Source: an uncultured Acholeplasmatales bacterium (lineage in GTDB: Bacteria; Bacillota_I; Bacilli_A; Acholeplasmatales; Anaeroplasmataceae). From it: DNA of 64,000 bases. Each line of letters opens with the position of its first letter. The stretch's first letter is position 1. Below, piece after piece: positions 1-64,000 of the stretch. The stretch lies in contig CALUXR010000006.1 in assembly GCA_944324795.1 (NCBI GenBank), forward strand, positions 1 through 64,000, written 5' to 3'. Both the position numbers and the translations under genes were made by a program. The notes under the pieces were generated by a model. The model had not been told where the DNA came from and did no database searches. It saw nothing but the letters and a program-made list of their open reading frames with translations.

Positions 1-21
1 AATTAACAACACTATAAAATC

Positions 22-50
22 AAAAAAACGTGGTAACTGCCACGTTTTTT
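22..50. terminator. Bidirectional intrinsic terminator
   Basis: An A-run and CGTGG (29-33) pair with CCACG (40-44) and a T-run (45-50) around a short loop. The stem is about 12 bp, with T-runs in both directions of reading. It could end a plus-strand gene entering from the left, or minus-strand transcription through the remnants at 99-628. Confidence 0.75.
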
Positions 51-98
51 CTATAAAACTGTCGAAAACGAGATTATTTAAGTATTTTTGTCAATAAT

Positions 99-335
99 TT
101 AAAATGTTTTTAAAGCATTTTTTGTGCCAATATTAATTTTTTTCATTATTTTAATAAAAGAAATAATAATATCTAATAAAATGAACACTAAGCCTATTAA
201 TATAGTTAACATTAAAACATTAAAGTTTATATATAATAGATTTATTCTATACACATTTCTATTTAAAATTAATACCATATAAAGCTATTATTATATTTTT
301 ATATATTCTTTTGATAACTTTTTTAACTCTAACAT
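99..335 (-). pseudogene. Relic of an ABC-transporter-like gene (start and tail only)
   Basis: On the minus strand, a GAGG box (340-343) stands 4 nt before an ATG (333-335) that opens a 14-codon peptide, MLELKKLSKEYIKI, stopping at 291. This resembles the opening of bacterial ABC ATPases. Immediately after it, in another frame, a 59-codon stretch (99-278) encodes a hydrophobic helix followed by a basic tail ending ...KNALKTF, reminiscent of the last transmembrane helix and tail of FtsX-type permeases. The simplest reading is a fused ATPase-permease gene that lost its middle by deletion. This is inference from short matches; the 59-codon stretch alone could also be a chance ORF in AT-rich DNA. 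Confidence 0.3.
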
Positions 336-344
336 TTAACCTCA

Positions 345-590
345 CTAAATTTCAACTGAATAAGTAACATTTTCTAATGTTAGTTCCCTAACATTCCAAT
401 CATGATATTTTACATTTATATCCATATAATACTTGTCTATTCGTCCATAAACATATTCATATAAAATCATTCCATATAAATATTGTTCACTAGTAGTATA
501 ATTGTTCTAAACATTTTGATTAAAATTATGTGTTACATCATAAATTAGATTAAACATATTTGAATTATTAATAATATTTGTATCAATCAG
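345..590 (-). pseudogene. C-terminal fragment of a broken unknown gene
   Basis: Read on the minus strand in one frame, about 80 codons are open except for one in-frame TAG at 507-509, and they end at TAG 345-347. The residues (Asn/Tyr/Ile/Asp-rich, with stretches such as EQYLYGMILYEYVYGRIDKY) look like real coding sequence of the secreted or surface type found elsewhere in this window. There is no start codon with a ribosome binding site. The frame closes at 591-593, where the dispersed repeat begins. A 1-nt shift would join it to upstream codons encoding INKDIYVFTSL. No family is recognised. Confidence 0.4.
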
Positions 591-627
591 TTAATGATGT
601 AAAGACATAAATATCCTTGTTTATATA
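571..627. repeat. Dispersed ~57-bp repeat, copy 1
   Basis: This stretch closely matches 57504-57562: both hold TTAATGATG, an ACATAAA core and ATCCTTGTTTATAT at the same spacing, with scattered substitutions. On the minus strand each copy encodes a similar short peptide (NKDIYVFTSLTD here, NKDVYVLASLNN there) that stops at the same position. The repeat may therefore be the 3' end of a shared ancestral gene rather than a regulatory element. Confidence 0.55.
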
Positions 628-658
628 ATAATGTAGAATATTTTATTTATTAATTTAA

Positions 659-1600
659 TTAATCATTTTCAGTTACTAGATCAGAAGAATCATCTTTTTT
701 CTTTCTATTTGTAAAGAAACGAACCACTTTTTTAGGGAAGAATGTGATTGTATCAGCAATAACTAATGGCAATAATTTTGCAGCTTCTTTTAAAGCTTGT
801 TTTCTAATTTCTTCTTTAGTTATAGCTTCACCATCACTAAATAAATAACGTCTTGTCACACAACCTATTCTAATAGTAAGTAAGGCATTAGTAATCCCTT
901 GAATAACAGAACTTATTAAAGGTTTTATTAATGGTATTTCCCCTAAAACATTTAAAGATGAGTTTGGTAATATATCTTCAAGACGCATATTTTCTAATCC
1001 TTCAGCTATTAGAGCTGTCCCAAATACATTAACCGTCAATTTAGATAAGTTTTTATATGTTGGCCTAAAACCACATTTTAAAACTAAATTTTTAATCATT
1101 TGTAGATTTATAGTAAATACACTAATCATATCAAATCTTGCAGATTGACAAATAGCTGTTGATATTAAAACTATTTTAGCATGGTTAATAATAATTTTAT
1201 TTAAATCTTTTTTTACACAAGTATGAAATACATATTGTAAATTAATAATCAATTCTTCTTTAGTATCATAATCAACTAATAAAGACTTACTTTCTTCTGG
1301 TAAATCATTATTATTTACAATATTCTTTGCTACACTTTTATATGTTTTATATACTCTTGGATCATCTTGGTCTAATGTTGTAACAATTTTCAAATCAGGA
1401 CTTTGAACAATTATTCTTATTGGATTAATAATTCCAAAAAAGACTAAAATCACTACTAAAAGATAAAATAAAATTTCTACTGCTAAATGAATTCTTCTTA
1501 ATCTTTCACCAATATTAATAATTGAACTAATTAAAATTAAAGAAAATAAAATTAAGCTACATATTGCTATAATATACCAAATATATTTAGTTTTCTTCAT
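659..1600 (-). CDS. Membrane protein with DUF697 (YcjF-like) domain
   Basis: The 313-residue protein has two N-terminal membrane helices (about 7-29 and 41-62), a soluble linker, and a C-terminal segment (about 130-290). This segment has the small-residue-rich helical pattern of DUF697/UPF0283 proteins (ISTAICQSARFDMISVF..., FGTALIAEGLE, LLTIRIGCVTRRYLF). The tail is basic then acidic. Family members are inner-membrane proteins of unknown role, sometimes fused or next to GTPases; no GTPase is adjacent here. The start has a strong AAGGAGGAGG box. The gene overlaps the 3' end of the upstream membrane gene by 14 nt, which suggests translational coupling. It is the last gene of the parE-parC transcription unit. 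Confidence 0.75.
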   Translation of the reverse strand: MKKTKYIWYIIAICSLILFSLILISSIINIGERLRRIHLAVEILFYLLVVILVFFGIINPIRIIVQSPDLKIVTTLDQDDPRVYKTYKSVAKNIVNNNDLPEESKSLLVDYDTKEELIINLQYVFHTCVKKDLNKIIINHAKIVLISTAICQSARFDMISVFTINLQMIKNLVLKCGFRPTYKNLSKLTVNVFGTALIAEGLENMRLEDILPNSSLNVLGEIPLIKPLISSVIQGITNALLTIRIGCVTRRYLFSDGEAITKEEIRKQALKEAAKLLPLVIADTITFFPKKVVRFFTNRKKKDDSSDLVTEND

Positions 1601-2087
1601 CTTTCCTCCTCCTTCCTATAAAATAGAAAAGCCAAATAGCTACAATAATTAAAAGCCAAACTATACCACAAAATATAAAGAATCCTTTATTTACTTTATT
1701 ATAACCACCAAGTAGGGAAATAAGGCCTATATATTTAAGAAAATCAAAGCCGACTTGATTAATTAAATGACTAGCATATATTAAACGTAAAATAGGAATT
1801 GCGCCTAAACCAAGAAAACAAATTATATCAACTGTTAAATAATTATAAAAATGAAAATATATAACACCTAATATAATTCCTAAAGTACCTTCTATTATAT
1901 TAAATATCAATTCTCTTTTTTCATCTTTTAAAGAAGTAAAGGCTAATTTAAAAAGTCCCATTAAGACAAATGAAATAGCTACTAATCTGAAATAGACAAT
2001 AGATAGAAAATCAGCTGGTACAAAAAGAAAAATCAAGGCTATAATTAAAGAAATTATAGAACCATATATATAATATTTTTTACTCAT
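1587..2087 (-). CDS. Small multispanning membrane protein, unknown
   Basis: A 166-residue hydrophobic protein with about five predicted membrane helices (roughly 7-25, 31-50, 64-84, 86-106, 137-158) and a basic, charged C-terminus (RRRKDEEN). The overall pattern resembles DUF308/HdeD-like small membrane proteins, but no motif proves this. AGAGGTGG precedes the ATG. It sits 15 nt downstream of the MATE gene and overlaps the following DUF697 gene by 14 nt, so all three are probably co-translated. Function unknown. Confidence 0.7.
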   Translation of the reverse strand: MSKKYYIYGSIISLIIALIFLFVPADFLSIVYFRLVAISFVLMGLFKLAFTSLKDEKRELIFNIIEGTLGIILGVIYFHFYNYLTVDIICFLGLGAIPILRLIYASHLINQVGFDFLKYIGLISLLGGYNKVNKGFFIFCGIVWLLIIVAIWLFYFIGRRRKDEEN

Positions 2088-2102
2088 TGTACCACCTCTT
2101 TT

Positions 2103-3452
2103 CTAATTCCTTTTTAAATTCCTTTTATACAAAATGATTAGAACAATTAAAGATATTAACCATGTAGCAAGCCAAGATATTGGATATGATATATATAAAT
2201 TATTTAAAGTATGATTAAAACTAAATGCTGTATAAATCCAAGTTATTCTAAAACCAACAATACCTACAACTGTAATAATTGTCGAAATACTTGAATAACC
2301 CATTCCTCTTAAACTACCTGAACATACATCCATAAAGCCACATAAAGAATAGGTAAGAATCATAATCAACATTCTTTCATATGCATAATTTATAACTTCA
2401 TCTGTTGCTCCTTTAAGATAAAGATTGATGAAAAATCTTGGTAATATTAAAATTATTCCACCAAATATAACATTAGCTAATACTACATATAAATGCGAGA
2501 AAAATGAAACCTTAGGAACATTTTTTAATTTATGAGCACCTACATTTTGACTAGTAAATGATACACTTCCTTGATATACGGCATTCATTCCCGCATAAAC
2601 AAATCCTTCTAGACTTGAGGCTACTCCATTAGCAGTTATTACATCTTCACCAAATGTATTAATATTAGTTTGAATCATAACGTTTGATATATTAAATATT
2701 ACACTTTGAAGGCTTGCAGGTAATCCTATTAAAAAGATATCTTTCATAATTTTGAAATCTATTTTTAATTCTTTTAAACTAAATCGCATATATTCAGGGC
2801 CTCTTATTAAAGTAACTACTACTAAAATAGCACTTACAGCCTCACTAATAATAGTCCCATATGCAACACCTTCAACATCCATTTTAAACACTATAACAAA
2901 TAATAAATTAAAACAAACATTTAATATTCCAGCAATAGATAAATAAATTAATGGTCTTCTTGTATCACCAATTGCTCTTAATATTGCAGAGCCAAAATTA
3001 TAAATGATATTAAAAATTATACCTGAAAAATAAATTTGTAAATATTTAGTAGATAAATCTATTAAGGCACTATCTGCCTTCATAAGCAATAACATATATT
3101 TAGATAATGTAGCACCTAAAATTGAGGTTAAAGTCCCAACAATAAGTGCTGTAATCATTGTTGTTTGAACAGTTTTTTTACATCTCGATATATCATGAGA
3201 TGCAAAATATCTACTCATTAAAACAGTACTACCTAAAGTTAGACCTAAAAAGAAATTTACAAATAAATTTAATAAACTTGTCGTACTTGAAACGGCAGCT
3301 TGAGCAGTACTTGATGAAAAATTGCCTAATACAATGATATCAAAAGCATTATAAAGTAACTGCAAAATACCAGATAACATAAGTGGTATACTAAATTTTA
3401 AAAGTTTTAAACCAATTCTACCACTCGTCATATCCATTTCATACTTATTCAT
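2103..3452 (-). CDS. MATE family efflux transporter
   Basis: The 449-residue protein has about 12 membrane helices in two related halves, the normal length of the multidrug and toxin extrusion family. It begins with the typical family opening around GRIGLKLLKFSIPLMLSGILQ and has repeated FLGLTLGSTVLMSRYFAS-type segments. Such transporters export cationic drugs, dyes or metabolites using Na+ or H+ gradients; the substrate cannot be told from sequence. The gene lies 9 nt after the small 80-aa membrane gene in the parE-parC operon. The ribosome binding site is weak (only AGG), so it may depend on coupling. Confidence 0.9.
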   Translation of the reverse strand: MNKYEMDMTSGRIGLKLLKFSIPLMLSGILQLLYNAFDIIVLGNFSSSTAQAAVSSTTSLLNLFVNFFLGLTLGSTVLMSRYFASHDISRCKKTVQTTMITALIVGTLTSILGATLSKYMLLLMKADSALIDLSTKYLQIYFSGIIFNIIYNFGSAILRAIGDTRRPLIYLSIAGILNVCFNLLFVIVFKMDVEGVAYGTIISEAVSAILVVVTLIRGPEYMRFSLKELKIDFKIMKDIFLIGLPASLQSVIFNISNVMIQTNINTFGEDVITANGVASSLEGFVYAGMNAVYQGSVSFTSQNVGAHKLKNVPKVSFFSHLYVVLANVIFGGIILILPRFFINLYLKGATDEVINYAYERMLIMILTYSLCGFMDVCSGSLRGMGYSSISTIITVVGIVGFRITWIYTAFSFNHTLNNLYISYPISWLATWLISLIVLIILYKRNLKRN

Positions 3453-3461
3453 AGTAAGAAC

Positions 3462-3704
3462 CTACTTTTTTAAAATGTAATATTTTCTTCTTATTTCAAT
3501 TCCTATTAATATCCCAATTAAAACTAAAGCTATCCCAACAATAAAGCTAAAACAACATATTCCAGCTATATCACTATTAATATTGACATCAGTGCCAGCA
3601 TATTTTACGATATCTAAACTAAAATAAATAATTTCATAAATACTAACAGCAATAATCAAAAGTAAAACTATAAGTTGAGCATAAAATCTTTTTCTTTTAA
3701 ACAT
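3462..3704 (-). CDS. Small two-helix membrane protein, unknown
   Basis: An 80-residue protein with a basic N-terminus (MFKRKRF), a first helix at about 9-29, a short external loop containing a Cys-Cys pair near the second helix (about 46-70), and a basic tail (RRKYYILKK). Its ATG overlaps the parC stop by one base (TAATG), so it is translated by coupling with parC. No family is recognised. The coding call rests on the tight junctions on both sides and the clean membrane topology. Confidence 0.65.
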   Translation of the reverse strand: MFKRKRFYAQLIVLLLIIAVSIYEIIYFSLDIVKYAGTDVNINSDIAGICCFSFIVGIALVLIGILIGIEIRRKYYILKK

Positions 3705-6487
3705 TAATCTTCAATCTTCTTTCTTCTTATTATAACACTTGATGAAGTAGAAGTTGTGATTGTATCACTATCCTCAACAACTTTAACATCTTCTTTTTTA
3801 GTTGTTTCTTCTTTTAATTCGTTAGCATTAAATAAATCAACATTTTTATCTTTTTTTATTTTTATTTCTTTATTATCAGCTTTAACTTCTTTTATATCTT
3901 TATTAGCTTCTAATATTTTATCTAAGTCATTTAATATATTATAACTAGGTTTACTAGCTTTAAGTGGTTTTTCATTTTCATAATCATTAGAAAATAAACT
4001 TTCTTTTTCAACTAAATAATCACCACTAACTAATTCATCAGCTTTTTCTGCTTTATCTAAATAAATCATAAATGGGTCTTTTAGACTTTCATTTAAGAAA
4101 GACTTGCCACTTTCACCCTGATTATATTTAAAATTAAATGTTCTTAAATCATCTACACCATTAGAATAGACAATATGACAAATAACATTTTCTTTATATT
4201 GATTATTAGTCATAGTTGTACAATCAGCTACAATTATAGGGTTAGATTTAACTTTTTTAACTACTGAAGTACCAACCCGACCTCTTCTAGTTAAAGGAAT
4301 ATCTTCAACTTTCATTCTCTTTATAAAGCCTTTATTAGTTAAAATTAAGATATCTTCCTCTTTATTAGTATACATAGCACTTACAACTTCATCTTTATTT
4401 TTTAAGCCAATTGTTTTAACACCACCAGCTTGAGTTGTATCTCTAATACCAACATCAGTACTTCTAAAACGTAAAGCTTCCCCAAACTTAGTAATAACAA
4501 ATAATTCTAGCATATTGTTAGTAATATCTGTTTTAACAAGTCTCTCATTAGTTCCTAATTTCATCGCTCTTACAGCTTTTGTATAACGATTAACTTGGAA
4601 GTTTTGTAACATCATTTGTTTTAAATTTCCTTCATTAGTACATAACAATATAGTCATAGGAGCATTAAAATCACTAATAACATATGAACTAATTATGCTT
4701 TCTTTAGGATCGATTTGAACCAAATTATTAATAAATGTACCTAGATCTTTTGTTTTACATTCAGGAATCTTATATACAGGTAAATAAATAAAATTACCTA
4801 AACTTGTAAATAAAAGCATTGTATCAAGAGTATTAGCTTGACCAATAAATATTGTTGTATCATTTTCTTTAACATAATTATTTTTAGATGCATTATATGA
4901 TTTAAGACTAATTCTTTTAATATAACGTTCTTTACTAATAGTAACAATTACATCTTCTTTACTAATTAAATCAGATTCAGAAATAGTTAAATCACTAACT
5001 TCTTTAGATAATTTAGTACGACGTTTTTGAACTAATGCCTTATTAATTTCTTCTAATTCTTCTTTTATTACTTTTAATAATACTTTTTCACTACCTAAAA
5101 TTTTATTATATAAGGCAATATTTTTAGTTAATTCTTCTTTTTCTTCTTTTAATTGCATAATATCAGTATTAGATAAACGATATAATTGCATCGTAATAAT
5201 AGCTTCAGCTTGAAGGTCTGTAAAACCAAATTTATCAATGATATTTTGTTTAGAATCAGCCCTATTTTTACTAGCTCTAATAGTTTTTATTACTTCATCA
5301 ACAATATCAACCATCTTAATTAAACCATCAACTATATGTAATCGTTTAGAAGCTTTATTTAGTTCAAAATTAGTTCTATTAGTTACTACTTCTTTTTGAT
5401 GATTGATATAAGCTTTTAAAATAGAAATTACTCCAAGACACATTGGTCTTCTATTACAAATAGAAACCATATTATAACTATAATTAATTTGTAAGTCGGT
5501 ATTTTTAAATAAAAAATTTAAAATAGCTTCATAATTAGCATCTTTTTTTAAGTCTATAGCAATCCTAAGTCCTTCACGATCTGATTCATCACGAACTTCA
5601 ACAACATCAGGAATTTTATTAGCAATTCTTAAAGCTTCAATACGTTCGACAATATTCTTTTTATTAGTATCATATGGAATTTCTGTAATAGCAATTCTTT
5701 TTTGATCTTTATTAATATTTTCAATTTGATAATTTGATCTAACAATAACCTTACCACTACCAGATGTAAAAGCTTCTCTTATGCCTTCAACACCTTCAAT
5801 TGTACCACCTGTAGGGAAATCAGGTCCAGGCATAATTTCAAGTAATTCATCGATAGTCAAGTTAGGATTATCGATTAACGCAATCGTCGCATTGATGACT
5901 TCATTAAAATTATGTGGGGGAATATTAGTTGCATAACCACTTGAAATACCAGTAGTTCCGTTCACTAATAAGTTAGGGAAACGAGCTGGTAAAACGGTTG
6001 GTTCTAATTCCTCTTCGTCAAAGTTTGGAATAAATGAAACAGTATTTTTATCAATATCTTTTAAAAGATAGTCAGCATTTTTAGATAATCTAGCTTCAGT
6101 ATAACGCATAGCTGCAGCTCCATCACCATCAATAGAACCATTATTACCATGCATGTCAATTAATATGACACCCATTTTCCAATCTTGACTCATTCTGACC
6201 ATCGCTTCATAGATTGAACTATCCCCATGAGGATGGTATTTACCCATTACTTCACCAGCAATACGAGCTGATTTTTTGTAGGTTGAAGTTGAAGTAATTC
6301 CCATTTGATTCATCGCATATAAAATACGCCGTTGAACTGGCTTTAAGCCATCTCTAATATCAGGAATAGCTCTTTCTTGAATTATATATTTAGAATAACG
6401 ACCAAAACGATCACCAATCGCTGTTTCTAAATTCATGGTTTCAAAATGTTCTTTAGAAAATAAGTCTAATTTCGTTTTTACATCCAT
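3704..6487 (-). CDS. parC: DNA topoisomerase IV subunit A
   Basis: ParC with ParE relaxes supercoils and separates linked daughter chromosomes by ATP-driven double-strand passage. The protein has the winged-helix breakage-reunion domain, with QRRILYAM near residue 55 and the catalytic tyrosine in AAMRYTEAR (Tyr129 with the start used here). The quinolone-determining stretch HPHGDSSIYEAM carries the wild-type-like Ser90 and Glu94. Six-bladed C-terminal propeller repeats follow. No GyrA box (QRRGGKG) is seen, which together with adjacent parE favours ParC over GyrA. The start at 6487 is chosen because GGTGA, inside the last parE codons, lies 5 nt upstream; an upstream ATG at 6499 is possible. 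The last ~100 residues are a charged low-complexity tail, so the protein (927 aa) is longer than usual. Confidence 0.95.
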   Translation of the reverse strand: MDVKTKLDLFSKEHFETMNLETAIGDRFGRYSKYIIQERAIPDIRDGLKPVQRRILYAMNQMGITSTSTYKKSARIAGEVMGKYHPHGDSSIYEAMVRMSQDWKMGVILIDMHGNNGSIDGDGAAAMRYTEARLSKNADYLLKDIDKNTVSFIPNFDEEELEPTVLPARFPNLLVNGTTGISSGYATNIPPHNFNEVINATIALIDNPNLTIDELLEIMPGPDFPTGGTIEGVEGIREAFTSGSGKVIVRSNYQIENINKDQKRIAITEIPYDTNKKNIVERIEALRIANKIPDVVEVRDESDREGLRIAIDLKKDANYEAILNFLFKNTDLQINYSYNMVSICNRRPMCLGVISILKAYINHQKEVVTNRTNFELNKASKRLHIVDGLIKMVDIVDEVIKTIRASKNRADSKQNIIDKFGFTDLQAEAIITMQLYRLSNTDIMQLKEEKEELTKNIALYNKILGSEKVLLKVIKEELEEINKALVQKRRTKLSKEVSDLTISESDLISKEDVIVTISKERYIKRISLKSYNASKNNYVKENDTTIFIGQANTLDTMLLFTSLGNFIYLPVYKIPECKTKDLGTFINNLVQIDPKESIISSYVISDFNAPMTILLCTNEGNLKQMMLQNFQVNRYTKAVRAMKLGTNERLVKTDITNNMLELFVITKFGEALRFRSTDVGIRDTTQAGGVKTIGLKNKDEVVSAMYTNKEEDILILTNKGFIKRMKVEDIPLTRRGRVGTSVVKKVKSNPIIVADCTTMTNNQYKENVICHIVYSNGVDDLRTFNFKYNQGESGKSFLNESLKDPFMIYLDKAEKADELVSGDYLVEKESLFSNDYENEKPLKASKPSYNILNDLDKILEANKDIKEVKADNKEIKIKKDKNVDLFNANELKEETTKKEDVKVVEDSDTITTSTSSSVIIRRKKIED

Positions 6488-6488
6488 C

Positions 6489-8399
6489 TTATTCACCATC
6501 TTCTTCTAAAGTAAATGATACATTGCTTTCAAGCCATAACCTTCTACGTGCTGCATCATCACCCATTAAAATATCAATTTGTTTTTCCGCATCTGATAAA
6601 TCTTCAATCTTAACTTGAATAAGATTGCGGGTTTTGGGATTCATTGTTGTATCCCATAATTGATCAGCATTCATTTCACCAAGACCTTTATAGCGTTGAA
6701 CAATTGTATTACTAGGTGCATTTTTTAAAATTTCTTCTTTTTCTTCATTAGTCCATGCATAGATAGTTTCTTCTTTTTTACCTCTTTTAACAATCTTAAA
6801 TAATGGCGGTAAAGCAACATAAACCCTACCATCTTCAATTAAAGGACGCATATATCTAAAGAAAAATGTTAAAAGTAAAACTTGAATATGAGCACCATCA
6901 TCATCAGCATCGGTCATAATGATTATTTTTTTATAATTACATTTCTTAATATCAAATTTAGTACCATAATCAGCACCAATAGTATAAATCATTGTCGCAA
7001 TTTCTTGATTTTTTAAAGCATTATCTTGAGCTGTTTTTTCAATATTTAAAATTTTTCCTCTTAAAGGCAAAATAGCTTGGAAACGACGATCACGACCTTT
7101 TTTAGCACTACCTCCAGCAGAATCACCCTCAACTAAAAATAATTCATTAATGTCTTTATTTTTTTCAGCTGCTGGTGATAATTTACCTGATAAATTAACT
7201 TCTTGTTTATCTTTTTTACCAAGACGCGCTTCCGTCCTAGCCTTTCTAGCAGCAAGTCTAGCATTATATTCTACAATCGCTTTTTCAATAACTTTTTGAG
7301 CTATATCTTTATTGTCAATTAAATATTTTGTAACCTCATCATATGTAATTTGTTCTAAAACAGGTTTAGCTTCAGGAGTTCCAAGTTTACCTTTTGTTTG
7401 ACCTTCAAACTCTAATATACTTTCTTCAATTCTAACAGAGACGATAGCTGTTAATCCTGATCTAATATCGCCGCCTTCTAGATTTGGATCTTTTTCTTTT
7501 AATAAACCATATTTACGAGCATATTCATTAAATGCTTTAGTTAAACCAATTTTAAAACCTAATTCATGAGTACCACCATCTTTAGTATGAACATTATTTA
7601 CAAAGGAAATTATTTTTTCTTCATAAGCATCTAAAAATTGTAATGCTACTTCTACGCTTATTTTATTTTCATTTCCAGAAAAATCCCAAACAGGATGGAT
7701 AGGTTTTTTACTTTTATCTAAAATTTCTACATATTGACTAATTCCACGATCATAAACAAAAGATTCTTCTTTATTAGTTCTTTTATCGATAATATTCATT
7801 TTTAAATTTTTTATTAAAAATGCATTTTCTCTAATTCTTTCTTTAATTTTTTCAAAATCAAATAATGTAGTCGTAAAAAGAGAAGGGTCTGGCTTAAACA
7901 TAACTGTAGTCCCTGTGCGTTTAGTATCACCAATAATTTGCATAGGATGGATTGTCTTACCACCATTTTCAAAAACAATTTTATGAATTTTACCATCTCT
8001 ATAGCTTATTACTTCCATATATGTCGATAAAGCATTAACAACACTGCCACCAACACCATGTAAACCACCAGAAGTCCTATAACCACCGCCAGTACCAAAT
8101 TTACCACCAGCATGTAAAATAGTATAAATTACTTCCATCGTATTTTTACCACTAGCATGTTTACCACAAGGAACACCACGGCCATTATCTATGACAGTAA
8201 TTGAATTATCTTTACCAATGATAACTGTTATTTCTTTACCATAACCAGCTAAAGCCTCATCAATAGAATTATCAACAATTTCCCATACTAAATGATGTAG
8301 ACCACGTTCATCAGTTGAACCAATATACATACCTGGTCTTTTTCTTACAGCTTCTAAGCCTTCTAATATAGTTATTGAATCATCTGAATATTTTTGCAT
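6489..8399 (-). CDS. parE: DNA topoisomerase IV subunit B
   Basis: This is the ATPase subunit of topoisomerase IV. The N-terminal GHKL domain has EIVDNSIDEA (metal/ATP binding) and the GxxGxG-type loop GGLHGVGGSVVN. It is followed by the transducer domain with a conserved lysine region (QTKGKLGTPEAKP), and then by the TOPRIM domain with EGDSAGGSAKKGRDR, PLRGKILN and DADDDGAHI. The C-terminal PTH-like segment (RYKGLGEMNADQLWDTTMNP) completes a full-length 636-aa protein. The start at 8399 (MQKYSDD) has AAGGTGA 5-6 nt upstream; the ORF extends further back without a ribosome binding site. The last codons (GGTGAATAA) contain the ribosome binding site of parC. Confidence 0.95.
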   Translation of the reverse strand: MQKYSDDSITILEGLEAVRKRPGMYIGSTDERGLHHLVWEIVDNSIDEALAGYGKEITVIIGKDNSITVIDNGRGVPCGKHASGKNTMEVIYTILHAGGKFGTGGGYRTSGGLHGVGGSVVNALSTYMEVISYRDGKIHKIVFENGGKTIHPMQIIGDTKRTGTTVMFKPDPSLFTTTLFDFEKIKERIRENAFLIKNLKMNIIDKRTNKEESFVYDRGISQYVEILDKSKKPIHPVWDFSGNENKISVEVALQFLDAYEEKIISFVNNVHTKDGGTHELGFKIGLTKAFNEYARKYGLLKEKDPNLEGGDIRSGLTAIVSVRIEESILEFEGQTKGKLGTPEAKPVLEQITYDEVTKYLIDNKDIAQKVIEKAIVEYNARLAARKARTEARLGKKDKQEVNLSGKLSPAAEKNKDINELFLVEGDSAGGSAKKGRDRRFQAILPLRGKILNIEKTAQDNALKNQEIATMIYTIGADYGTKFDIKKCNYKKIIIMTDADDDGAHIQVLLLTFFFRYMRPLIEDGRVYVALPPLFKIVKRGKKEETIYAWTNEEKEEILKNAPSNTIVQRYKGLGEMNADQLWDTTMNPKTRNLIQVKIEDLSDAEKQIDILMGDDAARRRLWLESNVSFTLEEDGE

Positions 8400-8493
8400 A
8401 AAAATCACCTTTCTTAATGATATCATAAAATTTAAATTCACTCAATAAATGTTGAAAAATAAAATAAATTAAAATATATCAGTTTATTATATT

Positions 8494-8522
8494 TTGACAA
8501 ATATAAAATTTGTTTGTATAAT
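8494..8522 (+). promoter_or_regulatory. Consensus sigma-A promoter of plsY
   Basis: TTGACA (8494-8499) and TATAAT (8517-8522) are perfect hexamers separated by 17 bp. Transcription would start about 8529, directly at the GGAGG ribosome binding site (8530-8534), so the leader is very short. A TATAAT on the opposite strand (8486-8491) may serve the divergent parE operon, but no good -35 box accompanies it. Confidence 0.85.
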
Positions 8523-8542
8523 TTTAGATGGAGGAAATAAAT

Positions 8543-9265
8543 ATGTTTTTTATGATTAATGCACAAAATTTAACTATAACCATTTTATTTTTAATTTTAT
8601 CTTATTTACTTGGTTCAATTCCTTTTGGTTTAGTAATAGGAAAAACTGTTTGTAAAACTGATATTAGACAATTTGGTTCTAAGAATATTGGCTCAACAAA
8701 TGCTATTAGAGTTCTTGGTAAAAAAATAGGTTTTATAATATTTGCATGTGATGTATTAAAAGGAATGTTAGTGATAATTTTAATTAGAAATATCCTAGCA
8801 CCTCTTAATATTTGGGATAGTCCAATCGATTATCTATATTATGGAATTGCCGCTATCTTAGGACATGTATTTTCGATATTTTTAAACTTTAAAGGTGGTA
8901 AAGCTGTAGCTACTTCTCTTGGAGTAGTCCTAGTACTAACACCTATTCCTGCTGTTTTATGTTTAGTTTCTTTCCTAATAGTAACTTATACGATAGGTTA
9001 TGTTTCTCTATCTTCAACAGCCGCAACCCTAACCGTTTTAATTTCAGCCTGGATCTTACATTTTTGTGGATTAGATTCATCTATTAGTTTTGCTCATTTC
9101 TTAGTTGGTAAACCTACTTTAATGACTTGTATTTTATATACAATTATGGGTTGTTTAATTCTAGTTAGACATATTAAGAATTACAAAAGAATCTTTAATG
9201 GTAGTGAATATAATTTTAAAAAAGCTAAAAAACAAAAAAAATTAGAAGAAATTCATATTAAATAA
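8543..9265 (+). CDS. plsY: Acyl-phosphate glycerol-3-phosphate acyltransferase
   Basis: PlsY moves an acyl group from acyl-phosphate to glycerol 3-phosphate, the first committed step of phospholipid synthesis, in the membrane. The 240-residue protein has the family's signature loops: GSIPFGLVIGK near the N-terminus, RQFGSKNIGSTNAIRVLGKK, and GHVFSIFLNFKGGKAVATSLG, set among several membrane helices. The start at 8543 is chosen because GGAGG lies 8 nt upstream; the ATG at 8528 overlaps that box and would have none of its own. PlsX is not in the window. In Bacilli plsY is often divergent from parE-parC, exactly as here. Confidence 0.95.
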   Translation: MFFMINAQNLTITILFLILSYLLGSIPFGLVIGKTVCKTDIRQFGSKNIGSTNAIRVLGKKIGFIIFACDVLKGMLVIILIRNILAPLNIWDSPIDYLYYGIAAILGHVFSIFLNFKGGKAVATSLGVVLVLTPIPAVLCLVSFLIVTYTIGYVSLSSTAATLTVLISAWILHFCGLDSSISFAHFLVGKPTLMTCILYTIMGCLILVRHIKNYKRIFNGSEYNFKKAKKQKKLEEIHIK

Positions 9266-9267
9266 TT

Positions 9268-9299
9268 AAGAGGAGTAATTAAAAAAATTACTCCTCTTA
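9268..9299. terminator. Bidirectional terminator between plsY and yneF
   Basis: A perfect 13-bp inverted repeat, AAGAGGAGTAATT (9268-9280) and AATTACTCCTCTT (9287-9299), encloses an A-rich loop. It separates the convergent plsY and yneF genes; the yneF stop codon (9297-9299) is part of the stem. Confidence 0.8.
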
Positions 9300-9512
9300 T
9301 CTATTTTCATCCATTGAACGCATTACAGCTCTAACTTGTTTTTCTGAAGGGGTTCTTCCCATTTGACTCAACATTGCCCTTACCATATTTTCTGTAATTG
9401 GCGGATGTTTCTTAAGATATCTTTGGAAAAAGAATCTAGCTAAAAAGAAACCTATAATAGCGCCAACAATAACACAAGCAATGCCAATTAATAATACTTG
9501 CCACCAAACCAT
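9297..9512 (-). CDS. yneF: YneF/UPF0154 family membrane-anchored protein
   Basis: A 71-residue protein with one N-terminal membrane helix (about 3-27) followed by the conserved cytosolic tail typical of UPF0154: FFQRYLKKHPPITENMVR, MLSQMGRTPSEKQVRAVMR. The family is widespread in Bacilli and Mollicutes and has no established function. AAGGAG lies 8 nt before the ATG. It is a single-gene unit facing away from the ferredoxin gene, and the intervening region contains nested inverted repeats (9563-9612). Confidence 0.88.
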   Translation of the reverse strand: MVWWQVLLIGIACVIVGAIIGFFLARFFFQRYLKKHPPITENMVRAMLSQMGRTPSEKQVRAVMRSMDENR

Positions 9513-9562
9513 TTTTTCAACTCCTTACACGCAAAATATATTTTACATTATTTTATTTTAAA

Positions 9563-9612
9563 TAGCAAGAATAAATTGTAAACCATATATATTTTATGGT
9601 TAGCTATTGCTA
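9563..9612. repeat. Nested inverted repeats between divergent yneF and ferredoxin
   Basis: TAGCAA (9563-9568) can pair with TTGCTA (9607-9612), and inside it AACCATA (9581-9587) with TATGGTT (9595-9601). Such a structure upstream of both genes could be an operator or a leader hairpin. It does not match a regulator site I can name. Confidence 0.35.
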
Positions 9613-9629
9613 ATCTTATTTGCTATACC

Positions 9630-9658
9630 TAGACTTTTAAATCATAAAATGCTATAAT
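9630..9658 (+). promoter_or_regulatory. Probable promoter of the ferredoxin gene
   Basis: TAGACT (9630-9635) and a perfect TATAAT (9653-9658) are 17 bp apart. A start near 9665 would leave a leader of about 19 nt holding the AAAGGAGG box. Confidence 0.65.
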
Positions 9659-9683
9659 GACCATACAAAAGGAGGATTTCAGC

Positions 9684-9854
9684 ATGCCTAGAAAAGTTAC
9701 TGATGCTTGTATTCAATGTGGTGCATGTATTGGTGAATGCCCTGTTAATGCAATAACTGAAGGAGATACTCAATCAATTATTGACCCAGCAGCTTGCATT
9801 GATTGTGGTGCTTGTCAAGCAGTTTGCCCAGTTGAAGCAATTATTGAAGAATAA
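9684..9854 (+). CDS. 2[4Fe-4S] ferredoxin
   Basis: A 56-residue clostridial-type ferredoxin, a soluble low-potential electron carrier for anaerobic redox enzymes. Two CxxCxxCxxxCP motifs are complete: Cys9, 12, 15, 19 and Cys38, 41, 44, 48, each set followed by Pro. The short acidic C-terminus (EAIIEE) is typical. The start is the ATG preceded by AAAGGAGG; the earlier in-frame ATG at 9657 lies inside the -10 region and is not used. The gene is monocistronic between its own promoter and terminator, next to a flavodiiron protein to which it could supply electrons (inference). Confidence 0.95.
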   Translation: MPRKVTDACIQCGACIGECPVNAITEGDTQSIIDPAACIDCGACQAVCPVEAIIEE

Positions 9855-9863
9855 TATTATGAT

Positions 9864-9890
9864 AAAGCTGTTTTTACAGCTTTTTCTTTT
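9864..9890 (+). terminator. Terminator of the ferredoxin gene
   Basis: AAAGCTGT (9864-9871) pairs with ACAGCTTT (9876-9883) around a T4 loop and is followed by TTCTTTT. Confidence 0.85.
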
Positions 9891-9891
9891 T

Positions 9892-9916
9892 AAAAAAAAT
9901 ACTCCAATGGAGTATT
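9892..9916 (-). terminator. Terminator of the flavodiiron gene
   Basis: On the minus strand AATACTCC pairs with GGAGTATT around a 3-nt loop (stem 9898-9916) and runs into an eight-T tract (9899-9892). The gene's stop codon is in the stem. Confidence 0.85.
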
Positions 9917-11108
9917 AATTTAAATCTTCTTTAATTTTTAAAGCTAATTCTTTTATTTCTTCTTTATTTTTATCATTTAAACTAGATTTAATAGTAATAT
10001 TTTGATCTATTATATTAACATTAACTAATTTATTTAATTCTTCTTTAACCAATTTATTAGCTATAGGTCCCCATGTACCATTTTCTATTAAGGCAAATGT
10101 TCTATTTCTAATACCAATATTACACATTGTATCTAATAGAGACTTAGTTTTAGGATATAAACCTAAATTATAAGTAGGACTTAATAAAGCAATATGGGAA
10201 CATCTAAATATTTCACTAATAAGATATGTTTCATCTGTTTGACTAATATCATAAACTTTAATATTTAAAACACCAAGTTTAGCAAGTTCATTTGCTAATT
10301 CTATTGCTGCATTTTCCGTATTACCATACATTGAAGCATATAAGATAATTACTGCTTTTTCTTCTGGGGTATAGGTAGCCCATGATAAATATTTATCAAA
10401 AATTAAATTAAAATCTTTACGCCATAAATATGAATGTAGGGGGCAAATAAGGGCTATATCAAGCTCTTTTATTTTTTTATAAAGATTAACGACATTATTA
10501 CCATATTTACCTACAATATTAGAATAATAACGTCTTGCCTCACTAAAATATGTATCATCTTTAACTTCATCATAAAATAAATTACCAGATAAAGCTCCAA
10601 ATGAACCAAAAGCATCAGCAGAAAATAATATCTTACTAGTTAAATCATAACTTACCATAACTTCAGGCCAATGAACCATAGGAGCACTAATAAATTTAAG
10701 TTTATGTTCACCTAAATCAAGAATATCTCCTTCTTTTACTAATATTGTATTAGCGCTATAGTCAATACCAAAAAATTGATTTAACATTTTAACTACTTGA
10801 ATATTAGTGACAATTTTACAATCTTTATATATATTTAAAATATCTAAAATTCCAGCGCAATGGTCAGGTTCCATATGATGAATTACTAAATAATCAAGCA
10901 TTCTACCATTTAATGTTTCTTTTACATTATTTAAAAAATCATGAATTTTAACTTTATCAACCGTATCTAATAAGCAAGTTTTATTATCAATTATTAAATA
11001 TGAATTATAAGATACACCATTTGTTAGGGGAATATAATTTTCAAAGTCTTTAATACGTCTATCTGAAACACCAACGTAATAAATATTATCTTTTATCATT
11101 TGTTGCAT
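9915..11108 (-). CDS. Flavodiiron protein (A-type flavoprotein, O2/NO reductase)
   Basis: Flavodiiron proteins reduce O2 to water (or NO to N2O) in the cytoplasm and protect anaerobes. The N-terminal metallo-beta-lactamase-like domain has the diiron motif HHMEPDH (His78, Glu80, Asp82, His83 from the start used). Further ligands fall in APMVHWPEVM, SADAFGSFG and LICPLHSYLWR. The C-terminal flavodoxin domain begins around VIILYASMYGNTENAA (FMN phosphate loop) with SPTYNLGLYPKT. The 397-aa length is normal. AGAGGT lies 6 nt before the ATG at 11108; an ATG at 11126 is less well placed. There is no fused rubredoxin, so electrons must come from a separate carrier, such as the rubredoxin protein at 15683 or the ferredoxin at 9684 (inference). 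Confidence 0.95.
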   Translation of the reverse strand: MQQMIKDNIYYVGVSDRRIKDFENYIPLTNGVSYNSYLIIDNKTCLLDTVDKVKIHDFLNNVKETLNGRMLDYLVIHHMEPDHCAGILDILNIYKDCKIVTNIQVVKMLNQFFGIDYSANTILVKEGDILDLGEHKLKFISAPMVHWPEVMVSYDLTSKILFSADAFGSFGALSGNLFYDEVKDDTYFSEARRYYSNIVGKYGNNVVNLYKKIKELDIALICPLHSYLWRKDFNLIFDKYLSWATYTPEEKAVIILYASMYGNTENAAIELANELAKLGVLNIKVYDISQTDETYLISEIFRCSHIALLSPTYNLGLYPKTKSLLDTMCNIGIRNRTFALIENGTWGPIANKLVKEELNKLVNVNIIDQNITIKSSLNDKNKEEIKELALKIKEDLN

Positions 11109-11129
11109 AATATACCTCTTTTCCAAGCT

Positions 11130-11157
11130 ATTATATAATATCTTTAATAAATTGCAA
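11130..11157 (-). promoter_or_regulatory. Probable promoter of the flavodiiron gene
   Basis: On the minus strand TTGCAA (11157-11152) and TATAAT (11135-11130) are 16 bp apart. Just upstream, 11170-11183 reads AGCAAACGCTTTCT on the minus strand. This matches about 11 of 14 positions of the CcpA cre consensus, too weak to call alone. Confidence 0.6.
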
Positions 11158-11180
11158 ATAAAATGAATAGAAAGCGTTTG

Positions 11181-12398
11181 CTATATATTTCTACCATAAT
11201 ATTTATCTATTTCTTTTTTCATTTTTTCAGGCATTTCAAGTTTAATAGGGAATATAATAGATTTAATCATATGATCAGCAAAACATTTAATAAAATTTAT
11301 AGTTTGATAGAAATAAAATTCTGATAAATTTAAACCATTATCTTTATTAGAATGGATTTTAGCTCCAAATTGATTAGATAATCTAGCAAAAGATAAACTA
11401 GGTATACCATTGTCTGCAAAAGGGGTAGAATCACTACTATATACTCCATCATTAACTGTGATATTAAAGCCAACTTCTTTAGATAAATATTCAATATAAT
11501 TTACGATTTTTTCACTTCCTGTAACACAACATATATCTTTCCCTATATTTACAGCTGTCATATCGACATTTATACATAATCTAATTTTATCTTCTTTATG
11601 TTTTTCTATATAAGCTTTAGAACCAAGAAGCCCCATTTCTTCAGCGCCAAACCAAATAAAACGCAATGTTCTATTAGGTTTATGAGTTAAATAATAACTA
11701 TATAATTCAAAAATAGTAGCTGAACCCGTTGCATTATCATAAGCACCTTTTGAAAATAATACTGAATCATAATGTGCACAAAAACAAATTATTTCATCTT
11801 CAATATCACCTTTTATTTCACTTATAATATTATGACTTGTTAAAGTTTCCTCTTCTTGTTTTAAAGATACACTAACTTCTTTTACCCCGCTAGCAATAAT
11901 ATTTTCAGCATCAATAGATCTGATTGTAAAACATGGAATTTTACCATATTTTAAATGTCTATCTCTTAAACTTTTTGCTTCTAAATCACAAATATTTATA
12001 TCATCATATAATGAACCTGATATATCGATTATACATGCTACATTATGTTTAGTTAATTCTTCATAAAATTTATATGTTAAATTGCTACTTATTAAGCAAG
12101 CTTTATCTTTAACACTAACATAATCAATCATATTAACATCATCTAATATTACTAATTCATAAGTTCCATTTATATTACCACTTCTTTTAAAACCATTTAC
12201 TTCATAACTTTTACCATTACAAACTAAACTACATTCTAAAATTTTTGAATGAGGAATTTCAAAATCTTCAATTTCATAAGTTCCTTTTTTAGCTTTAATA
12301 TAAGATGTTATAACATCAATAGCTTTCTTTTCTTCTTCACTACCAGCAACACGGCAAAAACTTAAATCTTTAATTAAATTAAAACTATTTTTTTCCAT
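11181..12398 (-). CDS. M28 family zinc aminopeptidase
   Basis: A 405-residue metallopeptidase without a signal peptide, so probably cytoplasmic. The M28 zinc ligands are all visible: His209 in FCAHYDS, Asp221 in GAYDNATGSA, the catalytic Glu253-Glu254 pair in GAEEMGLLGS, Asp279 in CINVDMTAV and His349 in AKIHSNKDN. The region between residues 70 and 190 is an inserted PA-like domain, as in many family members. It would remove N-terminal residues from peptides; specificity is unknown. GGTGA lies 7 nt before the ATG. It is followed by the flavodiiron gene, which has its own promoter. Confidence 0.9.
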   Translation of the reverse strand: MEKNSFNLIKDLSFCRVAGSEEEKKAIDVITSYIKAKKGTYEIEDFEIPHSKILECSLVCNGKSYEVNGFKRSGNINGTYELVILDDVNMIDYVSVKDKACLISSNLTYKFYEELTKHNVACIIDISGSLYDDINICDLEAKSLRDRHLKYGKIPCFTIRSIDAENIIASGVKEVSVSLKQEEETLTSHNIISEIKGDIEDEIICFCAHYDSVLFSKGAYDNATGSATIFELYSYYLTHKPNRTLRFIWFGAEEMGLLGSKAYIEKHKEDKIRLCINVDMTAVNIGKDICCVTGSEKIVNYIEYLSKEVGFNITVNDGVYSSDSTPFADNGIPSLSFARLSNQFGAKIHSNKDNGLNLSEFYFYQTINFIKCFADHMIKSIIFPIKLEMPEKMKKEIDKYYGRNI

Positions 12399-12430
12399 AT
12401 ATTAATCACCATCTATTATTATATCATTTT

Positions 12431-13117
12431 TTATGAATCATATATATCTAAAATATGGTTTTCATTAAAAGAAAAATAACTATCTCTTGTCCAAATTATA
12501 TGATCTAATAGATAAAAGCCAATAGCTTTAGTAATTTTATATAAAAAATTAGTTAAATATTTGTCTTCTTTTGAAGGCATTGAATCATTACTAGGATGAT
12601 TATGAGCTAAAATAAAGCCATAAGCGTCATATTTATATAATATATTAACTAATTCTCTAACATTTATTTCAACATTATTTAAAAAGCCTTTACTTAATTG
12701 TTCTTTTTTAATTAAACGTAATTTAGTATCAAGCATTAAAACAAAACAAACTTCATTTTTTAAATACATATAATCACTATATAGATTATCATAAGCTTTA
12801 TTTGCACTATCTATTATAATATCTTGTTCATATTTTCTTTTAACTGCTCTTTTACCAAGTTCAAAAGAAGCAATAATTTTACAAGCTTTCGCTTCTTTTA
12901 TTCCTTTTTCTTTGCTAAGTTTATTATAACTTATATCAATCAATTCATCTAAACGATATTTTTTAAGTAAATTATTAGCTAGTTCAATAGCTGATTCATT
13001 TTTATTACCTGTATTTAATAAAATAGCTAAAATTTCAATATCTGATAAACTATGTGGACCATTTGCAATAAGTTTTTCTCTAGGTCTATCAGTTTTATTT
13101 ATATCTTTTATTAACAT
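12431..13117 (-). CDS. radC: RadC family protein (JAMM/MPN domain)
   Basis: A 228-residue protein with an N-terminal helix-hairpin-helix-like part (GPHSLSDIEILAILLNTG, KGIKEAKACKIIASFELG) and a C-terminal JAMM domain. The metal motif is intact: His172 and His174 in AHNHPSND, with Asp185 about 11 residues later, as in family members. RadC proteins have long been linked to DNA repair, but their true activity is unsettled. Its ribosome binding site (AAGGTGA) lies in the 3' arm of a hairpin that follows groEL. Confidence 0.92.
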   Translation of the reverse strand: MLIKDINKTDRPREKLIANGPHSLSDIEILAILLNTGNKNESAIELANNLLKKYRLDELIDISYNKLSKEKGIKEAKACKIIASFELGKRAVKRKYEQDIIIDSANKAYDNLYSDYMYLKNEVCFVLMLDTKLRLIKKEQLSKGFLNNVEINVRELVNILYKYDAYGFILAHNHPSNDSMPSKEDKYLTNFLYKITKAIGFYLLDHIIWTRDSYFSFNENHILDIYDS

Positions 13118-13118
13118 A

Positions 13119-13164
13119 AAAAATCACCTTCATTAATATATATAGACAAATAAAGGTGATTTTT
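13119..13164 (-). terminator. Hairpin after groEL that also holds the radC ribosome binding site
   Basis: AAAAATCACCTT (13119-13130) is the exact reverse complement of AAGGTGATTTTT (13153-13164), giving a 12-bp stem with a 22-nt loop between groEL and radC. On the minus strand the second arm, AAGGTGATTTTT, runs straight into TTATG, so it is both a plausible groEL terminator and the radC ribosome binding site. Confidence 0.6.
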
Positions 13165-13181
13165 ATATTTTTTTTAAATTT

Positions 13182-14792
<1,611 letters not shown>

Positions 14793-14804
14793 TTAAATCA
14801 ACTC

Positions 14805-15086
14805 CTATTCTAATACTGCTAATATATCACTAGCATCTACAATCAAATATTCTTCACCATCTAATTTAACATTAGTTGAGCTATAATTTTTATAAATTAC
14901 TTTGTCGCCAACTTTTAAATCAATTGGTGTAATTTTACCTTTTTCATCAACTTTACCGCTGCCAATTGCTATAACCTTAGCATATTCAGTTTGTTCTTCT
15001 TTATTTGATAAAACAATACCTGAAGCAGTCTCCTTTACAATCTTATCTTTTTTCAAAACAACATTATTATTTAATGGTTTTATCAT
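14805..15086 (-). CDS. groS: Co-chaperonin GroES
   Basis: A 93-residue lid subunit for GroEL. It opens with IKPLNNNVVLKK and keeps the mobile-loop region (KETASGIVLSNKE) and the typical ending EYLIVDASDILAVLE. The start at 15086 is preceded by GGAGGT and gives the standard length; the longer reading frame back to 15131 runs into the promoter and is not used. Confidence 0.95.
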   Translation of the reverse strand: MIKPLNNNVVLKKDKIVKETASGIVLSNKEEQTEYAKVIAIGSGKVDEKGKITPIDLKVGDKVIYKNYSSTNVKLDGEEYLIVDASDILAVLE

Positions 15087-15111
15087 ATTAATACCTCCAA
15101 ATACAACTCCT

Positions 15112-15139
15112 ATTATAATCATTTTTGGCACTATGTCAA
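15112..15139 (-). promoter_or_regulatory. Sigma-A promoter of groES-groEL
   Basis: On the minus strand a perfect TTGACA (15139-15134) and a perfect TATAAT (15117-15112) are 16 bp apart. The -35 box lies inside the spacer of the CIRCE-like inverted repeat at 15125-15151. Confidence 0.85.
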
Positions 15140-15151
15140 GTAGACTGCCAA
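15125..15151 (-). promoter_or_regulatory. Degenerate CIRCE operator (HrcA-type) over the groESL -35 box
   Basis: The plus strand reads TTGGCACTA, nine bases, GACTGCCAA. The CIRCE consensus is TTAGCACTC-N9-GAGTGCTAA, so 14 of 18 arm positions and the 9-bp spacer agree. The changes at the third position of the left arm and its partner in the right arm are compensatory (G with C instead of A with T), which keeps the palindrome there. Its position over the -35 box is right for repression by HrcA. HrcA itself is not in the window. Confidence 0.7.
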
Positions 15152-15170
15152 ATATTTTTAAATATTTTTT

Positions 15171-15196
15171 GAAAAAGAAAAAGCTATTTCTAGCTT
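15171..15196 (-). terminator. Terminator of the rubredoxin/ferredoxin pair
   Basis: On the minus strand AAGCTA, a GAAA tetraloop and TAGCTT are followed by a T-rich run (TTTCTTTTTC). The stop codon of the 15195 gene overlaps the stem. Confidence 0.75.
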
Positions 15197-15686
15197 AATC
15201 ATTTTGTTCTATTAAATTTAATAATTTATCACAAATTTCTTTAATATTATAATCTATATCACTATTTTTAATATCTTTTAATAAATTGATAGTATGCTTA
15301 CTTTGCATCAACATATAATTAGATTCTCTTTGAATATCTTCATTACATAAACGCATACTATTAGACATAGTTTTAAACAATATTTTTTCTTGTTTATCTA
15401 AATCACTAGCTATAGATTTAAAATATAATTCTTCTAAAGCTTTATTTTTAATTAATTTAGCCGATGATTCTAAGACTATTTCTTTTTTTATTTGCTGTTT
15501 AGGGATTTCATAAGGCATCATAGAAATAGCCTTGCTAGGACATGACATAGCACACATACCACATCCTACACATTTTTCTTTATCGATAACACTATCTTCA
15601 GTATCTGTAGCACCCGTTTTACATACATATAAACATAGGCAATCTTTAGTACACATTGCTAAATTTCTAACTGCATAATATTTCAT
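15195..15686 (-). CDS. 4Fe-4S ferredoxin-like protein with helical C-terminus
   Basis: A 163-residue protein. The first half has a cysteine-rich stretch ([11 protein letters not shown], Cys12 onward) and a complete [12 protein letters not shown] cluster motif (about 38-49), so it binds at least one [4Fe-4S] cluster and possibly two. The second half (about 65-163) is helical, rich in Lys/Glu/Ser, and matches nothing I know. Its start overlaps the stop of the rubredoxin-like gene by 4 nt (ATGA), so the two are co-translated and probably act together in electron transfer, perhaps peroxide or O2 reduction (inference). Confidence 0.8.
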
Positions 15687-16303
15687 TTTACAAGATCCCC
15701 CTTTATAAATTTAGAACTTCCGACTTTGCAAACCGGACATATTTGAGGTGGTACATCACCAATATAGATAAACCCACAAATTGAACATTGGTAGATAGTT
15801 TTCCCTTCTAAAAATTTAGTTCCTTCTTTTTGATATTTATTTAAAATAGTTTTAATAGCAGAACTAACTTTACTTCCCCAAGTACATATTCTTCTTGTTC
15901 CTCGATCATTATTTTCTAAAGCTATTTTATCAGTTTTTTCATAAAGATTTTTATCTTCATTTAATAAACTTAAAACATCTTCAATATTTGCTTCTTTAAT
16001 ATTAGGAACTAAATTAGTAAAATAATCAGCCAATTCTAAAAATAACTTTTCTTCTTCATAACGATATTGTTTTAAAGCTCCTCTAGCTAAATTTGAAAAA
16101 ATAGCTGCCAAATATAAAGGTTTTATTTCAACCATGTCTTTATCAACAACTTTATTAACTTCTTCTTTTTCAACTAACATTTCAAATAAATCTTTAGGTG
16201 CACCGCAAATCGGACAAACATAATCGCCATCTAAATCAGAAAATTTAACACCTTCTTTTTCTTCATCATAAATATAACCGCATATCGGACATTTATATTT
16301 CAC
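15683..16303 (-). CDS. Double-rubredoxin protein with rubrerythrin-like layout
   Basis: A 206-residue protein with an N-terminal rubredoxin ([11 protein letters not shown] ... [12 protein letters not shown]; Cys4, 7, 33, 36), a helical middle domain (about 55-165), and a C-terminal rubredoxin-like knuckle ([21 protein letters not shown]). The layout resembles rubrerythrins, but the middle helices do not show the paired ExxH diiron ligands of ferritin-like domains. The active site may therefore be altered, or this may be a pure electron carrier. The start is GTG preceded by GGAAGGTGA. It is followed by the 4Fe-4S gene with a 4-nt overlap. A good promoter and a cre-like site lie upstream. Confidence 0.8.
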
Positions 16304-16316
16304 AATTTCACCTTCC

Positions 16317-16330
16317 TTAAAACGCTTTCA
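16317..16330 (-). promoter_or_regulatory. cre-like site in the leader of the rubredoxin operon
   Basis: The minus strand reads TGAAAGCGTTTTAA, matching 13 of 14 positions of the catabolite-responsive element TGWAANCGNTNWCA. It lies between the -10 box and the ribosome binding site, where CcpA binding would block elongation. CcpA is not in the window, so this rests on motif and position only. Confidence 0.45.
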
Positions 16331-16337
16331 TACCTTT

Positions 16338-16366
16338 ATTTTAATATATAAATATAATTATGTCAA
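16338..16366 (-). promoter_or_regulatory. Sigma-A promoter of the rubredoxin/ferredoxin operon
   Basis: On the minus strand TTGACA (16366-16361) and TAAAAT (16343-16338) are 17 bp apart. Confidence 0.8.
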
Positions 16367-16372
16367 CTAAAT

Positions 16373-16402
16373 AAAAAAGACTGTGAATTGCCACAGCCTT
16401 TT
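16373..16402 (-). terminator. Terminator of the CorC/HlyC-type gene
   Basis: On the minus strand AAAAGGCTGTG (16402-16392) pairs with CACAGTCTTTT (one G-T pair) around a 6-nt loop and continues into a T-run. Confidence 0.85.
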
Positions 16403-16405
16403 ATA

Positions 16406-17740
16406 TTATTCTTCTTTTTCAGCATTTTCGTCATCAGTTTTTGTTTCTTCTTTTATAGAAACTATTACATCGATAATTCTTCGATGTAAAACTTTAATAA
16501 CTTCAAATACTAAACCATCTTTTTCAACCGTTAGACTAGTTCCATCATTTGGTACATAATCTAAACATGATAATATTAAACCACCAACTGTATCATATGA
16601 TTCATTTTCTTCTAATTCAACATCTAATTTAGAAGCTAAATCAGATACATTCATTTCCCCAGATATTAAATATTTACCAGGTGAAACTTCAACCATTTCA
16701 TCACGTTCTTTAGTATCGTGTTCATCATATATTTTACCAACAATTTCTTCAAGTAAATCTTCCATTGTAAGGATACCAGAAGCATTGCCATATTCATCAA
16801 TAACAACAGCGAATGTGTTTTTCTTTTCTTTTAATTTATTAAATAGATCATCAGCTAAAGTGGTTTCTGGTACTAAATAAGCAGGACGTAATATATCACT
16901 TATTTTCTTATCTTTATTTAAGAAATAATCTTTAATATGTAAAATACCAATCACGTCATTTAAACCAGTTTTACATACAGGATAACGAGAAAATTTAGTT
17001 TCTCTTATAATATTTTCAATTTTTTCTTTAGAATCATTTTCAAGTAAATAAGTTACACCATAAGCTGGTGTCATTATTTCTTTAACTGTTGTATCATTAA
17101 ATTCGAAAATATTTTCAATCCATTCTTTTTCCTTTTCTTCAACAGTACCTGTTTCTTCGCCTCTATCAACCATCATCTTAATTTCTTCTTCAGTGACTTT
17201 TTCTTCTTCATCTTCTACCTTTAAACGCATTATTCTTAAACATAAATTTGTAGATTTAGTTAAAAACCAAATAAATGGTTTCATAATAACAGATAAAGGT
17301 ACAATTACTCTTGATGTAACTCGGGCTACACCATATGACTTTTGCATAGCTAATCTCTTAGGTACTAATTCACCTAAAATTAATGTGAAATATGAAAGGA
17401 TAATCGTAACTAAAATGACCGCAATTGTATTAACTAATGTATAATTTGTAGTCCATTTTAAATCATTACAAACCCAATCTGCTATAACACTTGCAAAGTT
17501 ATCAGCCGCAAACGCACTATTTAAGAAACCAGCTAATGTAATACCAATTTGAATAGTTGATAAGAAACTTGTTGGTGTTTCAGCTAATTTTAATAATCTT
17601 TTAGCTACCTTATCACCATCATCAGCCATAAATCTTAACTTAGTCTTATTTAATGAAATAACCGCAATCTCGCTTGAAGCAAAGAATGCATTAACAAAAA
17701 TTAATACTATATTTATTAGTATCAAGGGTATCGAGTCCAA
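16406..17740 (-). CDS. CorC/HlyC family membrane protein (CNNM domain, CBS pair)
   Basis: A 444-residue protein with an N-terminal DUF21/CNNM membrane domain (three to four helices, about 1-185, with ASSEIAVISLNKTKLR and GELVPKRLA). Two CBS domains follow (about 205-325; EIMTPAYGVTYLLEND, VIDEYGNASGILTMEDLLEEIVG), then a C-terminal CorC_HlyC domain (about 345-430). Family members act in Mg2+ or Co2+ homeostasis; the old name hemolysin is misleading. The start is a TTG at 17740, with GAGGAG 8 nt upstream, giving a protein that begins MDSIPLILINIV; the ATG at 17782 has no ribosome binding site and lies in the promoter region. The tail is acidic. Confidence 0.9.
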   Translation of the reverse strand: MDSIPLILINIVLIFVNAFFASSEIAVISLNKTKLRFMADDGDKVAKRLLKLAETPTSFLSTIQIGITLAGFLNSAFAADNFASVIADWVCNDLKWTTNYTLVNTIAVILVTIILSYFTLILGELVPKRLAMQKSYGVARVTSRVIVPLSVIMKPFIWFLTKSTNLCLRIMRLKVEDEEEKVTEEEIKMMVDRGEETGTVEEKEKEWIENIFEFNDTTVKEIMTPAYGVTYLLENDSKEKIENIIRETKFSRYPVCKTGLNDVIGILHIKDYFLNKDKKISDILRPAYLVPETTLADDLFNKLKEKKNTFAVVIDEYGNASGILTMEDLLEEIVGKIYDEHDTKERDEMVEVSPGKYLISGEMNVSDLASKLDVELEENESYDTVGGLILSCLDYVPNDGTSLTVEKDGLVFEVIKVLHRRIIDVIVSIKEETKTDDENAEKEE

Positions 17741-17788
17741 ATTTATCACTCCTCTTTCTTTTTGACTCAATGTGCAAAGCACTTTTGA

Positions 17789-17817
17789 ATTTTACCAAAT
17801 TTATAATAAATTGTCAA
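17789..17817 (-). promoter_or_regulatory. Sigma-A promoter of the CorC/HlyC gene
   Basis: On the minus strand TTGACA (17817-17812) and TAAAAT (17794-17789) are separated by 17 bp. This supports the TTG start at 17740, because the upstream ATG (17782) would fall almost at the transcription start. Confidence 0.8.
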
Positions 17818-17855
17818 ATTTTGCAATTTAAAAATCATAATCTTAAATATATATA

Positions 17856-19079
17856 TTAATCATTAATTAATTTACTTCTTACAAAAGAAACAAAATGTAA
17901 AGAACCAGTAATTAACGTTTTTTCTCTTTTTGTTTTAGCTAACGCTTCATCTATATTTTTACATATAATATTAGGCTTTTTAGTAATATTTACAAAAACA
18001 TTTGCTTCTACACTTCTTAAATCAGCAAAATTGACAAAAATATATTTATCAACAACTTGATCTAATATCGGTAATATATCTTCATATCTTTTATCTTTTA
18101 AACTTGTAAAGATACAAGATAAATTAGAAATATTCATATCTTTTAATGTTTTAACTAATAACTTAATCGCTGAAATATTATGAGCTCCATCTAAAATATA
18201 ATTATTTATTATTTCAAATCTTCCGGGAATAAAACTATTTTTTAAACTTTCATTTATAAAATCATTATCTAAATTAAATAAATATTTGATTACCGCAATC
18301 ATTAAACTTGCATTATTAGCTTGATATAAACCATATAACGGAGTATGAAATAAATAATCATCATAATAAAAATCAGTACCATTATTAATTAAAGCCTCAT
18401 CAGTCAAGTCTTTTAATAGAAATAATTTAGCATTTAATTTATTTGCTTCACTTATAATTAAATCATTACATTTAGAATTACTAATAGTAAATATGGGGGT
18501 ATTCTCCTTAATAATACCACATTTATGGTAACATATGTCTAATATGTCTTCACCTAAACTTTGTTGATGGTCATAACCAATTGAAGTAATTATCGATATT
18601 ATAGGCTTAATAAAGTTAGTAGCATCAAATCTACCACCAATTCCACATTCTAAAACAACATAATCTAGATTGTTTTCTTTAAAATATTTTAAAGCTATAA
18701 GAGTTAATATTTCAAAAAAAGGTACTAAATCAGCATTTTCTTCTTCATAAGTAGTAATGATTGGATAAATATAATTTATTAAATTAAGTAAATCTAAATC
18801 ATTAATATAGTTGTTATTAATGATGATTCTTTCATTAAATTTAACTATATAAGGAGATGTAAATAAACCCACTTTATATCCTAATTTTAATAATATATTA
18901 TTAATATACATTGCTGTACTACCTTTACCATTAGTACCAGCAATATGAATAATTTTAAAATTATAATCATAGACATCAATTATTTTAGCAAGATTAGTTA
19001 TTCTTGATAAATTAGTTCTTTTTTGTTTCTTTTTCTTATTTTGAAGCCAATCTAAAGCTATTTCTATATTATTAAACAT
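17856..19079 (-). CDS. folC: Folylpolyglutamate synthase / dihydrofolate synthase
   Basis: FolC adds glutamates to folates (and may make dihydrofolate). The 407-residue Mur-ligase-like protein has the P-loop HIAGTNGKGSTAMY, the omega loop TSPYIVKFNERI, GIGGRFDATN with the catalytic region, and GYDHQQSLG. The C-terminal domain contains FIPGRFEIINNYILDGAHN. Its ATG shares one base with the valS stop (TAATG), the same gene order as in Bacillus. It is the last gene of the Val T-box operon. No clear terminator follows, and the next gene downstream has its own promoter. Confidence 0.93.
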   Translation of the reverse strand: MFNNIEIALDWLQNKKKKQKRTNLSRITNLAKIIDVYDYNFKIIHIAGTNGKGSTAMYINNILLKLGYKVGLFTSPYIVKFNERIIINNNYINDLDLLNLINYIYPIITTYEEENADLVPFFEILTLIALKYFKENNLDYVVLECGIGGRFDATNFIKPIISIITSIGYDHQQSLGEDILDICYHKCGIIKENTPIFTISNSKCNDLIISEANKLNAKLFLLKDLTDEALINNGTDFYYDDYLFHTPLYGLYQANNASLMIAVIKYLFNLDNDFINESLKNSFIPGRFEIINNYILDGAHNISAIKLLVKTLKDMNISNLSCIFTSLKDKRYEDILPILDQVVDKYIFVNFADLRSVEANVFVNITKKPNIICKNIDEALAKTKREKTLITGSLHFVSFVRSKLIND

Positions 19080-21670
19080 TAATTTAATTCCTCTAAATGC
19101 TTTAAGATAGCTTCATATTGCATTTTATAATTATTAAGTTTTTCTTTTTCAGCATTAATTTTAATTTCAGGGGCTTTATTTAAGAAATTAGGATTATTTA
19201 ACATATTATTAGATCTATTTAATTCTTTTTCAAGCCTTTCTTTTTCTTTAATTAAATTAGCTTTTACTTGTTCTAAATCTATTAAATCAGATTGCGGAAT
19301 ATAATATATTAAATCATTTAATACAACTACTACATTATCTTTAGCTTCAATTTCATTAGCTAAATAAGTTAGAGTTTTAGCTCTAGTAAAATGAAGAATA
19401 TAAGATTCTAAATCCATAAAGTTATCTAACATATTTTTATCTTTTAAATAAATTGCTAAATTAATTTCTGTATGTAGAGGTTTATTAGCTTCTGTTTTTT
19501 GATTACGAATACTAGTAATTAAATTAATTAAGCTATCAATTGACTTTATAGAATCTTTAAAATCTAAATCTTTATTATATGTAGGCCATTTAGAAATAGT
19601 TATACTTTCTTCTTCATGAGGTAATAATTGATATATTTCTTCAGTAATAAAAGGAATCATTGGGTGTAATAATTTACAAATATTTAATAAAACATAATTT
19701 AAGGTACCTCTTACTCCTTCTTTAATTGCTTCATCGTTACCATTTAAATCAACTTTAGCAAGTTCAACATACCAAGACGCAAAATCATTCCAAACAAAAT
19801 TATATAATACTTTAGCACCTTCACTAAATTCATATTTATCAAAATAATTATCAACTTCTTTAATAACCATATTCAATTTAGTTAAAATATATTTTGAAGT
19901 TAAATTTAAATTTGTTAAACTACATTTCTTTCCTTCAGTGTTCATCATTACATAACGAGAAATATTCCAAATTTTATTTAAATAATTCCAACTTGATTGA
20001 ACTTTAGTTTCATCATAACGAAGATCAAGACCTGGGGCACTATTTGTATTTAAAAAATAACGAAGAGCATCACAACCATATTTTTTAATAACATCGAAAG
20101 GATCAACTCCATTGCCAAGTGATTTAGACATCTTACGACCAAGATTATCTCTAATTAAACCGTGTATTAAAATATCTTTAAATGGGGCAGAACCTGTAAA
20201 TTCAATACCTTCAAATAACATTCTAGAAACCCAGAAGAAAATAATATCATACCCAGTAACTAATAAATTTGTTGGATAATAACGTTTATATGTTTCTGTT
20301 TCTTTTGGCCAACCCATAGTCGCAAATGGCCATAAAGCACTACTAAACCATGTATCTAAAACATCTTCATCTTGAACATAACCATCACCAGGACATTCTA
20401 CTTGAACTTTTACTTCATCGCCCTTATACCATGCAGGAATTCGGTGTCCCCACCATAATTGACGACTAATACACCAATCTTGAATATCATTTAACCATCT
20501 TACAAGTACTTGTTTATAGCGTTCTGGGATGAAACGATATTCTTTATTTTCTAAAACTTGTTTAGCTAAAACATCCATTTTAACAAACCATTGTTTAGAT
20601 AAACGTGGTTCAACTGCTACCCCTGTTCTTTCACTATGACCAACACTATGAACAATTTCTTCAATATGATCAAGTAATCCTTGTGAATCTAAATCTTTTA
20701 ATAATTCTTCTCTACATTTAAAACGATCCATTCCTTCATATTTATGAGCCATTTCATTCATTGTGCCATCATCATTCATACAAAGTGGCATAGCTAAATG
20801 ATGTCTTTTACCAACTTCAAAATCGTTCGGGTCATGGGCAGGTGTTACTTTTACAATACCACTACCAAATTCTTTATCAACATAACTATCACTAATTACC
20901 GGAATTTTAACATTTGTAGTAGGGATATATACTTCTTTACCAATTAAATTAATATATCTTTCATCAGTAGGATTAACCATTAAAGCTTGGTCAGCAAACA
21001 TGGTCTCTGGTCTAGTAGTCGCAATTAACAATTTGTCTTTACCATCAACTGTTGGATAATAAATATAATATAATGCCCCTTTATCATCTTGATGTACTAC
21101 TTCAATATTAGATAGGGCAGTTTTAGCTTCAGGGTCCCAATTTATAATTCTTTCACCTTGATAAATATAACCTTTATTATATAAAGATATGAAAACATAA
21201 TTTACAGCTTCTTTCATACCATCATCTAAAGTAAATCTTTCTTTAGTATAATCTAAAGATAGGCCTAAGCCTTTCCATTGATTCTTAATAAATGAAGCAT
21301 ATTCATCTTTCCAAGCCCAAGCTTCTTTCATAAATGCATCACGACCAATATCAAAACGAGAAACACCTTTTTCTTCTTTTAATTTAGCATCTATTTTCGC
21401 TTGTGTTGCAATACCAGCATGATCCATTCCTGGCAACCACAAAGTATCATAACCTTGCATTCTTTTTCTTCTTACAACCATATCAGCTATCGTAGTATCC
21501 CAAGCATGGCCAATATGCAATTTACCAGTTACATTTGGTGGTGGTAATACGATTGAAAATGGTTGTTTAGAATTATCACCAGCTGTAAAAAATCCTTCAT
21601 TAACCCACCAATCATATTTTCCTTCCTCAACAACATTGTGATCATAAATTTTATCTAATATTTTAGCCAT
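19079..21670 (-). CDS. valS: Valyl-tRNA synthetase
   Basis: A full-length 863-residue class I synthetase that charges tRNA-Val. HIGH is at 52-55 (PPPNVTGKLHIGHA) and KMSKS at 513-517. The editing CP1 domain (about 200-345) contains TTRPETMFADQA and GSGIVKVTPAHDPNDFEVG. The anticodon-binding domain and the C-terminal coiled coil (about 795-863) are present. It starts within the GNAT stop (TAATG) and ends in the folC start, so the three genes are strictly coupled. The Val T-box at 22225-22434 controls the operon. Confidence 0.97.
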   Translation of the reverse strand: MAKILDKIYDHNVVEEGKYDWWVNEGFFTAGDNSKQPFSIVLPPPNVTGKLHIGHAWDTTIADMVVRRKRMQGYDTLWLPGMDHAGIATQAKIDAKLKEEKGVSRFDIGRDAFMKEAWAWKDEYASFIKNQWKGLGLSLDYTKERFTLDDGMKEAVNYVFISLYNKGYIYQGERIINWDPEAKTALSNIEVVHQDDKGALYYIYYPTVDGKDKLLIATTRPETMFADQALMVNPTDERYINLIGKEVYIPTTNVKIPVISDSYVDKEFGSGIVKVTPAHDPNDFEVGKRHHLAMPLCMNDDGTMNEMAHKYEGMDRFKCREELLKDLDSQGLLDHIEEIVHSVGHSERTGVAVEPRLSKQWFVKMDVLAKQVLENKEYRFIPERYKQVLVRWLNDIQDWCISRQLWWGHRIPAWYKGDEVKVQVECPGDGYVQDEDVLDTWFSSALWPFATMGWPKETETYKRYYPTNLLVTGYDIIFFWVSRMLFEGIEFTGSAPFKDILIHGLIRDNLGRKMSKSLGNGVDPFDVIKKYGCDALRYFLNTNSAPGLDLRYDETKVQSSWNYLNKIWNISRYVMMNTEGKKCSLTNLNLTSKYILTKLNMVIKEVDNYFDKYEFSEGAKVLYNFVWNDFASWYVELAKVDLNGNDEAIKEGVRGTLNYVLLNICKLLHPMIPFITEEIYQLLPHEEESITISKWPTYNKDLDFKDSIKSIDSLINLITSIRNQKTEANKPLHTEINLAIYLKDKNMLDNFMDLESYILHFTRAKTLTYLANEIEAKDNVVVVLNDLIYYIPQSDLIDLEQVKANLIKEKERLEKELNRSNNMLNNPNFLNKAPEIKINAEKEKLNNYKMQYEAILKHLEELN

Positions 21671-22203
21671 TATTCCATCTCCTTATATTTTTCTTTATCT
21701 AAACTATATAATGCAATATCATAAATGATATCTTCATAATTTTTATCATATTTTTTAATAATTCCATCTAAATTAAATCCAAGGTTTGTTATCATATTTC
21801 TACTTCTAAGATTATTTACTAAACTAGTCATTTCAACTAATTCAGCTTTTTTAGATTTAAAACAAATTTTTAATAAAGCCTTTATAGCCTCACTACCAAG
21901 ACCATATCCCCAATATTCTTTAGCTAAACTAATACCTAAAGTATAAACATTTTTCAATCTTCTAATACTTTTTTTATAAATATTACAAGTACCAATAAAT
22001 TTATTATTGCTTTTTAATATAATAGCATAAGTATCACCAGCATATGTCATGCCAACTACTAACCTACAGGCAAGATCATAATCTTTAACAGGTTTAAAAC
22101 CAGCCATTTTCGCAACATCTTCATCACTTGCATATTCATAATAGGCTCTAGCATCATCATATTTAATTTCTCTAATAATTAATCTTGACGTATAAAATGC
22201 CAT
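21670..22203 (-). CDS. GNAT family N-acetyltransferase
   Basis: A 177-residue acetyltransferase of the RimJ/RimL type. It opens FYTSRLIIREIKYDDARAYYEY and has a conserved acetyl-CoA loop region (LGISLAKEYWGYGLGSEAIKALL) and a C-terminal TNLGFNLDGIIKK strand, as in enzymes that acetylate protein or small-molecule amines. The substrate is unknown. The start at 22203 is preceded by AAAGGTGGTGA; the longer open frame back to 22272 runs into the T-box terminator and antiterminator and is an artefact. It sits between the T-box and valS with 1-nt overlap to valS, so its expression follows Val-tRNA charging. Confidence 0.9.
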   Translation of the reverse strand: MAFYTSRLIIREIKYDDARAYYEYASDEDVAKMAGFKPVKDYDLACRLVVGMTYAGDTYAIILKSNNKFIGTCNIYKKSIRRLKNVYTLGISLAKEYWGYGLGSEAIKALLKICFKSKKAELVEMTSLVNNLRSRNMITNLGFNLDGIIKKYDKNYEDIIYDIALYSLDKEKYKEME

Positions 22204-22224
22204 AAATTCACCACCTTTAGGCAA

Positions 22225-22434
22225 ATAAAAAGTCCTTAGAAATAATCTAAGGACGAAAAACCGCGGTACCACCTTAATTCTAGTAAACTAGCACTCATTA
22301 TTCTTTAACGCAGAACTACGGTTTAGCTACTCAATTCACATAAACAATTAAAAGACTACCTTCAAAATATTTTACTTGATATTTTCACCAACCATATCAT
22401 CTCTAAAAGCTAAAATATTTCTACTCTTCTTTTC
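22225..22434 (-). ncRNA. T-box riboswitch, Val-specific
   Basis: On the minus strand the T-box sequence AGGTGGTACCGCGG is at 22274-22261. It is followed by a terminator hairpin, GTCCTTAGA with TCTAAGGAC (22232-22254), and a T-run. Upstream lies stem I: AAAAGA pairs with TCTTTT, then an AGTA/GAA loop-E-like internal loop, then AAATATTTT paired with AAAATATTT. The specifier loop reads GAAGGTAGT, giving GTA (Val) followed by a purine. Uncharged tRNA-Val(UAC) would favour antitermination and expression of the GNAT, valS and folC genes. The codon match to valS supports the reading. Confidence 0.93.
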
Positions 22435-22440
22435 TTTAGA

Positions 22441-22469
22441 ATGATAGCACAAAAGCTATTTAAAGTAAA
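22441..22469 (-). promoter_or_regulatory. Promoter of the T-box operon
   Basis: On the minus strand TTTACT (22469-22464) and TATCAT (22446-22441) are 17 bp apart, placing the transcript start just before stem I of the T-box. Confidence 0.6.
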
Positions 22470-22487
22470 GAAAATTTTAAAACCTTA

Positions 22488-24650
22488 TTAATTATAACTT
22501 CCTTGAATAATTTCAACCGAACCTATATATTTTTCAGCATTTTTACCATCTATTCCGTCTCTAGCGCTATTTAAAGAGCCAAAAATAGGATCAATTAAAT
22601 CACCACGTAGGCCTTTAAAACCACCATCACCTCCATATATATTTATACTGCTTGTTATATCATCTAAAATAATATAGCAATTGTTACATTTTATAGCTTC
22701 AGCACCGTTTCCACCATTGCCGCCATCACCACCATTATTTATAGCATCGCCGCCATCACCACCATGACCACCATCGCCACCATTTATTGTACTATTATCA
22801 CCAAAAATGAATAATTGTGATGAAAAAACAGCTACATTCCCATTTTCACCATCAGACCCAGGTTCTCCTTCTTTTAATCCTGAGCCTTCGCTACCACTAA
22901 TACCATTTTGACCTCTTTTACCTATTATTTCTGAATTTTTTAGATTAAGCAATAGAATTGGATCACTTGCTAAATTGCTTCCAACACCATCATTTAAAGA
23001 GATAGTCGGTTTATTAATAGCGCCATGAATTTCAATATTATTTAGATCTAATATTAAATTATTTCTTCTTGATGGGGCTGAAATATTTAGATAATAAGTT
23101 TTTTTAGTTTCCTCTTTATTTATTATAGAAACATGAAGAACGTCAGCACCTATTCTTAATTCATTAATATTCTCTAATAAACTAGCATCTATTTCAATAT
23201 ACTGATGACCAGTCAAATTAATTGTAGGTTCAGTTAAAATATATTTATCTTCAGCTAAGAAATTTAATTTATTTGATAAAACTTTATTACCATCATCTAT
23301 TATCGCCTCTATTTTAATTTCTTTATCAATAAACTCACGATAATCGCCTAAATATAAATAATTATTGTTAGTAGAATTATATATAATACCATCGACTAAA
23401 ATATTATATTTAGTAACATTTTCTTGCTTATTCCAAACAATAATTTCATTTAGATATGAAACATCAAAAGAACCTTGACCTTCAATTGATAAGCCTGGCA
23501 TAATGCCATCTATTCTAGATAAATATTGTAATTTAGAACTTGAATTATATAATCCACCATCTAAACCATTTTTACCTTTATTTCCGATCGTTATACCTTC
23601 AGTAGAACCTTTTCCTCCTGTTCCACCTTCACCATAACTTCCACTATATTCTTTATATTGAGCATTAAAACAAAAAACATTAGAACCATTAAAGACGTAA
23701 CCACCATTACCGCCGTTGCCACCATCACCACCATGCATAATGCCAACGCCTCTACCACCATCACCACCATTACCACCATCTCCGGTGATAAAACTTGGAT
23801 CTTTCTCAGTAAATAAATACATATTAGGAATGGCGAAGATACCACCACCATCACCACCATTACCACCTTTTTCACCTTCAACAGCACCAATTTCTGATGA
23901 GCTCCTACCATCTGAACCATTTGAACCACTTTTAGTGTTTGAATAAGTATTATTTCCATAATTAATTAAATTAAATTGAAAATCAGATTCTCCAACGTAT
24001 TCAAACATATAACTATCATATACTGACATATTACAATTATTTAAAACAATAGTTAACGGCTTTGTTCTTTCAGCGATTTCAATCTTAAAATTATTTAAAG
24101 TTAAATCTGGCTTACTAACAATTGTTAGTCTATCTAATGACGAACTAATATTTAAATCATTTATTAATGAAAAACTACTGTTTTCAACTTCACTAAAATC
24201 TAATTTTAAAGCATTGTTTTTTAATGACCCTAAATTTGAATTATCCCCTTTTAATAAAGACTCTAATTCAGAAATATCACTAATAGTCGCTTCTCTTAAG
24301 CTTGTTATATTAAACTCTAATGAATTTGATTTATATATTTTTTCTTCAAATATACTTTCAACATAAACATTATGATTACCGATACTCAAATTATCTAATA
24401 TATAATATTCATGTCCTGTACTACCTAATTCATTATCATCAAGATAAACTTTATAATTATCACCATCTTTATCGCTATTCCAGACCAATATATCAGTTGA
24501 AATTAAAGTTAAATTAGCTGTATCCCATTTCTTATTGTTTTGATGAAATAAATCATCAACAATTCCTTTATTAATTAAATATTTATAGCCAAAATAACCA
24601 CCAACTCCAACAATAGCTAAAATTAATAAAATAATTATTATCTTTTTCAT
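22488..24650 (-). CDS. Membrane-anchored surface protein with two FN3-like/glycine-rich modules
   Basis: A 720-residue protein with one N-terminal membrane helix (about 3-22) and a large extracellular part. Two similar modules follow each other. Module A has a fibronectin-III-like strand region (about 45-115, with VWNS), a beta-rich region (118-235) and a glycine-rich block (about 241-366, many GGDGGNGG units). Module B repeats this order at about 398-466 (VWNK), 468-575 and 578-705. The Gly-Asn-Asp repeats resemble PGRS-like or right-handed glycine-rich folds more than collagen, because Gly is not strictly every third residue. There is no LPXTG motif; anchoring is by the N-terminal helix. 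GGAGGAAG precedes the ATG, and a promoter lies at 24693-24721. Adhesion or surface layer is an inference; no enzymatic motif is seen. Confidence 0.75.
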   Translation of the reverse strand: MKKIIIILLILAIVGVGGYFGYKYLINKGIVDDLFHQNNKKWDTANLTLISTDILVWNSDKDGDNYKVYLDDNELGSTGHEYYILDNLSIGNHNVYVESIFEEKIYKSNSLEFNITSLREATISDISELESLLKGDNSNLGSLKNNALKLDFSEVENSSFSLINDLNISSSLDRLTIVSKPDLTLNNFKIEIAERTKPLTIVLNNCNMSVYDSYMFEYVGESDFQFNLINYGNNTYSNTKSGSNGSDGRSSSEIGAVEGEKGGNGGDGGGIFAIPNMYLFTEKDPSFITGDGGNGGDGGRGVGIMHGGDGGNGGNGGYVFNGSNVFCFNAQYKEYSGSYGEGGTGGKGSTEGITIGNKGKNGLDGGLYNSSSKLQYLSRIDGIMPGLSIEGQGSFDVSYLNEIIVWNKQENVTKYNILVDGIIYNSTNNNYLYLGDYREFIDKEIKIEAIIDDGNKVLSNKLNFLAEDKYILTEPTINLTGHQYIEIDASLLENINELRIGADVLHVSIINKEETKKTYYLNISAPSRRNNLILDLNNIEIHGAINKPTISLNDGVGSNLASDPILLLNLKNSEIIGKRGQNGISGSEGSGLKEGEPGSDGENGNVAVFSSQLFIFGDNSTINGGDGGHGGDGGDAINNGGDGGNGGNGAEAIKCNNCYIILDDITSSINIYGGDGGFKGLRGDLIDPIFGSLNSARDGIDGKNAEKYIGSVEIIQGSYN

Positions 24651-24692
24651 ACTTCCTCCATTTTATAATAAATATTAAAAAACCTTTACTAG

Positions 24693-24721
24693 ATTTTAGC
24701 ATATAAGAATTTTTTAAGCAA
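24693..24721 (-). promoter_or_regulatory. Probable promoter of the glycine-rich surface gene
   Basis: On the minus strand TTGCTT (24721-24716) and TAAAAT (24698-24693) are 17 bp apart, upstream of the GGAGG box. Confidence 0.55.
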
Positions 24722-24744
24722 CATCTACTAAAGGAAAATAAATA

Positions 24745-25553
24745 TTAATTTATATTAGCATAGTATCCATCATCATGATCTAAACCATCTACAATCGTAA
24801 CTTTAGCATTATATGTGTTAGGTATAACTAATATTTCAATTGGTTTCATTAAATTAAAACCTGTGTAAAAATACTTATTTATTAAGCAATCATCATCCAT
24901 AATAATTAACATTATCAGCATGTGTTTCATAAGTTGTATTAATAGCAAATATGTATTCTTTGCCATAATATACATATTTTCCTTCAGCAAAAAAAATTCT
25001 TTTGGAATAATATTAACTATAGGATCTTCATATCTTGTATCAGTAACTACACTATATTTAGTTGGCTCATATCCATCTAAATACCCATCTGATGATGTCA
25101 TTTGCTCTAATGTATAAGGATTAATATAAAGCGTTGAACTTCTTTTAATACTTATTGTATTAGCTTTCCTTAATTCATAATATTTATCTCTTATTAAATA
25201 ATAATCTAAATAATTATCGTTTTCTTTATTAATCTTATTACATAAACACATATCGATAATATATCTACCCTTAAAGTAAGTATCTCTTCATTATTATAAC
25301 CCGTAAAATAATAATAAGTATCATCAGCTGAATCAAAAAATAATTTAATATCTCCCATAATTATTAAATATTCTTGACTATTACCGTTATCATTAATTAA
25401 AGTAATATAATTTTCTTCTTTTAATTTATAACTATTATCACCGTAATATAAAGTATTATTATCATAACTTAAATTAAATGTTTGATAATTAAAACTCATT
25501 AAAATAAAACTCATAATAACAAATAAACATAGTAAAAAACTTTTCTTTAACAT
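24745..25553 (-). pseudogene. Decayed partial copy of the secreted protein gene at 55173-57425
   Basis: The first ~100 codons (signal peptide MLKKSFLLCLF onward) are nearly identical to the intact gene. A 16-bp deletion between CTAC repeats (near 25266) shifts the frame; the following stretch (MCLCNKINKENDNYLDYYL... to IIPKE) is then open in another frame. A 1-nt loss in an A-run (near 24990) shifts it again. Homology stops at 24898, after which an unrelated ~50-codon tail ends at 24745. The upstream region (25554-25694) is also homologous to 57426-57693, apart from a ~125-bp absence. It cannot make the full protein; a short secreted peptide of about 115 residues is possible. Confidence 0.88.
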
Positions 25554-25694
25554 TATTTTTTCCTCCCTTCAGTTTATTTTACTAATACTTTTGTCTAAAT
25601 ATTTAATTATACGAATTAAGTTGCCTCTTCTCTAATCTTTTTCAATAGCACCCTTTATTTAATTTAATTATATGCTTATGTAAGCGCTTTTGCA
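24898..25694. repeat. Segmental duplication, copy 1 (partner 56753-57693)
   Basis: The two segments are in the same orientation, about 32 kb apart, and align nearly base for base with scattered changes. This copy lacks 16 bp within the coding part, 1 bp in an A-run and about 125 bp upstream of the start. The upstream part, 25621-25694, has no gene and holds a cre-like TGTAAGCGCTTTTGCA at 25679-25694. Confidence 0.88.
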
Positions 25695-25746
25695 ATAGAT
25701 TTAAAAATAATATTAAAGTGTCGATATTTATATTTAATTATATAAA

Positions 25747-25779
25747 CAAAAAAATCCCTACTAATTTTTATAGTAGAGA
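25747..25779 (-). terminator. Terminator of the ABC exporter operon
   Basis: On the minus strand TCTCTACTA (25779-25771) pairs with TAGTAGGGA (25763-25755) around a 7-nt loop, followed by a T-run. Confidence 0.8.
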
Positions 25780-25788
25780 TTAAACAAA

Positions 25789-28662
25789 TTATTCAATTGC
25801 TTTTAAAGAATCAGTCATTGATATTTTTCTATAATATGGAATAAAACAAAGATCAACAATTATACTAAATGCTATAGTAAATAGACATGCATAAATATAA
25901 CTTGGCCAATATATTGTTCTTCCTGCCATTAAAGTATTAGTATCAATTATACGTGCTACAATTTGATGAAGTAACACACCAACTCCAATCCCTATTAACA
26001 TTCCAATAATCGTTAAACAGAAGGTTTCTCTTGCCATATAACCATGTATTTCTGTATTTTTATAGCCTAAAACTTTTAATGTTGCAAGTTCTCTTTTCCT
26101 TTCAGAAACATTAATATTTAATAGATTAAAGATAACTATTACCGCTAATATAGCCGCAAATATAATTATAACAACAACTATTAATTTTATATTATTTATT
26201 AATGAATTATAAGCTTGTTGCATACTTGAAACATATTCAATAGATATAATTTGGTTTGTATCTAATAGTTCTTGGGTAAATGTTCGTTCATCTATGTCAT
26301 TATAATTTAATATTATTCTATTATAATCATTATTTAACAAATCAGTCCCAATAAATAAATAATTATCAATATAATTTTCAAATATACCTGTAATTGTATA
26401 TTCATTATTTTTATAATTTAATGTGCTTCCTTCTTTTAAATCAAAATTATCTGCATATAATTTACTAATTAAAACATCATCATTTTTAAATTCATATTTT
26501 TTATTTTTAACATAAAAACCAAAATATTTATTAATTTCAGAATCTGTATTAATCACTTTAACTGTAAAATCATCACTAGAAAAAGTATCATAATATATTT
26601 CTTTTTGACTTGTAATATAGTTATTATCTAGATAATTAATATTAGTATCAGGTACTGCTAGAGCATCATATAAAATAATTTTTTCATATTGTTTATTACT
26701 AACCGCATCCATACTATCTTGAAGACCAAAAGCTAAAAGTAATAGAGCCGTACATCCACCTACCCCAATAATCATCATTATTAAATTACGTTTATAACGA
26801 ATCATATTTCTAATAGATGATTTATATTTAAATGATAATCTTTGCCAAATAAATTTAACTTTTTCAAGGAATATTCTTCCCCCTGGTTTAGGTGCTTTAG
26901 GGATTAATAAATTTGAAGGTGTTTCTTTTAGAGTACTATATACACTTAATATTACTACTAAAATTATTAAAAATATCATTACTAAGATTACAGTTGAAAT
27001 AAATGGTGTATTATAAACGATGGCTAAAGGTGGCATATGACAAGTAACAAAGAAAATATTATAAATGACTGTTGGTATTAAAGCTATTCCAAGAGCTATA
27101 CCAAGAATAGAACCAATCGCACTAGCAAGCACACCATATATAATATAGCGCATCATTACCGCAAATTTTGAATAACCTAAGGCCCTTAAAGTTCCCATTG
27201 TAACCCTTTCTTCAAACACTAATCTTCTTAAACTTGTTAAAGCAACAAGAGATGCAATTATAAAGAAGAAAATAGGGAAGATGATGGCTACTTCATTAAC
27301 TTTATCTACATTCATTTTATAGAAAGATGTTGAATAATTATCTAATGAATCTAAATAATATACTTCTTTTTCCAATTCATTATATTCTTCATCTACAGCT
27401 TTTAAAGTTTCTTCATTTAAAATACTAGTAACTTCTTCAATAACTTGAGGCTTAATTTCTGTATCTAAACGATTATTTATTTCTTCTTCAACATTAGGTA
27501 TAACTTCATCATCAATTTGTTTTCCTAAGGTTGTTCCTTTATCAGCTAATCCAAATTTAGAAATATCAAAATCATAAATATCTCCTATCTTATTTCTAAA
27601 TTGTTCTTGTACCTTATTTTTATTAATTGTCAAATTTATACCCATCATTGCGGCATTTATAACAATGTCTTCTCCATTATTATAAGCAGCTATAGCTTCA
27701 TCTCTAGTCATACCTATAATTGTAGGTAATAATGAACCAAAACTACTATCATACATTTGATTTAAAAAGGCAATCATAGCCTCATTATATGCTAGAGTAT
27801 AAGCTTCATCATAAGCTGTATTAATTGCGATATCTAAAGCTTCATTATAAGCTTTATCATAATTTTCTTTATATTCATCACTATTTAAAGCTTGTCTTTC
27901 CATATATTCTTTAAAAATAATGTTATGATTATTTTCAAAGTTACTATCTTCTAAAATTTTTAATAATTTAGCTGTTTCATCACTAAAACTATTACTAAAA
28001 ACATCATCTTTTAAACCAAAATATAAATAAACGTTTGTATATAAATAATCTTCTTCATTGCTAATCGTATCAAGATAATAGTCAATTGGTAGATAAACAA
28101 TTGTATCTAGACTAGCATTTATAGTATTAGAATCATAACGTTCCTTCATTAAATACCATGGGTTAGCTACAACACCAGATACAACATATTCTTTATTATC
28201 AATTTTAATAGTACTACCTATACTAATATCCATCAAATAATTACCTGGTCTTTCAACTACTACCTCATTATCTTTAGTAGGAAAACTACCACTTAAAAGT
28301 TCTAATTTATCAATATTATTGCTAGATAAATCAGTATAGACAATATGAGCAACTCTAGTTAAGTTATTTACATTTATATATAAATCATTTTCATATGTTT
28401 TTCTTACTTCAATATTATAATCTTTATAAGTATCTTCAATATATTTTATATCATCTTCAAGAAGACCGGTCGATGTAGCAATATATAATTCACTAACTTT
28501 ACTATCATGGAAATAATTAGCTACTGATTTTTCAAGGTCTGGAGCAGTCCCGAAAACACCTATTAAAAAGCCAATACCTAATAAAACGATTAAAATTAAA
28601 GTAATAAAACGTGATAAATTACTTCTAATTAATTTTAAAATTGACTTTATATAGATTTTCAC
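25789..28662 (-). CDS. FtsX-type ABC transporter permease with large extracellular insert
   Basis: A 957-residue permease. It has an N-terminal helix (about 18-39) and a ~415-residue extracellular part (40-455). A three-helix FtsX core (about 457-477, 505-540, 555-575) is followed by another helix at about 627-647, a second shorter extracellular domain, and a C-terminal FtsX core after about 830. The FtsX motifs are visible as RRLVFEERVTMGTLRALGYSK and SERKRELATLKVLGYKNTEI. The extracellular insert contains a helical repeat-like stretch (about 265-300) of AYNEA/AYDEA units. Such permeases with their ATPase move or extract lipids, lipoproteins or peptides by mechanotransmission. The ATPase gene is 12 nt upstream. 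Substrate unknown. Confidence 0.9.
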   Translation of the reverse strand: MKIYIKSILKLIRSNLSRFITLILIVLLGIGFLIGVFGTAPDLEKSVANYFHDSKVSELYIATSTGLLEDDIKYIEDTYKDYNIEVRKTYENDLYINVNNLTRVAHIVYTDLSSNNIDKLELLSGSFPTKDNEVVVERPGNYLMDISIGSTIKIDNKEYVVSGVVANPWYLMKERYDSNTINASLDTIVYLPIDYYLDTISNEEDYLYTNVYLYFGLKDDVFSNSFSDETAKLLKILEDSNFENNHNIIFKEYMERQALNSDEYKENYDKAYNEALDIAINTAYDEAYTLAYNEAMIAFLNQMYDSSFGSLLPTIIGMTRDEAIAAYNNGEDIVINAAMMGINLTINKNKVQEQFRNKIGDIYDFDISKFGLADKGTTLGKQIDDEVIPNVEEEINNRLDTEIKPQVIEEVTSILNEETLKAVDEEYNELEKEVYYLDSLDNYSTSFYKMNVDKVNEVAIIFPIFFFIIASLVALTSLRRLVFEERVTMGTLRALGYSKFAVMMRYIIYGVLASAIGSILGIALGIALIPTVIYNIFFVTCHMPPLAIVYNTPFISTVILVMIFLIILVVILSVYSTLKETPSNLLIPKAPKPGGRIFLEKVKFIWQRLSFKYKSSIRNMIRYKRNLIMMIIGVGGCTALLLLAFGLQDSMDAVSNKQYEKIILYDALAVPDTNINYLDNNYITSQKEIYYDTFSSDDFTVKVINTDSEINKYFGFYVKNKKYEFKNDDVLISKLYADNFDLKEGSTLNYKNNEYTITGIFENYIDNYLFIGTDLLNNDYNRIILNYNDIDERTFTQELLDTNQIISIEYVSSMQQAYNSLINNIKLIVVVIIIFAAILAVIVIFNLLNINVSERKRELATLKVLGYKNTEIHGYMARETFCLTIIGMLIGIGVGVLLHQIVARIIDTNTLMAGRTIYWPSYIYACLFTIAFSIIVDLCFIPYYRKISMTDSLKAIE

Positions 28663-28674
28663 ATTAAAGCCTCC

Positions 28675-29397
28675 TTACCACTCAATTTCTTCGATAGGTA
28701 ATGGATTTTGATTTATTTCATTAGTCGTAATTTGTCCATTTTTAATACTTATAACTCTATCCGCCATTTTAGTTATAGCTAGATTATGAGTTATTAAAAT
28801 AACTGTTTTATTGTTTTTCTTACATAAATCATGCAATAGTTTTAATATTTGCTTACCTGTGACATAATCAAGAGCGCCTGTCGGTTCATCGCACAATAAC
28901 AATTTAGCATTTTTCGCAATCGCTCTAGCAATACTGACTCTTTGTTGTTCACCACCAGATAGTTGAGCAGGAAAATGGTTCATCCTATCTTCTAAACCTA
29001 CTTCTTTTAAAACACTGATAGAATCTAAACTTGATTTTGATAAATCCTTAGCTATCTCAACATTTTCTAGTGCAGTCAAGTTAGGCATTAAATTATAAAA
29101 TTGGAATACGAAGCCAATATCATAACGTCTATAATTAGTTAATTCTTTATCATTCATTTTTACGACATCTTTATGATCAAATAATATCGAGCCGCTATCA
29201 GCATGTTCCATACCACCAATAATGTTTAAAAGAGTAGTTTTACCAGCTCCACTAGGACCTACAATGACACAAAATTCACCCTCATTAATCGAAAAAGAAA
29301 TATCATTATTAGCAGTGATAATATCTGAACCAGATTTATAATGTTTAAAAACATGTAAAAATTCAATATATGGATTGTTTTTTAGTTTATCTTGCAT
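28675..29397 (-). CDS. ABC transporter ATP-binding protein (LolD/MacB type)
   Basis: A 240-residue ATPase with Walker A GPSGAGKTT, Q-loop FVFQFYNLMPNLTALENV, signature LSGGEQQRVSIARAI, Walker B LLLCDEPTGALD and H-loop LITHN. The sequence is typical of the family that pairs with FtsX-type permeases, which is what follows 12 nt downstream. The ATG at 29397 has AAGGAG 9 nt upstream; an in-frame TTG at 29406 is too close to that box. Confidence 0.95.
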   Translation of the reverse strand: MQDKLKNNPYIEFLHVFKHYKSGSDIITANNDISFSINEGEFCVIVGPSGAGKTTLLNIIGGMEHADSGSILFDHKDVVKMNDKELTNYRRYDIGFVFQFYNLMPNLTALENVEIAKDLSKSSLDSISVLKEVGLEDRMNHFPAQLSGGEQQRVSIARAIAKNAKLLLCDEPTGALDYVTGKQILKLLHDLCKKNNKTVILITHNLAITKMADRVISIKNGQITTNEINQNPLPIEEIEW

Positions 29398-29484
29398 ATA
29401 AATCAACTCCTTAATTTATTATAACATTTTTAATAATTTATAAAAATAAAAAAAAGAAAAAACCACAAAATAACATAATTTTAT

Positions 29485-30012
29485 TTATTTGCGATTTTCT
29501 CTTTTCTTTAAATAAAGTTGTCTTGTTAAAGCACATTCTTTTGTTACATGAAATAATTTTGAAATTTCTTCATATGATAAACCTATATATTTAGTAGGTA
29601 TTAAAAGTTGTCCTGCAAATTCATTAGCTTGCCATTCTGGATCAGAATAGGCAGGAATTTCTTCATTATCATCTACTTCTACAAAATCGAATTTTAAAAC
29701 TTGATTTTGTAAAAAATGAAAATACTCATGAGCTAACGTAAAATTAGTTCGATAATCACCGTCTAAGCCATCAATATAGACTGATTCTTTAATTTTAATT
29801 GTGTTAGTATCTTTAATATATAAACCTACTGCTTCACCAAGTTCATCATCTTCACATATTTCTAAATTTAATATACCTTCATTAGATAATTGTTCTACAA
29901 TATCCAAAATTGGAAAAAATACATCTTCAGAAATATTAAATTTTTCTCTAGTTTTTTTAGCTAAAATTTCAATGCGCTTTACACTTAATGGATTATTGGT
30001 CCTTATTTTCAT
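29485..30012 (-). CDS. ImmA/IrrE family metallopeptidase
   Basis: A 175-residue COG2856-type protein with the zinc motif HEYFH (His95, Glu96, His99) in TLAHEYFHFLQNQ, followed by the family's EWQANEFAGQLLIP, which supplies the next glutamate ligand region. Such peptidases cleave partner XRE repressors, as in ImmA-ImmR of ICEBs1 or IrrE-DdrO of Deinococcus. The partner gene overlaps it by 20 nt upstream. No obvious ribosome binding site precedes its ATG, which suggests coupling to the repressor gene. No phage or conjugation genes are nearby. Confidence 0.85.
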   Translation of the reverse strand: MKIRTNNPLSVKRIEILAKKTREKFNISEDVFFPILDIVEQLSNEGILNLEICEDDELGEAVGLYIKDTNTIKIKESVYIDGLDGDYRTNFTLAHEYFHFLQNQVLKFDFVEVDDNEEIPAYSDPEWQANEFAGQLLIPTKYIGLSYEEISKLFHVTKECALTRQLYLKKRENRK

Positions 30013-30361
30013 CGTCTGATAAAGCTTTTAGCAATTTTTCTATTAAAGCAGGATCCGCATCTTTAATTTTACGGGCAAATGCTAGAGAAGCTTCTGTTTG
30101 TTTTTTATTTAATTCAGTTAAATCAAGAGTAACCCGTTTGTTAGATAAGCTTACAGCATCTTCTAATCTAGCTTTATATTCTTCATCAAGATTATAAATG
30201 TTTGTGATGCGTTCAACATAATCAGCAGGAATTTTTTTCTTACCTACCTCCATAGCAGATAAAAAAGCTGCTGAAATACCAAGCTTGTTAGCTAAATCGC
30301 GTAAAGATTCGCCATAATTAGATCTAATTTCGCGCATTAATAGACCAAATTTAGAAATCAT
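29993..30361 (-). CDS. XRE family transcriptional regulator, partner of ImmA-like protease
   Basis: A 122-residue protein with an N-terminal helix-turn-helix (about 8-65; LMREIRSNYGESLRDLANKLG, SAAFLSAMEVGKKKIP) and a helical C-terminus (LTLDLTELNKKQTEASLAFARKIKDAD) where a protease partner could cut. Its last codons overlap the ImmA-like gene by 20 nt. The promoter (30380-30408) carries a palindrome over its -10 box, consistent with autorepression. Target genes other than its own operon are unknown. Confidence 0.85.
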   Translation of the reverse strand: MISKFGLLMREIRSNYGESLRDLANKLGISAAFLSAMEVGKKKIPADYVERITNIYNLDEEYKARLEDAVSLSNKRVTLDLTELNKKQTEASLAFARKIKDADPALIEKLLKALSDDENKDQ

Positions 30362-30373
30362 TTATCTCACCTC

Positions 30374-30408
30374 GTATAAAGTGTATACTTTTTTTGTTTA
30401 TATGTCAA
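30374..30408 (-). promoter_or_regulatory. Promoter with overlapping palindromic operator of the XRE-ImmA operon
   Basis: On the minus strand TTGACA (30408-30403) and TACACT (30385-30380) are 17 bp apart. An inverted repeat, GTATA-N5-TATAC (30374-30388), covers the -10 box, where a bound XRE dimer would repress. Confidence 0.65.
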
Positions 30409-30465
30409 GCTAAAAAATGTTAATTAATAAATATTTTTAACTTAAATAACGCCATTTTTTACAAA

Positions 30466-30490
30466 ATAAAAAGGTAGTCAAACTACCTTA
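30466..30490 (-). terminator. Terminator of rpsO
   Basis: On the minus strand AAGGTAGT, a TTG loop and ACTACCTT are followed by TTTATTTTG. Confidence 0.85.
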
Positions 30491-30494
30491 ATAC

Positions 30495-30764
30495 TTACTT
30501 TCTTAAACCTAAGCTTTCGATTAAAGCTAAATAAGCTTTATGATCTTTCTTTTGTAAATAGTTTAATAAACTACGACGTTGACCAACTTTAGTCATTAAA
30601 CCGCGACGACTATGGAAGTCATGTTTATGAACAGCGAAATGTGCATTTAATTGATTAATTTCTGCTGTTAATATTGCGATTTGAACTTCAGTAGAACCTG
30701 TATCAGCCGCATTTTTACCATATTTTTTAACTATTTCTGCTTTTTGAGCAACTGTTAAAGCCAT
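30495..30764 (-). CDS. rpsO: 30S ribosomal protein S15
   Basis: An 89-residue protein that binds the central domain of 16S rRNA early in 30S assembly. The family sequence is complete: [50 protein letters not shown], and the ending [17 protein letters not shown] precedes the start. It is transcribed alone from a promoter at 30850-30879 with an ~80-nt structured leader, and ends at a strong terminator. Confidence 0.97.
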
Positions 30765-30843
30765 TTTATTTTCCTCCTTATTATATTATGCGCGATAAAC
30801 CTAGTATTTCGCTGAGGAACGAAAAACAAAGTAAATCGTAAGC
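30765..30843 (-). promoter_or_regulatory. Putative S15 autoregulatory leader of rpsO
   Basis: The 5' leader between the promoter and the rpsO start can fold: minus-strand CGAAGCTTACG and TTTCGTTCCTCAGCGAAA form hairpins, and GCGCATAATA lies close to the GGAGG box. Firmicute rpsO leaders are known to bind S15 and shut off translation. The similarity here is by position and foldability, not by a matched consensus. Confidence 0.4.
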
Positions 30844-30849
30844 TTCGTA

Positions 30850-30879
30850 ATTTTACCATAAATATGATGATATAGACAA
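30850..30879 (-). promoter_or_regulatory. Promoter of rpsO
   Basis: On the minus strand TTGTCT (30879-30874) and TAAAAT (30855-30850) are 18 bp apart. Confidence 0.6.
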
Positions 30880-30887
30880 GTGTTTTT

Positions 30888-31211
30888 TTAAATTTTTACA
30901 AATTTTTCTACATCAACTATAAATATTGTTGCCCCACCAACTGTTACTTCAATTGGTGATGGACTTAATAAACTAGCAGAGATACCAGCTATTGGAGTTA
31001 CCATTTTCTTTCTTTGATGAGCTTCTGATTTAATAACTTCAATAACCTTATCAACTTCTTCATTTTGACAACCAACAAGCATTGTTGTATTGCCACTTAA
31101 TAAAAAGTTACCTGTTGATGCTAATTTAGTAGAATAGAAACGATTTTTAACTAAAGCCTTCGATACTGCTTTAGCATCATCATTATTGACAATAACAATT
31201 AATAACTTCAT
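30888..31211 (-). CDS. darA: PII-like cyclic-di-AMP receptor
   Basis: A 107-residue protein of the DarA/PstA (YaaQ) family. It opens KLLIVIVNNDDAKAVSKALVKN and has the conserved STKLASTGNFLLSGNTTMLVG loop and the tail GGATIFIVDVEKFVKI. Family members are trimeric c-di-AMP sensors with an extended T-loop. It is 2 nt downstream of ribF at the end of the glycosyltransferase-truB-ribF-darA cluster. Its downstream partner is unknown in the family. Confidence 0.9.
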   Translation of the reverse strand: MKLLIVIVNNDDAKAVSKALVKNRFYSTKLASTGNFLLSGNTTMLVGCQNEEVDKVIEVIKSEAHQRKKMVTPIAGISASLLSPSPIEVTVGGATIFIVDVEKFVKI

Positions 31212-31213
31212 AT

Positions 31214-32128
31214 TTATTCCTCCTTTTGTTTCTTGTCATTAAAATAATTATATATATTTTCTTTATCTTCTTTTAAAGTGTTTGCAAGTTCATTAATATT
31301 TGAAAATTTCTTTTCAGGTCGAATTCTTTTATAGAATAATATTTCTAATTCCTTACCATAAATACTCATATTAAAATCAAAAATATTTACTTCTAACTTA
31401 ATATTTTCAGTATATTCAACCGTCGGATTGTTACCTATATTAGCCATACCTAAATATATTTTGCCATCATATTTAACTTTAACTGCATAAACTCCATTTT
31501 TAGGTAAATAATAGGCTCCATAATCAATATTAGCTGTTGGAAAACCAATTTCTCTACCTAATTCCTTACCAGCTATTACTTTACCAATAATTGAAAAATT
31601 TCTTCCTAACATTATAGAAACATTTTCCATATCACCAAGAGATAATAGCTCTTTAACATAAGTTGTAGATACTCTTATGTTATCAATTTGATATTTTGGA
31701 ACTTCATAAAAATCAAAATATTGAGCTAAATCTTTAATAGTACCACTAGCTTTTTTAGCAAAAGTGAAATCATAGCCACAAACAACTTTTTTAATCCCTA
31801 ATTTTTTTAAATTATTGATAAAATCTAATTTATCCATATCGGCAATTTCTTGACTAAATTCTACTATAAATAAATAGTCGATCCCCATATTTTCAATAAT
31901 CTTAATTTTATGGTTAATTGGTGTTACTTGAGGATAGGGATTAATCTTTTTTAAAATAGAAAATGGATGAGGATAAAAAGTTAAAACAGCACTTTTTAAA
32001 TTATATTTTTTAGTTCTGTTTATCAATTGTTGATGACCTAAATGAACCCCATCAAAATTACCAATTGCACAACATAATTCTTCATTTAAATTAATAAAAT
32101 TACCGTCTCTAATCCAAATGACATTCAT
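31214..32128 (-). CDS. ribF: Bifunctional riboflavin kinase / FAD synthetase
   Basis: RibF makes FMN from riboflavin and then FAD. The N-terminal nucleotidyltransferase domain has CAIGNFDGVHLGHQQLI and VVCGYDFTFAKKASG. The C-terminal riboflavin-kinase domain (about 175-300) has GREIGFPTANI, NGVYAVKV and ANIGNNPTV. The 304-aa length is normal. It lies 14 nt after truB, the common order in Firmicutes. Confidence 0.95.
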   Translation of the reverse strand: MNVIWIRDGNFINLNEELCCAIGNFDGVHLGHQQLINRTKKYNLKSAVLTFYPHPFSILKKINPYPQVTPINHKIKIIENMGIDYLFIVEFSQEIADMDKLDFINNLKKLGIKKVVCGYDFTFAKKASGTIKDLAQYFDFYEVPKYQIDNIRVSTTYVKELLSLGDMENVSIMLGRNFSIIGKVIAGKELGREIGFPTANIDYGAYYLPKNGVYAVKVKYDGKIYLGMANIGNNPTVEYTENIKLEVNIFDFNMSIYGKELEILFYKRIRPEKKFSNINELANTLKEDKENIYNYFNDKKQKEE

Positions 32129-32142
32129 AATTTTCTCTCCTC

Positions 32143-33066
32143 TTAAAATTTAAATAAAGGCCTAAAAATATCATTTTGTTTTTCATATATAGATATAGGT
32201 TTTCCATTATAATAAATATAAAAACGTTTTAAATTAAGTATGTCTTTACAATCACTATTATTAATTAAATTGCGTTTATATAATGTAACCCCATTTAAAA
32301 CATATTTTAGAATTCCTTCATCTATATTTATTTTATCATATTTTAAGAAGTCTGTAATCTCAATTAAAGAAATTTCTTCATTTAATATTGAATTTAATTG
32401 ATAACTTTCTAATAAAGTTGTATTTTCAATAGCAATTCTTCTTAATTCTTTAACTATACCATATGTATTTAAATTGTTACCTAGATCACGAGCAAAACTA
32501 CGAATATAATAGCCTTTACTAACTTTTAATAAAATATCAATTTGATAATCTTCTTCTTTATATAGTGGTCTAATAATCTTATAATCAATTATATTACATT
32601 CGCGTTCTTTTAATTCTACTTCTTTATTTTCTCTTGCATATTCATATAGTTTTTTACCATTTATTTTAATAGCTGATACAAGTGGTGGCAATTGAGTTTT
32701 TTTAGTCGCTAAAATATCAATTTGTTTTAAAATATCTAAATTATTTAATACAACATCTTTTTTTTCAAGCACATTACCTGTAATATCTAAGCTATCTGTC
32801 AATTTGTTAAATAAAATAGTTGTAAGATACGTTTTATTTGCATTATCTAAAAAGGATAATAATTTTGTTGCCCTACCAAAAGCTAAAATCATTACCCCTG
32901 TTGCATTTGGATCAAGTGTACCACAATGTCCACATGATTTAATATTATATCTTTTTTTAAGTATTTGACATAAGTCATTAGACGTCATATCTTTTGGTTT
33001 ATCAACTACTAAAAAACCATCAGTTATCTTGTTTGTGATGTTCTTTAAAATCTCTAATCGTTTCAT
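32143..33066 (-). CDS. truB: tRNA pseudouridine-55 synthase
   Basis: TruB makes pseudouridine 55 in the T-arm of tRNAs. The catalytic motif GHCGTLDPNATGVM (Asp in TLDP) and the RNA-binding KGYYIRSFARDLG are present, with a C-terminal extension to 307 residues. The ATG at 33066 has GAGG 9 nt upstream. This gives a 47-nt overlap with the end of the glycosyltransferase gene; a TTG at 33081 is an alternative. The overlap is longer than usual but both frames are clearly coding. Confidence 0.93.
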   Translation of the reverse strand: MKRLEILKNITNKITDGFLVVDKPKDMTSNDLCQILKKRYNIKSCGHCGTLDPNATGVMILAFGRATKLLSFLDNANKTYLTTILFNKLTDSLDITGNVLEKKDVVLNNLDILKQIDILATKKTQLPPLVSAIKINGKKLYEYARENKEVELKERECNIIDYKIIRPLYKEEDYQIDILLKVSKGYYIRSFARDLGNNLNTYGIVKELRRIAIENTTLLESYQLNSILNEEISLIEITDFLKYDKINIDEGILKYVLNGVTLYKRNLINNSDCKDILNLKRFYIYYNGKPISIYEKQNDIFRPLFKF

Positions 33067-34171
33067 AAAACATTTCCTCAAGTGCTTTAGCTGTATTATT
33101 TATCGAATATTTTTTTGCATATTCTAGATATTCACAACTTCTTTTAGCCTTTAAAGCTGGATTTTCAATCCAAAAGTCTATTTTATTTCTTAAAGAAAGA
33201 TAGTCACCTTGTTTAAATAAATTTAATTCATCAAGAGCAAATTGATTAGTAGCTGATAAAGGTGAATCTGATATTACAGGTACTATTCCACAAGTAAAAG
33301 CCTCCATACAACCAATCGCTTCTATCTCAGCATCTGATGCATGAACATATAAATCAGCCATATTAATTAAATCAATCAATTCATCTTCATTATAAAAACC
33401 AAAAGAAATTTTATTAGTTAATCCTTCACCGCATTTTTCTAATTCTTTTTTAATAGGTCCTTTACCAGCAAAACATATTTGAATATCTTTTTCATGTTTT
33501 GAATGTTTTACAGCTTCAATTATTAAATCTTGTCTTTTTTCTTCTGATAATCTTGCTATCATTAATATTACAAATTTATTTTCCCATTCTTTTTTCTTTA
33601 TGATATCTTTTTTCTTAAATTTACAACTTACACCATTAGATATAACATGCAATTTAGAAGTATAACCATTTTCAATCAGCTGTTCTTTAATCATATTACT
33701 TGGACAATGAACATGTTCAAATTTATTATAAAATTTTCTAAACTTTTTATAAATATATTTATTAACGCTATCAACTTTATTTAAATGAATAGTTGATGTT
33801 ATATTTTCTGGTTGAAGATGAAAAGCCGCAGAGCTTGGAATTTGATATTCATCACATAATTTTTTAGCATATCTTTCAATTTTAAAAGGCATTAAATGAT
33901 GTACAATATCTGATCTTTTTATTGCTGACGCAATCTCTTCTTTATTACATTTAGCAAAAGTAAAACCTTGCATTTTCGAAACTTGATATAAAATTGGTAC
34001 TTTGCTGACGCCTAAATTATAACCTTTTAAATTTTCTTCATCATTAACAGTCGAGGCAACTACTTGAATTTCATGGCCCATTTCAATTAATTTTTGAGAA
34101 AATCTTTTAGTGCTAGTAGCAATACCATTACTAGATTCTTCATATGAATCAATAATAAATGTTATAACCAT
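33020..34171 (-). CDS. Glycosyltransferase family 4 protein, probably glycolipid-forming
   Basis: A 383-residue GT-B glycosyltransferase. The N-terminal domain opens MVITFIIDSYEESSNGIATSTKRF, with HHLMPFKI and FHLQPENIT. The C-terminal domain has NGVSCKFKKKD, ILMIARLSEEKRQDLIIEAV and the EAIGCMEAFTCGIVPV donor-binding motif. The family includes diacylglycerol glucosyltransferases that make membrane glycolipids and lipoteichoic acid anchors; that role is likely but unproved. AGGAG lies 5 nt before the ATG at 34171. It ends inside truB and probably heads the cluster. Confidence 0.85.
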   Translation of the reverse strand: MVITFIIDSYEESSNGIATSTKRFSQKLIEMGHEIQVVASTVNDEENLKGYNLGVSKVPILYQVSKMQGFTFAKCNKEEIASAIKRSDIVHHLMPFKIERYAKKLCDEYQIPSSAAFHLQPENITSTIHLNKVDSVNKYIYKKFRKFYNKFEHVHCPSNMIKEQLIENGYTSKLHVISNGVSCKFKKKDIIKKKEWENKFVILMIARLSEEKRQDLIIEAVKHSKHEKDIQICFAGKGPIKKELEKCGEGLTNKISFGFYNEDELIDLINMADLYVHASDAEIEAIGCMEAFTCGIVPVISDSPLSATNQFALDELNLFKQGDYLSLRNKIDFWIENPALKAKRSCEYLEYAKKYSINNTAKALEEMFYETIRDFKEHHKQDN

Positions 34172-34324
34172 ATTATCTCCTATATTAATTTCCAAAAAGG
34201 AAATATTATCAATGTCTAGTTTATTTTACACTATCTTATTAAAAAACTCAATATCAAGCAAGATATATTCTATGACTTAATAATAAATGAATTTAATTTA
34301 CTATAATAATTTTAACTTATATTT

Positions 34325-34349
34325 AAAAAAATAAAGGTCAATCGACCTT
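34325..34349 (-). terminator. Terminator of the pyr operon
   Basis: On the minus strand AAGGTC, a 4-nt loop and GACCTT (34334-34349) are followed by a T-run to 34325. The stop of pyrE is only a few bases upstream. Confidence 0.7.
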
Positions 34350-34354
34350 ATTTT

Positions 34355-34993
34355 TTAATCCATCCAACTAGAATCATCAGGATTTTGTTGGAATTTTAAA
34401 ACTTTTAAATATTCGTCTTTATTAATGTAATTTTGTTCTAAAGCTACTTCAGCTAAAGCTTCAAAATTAGATAAAGAATGATTGATTGTATTATTATCAG
34501 CTAATCTTTTTTTACCTTTAGCTAAATTATAAGTAAAAATAGAAGCGATTCCTAATACTTCGGCACCATATTCTTTTAAAATATTACAAACTTCTAAAAC
34601 TGAACCACCAGTTGAAATTAAATCTTCAATCACAACTACTTTTTTACCTTTAGGATCAGCACCTTCAATTTGATTTTGACGACCATGATCTTTAGCTGTT
34701 GAACGAACATAGCCCATAGGTAAATCAAGTAATGCAGAAACATATGCAGCATGAGGAATACCAGCTGTTGATGTTCCCATTAATACTTCAACATCAGGAT
34801 AATTTTCTTGAATCATTTTTCCTAATGCTTCTTCAATATAAATTCTTTCCTCAACATTACCTAAAATTAAACGATTATCACAATAAATAGGGCTTTTAAT
34901 TCCACTTGCCCAAGTAAATGGTTCACTTGGTCTTAAAAATACAGCCTTAATATCTAATAATTTTTTAGCTACTTCTTTTCTAAAATCACTCAT
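34355..34993 (-). CDS. pyrE: Orotate phosphoribosyltransferase
   Basis: PyrE joins orotate to PRPP to form OMP. The 212-residue protein has FLRPSEPFTWASGIKSPIYCDNR near the N-terminus and the PRPP loop KKVVVIEDLISTGGSVLEV. It has a short C-terminal extension. It overlaps pyrF by 8 nt and is the last gene of the operon. Confidence 0.96.
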   Translation of the reverse strand: MSDFRKEVAKKLLDIKAVFLRPSEPFTWASGIKSPIYCDNRLILGNVEERIYIEEALGKMIQENYPDVEVLMGTSTAGIPHAAYVSALLDLPMGYVRSTAKDHGRQNQIEGADPKGKKVVVIEDLISTGGSVLEVCNILKEYGAEVLGIASIFTYNLAKGKKRLADNNTINHSLSNFEALAEVALEQNYINKDEYLKVLKFQQNPDDSSWMD

Positions 34994-35669
34994 TTTTAAA
35001 CTCCTTTACACATCTTAAATATTGTTCTACTGGATTTAAACTTGCGGTAATTGACCTACCAACAACAATATATGTACTACCTAAATTATACGCATCATTT
35101 GGAGTAGTTACTCGTTTTTGATCGCCTTTAGCATCACCAGCTAAACGAATGCCAGGGGTAACACTTATTAAATTCAACTTCTTAGCGATATTAGCTTCTA
35201 AAGGTGAACATACAATACCATCTAAACCAGCTTTTTTAGCATTTGTTGCATAATCTAGGACTACTTCTTTAACAGGTTTTACAATATCAAGTTCATTTTT
35301 TAATGCCTCATCATCTAAACTTGTTAAAATAGTTACTGCAATAAGTTTAGTATTTGTTCCTTCTAAACCGCGTTTAGCAGCTTCCATCATTTTGATACCA
35401 CCACTTGCATGGACATTAGTAATATCAACACCAAGTTTTGCGATATTACGCATAGCTTTTTCAACTGTATTAGGAATATCACATAGCTTTAAATCTAAAA
35501 ATATTTTAAATCCTAGTTCTTTTAATTCTTTAATCATTTCCGGACCTGCAGAATAAAATAATTCCATGCCTATTTTTAGATAAGGGTTTAAACCTTTAAA
35601 AGGTTTTAAGAAATTAAATAAATCTTCTTTATTCGCAAAATCACAAGCAATAATTACGTCTCTTTCCAT
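34986..35669 (-). CDS. pyrF: Orotidine 5'-phosphate decarboxylase
   Basis: PyrF makes UMP from OMP. The 227-residue barrel carries the catalytic DLKLCDIPNTV (Lys and Asp tetrad) and the phosphate-binding TPGIRLAGDAKGDQKRV and VVGRSIT. The ATG at 35669 (MERDVII) is preceded by GAGGT; the longer frame to 35696 reads back into the MgtC-like gene and lacks a ribosome binding site. It follows the MgtC-like gene by 7 nt. Confidence 0.95.
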   Translation of the reverse strand: MERDVIIACDFANKEDLFNFLKPFKGLNPYLKIGMELFYSAGPEMIKELKELGFKIFLDLKLCDIPNTVEKAMRNIAKLGVDITNVHASGGIKMMEAAKRGLEGTNTKLIAVTILTSLDDEALKNELDIVKPVKEVVLDYATNAKKAGLDGIVCSPLEANIAKKLNLISVTPGIRLAGDAKGDQKRVTTPNDAYNLGSTYIVVGRSITASLNPVEQYLRCVKEFKNE

Positions 35670-35676
35670 AGATACC

Positions 35677-36408
35677 TCACGAAATTTCTTCAACATAATT
35701 CACATATTCTAATTTTCTTAGGCCATTTAAAATAGCCATGTGGCGCATATTGTTTAAGCCTTTATTTTTATTATAGAGAAAAATAGTGTAAACAGCTAAA
35801 CCTGATTCTTTATATGCTTGGTTCATTTCTACTCTTTGAATTACAATATTACTATTACGAATATAATTTATTAAATTTTTTAGATCTTGACAGTTATTTA
35901 ATTCAACATAAATAGTAAAACTTTTTGATATATCTTTTAAATAGCTTTCTAAACTTTGTAAAATAGTAAATACTAAAAAAATAGATATTGTACCAATTAT
36001 CGCTAATGTATAAAAACCAACTCCAACAGCTAAACCCATACAAGCTGAAGCCCAAAGTCCTGCCGCAGTTGTAAGACCTCTAATTTGACTACGTGATGTA
36101 ACCATTATCGTACCAGCACCTAAAAAACCAATACCAGATATTACTTGCGCACCTAGTCGTGATGCATCTCCAGTTTCAAATGTTTCAAATATAAACTGAT
36201 TAGTCATCATAGCGATAGTTGAACCAAGTGTTACTAAAATAAATGTTCTAACCCCAGCAGCTTGATTACGGGCACTTCTCTCAATACCTAAGATAAATGA
36301 TAATAATATTGCTAGACAAATACGCCATATTATTGAACCGATACCTACTTCTTGACTCCATGCTCCAAGAACTTCAGCAATCGGATCAACATCAATTTGG
36401 TAAAACAT
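35677..36408 (-). CDS. MgtC/SapB family membrane protein inside the pyr operon
   Basis: A 243-residue protein with the MgtC domain: four to five N-terminal helices (about 20-160) containing GIERSARNQAAGVRTFILVTLGS, RLGAQVISGIGFLGAGTIM and QIRGLTTAAGLWASACMGLA. A C-terminal ACT-like domain follows (about 165-243). MgtC proteins affect Mg2+ adaptation and, in Salmonella, ATP synthase. GAGGTG precedes its ATG. It is inserted between pyrD and pyrF with small gaps, so it is co-transcribed with pyrimidine genes. Confidence 0.9.
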   Translation of the reverse strand: MFYQIDVDPIAEVLGAWSQEVGIGSIIWRICLAILLSFILGIERSARNQAAGVRTFILVTLGSTIAMMTNQFIFETFETGDASRLGAQVISGIGFLGAGTIMVTSRSQIRGLTTAAGLWASACMGLAVGVGFYTLAIIGTISIFLVFTILQSLESYLKDISKSFTIYVELNNCQDLKNLINYIRNSNIVIQRVEMNQAYKESGLAVYTIFLYNKNKGLNNMRHMAILNGLRKLEYVNYVEEIS

Positions 36409-36450
36409 ATAAACACCTCGTTTAATATATTTTACAATTTTTTCATAATT

Positions 36451-37362
36451 TTAGCAATGTGCAATACCAATAATATCACTTAAATTTGTGATATTTAATT
36501 CATTCATAACATTATCTAGATCAGCAATAATTTTCTTACAAGCTAAAGGTTCTACTAAATTATAAGCTCCAATTTCAACTAAACTAGCACCAGCCATCAT
36601 CATTTCAATTACATCGCGAGCACTACTTATTCCACCAACACCAATAATTGGTAATTTAGTAGCTTCATAAACTTGCCATACCATCCTTAAAGCAACCGGG
36701 AAAACTCCAGGCCCGCTATAACCACCTGATGTGACACTTATAATTGGTTTTTTTCTTTTTAAATCAAGTCGCATACCAACTAATGTATTAATTAAACTAA
36801 AGCCATCACAACCAGCTTTTTCGCACGCTTTAGCCATTTTTGTAATATCAGTGACATTTGGTGAAAGTTTAACAATTAGTGGTTTATTACATACTTTTCT
36901 TACTTCTTTAACTAAATTATAAGCAATTTCAGGGTCTTGACCAAAAGCCATTCCTCCACCTTTAACATTAGGGCATGATATATTTAATTCAATTCCCCAA
37001 ACTTTATCTTCTTTAGAAAATTTTTCTGTTACATATATATATTCTTCTATGCTATGACCACCAACATTAGCTAAAACTTTATCTTTATAAACTTCATTAA
37101 GTTTTACTAATTCTTCACTACAAACTTTTATAACACCTGGATTTTGTAGGCCAATAGCGTTAATTAATCCGTTTGGACATTCGGCTATTCTTGGCAATGG
37201 ATTACCGTAGCGAGCTTCTTTTGTTGTTCCTTTTAAAGCAATTGAACCTAAAATATTTAAATCATATAAATCACTAAATTCATAACCAAAGCCAAAACAC
37301 CCACTAGCTGGCATAATTGGATTTTTAAATTTATGATTAAAAACTTCTATTTCTTTATTCAT
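36451..37362 (-). CDS. pyrD: Dihydroorotate dehydrogenase B, catalytic subunit
   Basis: A class 1B enzyme that oxidises dihydroorotate with NAD+, together with PyrK. The 303-residue FMN barrel has PIMPASGCFGFGYEF, NAIGLQNPG, ELNISCPNVKGGG with the catalytic Cys (class 1B), and GVGGISSARDVIEMMMAGAS. The ATG at 37362 has GAGGTT upstream, inside the end of pyrK, with an 8-nt overlap; a GTG further upstream overlaps that box. Confidence 0.95.
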   Translation of the reverse strand: MNKEIEVFNHKFKNPIMPASGCFGFGYEFSDLYDLNILGSIALKGTTKEARYGNPLPRIAECPNGLINAIGLQNPGVIKVCSEELVKLNEVYKDKVLANVGGHSIEEYIYVTEKFSKEDKVWGIELNISCPNVKGGGMAFGQDPEIAYNLVKEVRKVCNKPLIVKLSPNVTDITKMAKACEKAGCDGFSLINTLVGMRLDLKRKKPIISVTSGGYSGPGVFPVALRMVWQVYEATKLPIIGVGGISSARDVIEMMMAGASLVEIGAYNLVEPLACKKIIADLDNVMNELNITNLSDIIGIAHC

Positions 37363-38089
37363 AAATAACCTCACTTGCTAAAAATACCGGACCTTCCTTA
37401 CAAACTCTTTTATATCCATCAACAGTCTTAATTGAACAACCCATACAAGCACCAAAGCCACATCCCATTCTAGCTTCAAGTGAAACATAACCGATTTTTG
37501 TACATACATTATTTAAACTTTTTAACATAGGTATTGGTCCACAAGCATAAAATTTATCATAATCTATAATATTATTTCTTATAAAATCTACACTATTACC
37601 AAAATATCCTAAACTTCCATCATCGGTAGTTAAATATAAATTAGTATTATCTTTAAAAAAATCTAATAAAATAAAATTATCTTTTGTTTGCTCACCATAT
37701 ATTAAAGTTGGTCTAATTCCTTCTTTATTAAATTCTTTAATTAAATTGATGAAAGGTGCTATACCGATTCCACCAGCTATAAGTAATGGCTTTTGACTGT
37801 TCATATCATAAAAACCATTACCTAAACCGATTAAAACATCTAATTTATCACCAATTTTTAAATTAGTCATTTCTTTAGTCCCTTCACCAAGAACTTTATA
37901 AATGATAGTTAAAGTATCTAATGTATAATCAGCCACACTAAATGGACGGCGTAAATAGAAATTCTTTAAACTTATGTTTATAAATTCATCAGGATTTTTA
38001 ATATTTTTGAAATCACCTTTTAAAACCATTTTATAAACAGCTTTATTTAAACTTCTATTTTCTATTATTTCTAATATTTGTTTTTCCAT
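37355..38089 (-). CDS. pyrK: Dihydroorotate dehydrogenase B, electron transfer subunit
   Basis: PyrK carries FAD and a [2Fe-2S] cluster and passes electrons from PyrD to NAD+. The 244-residue protein has the FAD motif RRPFSVADY, the NAD site IAGGIGIAPF and YACGPIPMLKSL, and a cluster motif near the C-terminus (ARMGCGFGACMGCSIK ... RVCKEGPVF). It lies 2 nt downstream of carB, with the ribosome binding site GAGGA inside the last carB codons. Confidence 0.95.
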   Translation of the reverse strand: MEKQILEIIENRSLNKAVYKMVLKGDFKNIKNPDEFINISLKNFYLRRPFSVADYTLDTLTIIYKVLGEGTKEMTNLKIGDKLDVLIGLGNGFYDMNSQKPLLIAGGIGIAPFINLIKEFNKEGIRPTLIYGEQTKDNFILLDFFKDNTNLYLTTDDGSLGYFGNSVDFIRNNIIDYDKFYACGPIPMLKSLNNVCTKIGYVSLEARMGCGFGACMGCSIKTVDGYKRVCKEGPVFLASEVIYE

Positions 38090-38091
38090 AA

Positions 38092-41000
38092 CTATTCCTC
38101 ATCAATAGTCGATACTGACATTGTTGTTTCTTCTAAAACATTTAATAAAACATTAACTGTATCAAGACATGTAAAGATTGCAACATTATTATCAATTGCG
38201 CATGATCTTATTAATACGCCATCATGTTTTGTATTTCTTTTATCTTCATTAACTGTATTTATTACATAAGTAATATAACCTTTACGAAGTTGTTCTAAAA
38301 TATCTTCACTACCTTCAGATATCTTTTTTAATACTCGTGTTCTAATATTATGTTGTTTTAAATAAGTAGCTGTACCTTTAGTAGCTACAATATTAAAACC
38401 TAAATTATAAAAACGTTTAATTAAAGGTAGAGCTCTTTCTTTATCTGTATCCGCAATTGTAGCTAAAATAGTTCCATAATTTGCCACTCTTAAACCACTA
38501 GCTTTAAGCGATTTATAAAGTGCTCTATTTAAACTATTATCATAGCCAATAGCTTCACCTGTCGATTTCATTTCTGGTGATAAAACAGCATCTAAACCTC
38601 TAATCTTAGTGAATGAGAAAGTAGGGGATTTAACATAATGCCGTTTACGATTAGGATATAATCCTACATATCCTAATTCTTTTAATGTTTTACCTAACAT
38701 TACTTTAGCAGCAATACCAGCAATTGGAATATTTGTAGATTTTGCTAAAAATGGTACAGTTCTTGAAGAACGTGGATTTACTTCAATAATTGAGACTTTA
38801 TTATTACCTTCAACAATGAATTGAATATTAAATAAGCCAACAAGTCCTAAACCAAGACCTATTTTAGTTGTATAGTCACAAATTGTGTTACATACTTCTT
38901 CATTTAAAGAATATGGTGGGTAAACGCTCATACTATCACCACTATGAACACCGGTTTTTTCAATATGTTCCATAATACCTGGGATGAAAACATCTTTACC
39001 ATCACAAATTGCATCAACTTCACATTCTTGACCACTAATATATTTATCTACTAATACAGGATGTGTAGCATCATAATCTAATGCTTCTTTAATAAATGCT
39101 TTTAAATTAAGTTCATCATAAACAATATGCATCATTCTACCACCTAGGACAAAAGATGGACGAACAAGTACGGGATAACCTATATCATTAGCTTCTTTAA
39201 TGCCTTCTTCAACACTAAATACCCCTTTACCTTTTGGCATTGGAATATTTAATTTGTTCATTATTTGTTCAAATTCTTCTCTATCTTCAGCTAAATCTAT
39301 CGCTTTAGCACTAGCTCCAATAAGTTTAATACCACTATTTTCAAGAGCGCTGGCTAGATTGATGGCCGTTTGACCACCTAAAGCTACAATTACACCTTTA
39401 GGCTTTTCAAAATGAATTACATTCATTACATCTTCATATGTCAACGGTTCAAAATATAATTTATCAGATAATGTATAATCCGTCGATACAGTTTCAGGGT
39501 TATTATTTATAACTACAGCCTCATATCCTTCTTCTTTAATTGCCCAAATTGCATGAACTGTAGAATAATCAAATTCAACACCTTGTCCGATTCTAATTGG
39601 CCCTGAACCTAAAACAATTATTTTTTCTTTATTACTTCTAATACTTTCATTTTCATGTTCATATGTTGAATAAAAATAAGGAATATATGATTTAAATTCA
39701 CTAGCACAAGTATCAATCATTTTATAAACAGGGAAAATATTATTTTTAAGTCTTATTTCATAAACTTCTTTTGGGGTAATATTACAAATACTAGCAATAT
39801 ATTCATCTGAAAAACCATATCTTTTTGCTAATTTTAAATTATTAATATCAAGTGGATTTTCTTTAATTATATTTTCAATATTAACAATATGATTTATTTT
39901 TTCTAAAAAGAAACGATCAATCTTTGTGATTTGATATAAATCATCAATAGTTACATTTCTTCTTATAGCTTCACAAATTGCATATATTCTTTCATCATTT
40001 TCTTCTTTAATAAAATTAATTAATTCCTTAGTAGACATTTTATTTAATTTATCTAAACTTAAATGATAAACTTTATTTTCTAATGAACGAACTGCTTTAA
40101 GTAAGCTTTCTTCAATTGTCCTACCAATAGCCATTACTTCACCAGTAGCCTTCATTTGAGTTGATAAGTGACGATTAGCTGTTTGAAATTTATCAAATGG
40201 AAAACGGGGTATTTTAGTAACTACATAGTCTAAAGTTGGCTCAAAACTAGCTTTTGTATTAGCTATATCAATTTCATCAAGGCGCATACCACAGGCAATT
40301 TTTGCGGAAACACGCGCAATAGGATAGCCTGACGCTTTACTTGCAAGAGCACTTGAACGAGAAACACGTGGATTAACTTCAATTACATAATATTGAAATG
40401 AATATGGATCTAAACTAAATTGTACATTACATCCACCTTCTATTTTTAAAGCTCTAATAATTTTAAGAGCACTATTTCTTAACATTTGATATTCTTTATT
40501 AGTTAAGGTTTGACTAGGAGCAACAACAATACTATCGCCTGTATGAATCCCAACAGGATCAACATTTTCCATATTACATACAACTATTGCGGTATCATTT
40601 TTATCACGTAAAACTTCATATTCAATTTCTTTAAATCCTTTTATTGATTTTTCAACTAATACTTCCCCAACCGGAGATAATTTTAAAGCATTTTTAGCTA
40701 ATTCTTTTATTTCATCATCATCGCTTGCAAAGCCACCACCAGTTCCACCAAGCGTAAAAGCAGGCCTTAAAATAACAGGATAGCCAATCTTATTAGCTGC
40801 ATTAATTACTTCTTCAATACTTTTACAATTGATACTTTCAAGGATTGGTTCACCAATTCTTAGACATAAATCACGGAATAATTCACGATCTTCAGCTTGA
40901 TTAATAGCATCATAACCTGTACCAAGTAATTCAACTTGGCATTCATCAAGAACTCCTTTACGATATAGTTGCATACCTAAATTAAGACCTGTTTGACCAC

Positions 41001-41271
41001 CTATTGAACAAATTAAACCATCAGGACGTTCAAAACGAATTATTTTAGCTACATTTTCTAAATCTAATGGTTCCATATAAACTTTATCAGCAATTTTTGT
41101 ATCAGTCATAATTGTAGCCGGATTAGAGTTAACTAAAACAACTTCATAACCTTCTTCTTTTAAGGCTAGACAAGCTTGGGTTCCAGCATAATCAAATTCA
41201 GCTCCTTGACCGATAACAATCGGACCTGAACCAATAACCATTATCTTTTTTAAATCTCTTCTTTTTGGCAT
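38092..41271 (-). CDS. carB: Carbamoyl-phosphate synthase, large subunit
   Basis: CarB makes carbamoyl phosphate from bicarbonate, ATP and CarA-delivered ammonia. The 1059-residue protein has two homologous ATP-grasp halves (IMVIGSGPIVIGQGAEFDYAG and IIVLGSGPIRIGQGVEFDYS). The oligomerisation domain lies between them, and a C-terminal MGS-like allosteric domain covers about the last 130 residues. The ATG at 41271 has AAGGAG 11 nt upstream, in the carA coding end; a GTG at 41283 is possible. It overlaps carA by 22 nt. The allosteric domain suggests UMP or similar feedback. Confidence 0.97.
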   Translation of the reverse strand: MPKRRDLKKIMVIGSGPIVIGQGAEFDYAGTQACLALKEEGYEVVLVNSNPATIMTDTKIADKVYMEPLDLENVAKIIRFERPDGLICSIGGQTGLNLGMQLYRKGVLDECQVELLGTGYDAINQAEDRELFRDLCLRIGEPILESINCKSIEEVINAANKIGYPVILRPAFTLGGTGGGFASDDDEIKELAKNALKLSPVGEVLVEKSIKGFKEIEYEVLRDKNDTAIVVCNMENVDPVGIHTGDSIVVAPSQTLTNKEYQMLRNSALKIIRALKIEGGCNVQFSLDPYSFQYYVIEVNPRVSRSSALASKASGYPIARVSAKIACGMRLDEIDIANTKASFEPTLDYVVTKIPRFPFDKFQTANRHLSTQMKATGEVMAIGRTIEESLLKAVRSLENKVYHLSLDKLNKMSTKELINFIKEENDERIYAICEAIRRNVTIDDLYQITKIDRFFLEKINHIVNIENIIKENPLDINNLKLAKRYGFSDEYIASICNITPKEVYEIRLKNNIFPVYKMIDTCASEFKSYIPYFYSTYEHENESIRSNKEKIIVLGSGPIRIGQGVEFDYSTVHAIWAIKEEGYEAVVINNNPETVSTDYTLSDKLYFEPLTYEDVMNVIHFEKPKGVIVALGGQTAINLASALENSGIKLIGASAKAIDLAEDREEFEQIMNKLNIPMPKGKGVFSVEEGIKEANDIGYPVLVRPSFVLGGRMMHIVYDELNLKAFIKEALDYDATHPVLVDKYISGQECEVDAICDGKDVFIPGIMEHIEKTGVHSGDSMSVYPPYSLNEEVCNTICDYTTKIGLGLGLVGLFNIQFIVEGNNKVSIIEVNPRSSRTVPFLAKSTNIPIAGIAAKVMLGKTLKELGYVGLYPNRKRHYVKSPTFSFTKIRGLDAVLSPEMKSTGEAIGYDNSLNRALYKSLKASGLRVANYGTILATIADTDKERALPLIKRFYNLGFNIVATKGTATYLKQHNIRTRVLKKISEGSEDILEQLRKGYITYVINTVNEDKRNTKHDGVLIRSCAIDNNVAIFTCLDTVNVLLNVLEETTMSVSTIDEE

Positions 41272-42350
41272 TTTGCTTTCCACTCCTTCATTAGATTTTG
41301 AAAACGACCAAATAAATAGGTACTATCTTCAGGACCTGCAGCTGATTCAGGGTGATATTGAACACATATTAGATAATTTTCATCATCTTTCATTCCTTCA
41401 GCTTCTTGATCTAAAATATTGATATGGGTTAAAGTAAGTCCTGTATTTTTTAAACTCTCTTTATCGATCGCAAAACTATGATTTTGGCTAGTAATTTCAA
41501 CTTTATTTGTTTCTAAATCTAAAACCGGATGATTAGCCCCACGATGACCAAATTTCATTTTATAAGTTTTAGCCCCATAGGCTAGGCCAATCATTTGATG
41601 CCCTAAACATATACCTAAAATAGGTAATTTACCTTTTAATTCTTTTATTAAATTAATAACTGGTTTAACATTTTCTGGGTCACCAGGACCATTAGATAAA
41701 AATAGACCATCTGGATGATATTTTAAAATTTCTTCTTTAGTTGTATTATAAGGTACTACTACAACATTACAACCAAATTCATTTAATTTTCTAATTATAT
41801 TTAATTTACAACCACAATCTACACAAACTACATTATATAATGGATTACGAGTTCTTGAATACCATACTCTTTTAGAAGAAACTTTTTCAACTTGATTAGT
41901 TGGATAATTATAATTTTTAATATGTTCCATAGCATATTCATGTGATTTATTAGCATCACAAATAAATGCCTTCATAGAGCCATAATCTCTTATCACTCTA
42001 ACCAATTCTCTAGTATCAATTTCAGCTATACCAACAACATTATTTTCTTCCATAACATCAGATAAAGTTCTTGTGTATCTAAAATTTGATGGTGTATCAT
42101 TATATTCTCTAACAATAAAACCAGACATATAAATATTTTTCGATTCATAATCTTCATCAGTTAGACCATAATTGCCAATTAAAGGATATGTCATAATTAC
42201 AAATTGATCACAATATGAAGGGTCTGATAATATTTCTTGATAGCCTACCATTGAAGTATTAAAAACTATTTCAGCAACTTTTTCTTTGCGAGAACCAAAG
42301 CCAACACCTTCAAATTCCATTCCATTTTCTAACACTAATTTTCTTTTCAT
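41250..42350 (-). CDS. carA: Carbamoyl-phosphate synthase, small (glutaminase) subunit
   Basis: CarA hydrolyses glutamine and channels ammonia to CarB. The 366-residue protein has an N-terminal domain (VLENGMEFEGVGFGS, NTSMVGYQEILSDPSY) and a class I glutamine amidotransferase domain with the nucleophile elbow GICLGHQMIGLA and QYHPESAAGPEDS. The start at 42350 is preceded by GGTGA in the last pyrC codons (1-nt gap); the ATG at 42365 lies inside pyrC. Confidence 0.96.
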   Translation of the reverse strand: MKRKLVLENGMEFEGVGFGSRKEKVAEIVFNTSMVGYQEILSDPSYCDQFVIMTYPLIGNYGLTDEDYESKNIYMSGFIVREYNDTPSNFRYTRTLSDVMEENNVVGIAEIDTRELVRVIRDYGSMKAFICDANKSHEYAMEHIKNYNYPTNQVEKVSSKRVWYSRTRNPLYNVVCVDCGCKLNIIRKLNEFGCNVVVVPYNTTKEEILKYHPDGLFLSNGPGDPENVKPVINLIKELKGKLPILGICLGHQMIGLAYGAKTYKMKFGHRGANHPVLDLETNKVEITSQNHSFAIDKESLKNTGLTLTHINILDQEAEGMKDDENYLICVQYHPESAAGPEDSTYLFGRFQNLMKEWKAKCQKEEI

Positions 42351-42351
42351 T

Positions 42352-43548
42352 TTATTCACCGCCATATACTAATTTACCATCAACAAAACAATATTTACAA
42401 AAGCCATATAATTCATAACCAATAAAAGGTGAATTTACAGCTTTTGATTTTATTTCTTCTTCATTATATTTATGCTTATTAAAAATATCAAAACATGCTA
42501 TATCAGCAGGATAACCAGACTCTAATTTAACTTCATTTAAGGCCATTATTTTCCTTGGATTATTAATTAACCAGTTTATAAAATCATCTAAACTTGCTAA
42601 ATTAGTCCTAATTAAATTAGTATAAATTAAAGGTACTAAAGTTTCTAAACCTATAATTCCATTTAATGCTTTTTCATAAGGCAATGACTTTTCTGTTTTT
42701 GTATGTGGAGCATGATCTGTAGCTACTACATTAGCTACACCGCTAAGTAAAGCCTTAATAGTGGCAATTTGATCTTCTTTACTTCTTAAAGGTGGATTCA
42801 TTTTAAAATTAGGGTCACCTTTAATCATATCTTTATTTAAAAATAAATGATGTGGTGTTACTTCACAAGTAACATTAAGTCCTTTATCTTGAGCTTCTTT
42901 TATTAACTTAAAACTTTCTTTACAAGATATATGACAAAAATGATATTTACAATTTAATTTACTAACTAATTCCAATTCTTTTCTAACTGCTTCAGCTTCA
43001 GAATTATTGTCTGTTGGTAAATAATTATAATCTTCCGCATGTGAACAAATTATTCTATTATATTTTTTTACTTCATTCATGCCTTCTTTTAATAAATCTA
43101 AATTTCTAAAACCTACACCATCATCTGAAAAAGCTAAAACATGAGTAGAAAGTTCTTTAATATCACTTAACTCTTTACTTTGTTCATTTTTTGTTAAACT
43201 AGCATATGGATATACTTTAACTACCGCATCTTTTTTTATTATTTCTTCTTCAATTGCTAAATTAGCTAAACTATCAGGACAAGGTTTTAAATTAGGCATC
43301 GCAAATAAACTTGTTACCCCACCTTTAGCAGCTGACATTGTTCCACTTTTAATAGTTTCTTTATTTACAAATCCAGGCTCTCTTAAATGAACATGAATAT
43401 CACAAATTCCTGGAGTAATTAATAAATCAGTACAATCGATAACTATGCCATCATCTAAGTGCTCAACTATTTTATTATCTTTAATATAAATATCTTTTTT
43501 AATTAATTCATTATTTAAAATAATATAACCATTTTTTAATATATACAT
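42352..43548 (-). CDS. pyrC: Dihydroorotase
   Basis: PyrC cyclises carbamoyl-aspartate to dihydroorotate. The 398-residue amidohydrolase has the zinc motif DIHVHLREPG, histidines in ICSHAEDYNY and FCHISCKES, and the catalytic Asp in ATDHAPHTKTEK. Its ATG shares one base with the pyrB stop (TAATG-type overlap), and its end carries the carA ribosome binding site. Confidence 0.95.
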   Translation of the reverse strand: MYILKNGYIILNNELIKKDIYIKDNKIVEHLDDGIVIDCTDLLITPGICDIHVHLREPGFVNKETIKSGTMSAAKGGVTSLFAMPNLKPCPDSLANLAIEEEIIKKDAVVKVYPYASLTKNEQSKELSDIKELSTHVLAFSDDGVGFRNLDLLKEGMNEVKKYNRIICSHAEDYNYLPTDNNSEAEAVRKELELVSKLNCKYHFCHISCKESFKLIKEAQDKGLNVTCEVTPHHLFLNKDMIKGDPNFKMNPPLRSKEDQIATIKALLSGVANVVATDHAPHTKTEKSLPYEKALNGIIGLETLVPLIYTNLIRTNLASLDDFINWLINNPRKIMALNEVKLESGYPADIACFDIFNKHKYNEEEIKSKAVNSPFIGYELYGFCKYCFVDGKLVYGGE

Positions 43549-44420
43549 TATAAATCTCCATCTAAAACCATAGATATTACTGCCATTCTAATATAAACAC
43601 CATTTGTCATTTGTTTATAAATACGTGATTTATTACATTCTACAACATCATCAGCTATTTCAATATTACGATTGACCGGAGCCGGATGCATAATGATAGC
43701 TTTATCTTTCATCATATTCACTTTATTCATATCAAGACCGTATAAATTAAAATATTCTTTTTCACTTAAATTCATTTTTTCTTTATGACGTTCAAATTGA
43801 CATCTTAACATCATAATGATATCACAACTCTTAACAGCTTCTTCAAATTCTAAATGAGGAGCACTACCATCATTAAATTCTTCTGGTCCTGAAATATAAC
43901 ATTCCATCCCTAATCTTTTCATCACTTCAATATTACCATGTGCTACTCTTGAATGAGAAATATCCCCAACCATACAAACTTTTAAGCCTTCAAAATGACC
44001 AAATTCTTCATATATTGTCATTAAATCAAGTAAACATTGAGTTGGATGATTACTAGCACCATCACCACCATTAAAAATTGGCATTTTAATATTTTCTAAT
44101 TGCTTAAAATAATTATCAATACTAGAACGAATTACTACACCATCTAAACCTAATGCTTCAAAAGTACGAACAGTATCATATAATGTTTCACCTTTTTGAA
44201 CTGATGATACACTAGCATTAAAGCTAATAACTTTAATTCCTAAGTTTAACATTGCAACTTGAAAGCTATATTGTGTTCTAGTTGAATTTTCAAAAAAAAG
44301 AGTGGCCATTTTCTTTCCTTCATATTTTTTAGAAAATCCACCCTTTAATTTCAAAGCATAATTAATAATTTCTTTAATTTTTTCTTGACTTAAATCATGT
44401 AATGTTAATAAACCACGCAT
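43548..44420 (-). CDS. pyrB: Aspartate carbamoyltransferase, catalytic subunit
   Basis: PyrB condenses carbamoyl phosphate and aspartate. The 290-residue protein has the carbamoyl-phosphate loop FFENSTRTQYSFQ, the NHPTQCLLDL motif and MHPAPVNRNIEI. There is no pyrI, so it is of the unregulated Bacillus type. It is the first gene of the operon, 15 nt after the attenuator T-run, with an AAGAGGAG box. Confidence 0.96.
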   Translation of the reverse strand: MRGLLTLHDLSQEKIKEIINYALKLKGGFSKKYEGKKMATLFFENSTRTQYSFQVAMLNLGIKVISFNASVSSVQKGETLYDTVRTFEALGLDGVVIRSSIDNYFKQLENIKMPIFNGGDGASNHPTQCLLDLMTIYEEFGHFEGLKVCMVGDISHSRVAHGNIEVMKRLGMECYISGPEEFNDGSAPHLEFEEAVKSCDIIMMLRCQFERHKEKMNLSEKEYFNLYGLDMNKVNMMKDKAIIMHPAPVNRNIEIADDVVECNKSRIYKQMTNGVYIRMAVISMVLDGDL

Positions 44421-44435
44421 AATTATTCTCCTCTT

Positions 44436-44520
44436 AAAAAAATAGTCTTTCTACAGCAAGGCGTAAAAAGACTAGTATTATCATAATATCTAATTTACTT
44501 GTTAGCCTCTCTGGACTATC
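44436..44520 (-). promoter_or_regulatory. PyrR-dependent attenuator of the pyr operon
   Basis: On the minus strand 44517-44504 reads AGTCCAGAGAGGCT, the classic PyrR-binding loop sequence. Downstream a terminator hairpin (44473-44444; AGTCTTTTTACGC with CTGTAGAAAGACT, G-T pairs included) runs into seven T. With UMP/UTP bound, PyrR stabilises the anti-antiterminator and the terminator forms. pyrR itself is not in the window. Confidence 0.93.
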
Positions 44521-44533
44521 TTAAAGTCATTTA

Positions 44534-44562
44534 ATCTTATCATATCTAAAGTCATTTTACAA
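44534..44562 (-). promoter_or_regulatory. Promoter of the pyr operon
   Basis: On the minus strand TTGTAA (44562-44557) and TAAGAT (44539-44534) are 17 bp apart, about 20 bp before the PyrR loop. Confidence 0.6.
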
Positions 44563-44586
44563 GTAATTTTTAATATTTAAATAAAT

Positions 44587-45035
44587 TTATCTTTTCATAA
44601 TAATTATTGGATATGGATCATTATAATCATCATATTCTTTTCTTTTTAAATCTTTAAATCCTTTATTTAAATAAAACTTATGAGCAATTAGATTATCTTC
44701 ATTTACTTCTACATATTTAATATCATAATTATCTATTACATAATCTACTAATTTACCTCCAATTCCTTTTCCTACATATTTATCATCAACAAATAACATT
44801 TGAATCATATCATCTTTTATACCAATAAAAGCAAGAAAACATTTGATTTTTCAATAGCTACAAACAATTTTGCAACTTTTCTTAATTCATTTGGTACATA
44901 TTGTTTAATTCTTTCAATTTCTTTTAAATTAAGAAAATGATGACTAGTTTTTACAGAACGTTCCCATAAATTTGTTAATTCAGCAATTAAAATATTTGTT
45001 CTTTCATTTATTTCTTTAATACCATATTTCACCAT
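44587..45035 (-). pseudogene. Frameshifted GNAT acetyltransferase gene
   Basis: The first 72 codons (44817-45035) encode the N-terminal half of a YjaB-like GNAT (NLWERSVKTSHHFLNLKEI...). The frame ends in FLLLLV and a stop. In the adjacent frame the protein continues AFIGIKDD, then MIQMLFVDDKYVGKGIGGKLVDYVI (acetyl-CoA loop) to ...PYPIIIMKR. One missing base near 44830 explains the break. The ATG directly follows the T-run of the upstream lemA terminator and has no ribosome binding site, so expression is also doubtful. A sequencing error in the run TTTT cannot be excluded. Confidence 0.82.
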
Positions 45036-45060
45036 AAAAAAAGACTGTAAAAACAGTCTT
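45036..45060 (-). terminator. Terminator of the 610-aa/lemA operon
   Basis: On the minus strand AAGACTGT, a T4 loop and ACAGTCTT (45060-45041) are followed by seven T, immediately before the ATG of the broken GNAT gene. Confidence 0.88.
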
Positions 45061-45062
45061 GA

Positions 45063-45728
45063 TTAAAAGAATACTCCACGAGCTTGTTGTTTAATTTCTT
45101 GTGATGCTGAAAATGGAATACGTGTTGTATAACCTTGTTCAGCAGCAACAATCATCTTAGTAGGCCATTCTTGAATAGCACTATTCCATGTATAAACAGT
45201 GTCATTATATAATTCACGGGCAGCAGTTATTTCTTTTTGTAAATAACTATTTTGTTTTAAGCATTCTTCAATTTCATCATGAGCTCTTAAATTAGGATAA
45301 TTTTCAAATGCCACATTGATTTGGCCAAATAATTTATCGATATCTTGACTTGTTTGATTTCTAGCAGCATCATTATCGCGCGCACCAGCACGATATTTTG
45401 CAATACTAGTTAAAGTATCTTTATCTAAATCGATAGCTTTATCTAATAATTTAGCGGCATTTTGTAAAATCACTACTCTTTGTTCTAAATAATTATCAAT
45501 TTGTGAAGCATCATGTTGAATTTTTTGTTCTAATTTACGTAAATATGCTTTAGCATTAATTTTCATAAACAAGAAAATTAAACCTGGGATTATAGCTAAA
45601 ACCCACAAAATAATTTGAAAAAATTTAGAACCCCAACCTACTGTTACAGGTATTTGTTTTTGAATAACATTAACATCACGACCATCAGGATTAATAGGAT
45701 CCTTCATTTCATCTAATCCGTTTGCCAT
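45063..45728 (-). CDS. LemA family protein
   Basis: A 221-residue protein with one membrane helix (about 32-54) and a long helical LemA domain (NAKAYLRKLEQKIQHDASQIDNYLEQRV, ENYPNLRAHDEIEECLKQN, EITAARELYNDTVYTWNSAIQEWP). The normal signal-anchor position is preceded by ~30 polar residues. LemA proteins are widespread with no firm biochemical function. It lies 18 nt after a 610-aa membrane protein gene, and the two form an operon closed by a terminator. Confidence 0.9.
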   Translation of the reverse strand: MANGLDEMKDPINPDGRDVNVIQKQIPVTVGWGSKFFQIILWVLAIIPGLIFLFMKINAKAYLRKLEQKIQHDASQIDNYLEQRVVILQNAAKLLDKAIDLDKDTLTSIAKYRAGARDNDAARNQTSQDIDKLFGQINVAFENYPNLRAHDEIEECLKQNSYLQKEITAARELYNDTVYTWNSAIQEWPTKMIVAAEQGYTTRIPFSASQEIKQQARGVFF

Positions 45729-45746
45729 AATAAAATCCTCCTTTAT

Positions 45747-47579
45747 TTATTTAATATTATAATGTTTTTTAATTTCATTTGCAAATGTATTCGCATCATT
45801 CTCGTTAAATCCGTCTTCTCCAACAAAGAAACTAGCAAAATTATGATAGCGAACAACATTGTTATTTATATTAGAATTATTGCTAATATTAGTATTTAAA
45901 TTACTATTGTCATTATTTTTAATCTTACTAAATGCAACATTACTATCTTTTTGACAAGGTATATATTCAAACCAATTAACAGCTACATCATATACACCAC
46001 CATTACGACAAGCAACAGGTACATATGTAGTTCTAGGAATTTTATCATAAGAATAACTTGTAACTTTATATAATTCAGCATCATTAAATTCTTTTATTTT
46101 TTTCGTTTTTAAAATTTGGTTTGTTTTACTTTCAATAGGTCTAAATAAATTAGAATTCATATGATTAATTGAAGCTTCAGCTTCATAATATGTAATTTCA
46201 TCTTCATTTATTTTGCCATCATATAAAGGTGCTTCATTCATTTGATATAGTGGAATTGCTAAAATCGGAGCTAAATCAAAATATAATGAATAAAATTCTC
46301 TTGTAATATCATTAATATAATTATTTTTTAATTCTTCATAATTATAAAGGTTAAAATAATTCGTATATCTTAAATCGATACTACTACTACTATGATTAGA
46401 TACAATATAATTTAGTTTATTTTGTTTTAAAAATCTAAAATCATCACCATAAGTATCAGTTGCACAAATAAGTTCTGTCATATTTTGTTGAGCAAGTGGT
46501 GTAAACAATAATCTAAATTCAGTTTCATTATTACGATCTATTGCATAAAATAAAGCGTCAAAATCGTTATTAGCTAATGCAGTAAAATTCTTACCTTTTT
46601 TAATTGCTTCTTCCGCTCTTTCTTCTATTTCTTTAGTCCTTTTTTTAATCAGTTTTTCAACATCTTTTTCATCATGTTCTAAAGGTAGGCCTGAAGGATT
46701 ACGACTAAATGTTAGTTTAGGAGCGGCCCCATTACCATAAATAATCATTGAATAATTAAAATATTTAGGGGCAGGAGCTGAATAATTAGCTACTAAAGTT
46801 TCTGATTCTGTTACAGTATGCATCTTACCATCACTACCTCTAACTTGTTTCGTCCAAGTTACAACTCTAGTACCTGTATAAGTGTGATTATATAAATCTG
46901 TTCTATTAACTAAAATTCTTAAAAACGGATTTTCACCAACTGTACCACTATAAACATCAACTACAGATTCATTATTACCATAAAACCAATTTAAATCATA
47001 ACTTTCATTTAATAATTTTAATTTCCTTTTATCTACATCTTTATCAAGTTTAATCGTTGTATTTAAATCATTAACAAAATCAATATATTGACTAAAGTCA
47101 AAAGATTCTCTTAAAGGTGCTAAACCTTGCCAAGCCTCATTCACTTTATTTTGATGTTTATTTTTTAATTTCTTTAATTCATTTTCATATTTTTTTATTT
47201 TTTTTCTTAAAACTAAAAAGACTATTAAAAAACATACAACAGCTACAATTATACCAATAACTAAACTTAAAATAGCAAATAAATCAGAATCACCTAAAAC
47301 CATTCTTACAATTCCTAAAATGCTAAATATAACACCAGCAATCCCAAGAATAATTAAGAATATATTTAAAACCTTATGTCCCGAACATTTAAAACTACAA
47401 TTGTCAATTTCATTTTCTAATTTTTTTATTTCAGAATTTAATTTTTTATTATTTTCTGTATCAATATTCGCTTTTTTAGTCAAATTTTCAATTAATTCTT
47501 TAGCTCTTTCACTAACTTTACCCTTTAATTCTTTTTTATAATAATCATAAGGATCAAATTCTAATGCATCATTTTTCAC
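45747..47579 (-). CDS. Large coiled-coil membrane protein paired with LemA, unknown
   Basis: A 610-residue protein starting with GTG (AGAGGTGA box). An N-terminal coiled coil (about 20-60) is followed by two membrane helices (about 70-92 and 100-125) and a second coiled coil (125-150). The large remaining domain has an apparently folded part (about 180-330, with VVTWTKQVRGSDGKMHT), a charged helix (about 315-345), and a C-terminal region ending in an Asn-rich linker and a short tail (NFASFFVGEDGFNENDANTFA). Both termini are probably cytosolic by topology. No family is recognised. Its link to LemA in an operon suggests a joint membrane role. Confidence 0.75.
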   Translation of the reverse strand: MKNDALEFDPYDYYKKELKGKVSERAKELIENLTKKANIDTENNKKLNSEIKKLENEIDNCSFKCSGHKVLNIFLIILGIAGVIFSILGIVRMVLGDSDLFAILSLVIGIIVAVVCFLIVFLVLRKKIKKYENELKKLKNKHQNKVNEAWQGLAPLRESFDFSQYIDFVNDLNTTIKLDKDVDKRKLKLLNESYDLNWFYGNNESVVDVYSGTVGENPFLRILVNRTDLYNHTYTGTRVVTWTKQVRGSDGKMHTVTESETLVANYSAPAPKYFNYSMIIYGNGAAPKLTFSRNPSGLPLEHDEKDVEKLIKKRTKEIEERAEEAIKKGKNFTALANNDFDALFYAIDRNNETEFRLLFTPLAQQNMTELICATDTYGDDFRFLKQNKLNYIVSNHSSSSIDLRYTNYFNLYNYEELKNNYINDITREFYSLYFDLAPILAIPLYQMNEAPLYDGKINEDEITYYEAEASINHMNSNLFRPIESKTNQILKTKKIKEFNDAELYKVTSYSYDKIPRTTYVPVACRNGGVYDVAVNWFEYIPCQKDSNVAFSKIKNNDNSNLNTNISNNSNINNNVVRYHNFASFFVGEDGFNENDANTFANEIKKHYNIK

Positions 47580-47627
47580 GCTATCACCTCTTGTTTTAAT
47601 TCTAACATATTATATTAATTAAATACA

Positions 47628-48302
47628 TTAATTTTTATTAATAATATCTAAAATAACATAGCGAGCTATTAATATTCCAGCAATACTAGGAACAAAACTA
47701 ATGCTTGAAATAACTCTATTACTTGTTTTAATAGGTAATTCTTCACTATATAATACCATTAAATCCGAAATATTTAATTCTTTTAATTTATAACGCATTA
47801 CTTTAGCTAAAGGACATACTTTAGTTTGATTGATTTTACTAATTTTAAATTTCGTAGGATCTAATTTATTTCCTGTCCCCATCGAACTTATAATTCTAAT
47901 ATTATTAGCATATGCATATCTAATAATAGCTATTTTAGCAGAAACATCATCAACCGCATCTATAAAATAATCATAATCATTAGGGATTTTATTTATATTG
48001 TCCTCAGTAATTTTAAAATTATATTCATGAATTATTAAATTATCATTAATATCTTTTAATCTTTCCTTCATAACAACAACTTTATTTTTACCTATTGTTG
48101 AATCAAGTGCGATGATTTGTCTATTTTTATTAGAATTAGTTATTATATCAAAATCACAAATACCAATCTCTTTAATACCAGAACGTACTAACATTTCACA
48201 AACATAACCACCAACTCCACCAAGACCAAAAACTAAAACTTTTTTAGTTTGAATTTTTAAAAAATCTTCTTCACCTATTAAGGCTATTTCTCTTTCAAAC
48301 AT
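47628..48302 (-). CDS. tcdA: tRNA threonylcarbamoyladenosine dehydratase
   Basis: A 224-residue E1-like ThiF-fold enzyme that cyclises t6A37 to ct6A in tRNAs. The nucleotide loop VLVFGLGGVGGYVCEMLVRSGI, the NRQIIALDSTIGK stretch, and SSMGTGNKLDPTKFKIS followed by KVCPLAKVMRYKLKE are typical of TcdA. It overlaps the 3' end of the ttcA-like gene by 19 nt. Its supporting partners (such as CsdE/CsdL homologues) are not near. Confidence 0.88.
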   Translation of the reverse strand: MFEREIALIGEEDFLKIQTKKVLVFGLGGVGGYVCEMLVRSGIKEIGICDFDIITNSNKNRQIIALDSTIGKNKVVVMKERLKDINDNLIIHEYNFKITEDNINKIPNDYDYFIDAVDDVSAKIAIIRYAYANNIRIISSMGTGNKLDPTKFKISKINQTKVCPLAKVMRYKLKELNISDLMVLYSEELPIKTSNRVISSISFVPSIAGILIARYVILDIINKN

Positions 48303-49126
48303 GTTTGCTCCTTTTCTTGATACATAGTATTAAAATCGTAATAAATACGCTCTTTATAATAACCATTTAAAGTATCTAGATTGACATTTTCTAAAGATTT
48401 AAAAATATTATTTGGTATCAAAGGATTCATTTTCTTTAAACCTTTAATGATATTTTTTACTTCTAAACGTTTAGAATCAAAATTATTATTGCTATCACTA
48501 AATTTACATGCACAATTAATAAATTCTAATTCATTATATTTTACAAAATTAATAATGTCTTGTTCATGAATTAAATACATAGGTCTAATAAGTTCTAAAC
48601 CTTTATAATTATCACTTATTAATTTAGGAGGCATAGCTTGCATCATACCATTATAAAACATACTTAAAAATAAAGTTTCGATAACATCATCAAAATGATG
48701 ACCTAAGGCAATTTTATTACATTTTAATCTTTCAGCTTGTTTATATAAGAAACCTCTACGCATTCTTGCACATAAAAAGCAAGGTTTACCACCTTTTAAA
48801 TCACTTATTGCAAAAATATCTGAATCTACTATTTCGGCCTTAATATTTAAAAGTTTTAAATTATTAATTATTTTTTCTCTAACTTCTTTTTTATAACCTG
48901 GGTCCATAACTAAACAAGTATATGAAAAAGGGAAATCACTATGCTTATGAAGTTCTTCCATTAATTTAGCTAGTAAAAATGAATCTTTACCACCAGACAT
49001 ACAAACTAATATATGGTCATTAGGAGCCAATAAATTATATTTTTTTAAACCTTGAATAAAAGGAGCCCAAATCTTTTTGCGATAGGTAGTAATTATACTT
49101 CTTTCTACTAATTGATATTTTTCCAT
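48284..49126 (-). CDS. ttcA: TtcA-like tRNA 2-thiocytidine synthetase
   Basis: A 280-residue PP-loop ATPase. SGGKDSFLL is the ATP-pyrophosphatase motif. Two cysteine pairs, CFLCARMRRG and the NCACK segment, are as expected for iron-sulfur-dependent TtcA-type enzymes, and HHFDDVIETLFLSMFYNG is conserved. It would thiolate C32 of tRNA. Symbol given by family likeness. It is followed by tcdA with overlap, so both are tRNA modification genes, and it lies 5 nt after malQ. Confidence 0.85.
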   Translation of the reverse strand: MEKYQLVERSIITTYRKKIWAPFIQGLKKYNLLAPNDHILVCMSGGKDSFLLAKLMEELHKHSDFPFSYTCLVMDPGYKKEVREKIINNLKLLNIKAEIVDSDIFAISDLKGGKPCFLCARMRRGFLYKQAERLKCNKIALGHHFDDVIETLFLSMFYNGMMQAMPPKLISDNYKGLELIRPMYLIHEQDIINFVKYNELEFINCACKFSDSNNNFDSKRLEVKNIIKGLKKMNPLIPNNIFKSLENVNLDTLNGYYKERIYYDFNTMYQEKEQTCLKEK

Positions 49127-49131
49127 ATATT

Positions 49132-50613
49132 TTACCTATTATATTTTTCTACTAATTTCTTTATTTTTTTAGAAATATTTAATTTAAAATCAGTACTTTT
49201 AGCCATATAAGACCAATTATTTAAAGAAATAGTTGAAGGATGATTCATCCTTGCCTCTTCACCTAAATGCATAATATCCTGCCAAGGAATAATACAAATA
49301 TCAGCTTTCGATGCAAAAGCTAATTCAATAATTTTATCAATTAGATCATCAACACTTTTAATATTTGTATTAATTTTTAATAATTTTAATTCCTTAACTA
49401 AATCATTAATTAAAATATTTCTACTATATTCACTAAGACTTGTAATATAACCTTTAAGAGGTGAATTATCATGTGTACCAGTATAGCAAACATAGTTAGA
49501 TGAAGAAAAATTAGATGGTTTATGTTCATTGTTAATATTACCATCAAAAGCAAATTCTAAAACTTTCATACCTGGATAACCAGATGATTTTAATAATTTA
49601 CGAACGCTATCATCTATTTCACCTAAATCTTCAGCTATTATTTTTAAATCCAAAATATCTTTAAACAAGGCTAATTTTGGGCCGTTTACCCATTTGCCAT
49701 TACGAGCTGTATCTTCACCTGAAGGTATTGAATAATATCTATCTAAACCTCTAAAATGATCTATTCTTAAATAATCAAAATATTGAAATTCATCTTTTAT
49801 TCTATTATGCCACCATTTATAATTATCTTTTGCCATATAATGCCAATTATAAAGTGGATTCCCCCACAATTGACCATCACTACTAAAAGCATCAGGCGGA
49901 CATCCGGCAACTCTTGTCATTTTATGTTCTTTATCTAATTGAAATAATTCCTTATGAAAATAAACATCAGCACTATCATAACCAAGATATAAAGGAATAT
50001 CGCCAATTAATTCAATTCCTTTTTTATTAGCATATTCTTTTAATTTTCGCCATTGAATATTAAATATATATTGAGTAAATATATAAAATAAATAAGTGTC
50101 TTTAAAATTAATTAATATTTTATCCTCAATTTCTTTATTAAAATTCTTATATTCACCAGGCCATAAATTAAAAGGTTTAAAATTAAATCTTTCTTTTAAA
50201 GTCATATATAATGCATATTCATGATATTTTTTACTATTAACAAATTCACTAAATTTTTTAGTTGGAGAATAATTAATATATGCTTCTTTTAAACATAATA
50301 CTTTATATTTAAATTGCATTTCATAATCTACTTTTTCGCCTTTTTTAAATGGCATATCTCTTAAAAATTCAGGACTTATTAAACCCATATTTACTAAATC
50401 ATCTAGATCAATTAAATAATAATTACGAGCATTACTTGAATTAGCTTGATATGGTGAATCACCATAACCAGTCGGATATAGTGGTAAAACTTGCCATAAT
50501 TTAATTTTAGAATCAGCTAAAAAATCAACAAATTTATAACTTTCTTCACCAATAGTTCCAATCCCATATTTACCTGGTAAACTTGTAATATGTAATAATA
50601 TTCCTGCCTTCAT
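49132..50613 (-). CDS. malQ: 4-alpha-glucanotransferase (amylomaltase)
   Basis: MalQ transfers maltodextrin chains and releases glucose. The 493-residue GH77 enzyme has LHITSLPGKYGIGTIG, LPLYPTGYGDSPYQANSS, the nucleophile region YLRIDHFRGLDRYY, IAEDLGEIDDSVRKLL and YTGTHDNSPLKGY with the other catalytic acids. The ATG at 50613 has GGAGG 9 nt upstream, encoded by the end of pepF; the ATG at 50622 directly abuts that box. No other glycogen or maltose gene is in the window. Confidence 0.94.
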   Translation of the reverse strand: MKAGILLHITSLPGKYGIGTIGEESYKFVDFLADSKIKLWQVLPLYPTGYGDSPYQANSSNARNYYLIDLDDLVNMGLISPEFLRDMPFKKGEKVDYEMQFKYKVLCLKEAYINYSPTKKFSEFVNSKKYHEYALYMTLKERFNFKPFNLWPGEYKNFNKEIEDKILINFKDTYLFYIFTQYIFNIQWRKLKEYANKKGIELIGDIPLYLGYDSADVYFHKELFQLDKEHKMTRVAGCPPDAFSSDGQLWGNPLYNWHYMAKDNYKWWHNRIKDEFQYFDYLRIDHFRGLDRYYSIPSGEDTARNGKWVNGPKLALFKDILDLKIIAEDLGEIDDSVRKLLKSSGYPGMKVLEFAFDGNINNEHKPSNFSSSNYVCYTGTHDNSPLKGYITSLSEYSRNILINDLVKELKLLKINTNIKSVDDLIDKIIELAFASKADICIIPWQDIMHLGEEARMNHPSTISLNNWSYMAKSTDFKLNISKKIKKLVEKYNR

Positions 50614-50614
50614 C

Positions 50615-52378
50615 TTATTCATCCTCCTTTAAAGCTTCTTCTAGTTCATCTACTAAAAAACTTAATCTCTTGCATACTGCCATAAAAGCTTCTTCTTTTT
50701 CTAAATCGACTCCAGCTAATCTAACTAAATTAAGTGGGTAATTAGCTCCACCAGCTTTTAATAAATTCAAATAATCATCTAAAGCCGATTTATCTTTTTT
50801 AACTCTTTCATAAATGGCTAAACTTGCTGCATAACTTGTAGCATATTGATAAACATAAAAAGGCGTATTAAATAAATGTGGAATATAAGCCCAAACATAT
50901 TGTTTTAAAGGTTCTTCTTCTAAATTTAAACCATAATATTTTAAATAAAGTTCTTTCATAATTTCACTTAATGTAAAACTTGTAATTGGCCTTCCTTCAC
51001 TAACTAATTTATGGGCTTCATATTCATAAGTTGCAAATAAAGTTTGTCTATAAAAAGTACTAATTATATTATCTATTTCTTTTTGTAATAAAGCTATTCT
51101 TGTATTATTAGAAATATCTTCTGAAAGTAAATAATCTAGTAATAATGCTTCATTAAATGTAGAAGCAATTTCGGCAACAAATATAACATAATTACTTGTT
51201 TCATAAGGCTGTGTTTCATTAGCGAATAAAGAATGCATTGAATGGCCTGCTTCATGAGCTAATGTAAAGACACTATCAAGATTATTATTATGATTTAACA
51301 TAATAAAATTACCACATTCATAAGAACATGTAGAAAATGCTCCACCTCTTTTACCATCTTGAGGTAAAACATCAACTCTACCAAGTTCTAAAACTTTATG
51401 AGCTTTCTTTTCAAATTCACCACCTATTTTTTTAACAGCAGCAAAAAACATTTTTTTAGCTTCTTCATAATCATATATTTTATCATCTTTAACAAATGTT
51501 AAAAAACGATCATAAGTATGTAATTTATCTAATTTAAAATATTTTTTACGCATATTATAATATTTTTTAAGCGCTGAAGTATTACTTTTAGCCACATTCA
51601 TCAAATTTAAATAAACTTGAATATTAATATTATTTTTAGCTAAATGACTTTCTAAAATAGAATTATAATTTCTAGCTTTCATATTAGCTAATTCAGTTTG
51701 CATAATATAATTATAAATACTAGCAAATGTCGTTTTATGTTCATCAAAATAACTATAAATGATATTAAATACTTTTTCTCTATCTTCTTGTAATTTTAAG
51801 TTTTGTAAATAATAATTAAAATTGTTTTTATTAACTAAAATCTTACTACCATCATTTAAAATAACTTCATTACTTTTAGCATCAGCTGTTGCTAAAGCAT
51901 TATATAGTCTGTTATAACCATTAAATGTTTCACTATATTTAGCTAATAAATTTTCACTATTACTATCTAAAATATGACTTTGACCTAAAAATAATTTATG
52001 AAAATAATATTGATAACTTTCTAAACTTTTATCATTATCAATGAAATTTAAAATCTTATCATACCCGATACTAATAAGTTCAGGTTCAGCAAAACTTAAA
52101 AGATTATTAATATCACTAAATAAATTATTAACATAACTATATAGTTCTTGATTTTTAATATCTTTAGAATTTTTACTATATTTTAAATTAGCATATATAG
52201 CAATTTTTTCTAAATTGATACTTAATTTCTTTTCCTTATTTAAAAATTCTTTAAAATAAGTAATTTCATGTAATTTATTCTTTAATTTATTGATTTGATT
52301 AGCTTCATCTAATACAGATTCACATGCTTTATTAAATAATTCTTCATTTTTAAAAATAAGTGTATAATCCCAATTCAT
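50615..52378 (-). CDS. pepF: Oligoendopeptidase F (M3 peptidase)
   Basis: A 587-residue zinc peptidase that degrades oligopeptides in the cytoplasm. The HExxH motif is in TLAHEAGHSMHSLFAN, followed by the downstream glutamate in VAEIASTFNEALLLD. FSTCSYECGNFIMLNH and the C-terminal YVWAYIPHLFNTPFYVYQYATS are family-typical. Its last codons form the malQ ribosome binding site. It begins the unit pepF-malQ-ttcA-tcdA and is divergent from tmcAL. Confidence 0.93.
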   Translation of the reverse strand: MNWDYTLIFKNEELFNKACESVLDEANQINKLKNKLHEITYFKEFLNKEKKLSINLEKIAIYANLKYSKNSKDIKNQELYSYVNNLFSDINNLLSFAEPELISIGYDKILNFIDNDKSLESYQYYFHKLFLGQSHILDSNSENLLAKYSETFNGYNRLYNALATADAKSNEVILNDGSKILVNKNNFNYYLQNLKLQEDREKVFNIIYSYFDEHKTTFASIYNYIMQTELANMKARNYNSILESHLAKNNINIQVYLNLMNVAKSNTSALKKYYNMRKKYFKLDKLHTYDRFLTFVKDDKIYDYEEAKKMFFAAVKKIGGEFEKKAHKVLELGRVDVLPQDGKRGGAFSTCSYECGNFIMLNHNNNLDSVFTLAHEAGHSMHSLFANETQPYETSNYVIFVAEIASTFNEALLLDYLLSEDISNNTRIALLQKEIDNIISTFYRQTLFATYEYEAHKLVSEGRPITSFTLSEIMKELYLKYYGLNLEEEPLKQYVWAYIPHLFNTPFYVYQYATSYAASLAIYERVKKDKSALDDYLNLLKAGGANYPLNLVRLAGVDLEKEEAFMAVCKRLSFLVDELEEALKEDE

Positions 52379-52432
52379 TATATACCTCCAAAAATACTTA
52401 ATTTAGCTTTATTATAACATTTTTAAACCTAA

Positions 52433-52461
52433 TATACAAAATAAATATATTTTGTTATAAT
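52433..52461 (+). promoter_or_regulatory. Probable promoter of tmcAL
   Basis: TATACA (52433-52438) and a perfect TATAAT (52456-52461) are 17 bp apart. The start would lie about 12 nt before the ATG, leaving a very short leader. Confidence 0.55.
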
Positions 52462-52479
52462 AGATTAGGACGTGATAAT

Positions 52480-53550
52480 ATGAATATAGTTGGAACTATT
52501 TGTGAATATAATCCTTTTCATAATGGTCATTTATATCAACTAAAAAAAATAAAAGAATTAGAAAACCCTGATATTTTAATTGTAGTTTTATCATCATATT
52601 TTACTATGCGGGGAGACTTATCACTACATTTACCTAAAACAAAAGCAAGATATGCTTTAAATGAATGTGATATTGTAATATCTTTACCGAGTGTTCTTGC
52701 TTGTAATAATGCTACTAGATTTGCTGATTATGCTGTATTAGAATTAAATAAATTAAAAGTAAATAAAATATATTGTGGTAGTGAATCAAATGATATTAAT
52801 CTAATTAAAAATAAAATTATAGATTTAAATCAACAACAAAAAAATAAAGGTGAAAATTATAAAAAATTCACCCAAAATATCTTAAATTTACCTCCAAATG
52901 ATTTATTAGCCTATTCTTATTTAAAAGCTATTTATGATAATAAATTAAATATTGAATTAAAATTAATTAAAAGAATTGGCGATAATCATGAAGTATCTAT
53001 TCCAAATGATGATTTTTATACATCAAGTAGCGCAATCAGAACTAATTTAAATTTAATTAATAAATATTGTCCTAAATATGTATCTAAAGATGTCTTAAAT
53101 TATGAATTATTATTTCCATATTTTAAATATATGATGTTTAATTATAATAATTTTGATAATATTTTATTTATAAATGATGGAATTCATAAACATCTTTTAA
53201 ATAATTTAAATAAAGTTAATTCATTTAAAGAGTTAATAGAATTATCTACTAATTCATATTTTACTAAAACTAAGATTAAAAGAGCCATCTTTTATTTATT
53301 ATTTAATATAGAAAAAACAGATTTAAATTATAATACTTCTTATATTTTAGGATTTAATAATAAAGGCAAAGAATATTTAAATAATATAAAAAAAGATATT
53401 AATATTATTACTAATAATAAATTAAATATTAATAATGTTTTAAATTATGAAATAAAAATAGCTAATATATTATCTTATATTTATAATAAACCTATATTAG
53501 ATGAAGAATTAGATAAACCAATAATTATAAAAAACAGAGTGCTTTTTTAA
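52480..53550 (+). CDS. tmcAL: tRNA-Met cytidine acetate ligase
   Basis: A 356-residue protein of the YlbM/DUF795 family that acetylates C34 of elongator tRNA-Met using acetate and ATP. The N-terminal nucleotidyltransferase-like motif ICEYNPFHNGHLYQLKK and the loop SSYFTMRGDLSLH are typical, as is TSSSAIRTNL later on. The C-terminal half is Asn/Lys/Leu-rich and diverged. It is one of the few plus-strand genes. Confidence 0.92.
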   Translation: MNIVGTICEYNPFHNGHLYQLKKIKELENPDILIVVLSSYFTMRGDLSLHLPKTKARYALNECDIVISLPSVLACNNATRFADYAVLELNKLKVNKIYCGSESNDINLIKNKIIDLNQQQKNKGENYKKFTQNILNLPPNDLLAYSYLKAIYDNKLNIELKLIKRIGDNHEVSIPNDDFYTSSSAIRTNLNLINKYCPKYVSKDVLNYELLFPYFKYMMFNYNNFDNILFINDGIHKHLLNNLNKVNSFKELIELSTNSYFTKTKIKRAIFYLLFNIEKTDLNYNTSYILGFNNKGKEYLNNIKKDINIITNNKLNINNVLNYEIKIANILSYIYNKPILDEELDKPIIIKNRVLF

Positions 53551-53564
53551 ACACTCTATTTTTT
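53536..53564 (+). terminator. Terminator of tmcAL
   Basis: AGAGTG (53536-53541) pairs with CACTCT (53552-53557) around a 10-nt loop, followed by a T-run. It lies between convergent genes. Confidence 0.75.
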
Positions 53565-53567
53565 ATA

Positions 53568-55148
53568 TTAACAATTTAAAATATCACTAAATTCCTTAAC
53601 AGTATTAACTCTTTTAAATACACCTTCATTTATATCGTCCATATAATAAACATTAATAGATGAAGGCTTAACTATAAAACTTGCCTCATAAACATTTGTT
53701 TTTAAAGCTTTATAGCCATAAGTAGTACCATTGTTATAAAAATCAGATATTACTAATATTAAATTTCCATCTTCAAATTTAATATCACTATTATATCTTA
53801 AATAAACTAAATCATAATAATATGATGAATTATTGATAAATGAATTGGAATAGGTTTTTGAAATTTTATCATAAAAATCATAATTAAATTCATAAAATTT
53901 ACCTATTAAATTTAAATCTAAATAATGAATCTTACTATTCATTAAAGGAATATATGATTCATATACTGTATCGCTTAAATCTTCATCTTCTATTTCTACT
54001 TTAGCATAAAAATTCTTATCATAATAATATAATTCATCTTTATTATCACTAATACTTGGATTATCTATATAAGTTGAATTGTTAAATATAGCACTAATAA
54101 TTGGTAATCCTATATAAAAACAATAACCTCTATAAGTCTTATTATTATTTTCATCATAAGTATATAAAGAACCATCTGTTTTATTAGCTACTTCTATTAT
54201 TTCATAATCTGGTAAACTTAGATTATGTAAATCTGTTAACGATAATATTTCACATGAATTTATAGATGCATCCATAGCACTAAATTTATCAACTTTTAAT
54301 TCTAATTTAGCATTATTAATAGCTCCACTTAATAATAATAAATTACTTTCTGAATTAATTTTAACAATTTTATTATTACTATTTATCGCAAATGGCATTA
54401 TATTAAAATAACTATCTATTTTACTAATATTTATTTCAATATCTTTTTCTAAATTATTAAAGGCATATTCACCAATACCTTTAACTTTATATCCCTTTAC
54501 TTCACTAGGAATATTTATAACATCCATATCTTTAGCAAGTCCTACAACATAAAAACCTGGAGTTTTAAAAAAATCTATTATATCGCCAGAAAATGAATCA
54601 AATGTATATAAATCATTAAAGGGTAGGCCACCATATATAGAACTTAAACCATATATTTTTCCTTCACCAATTGATGAATTAATGTGATATGTTCTATTAA
54701 AATAATAAGTATTATACATATAATATCTTTCAAAATTATTTTTATGATAAAAAATATGATCATTTAATTTATAATTTCTAACATTTATAAGATAATTATC
54801 AAAGTATTGATCAAGATTATTAGAATCTATAGTAATTTCACTAGGTTCATCATATTTTATAACACAATATTCATTATTTAAATATTTTTCTTGGGCACCA
54901 ATCATATCTGTAAAATAAATACTATGAACTTGATAATTATCATTTTTATCAAAATTAAAAGGTTCTATCACTGCTGTATTAAATATTCGTTCACCTTTAT
55001 CATTATTAATATAATTGCTATAATCTTTAAAATATTGATATTTAATACCGTCAACACTTATAATATCTCCATCATTATAAGTTTTATTACAACTACATAT
55101 TACTACTAAAAACAATAAGCTAAGTATAAATATGGCTTTTTTACGCAT
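53568..55148 (-). CDS. Lipoprotein with BspA-like leucine-rich repeat segment
   Basis: A 526-residue protein with a signal peptide ending in the lipobox VICSC (lipidated Cys20). The mature part is Asn/Tyr/Asp-rich. One stretch near the middle (VINIPSEVKGYKVKGIGEYAFNN) is typical of the BspA-like (LRR_5) repeats of surface proteins in gut bacteria. Further sheet-like segments follow without recognisable domains. It is 24 nt downstream of the 750-aa secreted protein gene, probably in the same operon. Surface adhesion or binding is an inference. Confidence 0.75.
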   Translation of the reverse strand: MRKKAIFILSLLFLVVICSCNKTYNDGDIISVDGIKYQYFKDYSNYINNDKGERIFNTAVIEPFNFDKNDNYQVHSIYFTDMIGAQEKYLNNEYCVIKYDEPSEITIDSNNLDQYFDNYLINVRNYKLNDHIFYHKNNFERYYMYNTYYFNRTYHINSSIGEGKIYGLSSIYGGLPFNDLYTFDSFSGDIIDFFKTPGFYVVGLAKDMDVINIPSEVKGYKVKGIGEYAFNNLEKDIEINISKIDSYFNIMPFAINSNNKIVKINSESNLLLLSGAINNAKLELKVDKFSAMDASINSCEILSLTDLHNLSLPDYEIIEVANKTDGSLYTYDENNNKTYRGYCFYIGLPIISAIFNNSTYIDNPSISDNKDELYYYDKNFYAKVEIEDEDLSDTVYESYIPLMNSKIHYLDLNLIGKFYEFNYDFYDKISKTYSNSFINNSSYYYDLVYLRYNSDIKFEDGNLILVISDFYNNGTTYGYKALKTNVYEASFIVKPSSINVYYMDDINEGVFKRVNTVKEFSDILNC

Positions 55149-55172
55149 TTTTTCACCCCTAAAATAAATTTT

Positions 55173-57425
55173 TTATTGCAGAAATGCATTAAATGTTATT
55201 TCTTTATTGTACGGAGTAATACCATTGCCATATACTAAGATATATATTATTTCGTTTCTATTAACATGGTAAGTTACTGCACTATTATAATCTTGCGTAT
55301 CATTATTAGGATCATAATAAGCATCGTCATTATACGCTTTAATATTTCCATTTTCACCAAAAATTAATATTTTTGTGTCTTGATTTGAATTGGTAAAGAA
55401 ATTATATGTTCTAGGAATTGTTGAACTTCCTAATTTAAATACTTCTACATTTTCAATACTATTATTATACGTATAATTAGTAGTTAAATTTTTAAAAAAA
55501 TCTTCTAATACACTAATTTTCCCCGTTTTATTATTTGTAAAATTAACTGCAAAATAATATTTTTTATTTTTATCAAAATTACAAATTAACTTATTTGAAT
55601 TAAAATAGCCATTGTTAGATGATGCTATTTTCCTACCATTATAATCAAAAATTTCAAGTTGCACATTATTTGGTAACGTAATTAATGCTGTATAATCTAA
55701 ATTAGAATTGTAGAAAAGTGTTTTAACTTCATTTGAATAATTAATAGTTGTATTAAATCCTGGAGCATTTGTTTGAGTCACTGTGAAATATGTATATAGA
55801 TTAATACTTTTATGTGCTAAAAATTGATTACTATTTAATTCTCCACTATAATAATATGAATTATCAACCCCGTTTAGCCTAATATAGTTTAATGGATTAC
55901 CTAAATAATCATATAATGTTCCTTTTAATGCAATATTTAGATTCATATTGGTATATCTATATCTATCAGCCTCTAAAATATTTTTCAATATGGTTGATTC
56001 TAATTCAAAACTAAAACCAATCTTATAGGAATAATCATATATATCACTTTCAATTAATTGTGAATAACACTTACTTAATGCAATTAAAAAAGAATGAACA
56101 ATATCTTCAGAAACATTTAAACTTTGAGACAATAAATAATTCCGTTCAAATATATTTCCAGTTCTTTTTAAAATTTTATTTTCATTATTATTATTGTTAT
56201 ATGTAGTGCAATAATCAATAGCATTTAATGCTAAATCAACTATTGCTTCTGCAATAGCTAATGGTTTAGGTTTTAAGAAATATGATAATAATTTAGCAAT
56301 TCCACTAGATACTAACATATCTACTATATCCTTACCTATTTCAGTGCCTAAAGTATCATCATCATATTCTTCAGTTATTTCGCTATCTAACATAAATTTA
56401 AATTTATCAAAAGAAATAAAATCATCAATTGCTAAATCATCAGCACCACTTACATCTCCAGATAAATATTCTAAATCCATATATATTGGTAAAGGACTTT
56501 GATCTATACCATATCCGGCTAAAAATGCACCTTGCTCAACAACTACTCTTTCTTGACTATCATCGATATGGTACCCACTTTGAAATTTTGAGTTGTTGTT
56601 TTCTATACCAACATAAACTTCCATAATTGGCATATCAATAACTATATTAAAGCCATTAATTTCAGTATAATACCCAACATCAGTACCAGAATCATAAAAT
56701 CTAGAACTTCTTGGATCAGTTATATCTATATCAAATACCACTACTCTAGAAGCATAATAATTAACATTATCAGTATGTGTTTCATAAGTTGTATTAATGG
56801 CAAATATGTATTCTTCACCATAATATACATATTTCCCTTCGGTAAAAAATAATTCTTTTGGAATAATATTAACTATAGGATCTTCATATCTTGTATCAGT
56901 AACTACACTATATTTAGTTGGTTCATATCCATCTAAATATCTATCTGATGATGTCATTTGTTCTAATGTATAAGGATCAATATAAGGCGTTGAACTTCTT
57001 TTAATACTTATTGTATTAGCCTTTCTTAATTCATAGTATTTATCTCTTATTAAATAATAGTCTAAATAATTATTATTTTCTTGATTAATCTTATTACATA
57101 AGCACATATCTATAATATATCTACCTTTAGATATATCTACTCTTAAAGTAAGTATTTCTTCATTATTATAACCAGCAAAATAATAATAATTTTCATCAGC
57201 TGAATCAAAGAATAATTCAATATCACCCATAATTATTAAATATTCTTGATTATTACCATCATCATTAATTAAAGTAATATAGTTTTCTTCTTTTAATTTA
57301 TAACTATTATCACCATAATATAAAGTATTATTATCATAACTTAAATTAAATGTTTGATAATTAAAACTCATTAAAATAAAACTCATAATAAAAAATAAAC
57401 ATAGTAAAAAACTTTTCTTTAGCAT
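55173..57425 (-). CDS. Large secreted protein, unknown; intact copy of a duplicated gene
   Basis: A 750-residue protein with a cleavable-type signal peptide (about 1-24, MLKKSFLLCLFFIMSFILMS) and no lipobox. The N-terminal domain (about 25-260) is the part shared with the pseudogene at 24745. The middle has a helical segment (about 350-400), and the end (about 650-750) has a sheet-rich domain (TKILIFGENGNIKAYNDDAYYDPNN ... YILVYGNG) resembling bacterial pre-peptidase C-terminal domains. AAGGGAGGA precedes the ATG. It has no membrane anchor, so it is released or held non-covalently. Function unknown. Confidence 0.75.
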   Translation of the reverse strand: MLKKSFLLCLFFIMSFILMSFNYQTFNLSYDNNTLYYGDNSYKLKEENYITLINDDGNNQEYLIIMGDIELFFDSADENYYYFAGYNNEEILTLRVDISKGRYIIDMCLCNKINQENNNYLDYYLIRDKYYELRKANTISIKRSSTPYIDPYTLEQMTSSDRYLDGYEPTKYSVVTDTRYEDPIVNIIPKELFFTEGKYVYYGEEYIFAINTTYETHTDNVNYYASRVVVFDIDITDPRSSRFYDSGTDVGYYTEINGFNIVIDMPIMEVYVGIENNNSKFQSGYHIDDSQERVVVEQGAFLAGYGIDQSPLPIYMDLEYLSGDVSGADDLAIDDFISFDKFKFMLDSEITEEYDDDTLGTEIGKDIVDMLVSSGIAKLLSYFLKPKPLAIAEAIVDLALNAIDYCTTYNNNNNENKILKRTGNIFERNYLLSQSLNVSEDIVHSFLIALSKCYSQLIESDIYDYSYKIGFSFELESTILKNILEADRYRYTNMNLNIALKGTLYDYLGNPLNYIRLNGVDNSYYYSGELNSNQFLAHKSINLYTYFTVTQTNAPGFNTTINYSNEVKTLFYNSNLDYTALITLPNNVQLEIFDYNGRKIASSNNGYFNSNKLICNFDKNKKYYFAVNFTNNKTGKISVLEDFFKNLTTNYTYNNSIENVEVFKLGSSTIPRTYNFFTNSNQDTKILIFGENGNIKAYNDDAYYDPNNDTQDYNSAVTYHVNRNEIIYILVYGNGITPYNKEITFNAFLQ

Positions 57426-57693
57426 TATTTTTTCCTCCCTTCAGTTTGTTTTACTAATACTTTTGTCTAAATATTTAATTATAGGAATATAGTTGCCTCC
57501 TCGTATAATATATTTGTATTAATTATTTAATGATGCTAATACATAAACATCCTTGTTTATATTCAATCATCATTGAATATATGTTAATATGTTATTGATA
57601 ACGCTGTAGACTATTTTGTTCCTCCTTCGTATAATCTTTTTCAGTAGCATCCTTTATTTAATTCAATTATATACCTATGTAAACGCTTATTCA
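56753..57693. repeat. Segmental duplication, copy 2 (partner 24898-25694)
   Basis: This copy contains the intact 5' part of the secreted protein gene and about 270 bp upstream. It has an extra ~125 bp (57496-57621) bounded by near-identical CCTCCTCGTATAAT and CCTCCTTCGTATAAT. The upstream region has no gene. It holds the dispersed repeat (57504-57562) and a cre-like TGTAAACGCTTATTCA at 57678-57693. Confidence 0.85.
57504..57562. repeat. Dispersed ~57-bp repeat, copy 2
   Basis: Partner of 571-627. It lies inside the ~125-bp block that is absent from the duplicated segment at 25.6 kb. On the minus strand it encodes NKDVYVLASLNN and then a stop, parallel to the other copy. Confidence 0.55.
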
Positions 57694-57726
57694 ACGTACA
57701 AAATTTTAAAGTTGTGCATTAAATAA

Positions 57727-57773
57727 TAAAAAAACTTATTACAAACTTAAGAAGAATAATATTTGTAATAAGT
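57727..57773 (-). terminator. Terminator of the Nudix/MATE unit
   Basis: On the minus strand ACTTATTACAAA pairs over 12 bp with TTTGTAATAAGT (57734-57773) around a 16-nt loop and runs into seven T. Confidence 0.85.
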
Positions 57774-57780
57774 CTTATTT

Positions 57781-58302
57781 TTAATAACAATTATTTAGAT
57801 ATTTAAAAATGGCAATTATTGTTTTAGCATCAACAATTTCTTTATTTTTTATCATTTCTAAAACTTCATCTTTACTAAACCAGTATGAATTAATATCTTC
57901 ATCTATATCAAAATTAGTTTTAGTTTTAATAAAATCATTAGCTAAATATAAATAAATTATTTCATCAGAATAACCACACGTAGGATAAATATAACCTAAA
58001 GAGATTAAAGAATTAGCTTTATAACCGCATTCTTCTTCTAATTCTCTTAATGCTGTATTATATGGTTCTTCACCAATTTCAATTTTACCAGCAGGTATTT
58101 CATAAATATCTTTTTGATAAGGATATCTGAATTGTTTAATTAATAAAATTTTATCATCTTTAACCGCTAAAATTCCTGCCCCACCATTGTGATGAACATA
58201 TTCTCTAATACAAGGATTACCAGTACTACTAATAACATCATCAACATATAAGTCGATAATTTTTCCTTTATATTTTAATTTTTTTTGTTTAGTTTTTTCC
58301 AT
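57781..58302 (-). CDS. Nudix hydrolase, ADP-ribose pyrophosphatase type
   Basis: A 173-residue protein. The Nudix box is complete at 72-94 (Gly72, Glu78, Arg86-Glu87, Glu90-Glu91, Gly93), and LIKQFRYPYQKDIYEIPAGKIE before it is typical of NudF-type ADP-sugar pyrophosphatases. It would hydrolyse ADP-ribose or a similar compound. It is 2 nt downstream of the second MATE gene, so they are co-transcribed. Confidence 0.92.
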   Translation of the reverse strand: MEKTKQKKLKYKGKIIDLYVDDVISSTGNPCIREYVHHNGGAGILAVKDDKILLIKQFRYPYQKDIYEIPAGKIEIGEEPYNTALRELEEECGYKANSLISLGYIYPTCGYSDEIIYLYLANDFIKTKTNFDIDEDINSYWFSKDEVLEMIKNKEIVDAKTIIAIFKYLNNCY

Positions 58303-58304
58303 TA

Positions 58305-59765
58305 TTATTCTCCTAAGTCAAGTTTACTTACTTCAGGTTCAGGATCTGATAAATGCATCTCTCGATAACCATGTTTTTTAAGTCCAATAAAGAATATTAC
58401 AAAGAAAATAACAGATAATAAGAAAATAGTTCCATTAGAAATACCCATTGCAATACCTACAACACTAGGACCAGCTAATTCTGGCATTGCATAATGAAAT
58501 ATTACAATTGTTAAAATTCTTACACCAATTCTTGAAAAATTTAAAATTGAAGCTAAGAAAGTTTTACCAAAACCATATAATAAACCTAAAACAGCTGAAC
58601 AAAGTCCAAGGGCCGGGATAGATAGAGAGTCAAATTCATAAATACTTTTAATCATATCACTATAATATGCACCCTTGCTGTCATTATTATTAAATAAAGA
58701 TACTAAAAAGTCAATTAAAACAAAACGAGTTAATATATAACCGATAATAGAAATTATTAAAGCAATTATTAATAATTTTATAAACACTTTAAGAGGTCTT
58801 TTTAAATTTTTATTTCCTAGGTTTTGTGAAACGATTGATGATTCACTTTCTTCAAAAGTTGAAGTCATTCCAGTTACTAAACCAGAAATATTATTAGAAA
58901 TACCAAGAGCCCCTACAATTAAACCATCTGTAGTAGCATTATAATATAAACCAGCTAAAGCATTAACTGATACTTTACCTAAATTCATAACAAATTTACC
59001 AAAAAACATTGGAATAGATAGTAATAAAATATCCTTGCAATAAAGCCATTTTATACGAAAATCTTTTAATGAAATAAATAAAATGTTGCTTTTCCTAAAC
59101 ATAAAGATAACACCAATAACAGTAAGTATTAATTGACTAACTATTGTCGCTATTTCAATCCAGGTTATATCAGTTATTTTAAATGCATAAACAAATAAAG
59201 CTGTTAAACCAATTTTTATAAATAAGATACCTAAATTTAAATATAGGATTAATTTAGAATTACCTTTTGCTTTTTCAAGACCGATAAAAATGCTATTAGT
59301 AGTTACAAATATTAATTCAACTAATTGTAAACGAAAATAATTTAAGCCAATTTCTATCGCATTATCTGATACTTGACAAATTCGCATAACGGGTTCAGCA
59401 AGAGGTAAAAAGATTAAAAGAATAATAACATTTAAAATTATTCCAAGACACAATAAATTACCACTAGCATTCCTTGCATCATGGACACTACCAGCTCCAT
59501 AATAACGAGCTACAAGTACAGCCCCACCAGATGCTAAACCACCACCAAAAGCACTGAACATATTTTTAATTTGCGCAGTTGAACCAACTGCATTACTAGC
59601 TTCAGCAGATATTCCTGCAGTAATCATTTGATCAATAATTGTTGATAAAGAGTTTATAAATTGATATAGCATAATCGGAAAACAAATTATTAAAATAGTT
59701 TTCCAAATGTTACCACTTAAAATTAATTTTCTTCTTTCTATTTGCTTTTCTAATTTTCTATCCAT
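58305..59765 (-). CDS. MATE family efflux transporter (second)
   Basis: A 486-residue transporter with about 12 membrane helices (FPIMLYQFINSLSTIIDQMI near the start, GGGLASGGAVLVARYYGAG in the first half). It differs clearly from the MATE protein at 2103, so it is not a recent copy. GGTGA precedes the ATG. The C-terminus is acidic. Substrate unknown. Confidence 0.92.
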   Translation of the reverse strand: MDRKLEKQIERRKLILSGNIWKTILIICFPIMLYQFINSLSTIIDQMITAGISAEASNAVGSTAQIKNMFSAFGGGLASGGAVLVARYYGAGSVHDARNASGNLLCLGIILNVIILLIFLPLAEPVMRICQVSDNAIEIGLNYFRLQLVELIFVTTNSIFIGLEKAKGNSKLILYLNLGILFIKIGLTALFVYAFKITDITWIEIATIVSQLILTVIGVIFMFRKSNILFISLKDFRIKWLYCKDILLLSIPMFFGKFVMNLGKVSVNALAGLYYNATTDGLIVGALGISNNISGLVTGMTSTFEESESSIVSQNLGNKNLKRPLKVFIKLLIIALIISIIGYILTRFVLIDFLVSLFNNNDSKGAYYSDMIKSIYEFDSLSIPALGLCSAVLGLLYGFGKTFLASILNFSRIGVRILTIVIFHYAMPELAGPSVVGIAMGISNGTIFLLSVIFFVIFFIGLKKHGYREMHLSDPEPEVSKLDLGE

Positions 59766-59896
59766 CTTTTTTCACCATGCTATATTATAGACTTATTTTT
59801 TATAATAAAAAGGAAATATTTGCACAATTTTTAAAAAGTTTTATTAAGTTTATTTTTTGATATTAATACTTTATAAATTTTCTATGCTAAAATAGT

Positions 59897-59921
59897 AAAA
59901 GGTCACCTTAAGTGACCTTTT
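59897..59921 (-). terminator. Terminator of gpmI
   Basis: AAAAGGTCAC (59897-59906) and GTGACCTTTT (59912-59921) form a perfect 10-bp stem around a 5-nt loop. On the minus strand it is followed by a modest T-rich run. Confidence 0.75.
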
Positions 59922-59933
59922 AGATATTTTTGT

Positions 59934-61505
59934 TTATTCTCTTGTTATAGCAAGTGGATCAACTGCTTGTTCACTAGCATCACAAATTAATGATTTTGAA
60001 GTCATTTCTTCTGGCTTTTCTAAACCTAAAAGTTCAAGAATTGTTGGAGCTAAATCTGATAAAATACCATTTCTTAAATGTAGGTTTTCATCAGTTATAA
60101 CAACAGGTACTTGATTTGTAGTATGAGCTGTATAAGGTTTTCCTTCTTCATCAAGTTCACATTCAGCATTTCCATGGTCAGCAGTAATGATAGCTACACC
60201 ACCAACTTCATTTAATGCCTCTACACATTTACCAACACATGTATCAACAGTTTCAACAGCCTTTATTGCTGCAGGGATTACACCTGTATGACCAACCATA
60301 TCACAGTTAGCATAATTTAAGATGATACAATCATATTTATTAGATTTGATTGCTTCAAGCACTTTATCTGTTACTTCATAGGCACTCATTTCAGGTAATA
60401 AATCATATGTTGCTACTTTAGGTGAATCTACTAATATTCTATCTTCACCTGGTAATACTTTATCAACACCACCATCAAAAAAGAATGTAACATGAGCATA
60501 TTTTTCAGTTTCGGCAATTCTTAATTGAGTCATATTATTATTAGATATAACTTCACCAAGCATATTATTTAATTCTTGTAAGCCAAATGCAAGTTTACCT
60601 TTAACTTGGTCAGCATAATTCATCATACAAACAAATGTTAAATCTTTTGGTCCACCGATTGTATTTAGACGATAAGGTTTATCTGGATTATAAACAATAC
60701 CATTTGGATTAGTTAAAGCTGTTGATATTTCAATAGCTCTATCAGGGCGGAAGTTAGCAAATACTACGCTATCGCCATCACCAATCATACCATTTTCATC
60801 AACAATAAATGGAACAACAAATTCATCAGTAATTCCATTTTTATATGATTCATCTAAAGCATCAATAGGATTATCATAATGTGGACCGATATTTCTAACC
60901 ATTGCATCATAAGCTTTTTCAATACGATCATAGTTTTTATCACGATCCATACCATAATATCTACCACCAACTGTAGCTAATTTAATTTTACCTTTTCCTT
61001 CATTTAAAATAGGCATTAAATAACTAGCAGCTGAAGTAGGTGGTACATCTCTACCATCTAAGAAAGCATGATAATAAACTTCTTTTATACCTTTCTTTAA
61101 TGCTAAATTGGCGATTGCAATAATATGGCTAGTATGTGAATGAACACCACCATCAGAACAAAGACCTAAAATATGAAACTTTTTACCAGTCTTTAAAGCA
61201 TGTTCAATAGCTTCATTGATTGCTTCATTTTTAGCGAATTCGCCAGTTTTAATCGCGTTATTAATTCTTGACAAACTTTGCCACACCACACGGCCAGCCC
61301 CAATATTCATATGCCCAACTTCTGAATTACCCATTTGACCTTCAGGTAAACCTACAGCTTCCCCGCTAGCATCTAAATGAGCAATTGGATATTTAGCAAA
61401 TATAGCATCTAAATTTGGCTTTTTAGCTTCATAAATAGCATTTCCTTCACCTTTTTTAGCTAAACCAAAGCCATCCATTATTATTAACATTACTGGTTTT
61501 TTCAT
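59934..61505 (-). CDS. gpmI: 2,3-bisphosphoglycerate-independent phosphoglycerate mutase
   Basis: GpmI converts 3- to 2-phosphoglycerate in glycolysis using two Mn2+ ions. The 523-residue enzyme has Asp11 in IMDGFG and the phosphorylated Ser61 in GQMGNSEVGHMNIGAGR. Other motifs are HAFLDGRDVPPTSA, FANFRPDRA, NYANCDMVGHTG and ITADHGNAE. Full length, monocistronic, with a GAGGTG box before the ATG. Confidence 0.96.
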   Translation of the reverse strand: MKKPVMLIIMDGFGLAKKGEGNAIYEAKKPNLDAIFAKYPIAHLDASGEAVGLPEGQMGNSEVGHMNIGAGRVVWQSLSRINNAIKTGEFAKNEAINEAIEHALKTGKKFHILGLCSDGGVHSHTSHIIAIANLALKKGIKEVYYHAFLDGRDVPPTSAASYLMPILNEGKGKIKLATVGGRYYGMDRDKNYDRIEKAYDAMVRNIGPHYDNPIDALDESYKNGITDEFVVPFIVDENGMIGDGDSVVFANFRPDRAIEISTALTNPNGIVYNPDKPYRLNTIGGPKDLTFVCMMNYADQVKGKLAFGLQELNNMLGEVISNNNMTQLRIAETEKYAHVTFFFDGGVDKVLPGEDRILVDSPKVATYDLLPEMSAYEVTDKVLEAIKSNKYDCIILNYANCDMVGHTGVIPAAIKAVETVDTCVGKCVEALNEVGGVAIITADHGNAECELDEEGKPYTAHTTNQVPVVITDENLHLRNGILSDLAPTILELLGLEKPEEMTSKSLICDASEQAVDPLAITRE

Positions 61506-61538
61506 TTTCTACACCTCGTTATTATTTTACTACATTTT

Positions 61539-62384
61539 TTAATTTGTTTCTACTAAATTATATTTTTTTAAATAATAATAATTTATTACTGATTGACGAA
61601 GTAGCCATTTAATTTCTGCTACATCTCCTTCTGGGTAATTATTATGCCAATTTAATTTATAATCCCATAAACCATTATTATTTATTGTATTTATTAAATT
61701 ATCAAGTGTTCTATCTAATAATTCTTTATTACAACTTAAAAAATCATTAATTTCTAAAATATTAAATATATCTAATTTTGTTTCATCTAATTTTAAATCA
61801 TGATCTATATTACATTCATTTAAGCCTTTTATTAATATAGCTTTATAAATAATATTTTTATTATTTTCTTTATAATTATTAATTTCTAAATTATATTTAT
61901 TATATAAATTTAATGCTAATTTATAATAAGGATTATCTTCTTTTACAAGTAAAATAGTTAAACCAATTATACCCATTGTTAAAGATAAATCAATATCTTT
62001 TGGATATGTAAAATAATCAGCATGAGCAAAATTATTATTACTTGGTTCAGCTATTAAAAATAAATCATCTTTTCTTAAAGCTTTATGATATAAATATGTT
62101 AAAGCTTTTTTAATAATTAAATCTTCATCTTTATTATTAGTTCTAAACAAATAGATCAATTTTAAAGCATAATAAGTCACAAAAGCTGTTGAATTAGGAT
62201 TATAATTATCAATATATAAACTATGTCCAAATCCACCATCTTTATTTTGATACATTGTTAAACAAGGTAAAATAAAGTCCTTATTATCTAAATAATAACT
62301 CATTATTGCTACATCAATATCTTGACCTTTATTATAAATTTGTTGTTGTAATGAATTCTCTAAATCTATACTTAACTTTTTCAT
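61539..62384 (-). CDS. Alpha/alpha-toroid (prenyltransferase/terpene-cyclase-like) protein
   Basis: A 281-residue, mostly helical protein with QNKDGGFGHSLY (about 46-57), the QxxDGGFG motif of squalene-cyclase and prenyltransferase toroids, and a degenerate repeat later (NNNGLWDYKLNW). No catalytic DxDD or zinc motif is seen, so a cyclase activity is not supported; it may be a binding or scaffold protein. GAGGAAAAG precedes the ATG. It is divergent from the gene at 62446. Confidence 0.75.
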   Translation of the reverse strand: MKKLSIDLENSLQQQIYNKGQDIDVAIMSYYLDNKDFILPCLTMYQNKDGGFGHSLYIDNYNPNSTAFVTYYALKLIYLFRTNNKDEDLIIKKALTYLYHKALRKDDLFLIAEPSNNNFAHADYFTYPKDIDLSLTMGIIGLTILLVKEDNPYYKLALNLYNKYNLEINNYKENNKNIIYKAILIKGLNECNIDHDLKLDETKLDIFNILEINDFLSCNKELLDRTLDNLINTINNNGLWDYKLNWHNNYPEGDVAEIKWLLRQSVINYYYLKKYNLVETN

Positions 62385-62400
62385 CTTTTCCTCTTTTTTA

Positions 62401-62429
62401 TTGCAAATATATTTTCTTTTGCATATAAT
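62401..62429 (+). promoter_or_regulatory. Promoter of the 239-aa unknown gene
   Basis: TTGCAA (62401-62406) and TATAAT (62424-62429) are 17 bp apart. Transcription would begin about 62436, at the GGTGA box, 10 nt before the ATG. Confidence 0.65.
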
Positions 62430-62445
62430 TTTAATGGTGATTTCT

Positions 62446-63165
62446 ATGATATATCCTTTATTTTTATATCATTATTTTAAAGATATAACTGATAGAATAG
62501 ATCTTAAATACTTTTTAAATATAAAATTGAAAGATTATGAGCTATTTACAATCAATATCTTTAATTATGATTCATTTTATAATTTTTTTAATAAAAAAGA
62601 AAGCCTCAATGTCTTAAATAATTTTTCTGATAATTTCTTAGATAATATTATTTATATGGCTAATTTAACTAAAAATAATAATTATAATAAAGAAAATATA
62701 ATAATTCTTTATGCTTATCTTTGTTATATTGTTTTAATTAATAGTAAAATTAATATTTTAAATTTAACTAATTCTTATTATTTAAATAATAAAATAAATA
62801 AAGAAAAAGAATTTAATAAATTTAATTATAATTATTATAATTTTCGTCTAAATATTTATTTAAATTTAGACTTAATCGTTCGCCATATTTCAGCATATCC
62901 TGATATTAGAAGTTATTTAACTAAAGCTAGTTTAAATTGTTATAGATATTATAAATATATAAATAAATTAAATATATTTAAAATATTTAGTTTAAAATTA
63001 CTTAGTAAAATAACTAAAAAAACTTACTTATTTAATTCTAAATATATTGATTTAACTAATGAATATAATGAATTAATTAATAAAAGTTTAAATCTTATAG
63101 ATTGTATAAATGATTATCTTTATTATAATAATTTAAATAAATTAAAAGCTTTCTTTAATTCTTAA
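62446..63165 (+). CDS. Asn/Tyr/Leu-rich protein, unknown
   Basis: A 239-residue protein of very biased composition (Asn, Lys, Tyr, Ile, Leu). It opens MIYPLFLYHYF and has one central conserved-looking stretch, LIVRHISAYPDIRSYLTKASLN. The start at 62446 is chosen because GGTGA lies 5 nt upstream; an in-frame TTG at 62401 is the -35 box itself. Its 3' end overlaps the convergent yqeK-rsfS gene by 24 nt. No family recognised; the composition partly reflects the AT bias, so it may be diverged rather than novel. Confidence 0.65.
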   Translation: MIYPLFLYHYFKDITDRIDLKYFLNIKLKDYELFTINIFNYDSFYNFFNKKESLNVLNNFSDNFLDNIIYMANLTKNNNYNKENIIILYAYLCYIVLINSKINILNLTNSYYLNNKINKEKEFNKFNYNYYNFRLNIYLNLDLIVRHISAYPDIRSYLTKASLNCYRYYKYINKLNIFKIFSLKLLSKITKKTYLFNSKYIDLTNEYNELINKSLNLIDCINDYLYYNNLNKLKAFFNS

Positions 63166-64000
63166 ATTAGAATAAAGTTTATCAATATCTAGTCTATCAC
63201 GTTCTTCTTTAGTAAAAATTGATAAAATAACATTATTTAAATCAATTAAAAGCCAACTACTACCTTCACCTTCTGTACTCCTAATATTAAATGGAGTATC
63301 TATAATATAATCTTCTAAATATGATTTTATAGCTTCACTACTTCTTGTATTATTTATTGTAGAAATGATTATATAATCATAAAATGGTGAAGTTTCTTTA
63401 GTTTCATATATTTTAACTTCTTGTGCTCTAACTTTATTTAGAGCTTCTTTTATTATTAAAAGTAAATCATCTAACATTTTTTCTTTATAACAATTTAATA
63501 CTTCATATTGATAAGGGTGAATATTTTTACCTTCATTTAAAACAAAGTCAATAGTATGTTTAGTAGATTCATAAATAGCTGTATAGAATAAATCTCTTTC
63601 AACTAAACAGCGACATTTAATACAATCTTTATAAACACGTGACGGTTCTATATAATCACTTATTAAAATTATTTCTTGAAGTTTTGTCATATTAGGTTTG
63701 CCAAAAGTATGATATTTTATAGCTTCATAAATTTCTTTATCGTTACCAATAAGTTTTAAATAAGCTTCTGCAGAGGCAAAATTATGATATAAGATAGGAA
63801 ATTCTTCACATATTTTAATCTCTTCATCATCTAATAATTCGCTCATTTCATTAATATCTTCATAACGATAATAATCATGCATCAAGCCTGCTAAATAAGC
63901 CCTATCTTCATCTATTTCATATTTTTTAGCTAAAGATTTAGCAGTTTCAGCAACTCCCATAATATGGTTTAATCTTTTTTCATGAGGGGAATTTAAATAT
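63142..64000 (-). CDS. YqeK-RsfS fusion (HD phosphohydrolase plus ribosomal silencing factor), partial
   Basis: The gene runs off the right edge: the frame continues upstream of the ATG at 63960 with HEKRLNHIM, the typical YqeK opening. Numbering from that ATG, the first ~155 residues form an HD domain (LAGLMHDYYRY with the HD pair, YHNFASAEAY, YHTFGKP, ISDYIEPSR), as in YqeK hydrolases that cleave Ap4A. From about residue 160 to the end is an RsfS domain (LLLIIKEALNKVRAQEVKIYETKE, YDYIIISTINNTRSSEAIKSYLED, SSWLLIDLNNVILSIF). RsfS binds L14 and blocks 50S joining in starvation. The two are normally separate neighbouring genes; here no stop lies between them. Confidence 0.88.
   Translation of the reverse strand, partial: YLNSPHEKRLNHIMGVAETAKSLAKKYEIDEDRAYLAGLMHDYYRYEDINEMSELLDDEEIKICEEFPILYHNFASAEAYLKLIGNDKEIYEAIKYHTFGKPNMTKLQEIILISDYIEPSRVYKDCIKCRCLVERDLFYTAIYESTKHTIDFVLNEGKNIHPYQYEVLNCYKEKMLDDLLLIIKEALNKVRAQEVKIYETKETSPFYDYIIISTINNTRSSEAIKSYLEDYIIDTPFNIRSTEGEGSSWLLIDLNNVILSIFTKEERDRLDIDKLYSNLRIKESF

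Follow-up and report, generated by a model that had tools for sequence, protein, structure and literature searches.

Few solved structures contain rigid polyglycine-II (PGII) bundles. A handful of unrelated proteins have them, namely Obg, the springtail antifreeze proteins, the fibre tips of phages, ALK and, by prediction, the mycobacterial PGRS proteins. The gp38 adhesin of T-even-type phages (S16, PP01; PDB 6F45) joins receptor loops to a beta-helix and a PGII sandwich (PMC12892980, PMC6851490), and Pam3 gp24 has a TNF-like domain with Gly loops (PMC9608196). Six Gly-rich helices are present both in Obg and in the snow-flea antifreeze protein (PMC8409303), and small PGRS sandwiches comprise 5-6 helices of 3-4 triplets (PMC9436101). 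For Gly-rich PPII/PGII bundles, a GGX motif has been described (PMC13243192).

Here we analyse a gene for a 720-aa protein in a DNA stretch of 64,000 nucleotides (“the window” in the following). We favour, with somewhat more confidence than doubt, an accessory, N-terminally anchored surface protein made of two FN3/beta-rung/PGII-hairpin modules with likely ligand-binding tips; in this reading the two-module sequence, the triplet pattern, the fixed stems with variable tips and the accessory insertion are shown, the fold is predicted, and PGII geometry, surface exposure and binding are what we infer. The predicted plan resembles that of gp38 and Pam3 gp24 in its beta scaffold, its Gly-rich PGII hairpins and its variable recognition loops at the far end. 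In the phage proteins, however, 10 or 12 Gly motifs form one lattice at a fibre tip, whereas here six are found per module and two modules follow in tandem; moreover, the phage proteins belong to a fibre, while the present one is a bacterial protein with FN3 domains and a putative membrane anchor, in which an FN3 domain takes the place of the N-terminal fibre-attachment helices of gp38. Since no sequence homology to gp38-type adhesins was detected in phages or PHROGs, the likeness is one of analogy only, i.e. the mechanism would be analogous to that of the phage tips and does not imply membership in the phage adhesins. The PGII fold element is already known. New would be its tandem arrangement in FN3/beta-rung/PGII modules of a bacterial protein with an anchor, together with its use on several scaffolds, neither of which was encountered in the largely open-access literature searched.

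Gene and module architecture

The gene is encoded on the minus strand, and the N-terminal start of its product is MKKIIIILLILAIVGVGGYFGYKYL. The putative signal anchor is charged at first and then hydrophobic. The following parts were delimited outside the Gly-rich blocks:

22488..24650, minus strand: gene for the two-module, putatively membrane-anchored Gly-hairpin protein, 720 aa (ORF listing and translation)
24567..24650, minus strand: putative N-terminal hydrophobic signal anchor, residues 1-28 (read from the sequence)
24297..24524, minus strand: FN3-like domain 1, residues 43-118 (AlphaFold2 model; Foldseek FN3 matches, probability 1.00)
23937..24296, minus strand: beta region 1, residues 119-238, with ERTKPLTIVL motif (AlphaFold2 model; family alignment)
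23226..23501, minus strand: FN3-like domain 2, residues 384-475 (AlphaFold2 model; Foldseek matches 1k85, 3pe9, 2vtf)
22923..23225, minus strand: beta region 2, residues 476-576, with SRRNNLILDL motif (AlphaFold2 model; family alignment)

Inspection of the 720-aa sequence revealed neither a lipobox Cys nor an LPXTG motif at the C end. Because both are absent and a signal anchor is present, the protein would most simply be anchored in the membrane N-in, C-out.

The initial annotation had proposed two consecutive copies of an FN3-like domain, a beta region and a Gly block behind a single N-terminal anchor. This architecture is confirmed, as outside their Gly blocks the two modules align much better than shuffled sequences do (Smith-Waterman score 94 vs 46 +/- 8, with 0/500 shuffles as high). 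The FN3 part alone gives 66 vs 32 +/- 6 (again 0/500), and the beta region alone 53 vs 34 +/- 6, which 5/500 shuffles reach and which is weaker than the FN3 signal. The FN3-like nature of the two domains is likewise borne out: in the 720-aa protein no sequence match to Pfam fn3 was obtained, and the fold was encountered by structure comparison, where both modules give Foldseek FN3 matches at probability 1.00. A Pfam match to DUF2846 (E 0.007), far under the cut-off, was set aside as noise. The architecture had also been called unusual, which holds in the sense that no curated family matches; in particular, no family in Pfam, NCBIfam or PHROGs covers the Gly domain. Thus neither the structural comparison of the modules, which are similar, nor the search for a known family speaks against the two-module claim.

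Module 1 and module 2 are ~25% identical. A paralog in the same genome (G000:C3:9913-10956, L002) is a single-module lipoprotein with an LTAC lipobox, and the modules are 27-28% identical to it. As the modules are no more similar to each other than to the paralog, we regard the module duplication as old, and the paralog, which has one module, shows that one module is a complete unit. The neighbourhood of the paralog (L003, 3214-14004) is a surface lipoprotein cluster with three related lipoprotein genes in tandem, one of them apparently broken, and it also encodes two proteins with GLUG-like repeats.

Glycine triplets and hairpins

The Gly blocks extend over residues ~239-369 in module 1 and ~577-707 in module 2. 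Gly autocorrelation at lag 3 is 2.0 and 2.55 for the two modules and at lag 6 1.5 and 1.8, with values of ~1 at lags 1 and 2. Each module holds ~6 Gly-x-x triplet runs of 3-5 triplets, grouped as three pairs, with beta-strand stretches of roughly 12-20 residues between the pairs. Such Gly-x-x runs of period 3 are what characterises Gly-rich PPII/PGII bundle proteins. Of the originally described “GGDGGNGG block” the Gly-rich character therefore stands, while one continuous Gly-Asp-Asn stretch does not; each block consists of three hairpins separated by beta-strands:

23826..23936, minus strand: Gly hairpin 1.1, residues 239-275 (triplet count; AlphaFold2 model)
23682..23786, minus strand: Gly hairpin 1.2, residues 289-323, GDGGNGGDGGRG / GGDGGNGGNGGY (triplet count; AlphaFold2 model)
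23544..23645, minus strand: Gly hairpin 1.3, residues 336-369 (triplet count; AlphaFold2 model)
22818..22922, minus strand: Gly hairpin 2.1, residues 577-611 (triplet count; AlphaFold2 model)
22695..22781, minus strand: Gly hairpin 2.2, residues 624-652, GGDGGHGGDGGD / GGDGGNGGNGAE (triplets; AlphaFold2 model; stem length invariant in 14 members)
22530..22634, minus strand: Gly hairpin 2.3, residues 673-707 (triplet count; AlphaFold2 model)

The composition of the triplets bears on the earlier suggestion that the Gly-Asp-Asn repeats bind calcium, and on the rival reading in which they form an RTX-like calcium-binding beta-roll folding after secretion. GGD is indeed frequent (8 GGD and 6 GGN), the block is acidic, and the repeats of RTX proteins are rich in Gly and Asp too. 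RTX repeats, however, have a period of 9 with a hydrophobic residue, and the Gly period here is 3; a single strict GGxGxDxUx match is at chance level, no RTX family of Pfam matches, and AlphaFold2 gives extended non-strand segments at high confidence. Membership in the RTX proteins was rejected, as tandem GGxGxDxUx nonapeptides are absent, and we hold a calcium-binding beta-roll to be highly improbable. Even less probable, to a degree that borders on the negligible, is a collagen-like segment that trimerises via Gly-X-Y runs. One weak Pfam Collagen match on hairpin 2.1 (E 0.01) points in that direction, but its score is 16.1 bits vs a gathering score of 27.2, the runs comprise 3-5 triplets only, are of the GGX and not the G-P-X type, and are interrupted by beta-strands after every two. 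Collagen-like membership was accordingly rejected, given the score under the gathering threshold and the absence of long uninterrupted Gly-X-Y.

Both arms of hairpin 2 measure exactly 11 residues in 14/14 aligned members, whereas its tip has a length of 6-20 residues. The other two tips (1 and 3) are likewise variable among these 14, and several relatives have a tip 3 rich in aromatic residues. Judged from the alignment, fixed stems with variable tips fit a rigid stem that presents variable tips. Hypervariability of the tips was sought in two closely related pairs with identities of 69% and 84%. In neither do the tips vary more than the remainder, so that recent diversifying selection is not indicated. 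The initial annotation had further expected the repeat DNA to be prone to slippage and the length of the repeats to vary. Neither expectation was supported: perfect period-9 tracts in the gene reach no more than 18 bp, compared with up to 19 bp over the whole window, the arrays reported by Tandem Repeats Finder have 3-4 copies at 70-83% match, and in the absence of long perfect tracts it is the loops that vary, not the constant stems of hairpin 2.

Structure prediction

AlphaFold2 was run on each module separately with a shallow alignment of 18 rows. The models of module 1 (333 aa; pLDDT 83.9, pTM 0.77) and module 2 (337 aa; pLDDT 83.3, pTM 0.72) show the same order of elements, i.e. FN3 strands, beta region and strand-Gly-strand-Gly-strand-Gly. 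In both models the Gly blocks are neither helix nor strand, isolated bridge residues excepted, and ten-residue pLDDT means within them are mostly 83-98, with one lower stretch per module (75 in module 1, 69 in module 2). On the best reading of these models the Gly blocks would be PGII hairpins on stacked beta-rungs, with presumed torsions and packing. We consider the fold to be well predicted and the function to be inferred.

The FN3 plus parallel beta-helix pectate lyases PelI/Pel3 are also among the leading Foldseek matches, at low overall TM (~0.2). PelI/Pel3 share with the modules an FN3-like domain followed by a parallel beta-helix, but they lack Gly hairpins and their TM is low. Among viral models the best match is A0A5Q2W5W6 (277 aa, E 3.6e-7, TM 0.34).

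The springtail nine-PPII-helix antifreeze protein 7jjv was found for module 1 at rank 4 (E 5e-3, probability 0.87), a weak match. It raises the alternative of a PGII bundle for association with ice, surfaces or membranes, of the snow-flea antifreeze or PE_PGRS sail type, instead of receptor binding. In addition to this structural match, PE_PGRS sandwiches have been proposed to sit on membranes via a hydrophobic edge (PMC9436101). Yet at their non-Gly position the GGX triplets carry mostly Asp or Asn instead of Ala/Thr, and no regular aromatic edge is formed by the tips, which makes this alternative improbable. The antifreeze proteins themselves (3BOG, 7JJV) differ: their bundles stand free and have an Ala face that binds ice (PMC8409303), and they possess neither beta-rungs nor FN3. 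PE_PGRS proteins of mycobacteria are comparable in their Gly triplets, their predicted PGII sandwiches of 3-4-triplet helices and their location at the cell surface (PMC9436101). They have long sails, whereas short hairpins on beta-rungs combined with FN3 are predicted here, and the PE domain is absent from our protein (no match; the N-terminus reads as a transmembrane anchor).

When the family profile was compared with PDB sequences, Obg-type proteins were the best matches, weak ones (E 0.008-0.43) aligned on the Gly hairpins. Obg models in turn match one member alone, under significance or cut-off, and the GTPase domain is absent. The N-terminal Obg fold domain has six Gly-rich PPII helices in two layers together with beta-strands (PMC8409303 for the helices); our protein differs by the lack of a GTPase domain, by its presumed extracytoplasmic location and by another beta scaffold, and the match is too weak for membership. 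ALK/LTK offer a further likeness, a Gly-rich PPII bundle on a receptor ectodomain with a TNF-like beta domain (PMC13243192, PMC10605310), but they are animal receptor tyrosine kinases and no relation was found.

Relatives and putative function

Among whole genomes of the order, a match at 1e-5 was obtained in 8/160; in the seven congeners, none (0/7) has a match to the Gly domain. Four relatives (L007, L008, L035, L036) carry the Gly domain C-terminal to leucine-rich repeats, with LRR Pfam matches for L007, and three (L011, L039, L052) are lipoprotein-like. In L037 (1665-2385), whose genome belongs to a different family of the order, the domain follows a beta-rich N-terminal region without a Pfam match. 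The Pectate_lyase_5 adhesive domain (PF20585) gives a Pfam match in 1/13 members (E 0.0016) and none for module 2. No relative was found in the phage and plasmid records searched. In genome contigs 588 pattern matches were obtained and no tblastn relative, the query having probably been lost to low-complexity filtering. Scanning DNA for the pattern yielded many chance Gly-rich sites, and a profile search of those loci uncovered two proteins of uncultured Clostridia (L087, L116) that match the domain profile; related domains are probably present in Clostridia as well. In the first 11 members the 'xR..L.I.L' strand motif has an invariant Arg, an invariance that is lost once the two Clostridia are added.

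How much of the profile score is due to Gly alone was addressed by Gly-preserving shuffles, which reach the observed score in 2/500 cases for module 1, 4/500 for module 2 and 0/500 for the paralog. With the Gly blocks masked, module 1 retains 13.8 bits and module 2 only 4.6 bits. Homology to the outside relatives is likely by these scores, and not overwhelming, because the Gly pattern accounts for much of the profile score. A domain tree left the placement of the two modules unresolved. Two proteins of Legionellales/Legionella (L139, L120), uncovered by the profile search that also gave the Clostridia proteins, have beta-helix-like coils with GGNGG hairpins; they may be analogues, possibly an independent use of such hairpins.

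The position of the domain in these relatives also bears on whether the Gly blocks are mere structural spacers, which as flexible linkers of low complexity or as stiff rods would keep the FN3 domains off the membrane and bind no ligand. A stalk would fit two tandem modules with FN3 spacers and an N-terminal anchor, and Pfam and other family searches found no known binding motif. Fixed stem lengths, interleaved beta-rungs and high predicted confidence, on the other hand, argue against flexible Gly blocks, the relatives carry the domain C-terminally behind LRRs or other scaffolds, which is a tip position, and nothing follows beyond module 2. The stiff rod suggested earlier also disagrees with the predicted form, short (~4-triplet) antiparallel hairpins on beta-rungs, which would be rigid but compact. 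A role as spacer alone we thus regard as unlikely.

By analogy the 720-aa protein is most likely a binding protein (adhesin). Its N-terminal anchor would keep it at the membrane and the FN3 domains would serve as spacers. The stacked beta-strands, beta-helix-like rungs, may fix the roots of three antiparallel PGII hairpins per module, each placed between one rung and the next. Gly, recurring at every third position and facing inward, would allow tight helix packing and yield a rigid stem of ~4 triplets. The loops at the far hairpin ends, variable in length and sequence, could then contact a ligand, and two modules could raise reach or avidity. A fixed Gly stem with exchangeable tips would be the plan of the PGII-sandwich tip of the phage gp38/Pam3 fibres.

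A wider proposal is tentative, and our doubts about it somewhat exceed our confidence: the domain may represent an undescribed mobile bacterial class of PGII hairpins on beta-rungs with exchangeable tips, which provides surface proteins with a sensing end, is mounted on interchangeable scaffolds (FN3, leucine-rich repeats, InlB-like, other beta-rich) and is the cellular counterpart of the phage PGII receptor-binding tips. Modular PGII in anchored proteins of a probably uncultured Bacillota lineage would have been invisible to Pfam, NCBIfam and PHROGs, perhaps owing to low complexity. Such a modular form would suggest that many bacterial surface proteins described as “glycine-rich, probably disordered” are folded binding tips.

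Genomic setting

The junction of an FtsX permease with GNAT-valS is conserved in 7/7 congeners, with a gap of roughly 260-430 bp and without insert. Only the window genome carries an extra 3.3 kb between the FtsX permease and T-box/GNAT/valS, and the gene is therefore accessory:

22446..25788, no strand assigned: species-specific insert of ~3.3 kb with the gene and apparently degraded ORFs 24745-25553 (comparison with seven congeners)
22246..22445, minus strand: T-box leader of the downstream GNAT-valS genes, in the flank and outside the protein (RF00230)

The T-box leader occupies the FtsX-GNAT space in the window genome. By its position the gene lies upstream of this leader and would not be controlled by the T-box. 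Within the insert, two overlapping short ORFs (24745-25553, minus strand) without a Pfam match resemble the remains of a single gene for an exported protein, degraded by frameshift. For the GNAT gene (21670-22272, minus strand), the GTG start in the ORF list falls inside the T-box leader, and the true start is probably an ATG near 22203. Elsewhere in the window, a PyrR binding site RNA (RF00515) is located at 44436-44531 on the minus strand.

Follow-up and report, generated by a model that had tools for sequence, protein, structure and literature searches.

The right-hand end of the window (the whole 64,000-nucleotide stretch of DNA analyzed here) carries, on the minus strand, the 3' part of a gene that encodes a YqeK-type hydrolase and the ribosomal silencing factor RsfS in one reading frame (Table 1). 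As the first-pass annotation had stated, no stop codon separates the two domains; the frame is open from the window edge across the domain junction to a TAA. The contig (74,862 bases) supplies the full gene, which begins with an ATG behind AGGAG and encodes 304 amino acids (aa), 285 of them within the window and the first 19 beyond it. The names YqeK and RsfS proposed in that annotation are confirmed by family models, all with scores above their cut-offs. Pfam gave HD (45 bits) and RsfS (PF02410, 60.6 bits; cut-off, 21.6) only, in the expected order and with no NadD domain in the chain, and the curated NCBIfam models were matched for YqeK (TIGR00488, 104.3 bits; cut-off, 70.15) and RsfS (TIGR00090, 60.5 bits; cut-off, 56.9). 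The genome (99.5% complete) has a single copy of each domain, both within the fusion gene.

Table 1. Features at and next to the yqeK-rsfS locus (window coordinates unless stated otherwise)
Feature	Position	Strand	Remarks
yqeK-rsfS fusion gene, 3' part	63142..64000	-	Open frame; start ATG at contig position 64056 with SD
YqeK domain (HD-type Ap4A hydrolase)	63508..63984	-	TIGR00488, 2.7e-30; six ligands invariant
Junction helix, predicted continuous	63433..63516	-	AlphaFold2 model; full-length residues 181-208
In-frame ATG (Met194)	63475..63477	-	Site of the free rsfS start in relatives; duplex energy, -1.6
RsfS domain	63172..63453	-	PF02410, E = 3.5e-17
281-aa frame	61539..62384	-	No Pfam match; flanked by the fusion gene and a phosphoglycerate mutase-like gene
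254-aa frame, putative	62401..63165	+	AT rich, from TTG; antisense overlap with the fusion gene at its 3' end

Upstream of the fusion gene lie a gene for a YqeH-type GTPase, with matches to 50S ribosome-binding GTPase and RsgA models, and a gene for a YqeG-like HAD protein. It is these genes that occupy the place to the right of the fusion gene where the first-pass annotation had expected nadD; the nadD of this genome was located on another contig (C4). With nadD elsewhere and yqeH upstream, the usual order nadD-yqeK-rsfS has become yqeH-yqeK-rsfS. The yqeH gene extends approximately 40 nucleotides (nt) into yqeK, in a different frame. Of the 89 loci examined, 87 yielded an upstream frame, and at 85 of these a YqeH-like frame immediately precedes yqeK; the same holds for 50/50 genomes of the family.

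YqeK (COG1713) is a symmetrical Ap4A hydrolase that converts Ap4A into two ADP, and RsfS (also YbeB or iojap) binds the 50S subunit and blocks joining of the 30S subunit. The YqeK ligands H31, H60, D61, H91, H116, and D134 (full-protein numbering) are invariant in all 89 genomes compared, and the YqeK half shows the pattern H...HD...H...H...D of the dinuclear site of YqeK, an enzyme described as a homodimer (PMC8177086). An AlphaFold2 model of the 285 aa in the window, computed as a single chain from an alignment of 19 fused relatives (fused proteins only), reached a pLDDT of 94.9 and a pTM of 0.90. In this model, the last part of YqeK runs into the first part of RsfS as one predicted helix (residues 162 to 189 of the modeled piece, corresponding to full-length residues 181 to 208; pLDDT of ~95). 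Foldseek matched the YqeK half to 3ccg, 2ogi, 8wmy, and 2o08 and the RsfS half to 6sj6, 2id1, 2o5a, and 4wcw, with 50S-bound Staphylococcus aureus RsfS as the best; among the matches listed, no chain convincingly spans both halves. The first half thus resembles stand-alone YqeK (PDB 2o08, 3ccg, 2ogi, 8wmy, and 8jja) in fold and metal ligands, and the second resembles stand-alone RsfS and MALSU1 (PDB 6sj5, 6sj6, 2o5a, 4wcw, and 5ool) in fold and in its E, W, and D contact positions. Unlike the fusion, the former structures have no RsfS domain and the latter no hydrolase domain, and the equivalent of S. aureus Y98 is changed in the genus of the window (g1).

The fusion was sought in relatives, as the first-pass annotation had proposed, and the same frame is fused in all eight genomes of g1. 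Separate genes in close relatives together with a stop codon lost here would, according to that annotation, have refuted the fusion; the genus is, on the contrary, uniformly fused. The g1 proteins are 45 to 68% identical to that of the window and align without gaps at the junction (alignment of seven of the eight), and the length of the junction is equal in all eight genomes. Such divergence around a gapless junction indicates a single ancient fusion rather than a sequencing error. In the family as a whole, RsfS was matched in 51 of 55 genomes; the four without a match and G024, whose frame ends at the contig end (yqeK plus 40 RsfS positions), were dropped. G024 is probably fused but stands outside all counts. 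The 50 resolved genomes comprise 19 fused and 31 separate cases, with fusions in g1 (8/8), g2 (8/24), g3 (1/3), g4 (1/2), and g7 (1/1) and none in g5 (0/10) or g6 (0/2).

Further candidates were drawn from the order (160 genomes) and the class (395 genomes), and those fetched were checked in the DNA; a draw from the phylum (295 genomes) listed members of the class only and so does not bear on other classes. One long HMM match was rejected as proof of fusion, as nine candidates (G004, G056, G059, G060, G062, G244, G230, G324, and G342) have a stop codon between the genes and were scored as separate. Fused genes outside the family were found in G067 and G075 (family f2), G143 and G144 (both f3 genomes examined), G408 (f9), G306 (f16), and ten genomes of f19, and at least 21 of the 395 genomes in the class draw are fused. 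No fusion was seen at the 23 distant loci (L124 to L146; Treponema, Clostridia, and others) of a 71-locus scan.

A tree was calculated from the joined YqeK and RsfS alignments of 89 genomes (35 fused, 54 separate), namely, the 50 resolved family genomes and 39 others, many of which were picked because they looked fused; as this is not a random sample, 35/89 is no frequency. Fusion required 18 Fitch changes and formed 18 separate fused clades. Shuffled labels gave 20 to 33 changes (mean, 27.7), which indicates that inheritance and repeated change both shape the distribution of the trait. Fused and separate sisters were well supported for G067/G068 (1.0), G039/G038 (0.998), the G026 group (0.98), G028 (0.978), and G332/G338 (0.943) and poorly supported for the G185 group (0.15) and G014 (0.71). 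Counting gains only yields 18 origins, while cheap losses (at half the cost of a gain) allow fewer and even a fused ancestor.

We put the probability at roughly 0.5 that this is a real, selected fusion whose rigid product hydrolyzes Ap4A at uL14 on the 50S subunit in a fixed 1:1 ratio with the block on subunit joining. A small frame change at an overlapping yqeK/rsfS junction would have joined the genes in the ancestor of g1, and the same joining would have been repeated elsewhere in the class. In the resulting rigid two-domain protein, RsfS at the C terminus would bind uL14 on a 50S subunit that is free or still maturing, and YqeK at the N terminus would hydrolyze Ap4A (or another NpnN) at that same subunit. 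With the domains joined, alarmone clearance and the joining block would come in a fixed ratio and at one address. This presumes that the hydrolase is active, that RsfS docks on uL14, and that selection favored co-location over mere co-production. Overall, we infer that Ap4A hydrolysis is functionally linked to the 50S subunit. The first-pass annotation had proposed that the fusion ties alarmone breakdown to ribosome hibernation, and such a tie may fairly be drawn from the intact ligands, the rigid modeled linkage, and the approximately 18 state changes. Such coupling need not be obligatory in every case, since roughly half of the fusion genes have a possible internal start that may yield free RsfS. 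Furthermore, the many relatives with separate genes show that fusion is not needed for function.

A serious, if tentative, alternative is that the fusion is real and has equal dosage or compaction as its sole effect, with two independent domains that do no joint work at the ribosome. YqeK and RsfS also work as separate proteins elsewhere, the genomes are small (0.9 to 2.5 Mb), and genome reduction by itself favors the joining of overlapping genes, which counts against our preferred reading. Among the 31 separate pairs in the family, 18 overlap by 4 nt (ATGA), 12 have another arrangement, and 1 has an in-frame stop. At an ATGA stop/start overlap, a one-base frame change is enough to join yqeK and rsfS, so that these 18 pairs are a single indel away from fusion. 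However, yqeH and yqeK, the single control pair used here, overlap or abut equally closely in another frame and are fused in 0/50 family genomes. The recurrence of the fusion on the tree and the modeled link, a predicted rigid helix and not a loose linker, likewise argue against compaction as the whole explanation.

It is also possible that the gene has, or had, two outputs: the fusion protein and free RsfS translated from an internal ribosome-binding site, the second output having been lost in the window's gene. This can be true together with co-location of the hydrolase at the 50S subunit. The old rsfS start with an SD-like sequence (duplex energy of -7 or below) is retained in 19 of the 35 fused genes and 11 of the 18 fused clades, and no other window in any of those 19 genes scores as strongly as its junction site. 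Compared with synonymous shuffles using the codon usage of each gene, the clade medians combine to a p of 3.8e-5. For comparison, separate rsfS genes have a median duplex energy of -8.3, with ATG in 39/54. In g1, the site is kept in seven of eight genomes (-7.0 to -8.8), although six of those proteins are merely 45 to 68% identical to that of the window; retention over such long divergence suggests continued production of free RsfS by most members of the genus. However, a start codon at the junction is missing from nine of the 35 fused genes, and seven are intermediate, the window's gene among them. Alone in its genus, this gene has lost the site: its junction sequence is degraded (AAAGAAAAAATG), with a duplex energy of -1.6 that is no better than shuffles (p of 1.0), and this suggests that free RsfS is hardly made in the window's organism. 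Young fusions would keep the old site even without selection, and its survival there proves nothing. All duplex energies, moreover, depend on an assumed anti-SD tail.

An unlikely explanation is that the RsfS half is losing its silencing role in g1 and serves as a mere tether or tail for YqeK. The residues of S. aureus RsfS that contact uL14 are E70, W77, D81, and Y98 (PMC7125091, PMC9503621), and a Y98A change removed ~80% of the anti-association activity (PMC9503621). In the Y98 column, with the correspondence set by spacing with a one-residue gap and not from a structure, the window has Leu289; L, M, V, or I is found in all eight g1 genomes and in G038, G039, G045, and G049, while the rest of the family has F or Y. 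This replacement throughout the genus makes the strength of silencing uncertain and, as far as the alignment goes, counts against our preferred reading too. In addition, the PF02410 score of the window is the third lowest of the 51 family genomes with a match, one of the two lower scores being cut by a contig end. However, the domain is complete in all eight g1 genomes, and the window retains E262, W268, and D272, the equivalents of E70, W77, and D81, together with R286. Across the 89 genomes, Trp268, Asp272, and Arg286 occur in 89/89 and Glu262 occurs in 84/89. Residue 96 of uL14, which is reported to position RsfS Y98 (PMC9503621), has changed as well. Of 27 loci in which uL14 was sought, 24 could be read (3 did not fit the search pattern), and residue 96 is Ser in six of the eight g1 genomes; the remaining 18, including two of g1, have Thr. 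The six Ser96 genomes group together on the tree, and the uL14 change was therefore probably one event. Judged from these residues, the paired changes would fit an adapting contact, which also favors our preferred reading. An artefactual loss of a stop codon or a frameshift introduced during sequencing or assembly is rejected, as 8/8 g1 genomes from several assemblies share the fusion with the same junction length.

In most mycoplasmas, YqeK is fused to NadD (JCVISYN3A_0380), and an NAD-proofreading role has been proposed (PMC9426524). Here too, the YqeK HD domain has a fusion partner from its own conserved gene cluster; in contrast, the partner is a C-terminal RsfS, and nadD is elsewhere or absent. 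A NadD-YbeB (RsfS) fusion is listed for Wolinella succinogenes (PMC3223725), in which RsfS is likewise joined to a member of this cluster, the partner being NadD instead of YqeK. A further source (PMC5462765) mentions a NadD-YbeB fusion and notes that yqeK overlaps the ybe operon. Our searches of the open-access literature found no mention of a YqeK-RsfS fusion; it completes the triangle of pairwise fusions among NadD, YqeK, and RsfS.

YqeK is present in 31/31 good family genomes, and a full NadD match is missing in eight of them (G001, G007, G017, G022, G023, G024, G027, and G050). The retention of YqeK in these eight genomes points away from NadD proofreading as its sole function here. Weak NadD matches in the same genomes cover ~70 positions in a short frame and are probably another nucleotidyltransferase. 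Within g2, NadD was kept in 1/8 fused versus 9/16 separate genomes (Fisher p of 0.079); as these genomes are related, we do not claim a link between fusion and NadD loss.

The repeated joining in relatives suggests that Ap4A breakdown and ribosome idling belong together. A fusion arising perhaps 18 times would be evidence of the "Rosetta stone" type that the Ap4A hydrolase and the 50S silencing factor work together, and a single protein is now offered for testing this link. It also separates YqeK from NadD, since YqeK stays beside RsfS also in genomes whose NadD is encoded elsewhere or missing, and it bears on the role of Ap4A in bacteria and on why yqeK adjoins ribosome genes. By the presence of the internal start, the genomes form a natural series that begins with two genes, passes through a gene with possibly two outputs, and ends with an obligate fusion. 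A wider proposal, which we regard as unlikely, is that the 50S subunit is the workplace of YqeK in general, with RsfS bringing the hydrolase to uL14 and most g1 members also making free RsfS from the internal start. If so, the arrangement would perhaps exist in other bacteria as a loose YqeK-RsfS complex, clearance of Ap4A (or of an NpnN RNA cap) at uL14 would be coupled to whether idle 50S subunits are released or retained, and translation could set how much silencing factor is tethered relative to how much is free.

Other fusions involving this gene cluster were observed in the same genomes. In G049 (L073:1489-2913), one protein combines NadD with a Nudix domain and a winged helix of the NrtR type (PF01467, PF00293, and PF21906), and its gene adjoins an NAD-synthase-like gene; from its domains, this protein looks like an NAD enzyme joined to its own regulator. 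The nadD frames of many g2 and g5 genomes (472 to 486 aa) were likened to that of G049 by frame length alone. In G039 (L072:1-2049), NadD is fused to a CN-hydrolase/NAD synthase (NadE-like) protein, and a similar fusion in G038 was judged from the frame length (813 aa). Finally, G324 and G342 (L177 and L180) have frames of 365 to 372 aa with YqeK in the second half, which by length only would be NadD-YqeK; their rsfS follows in the same frame as YqeK after one stop codon, one step short of a triple fusion.
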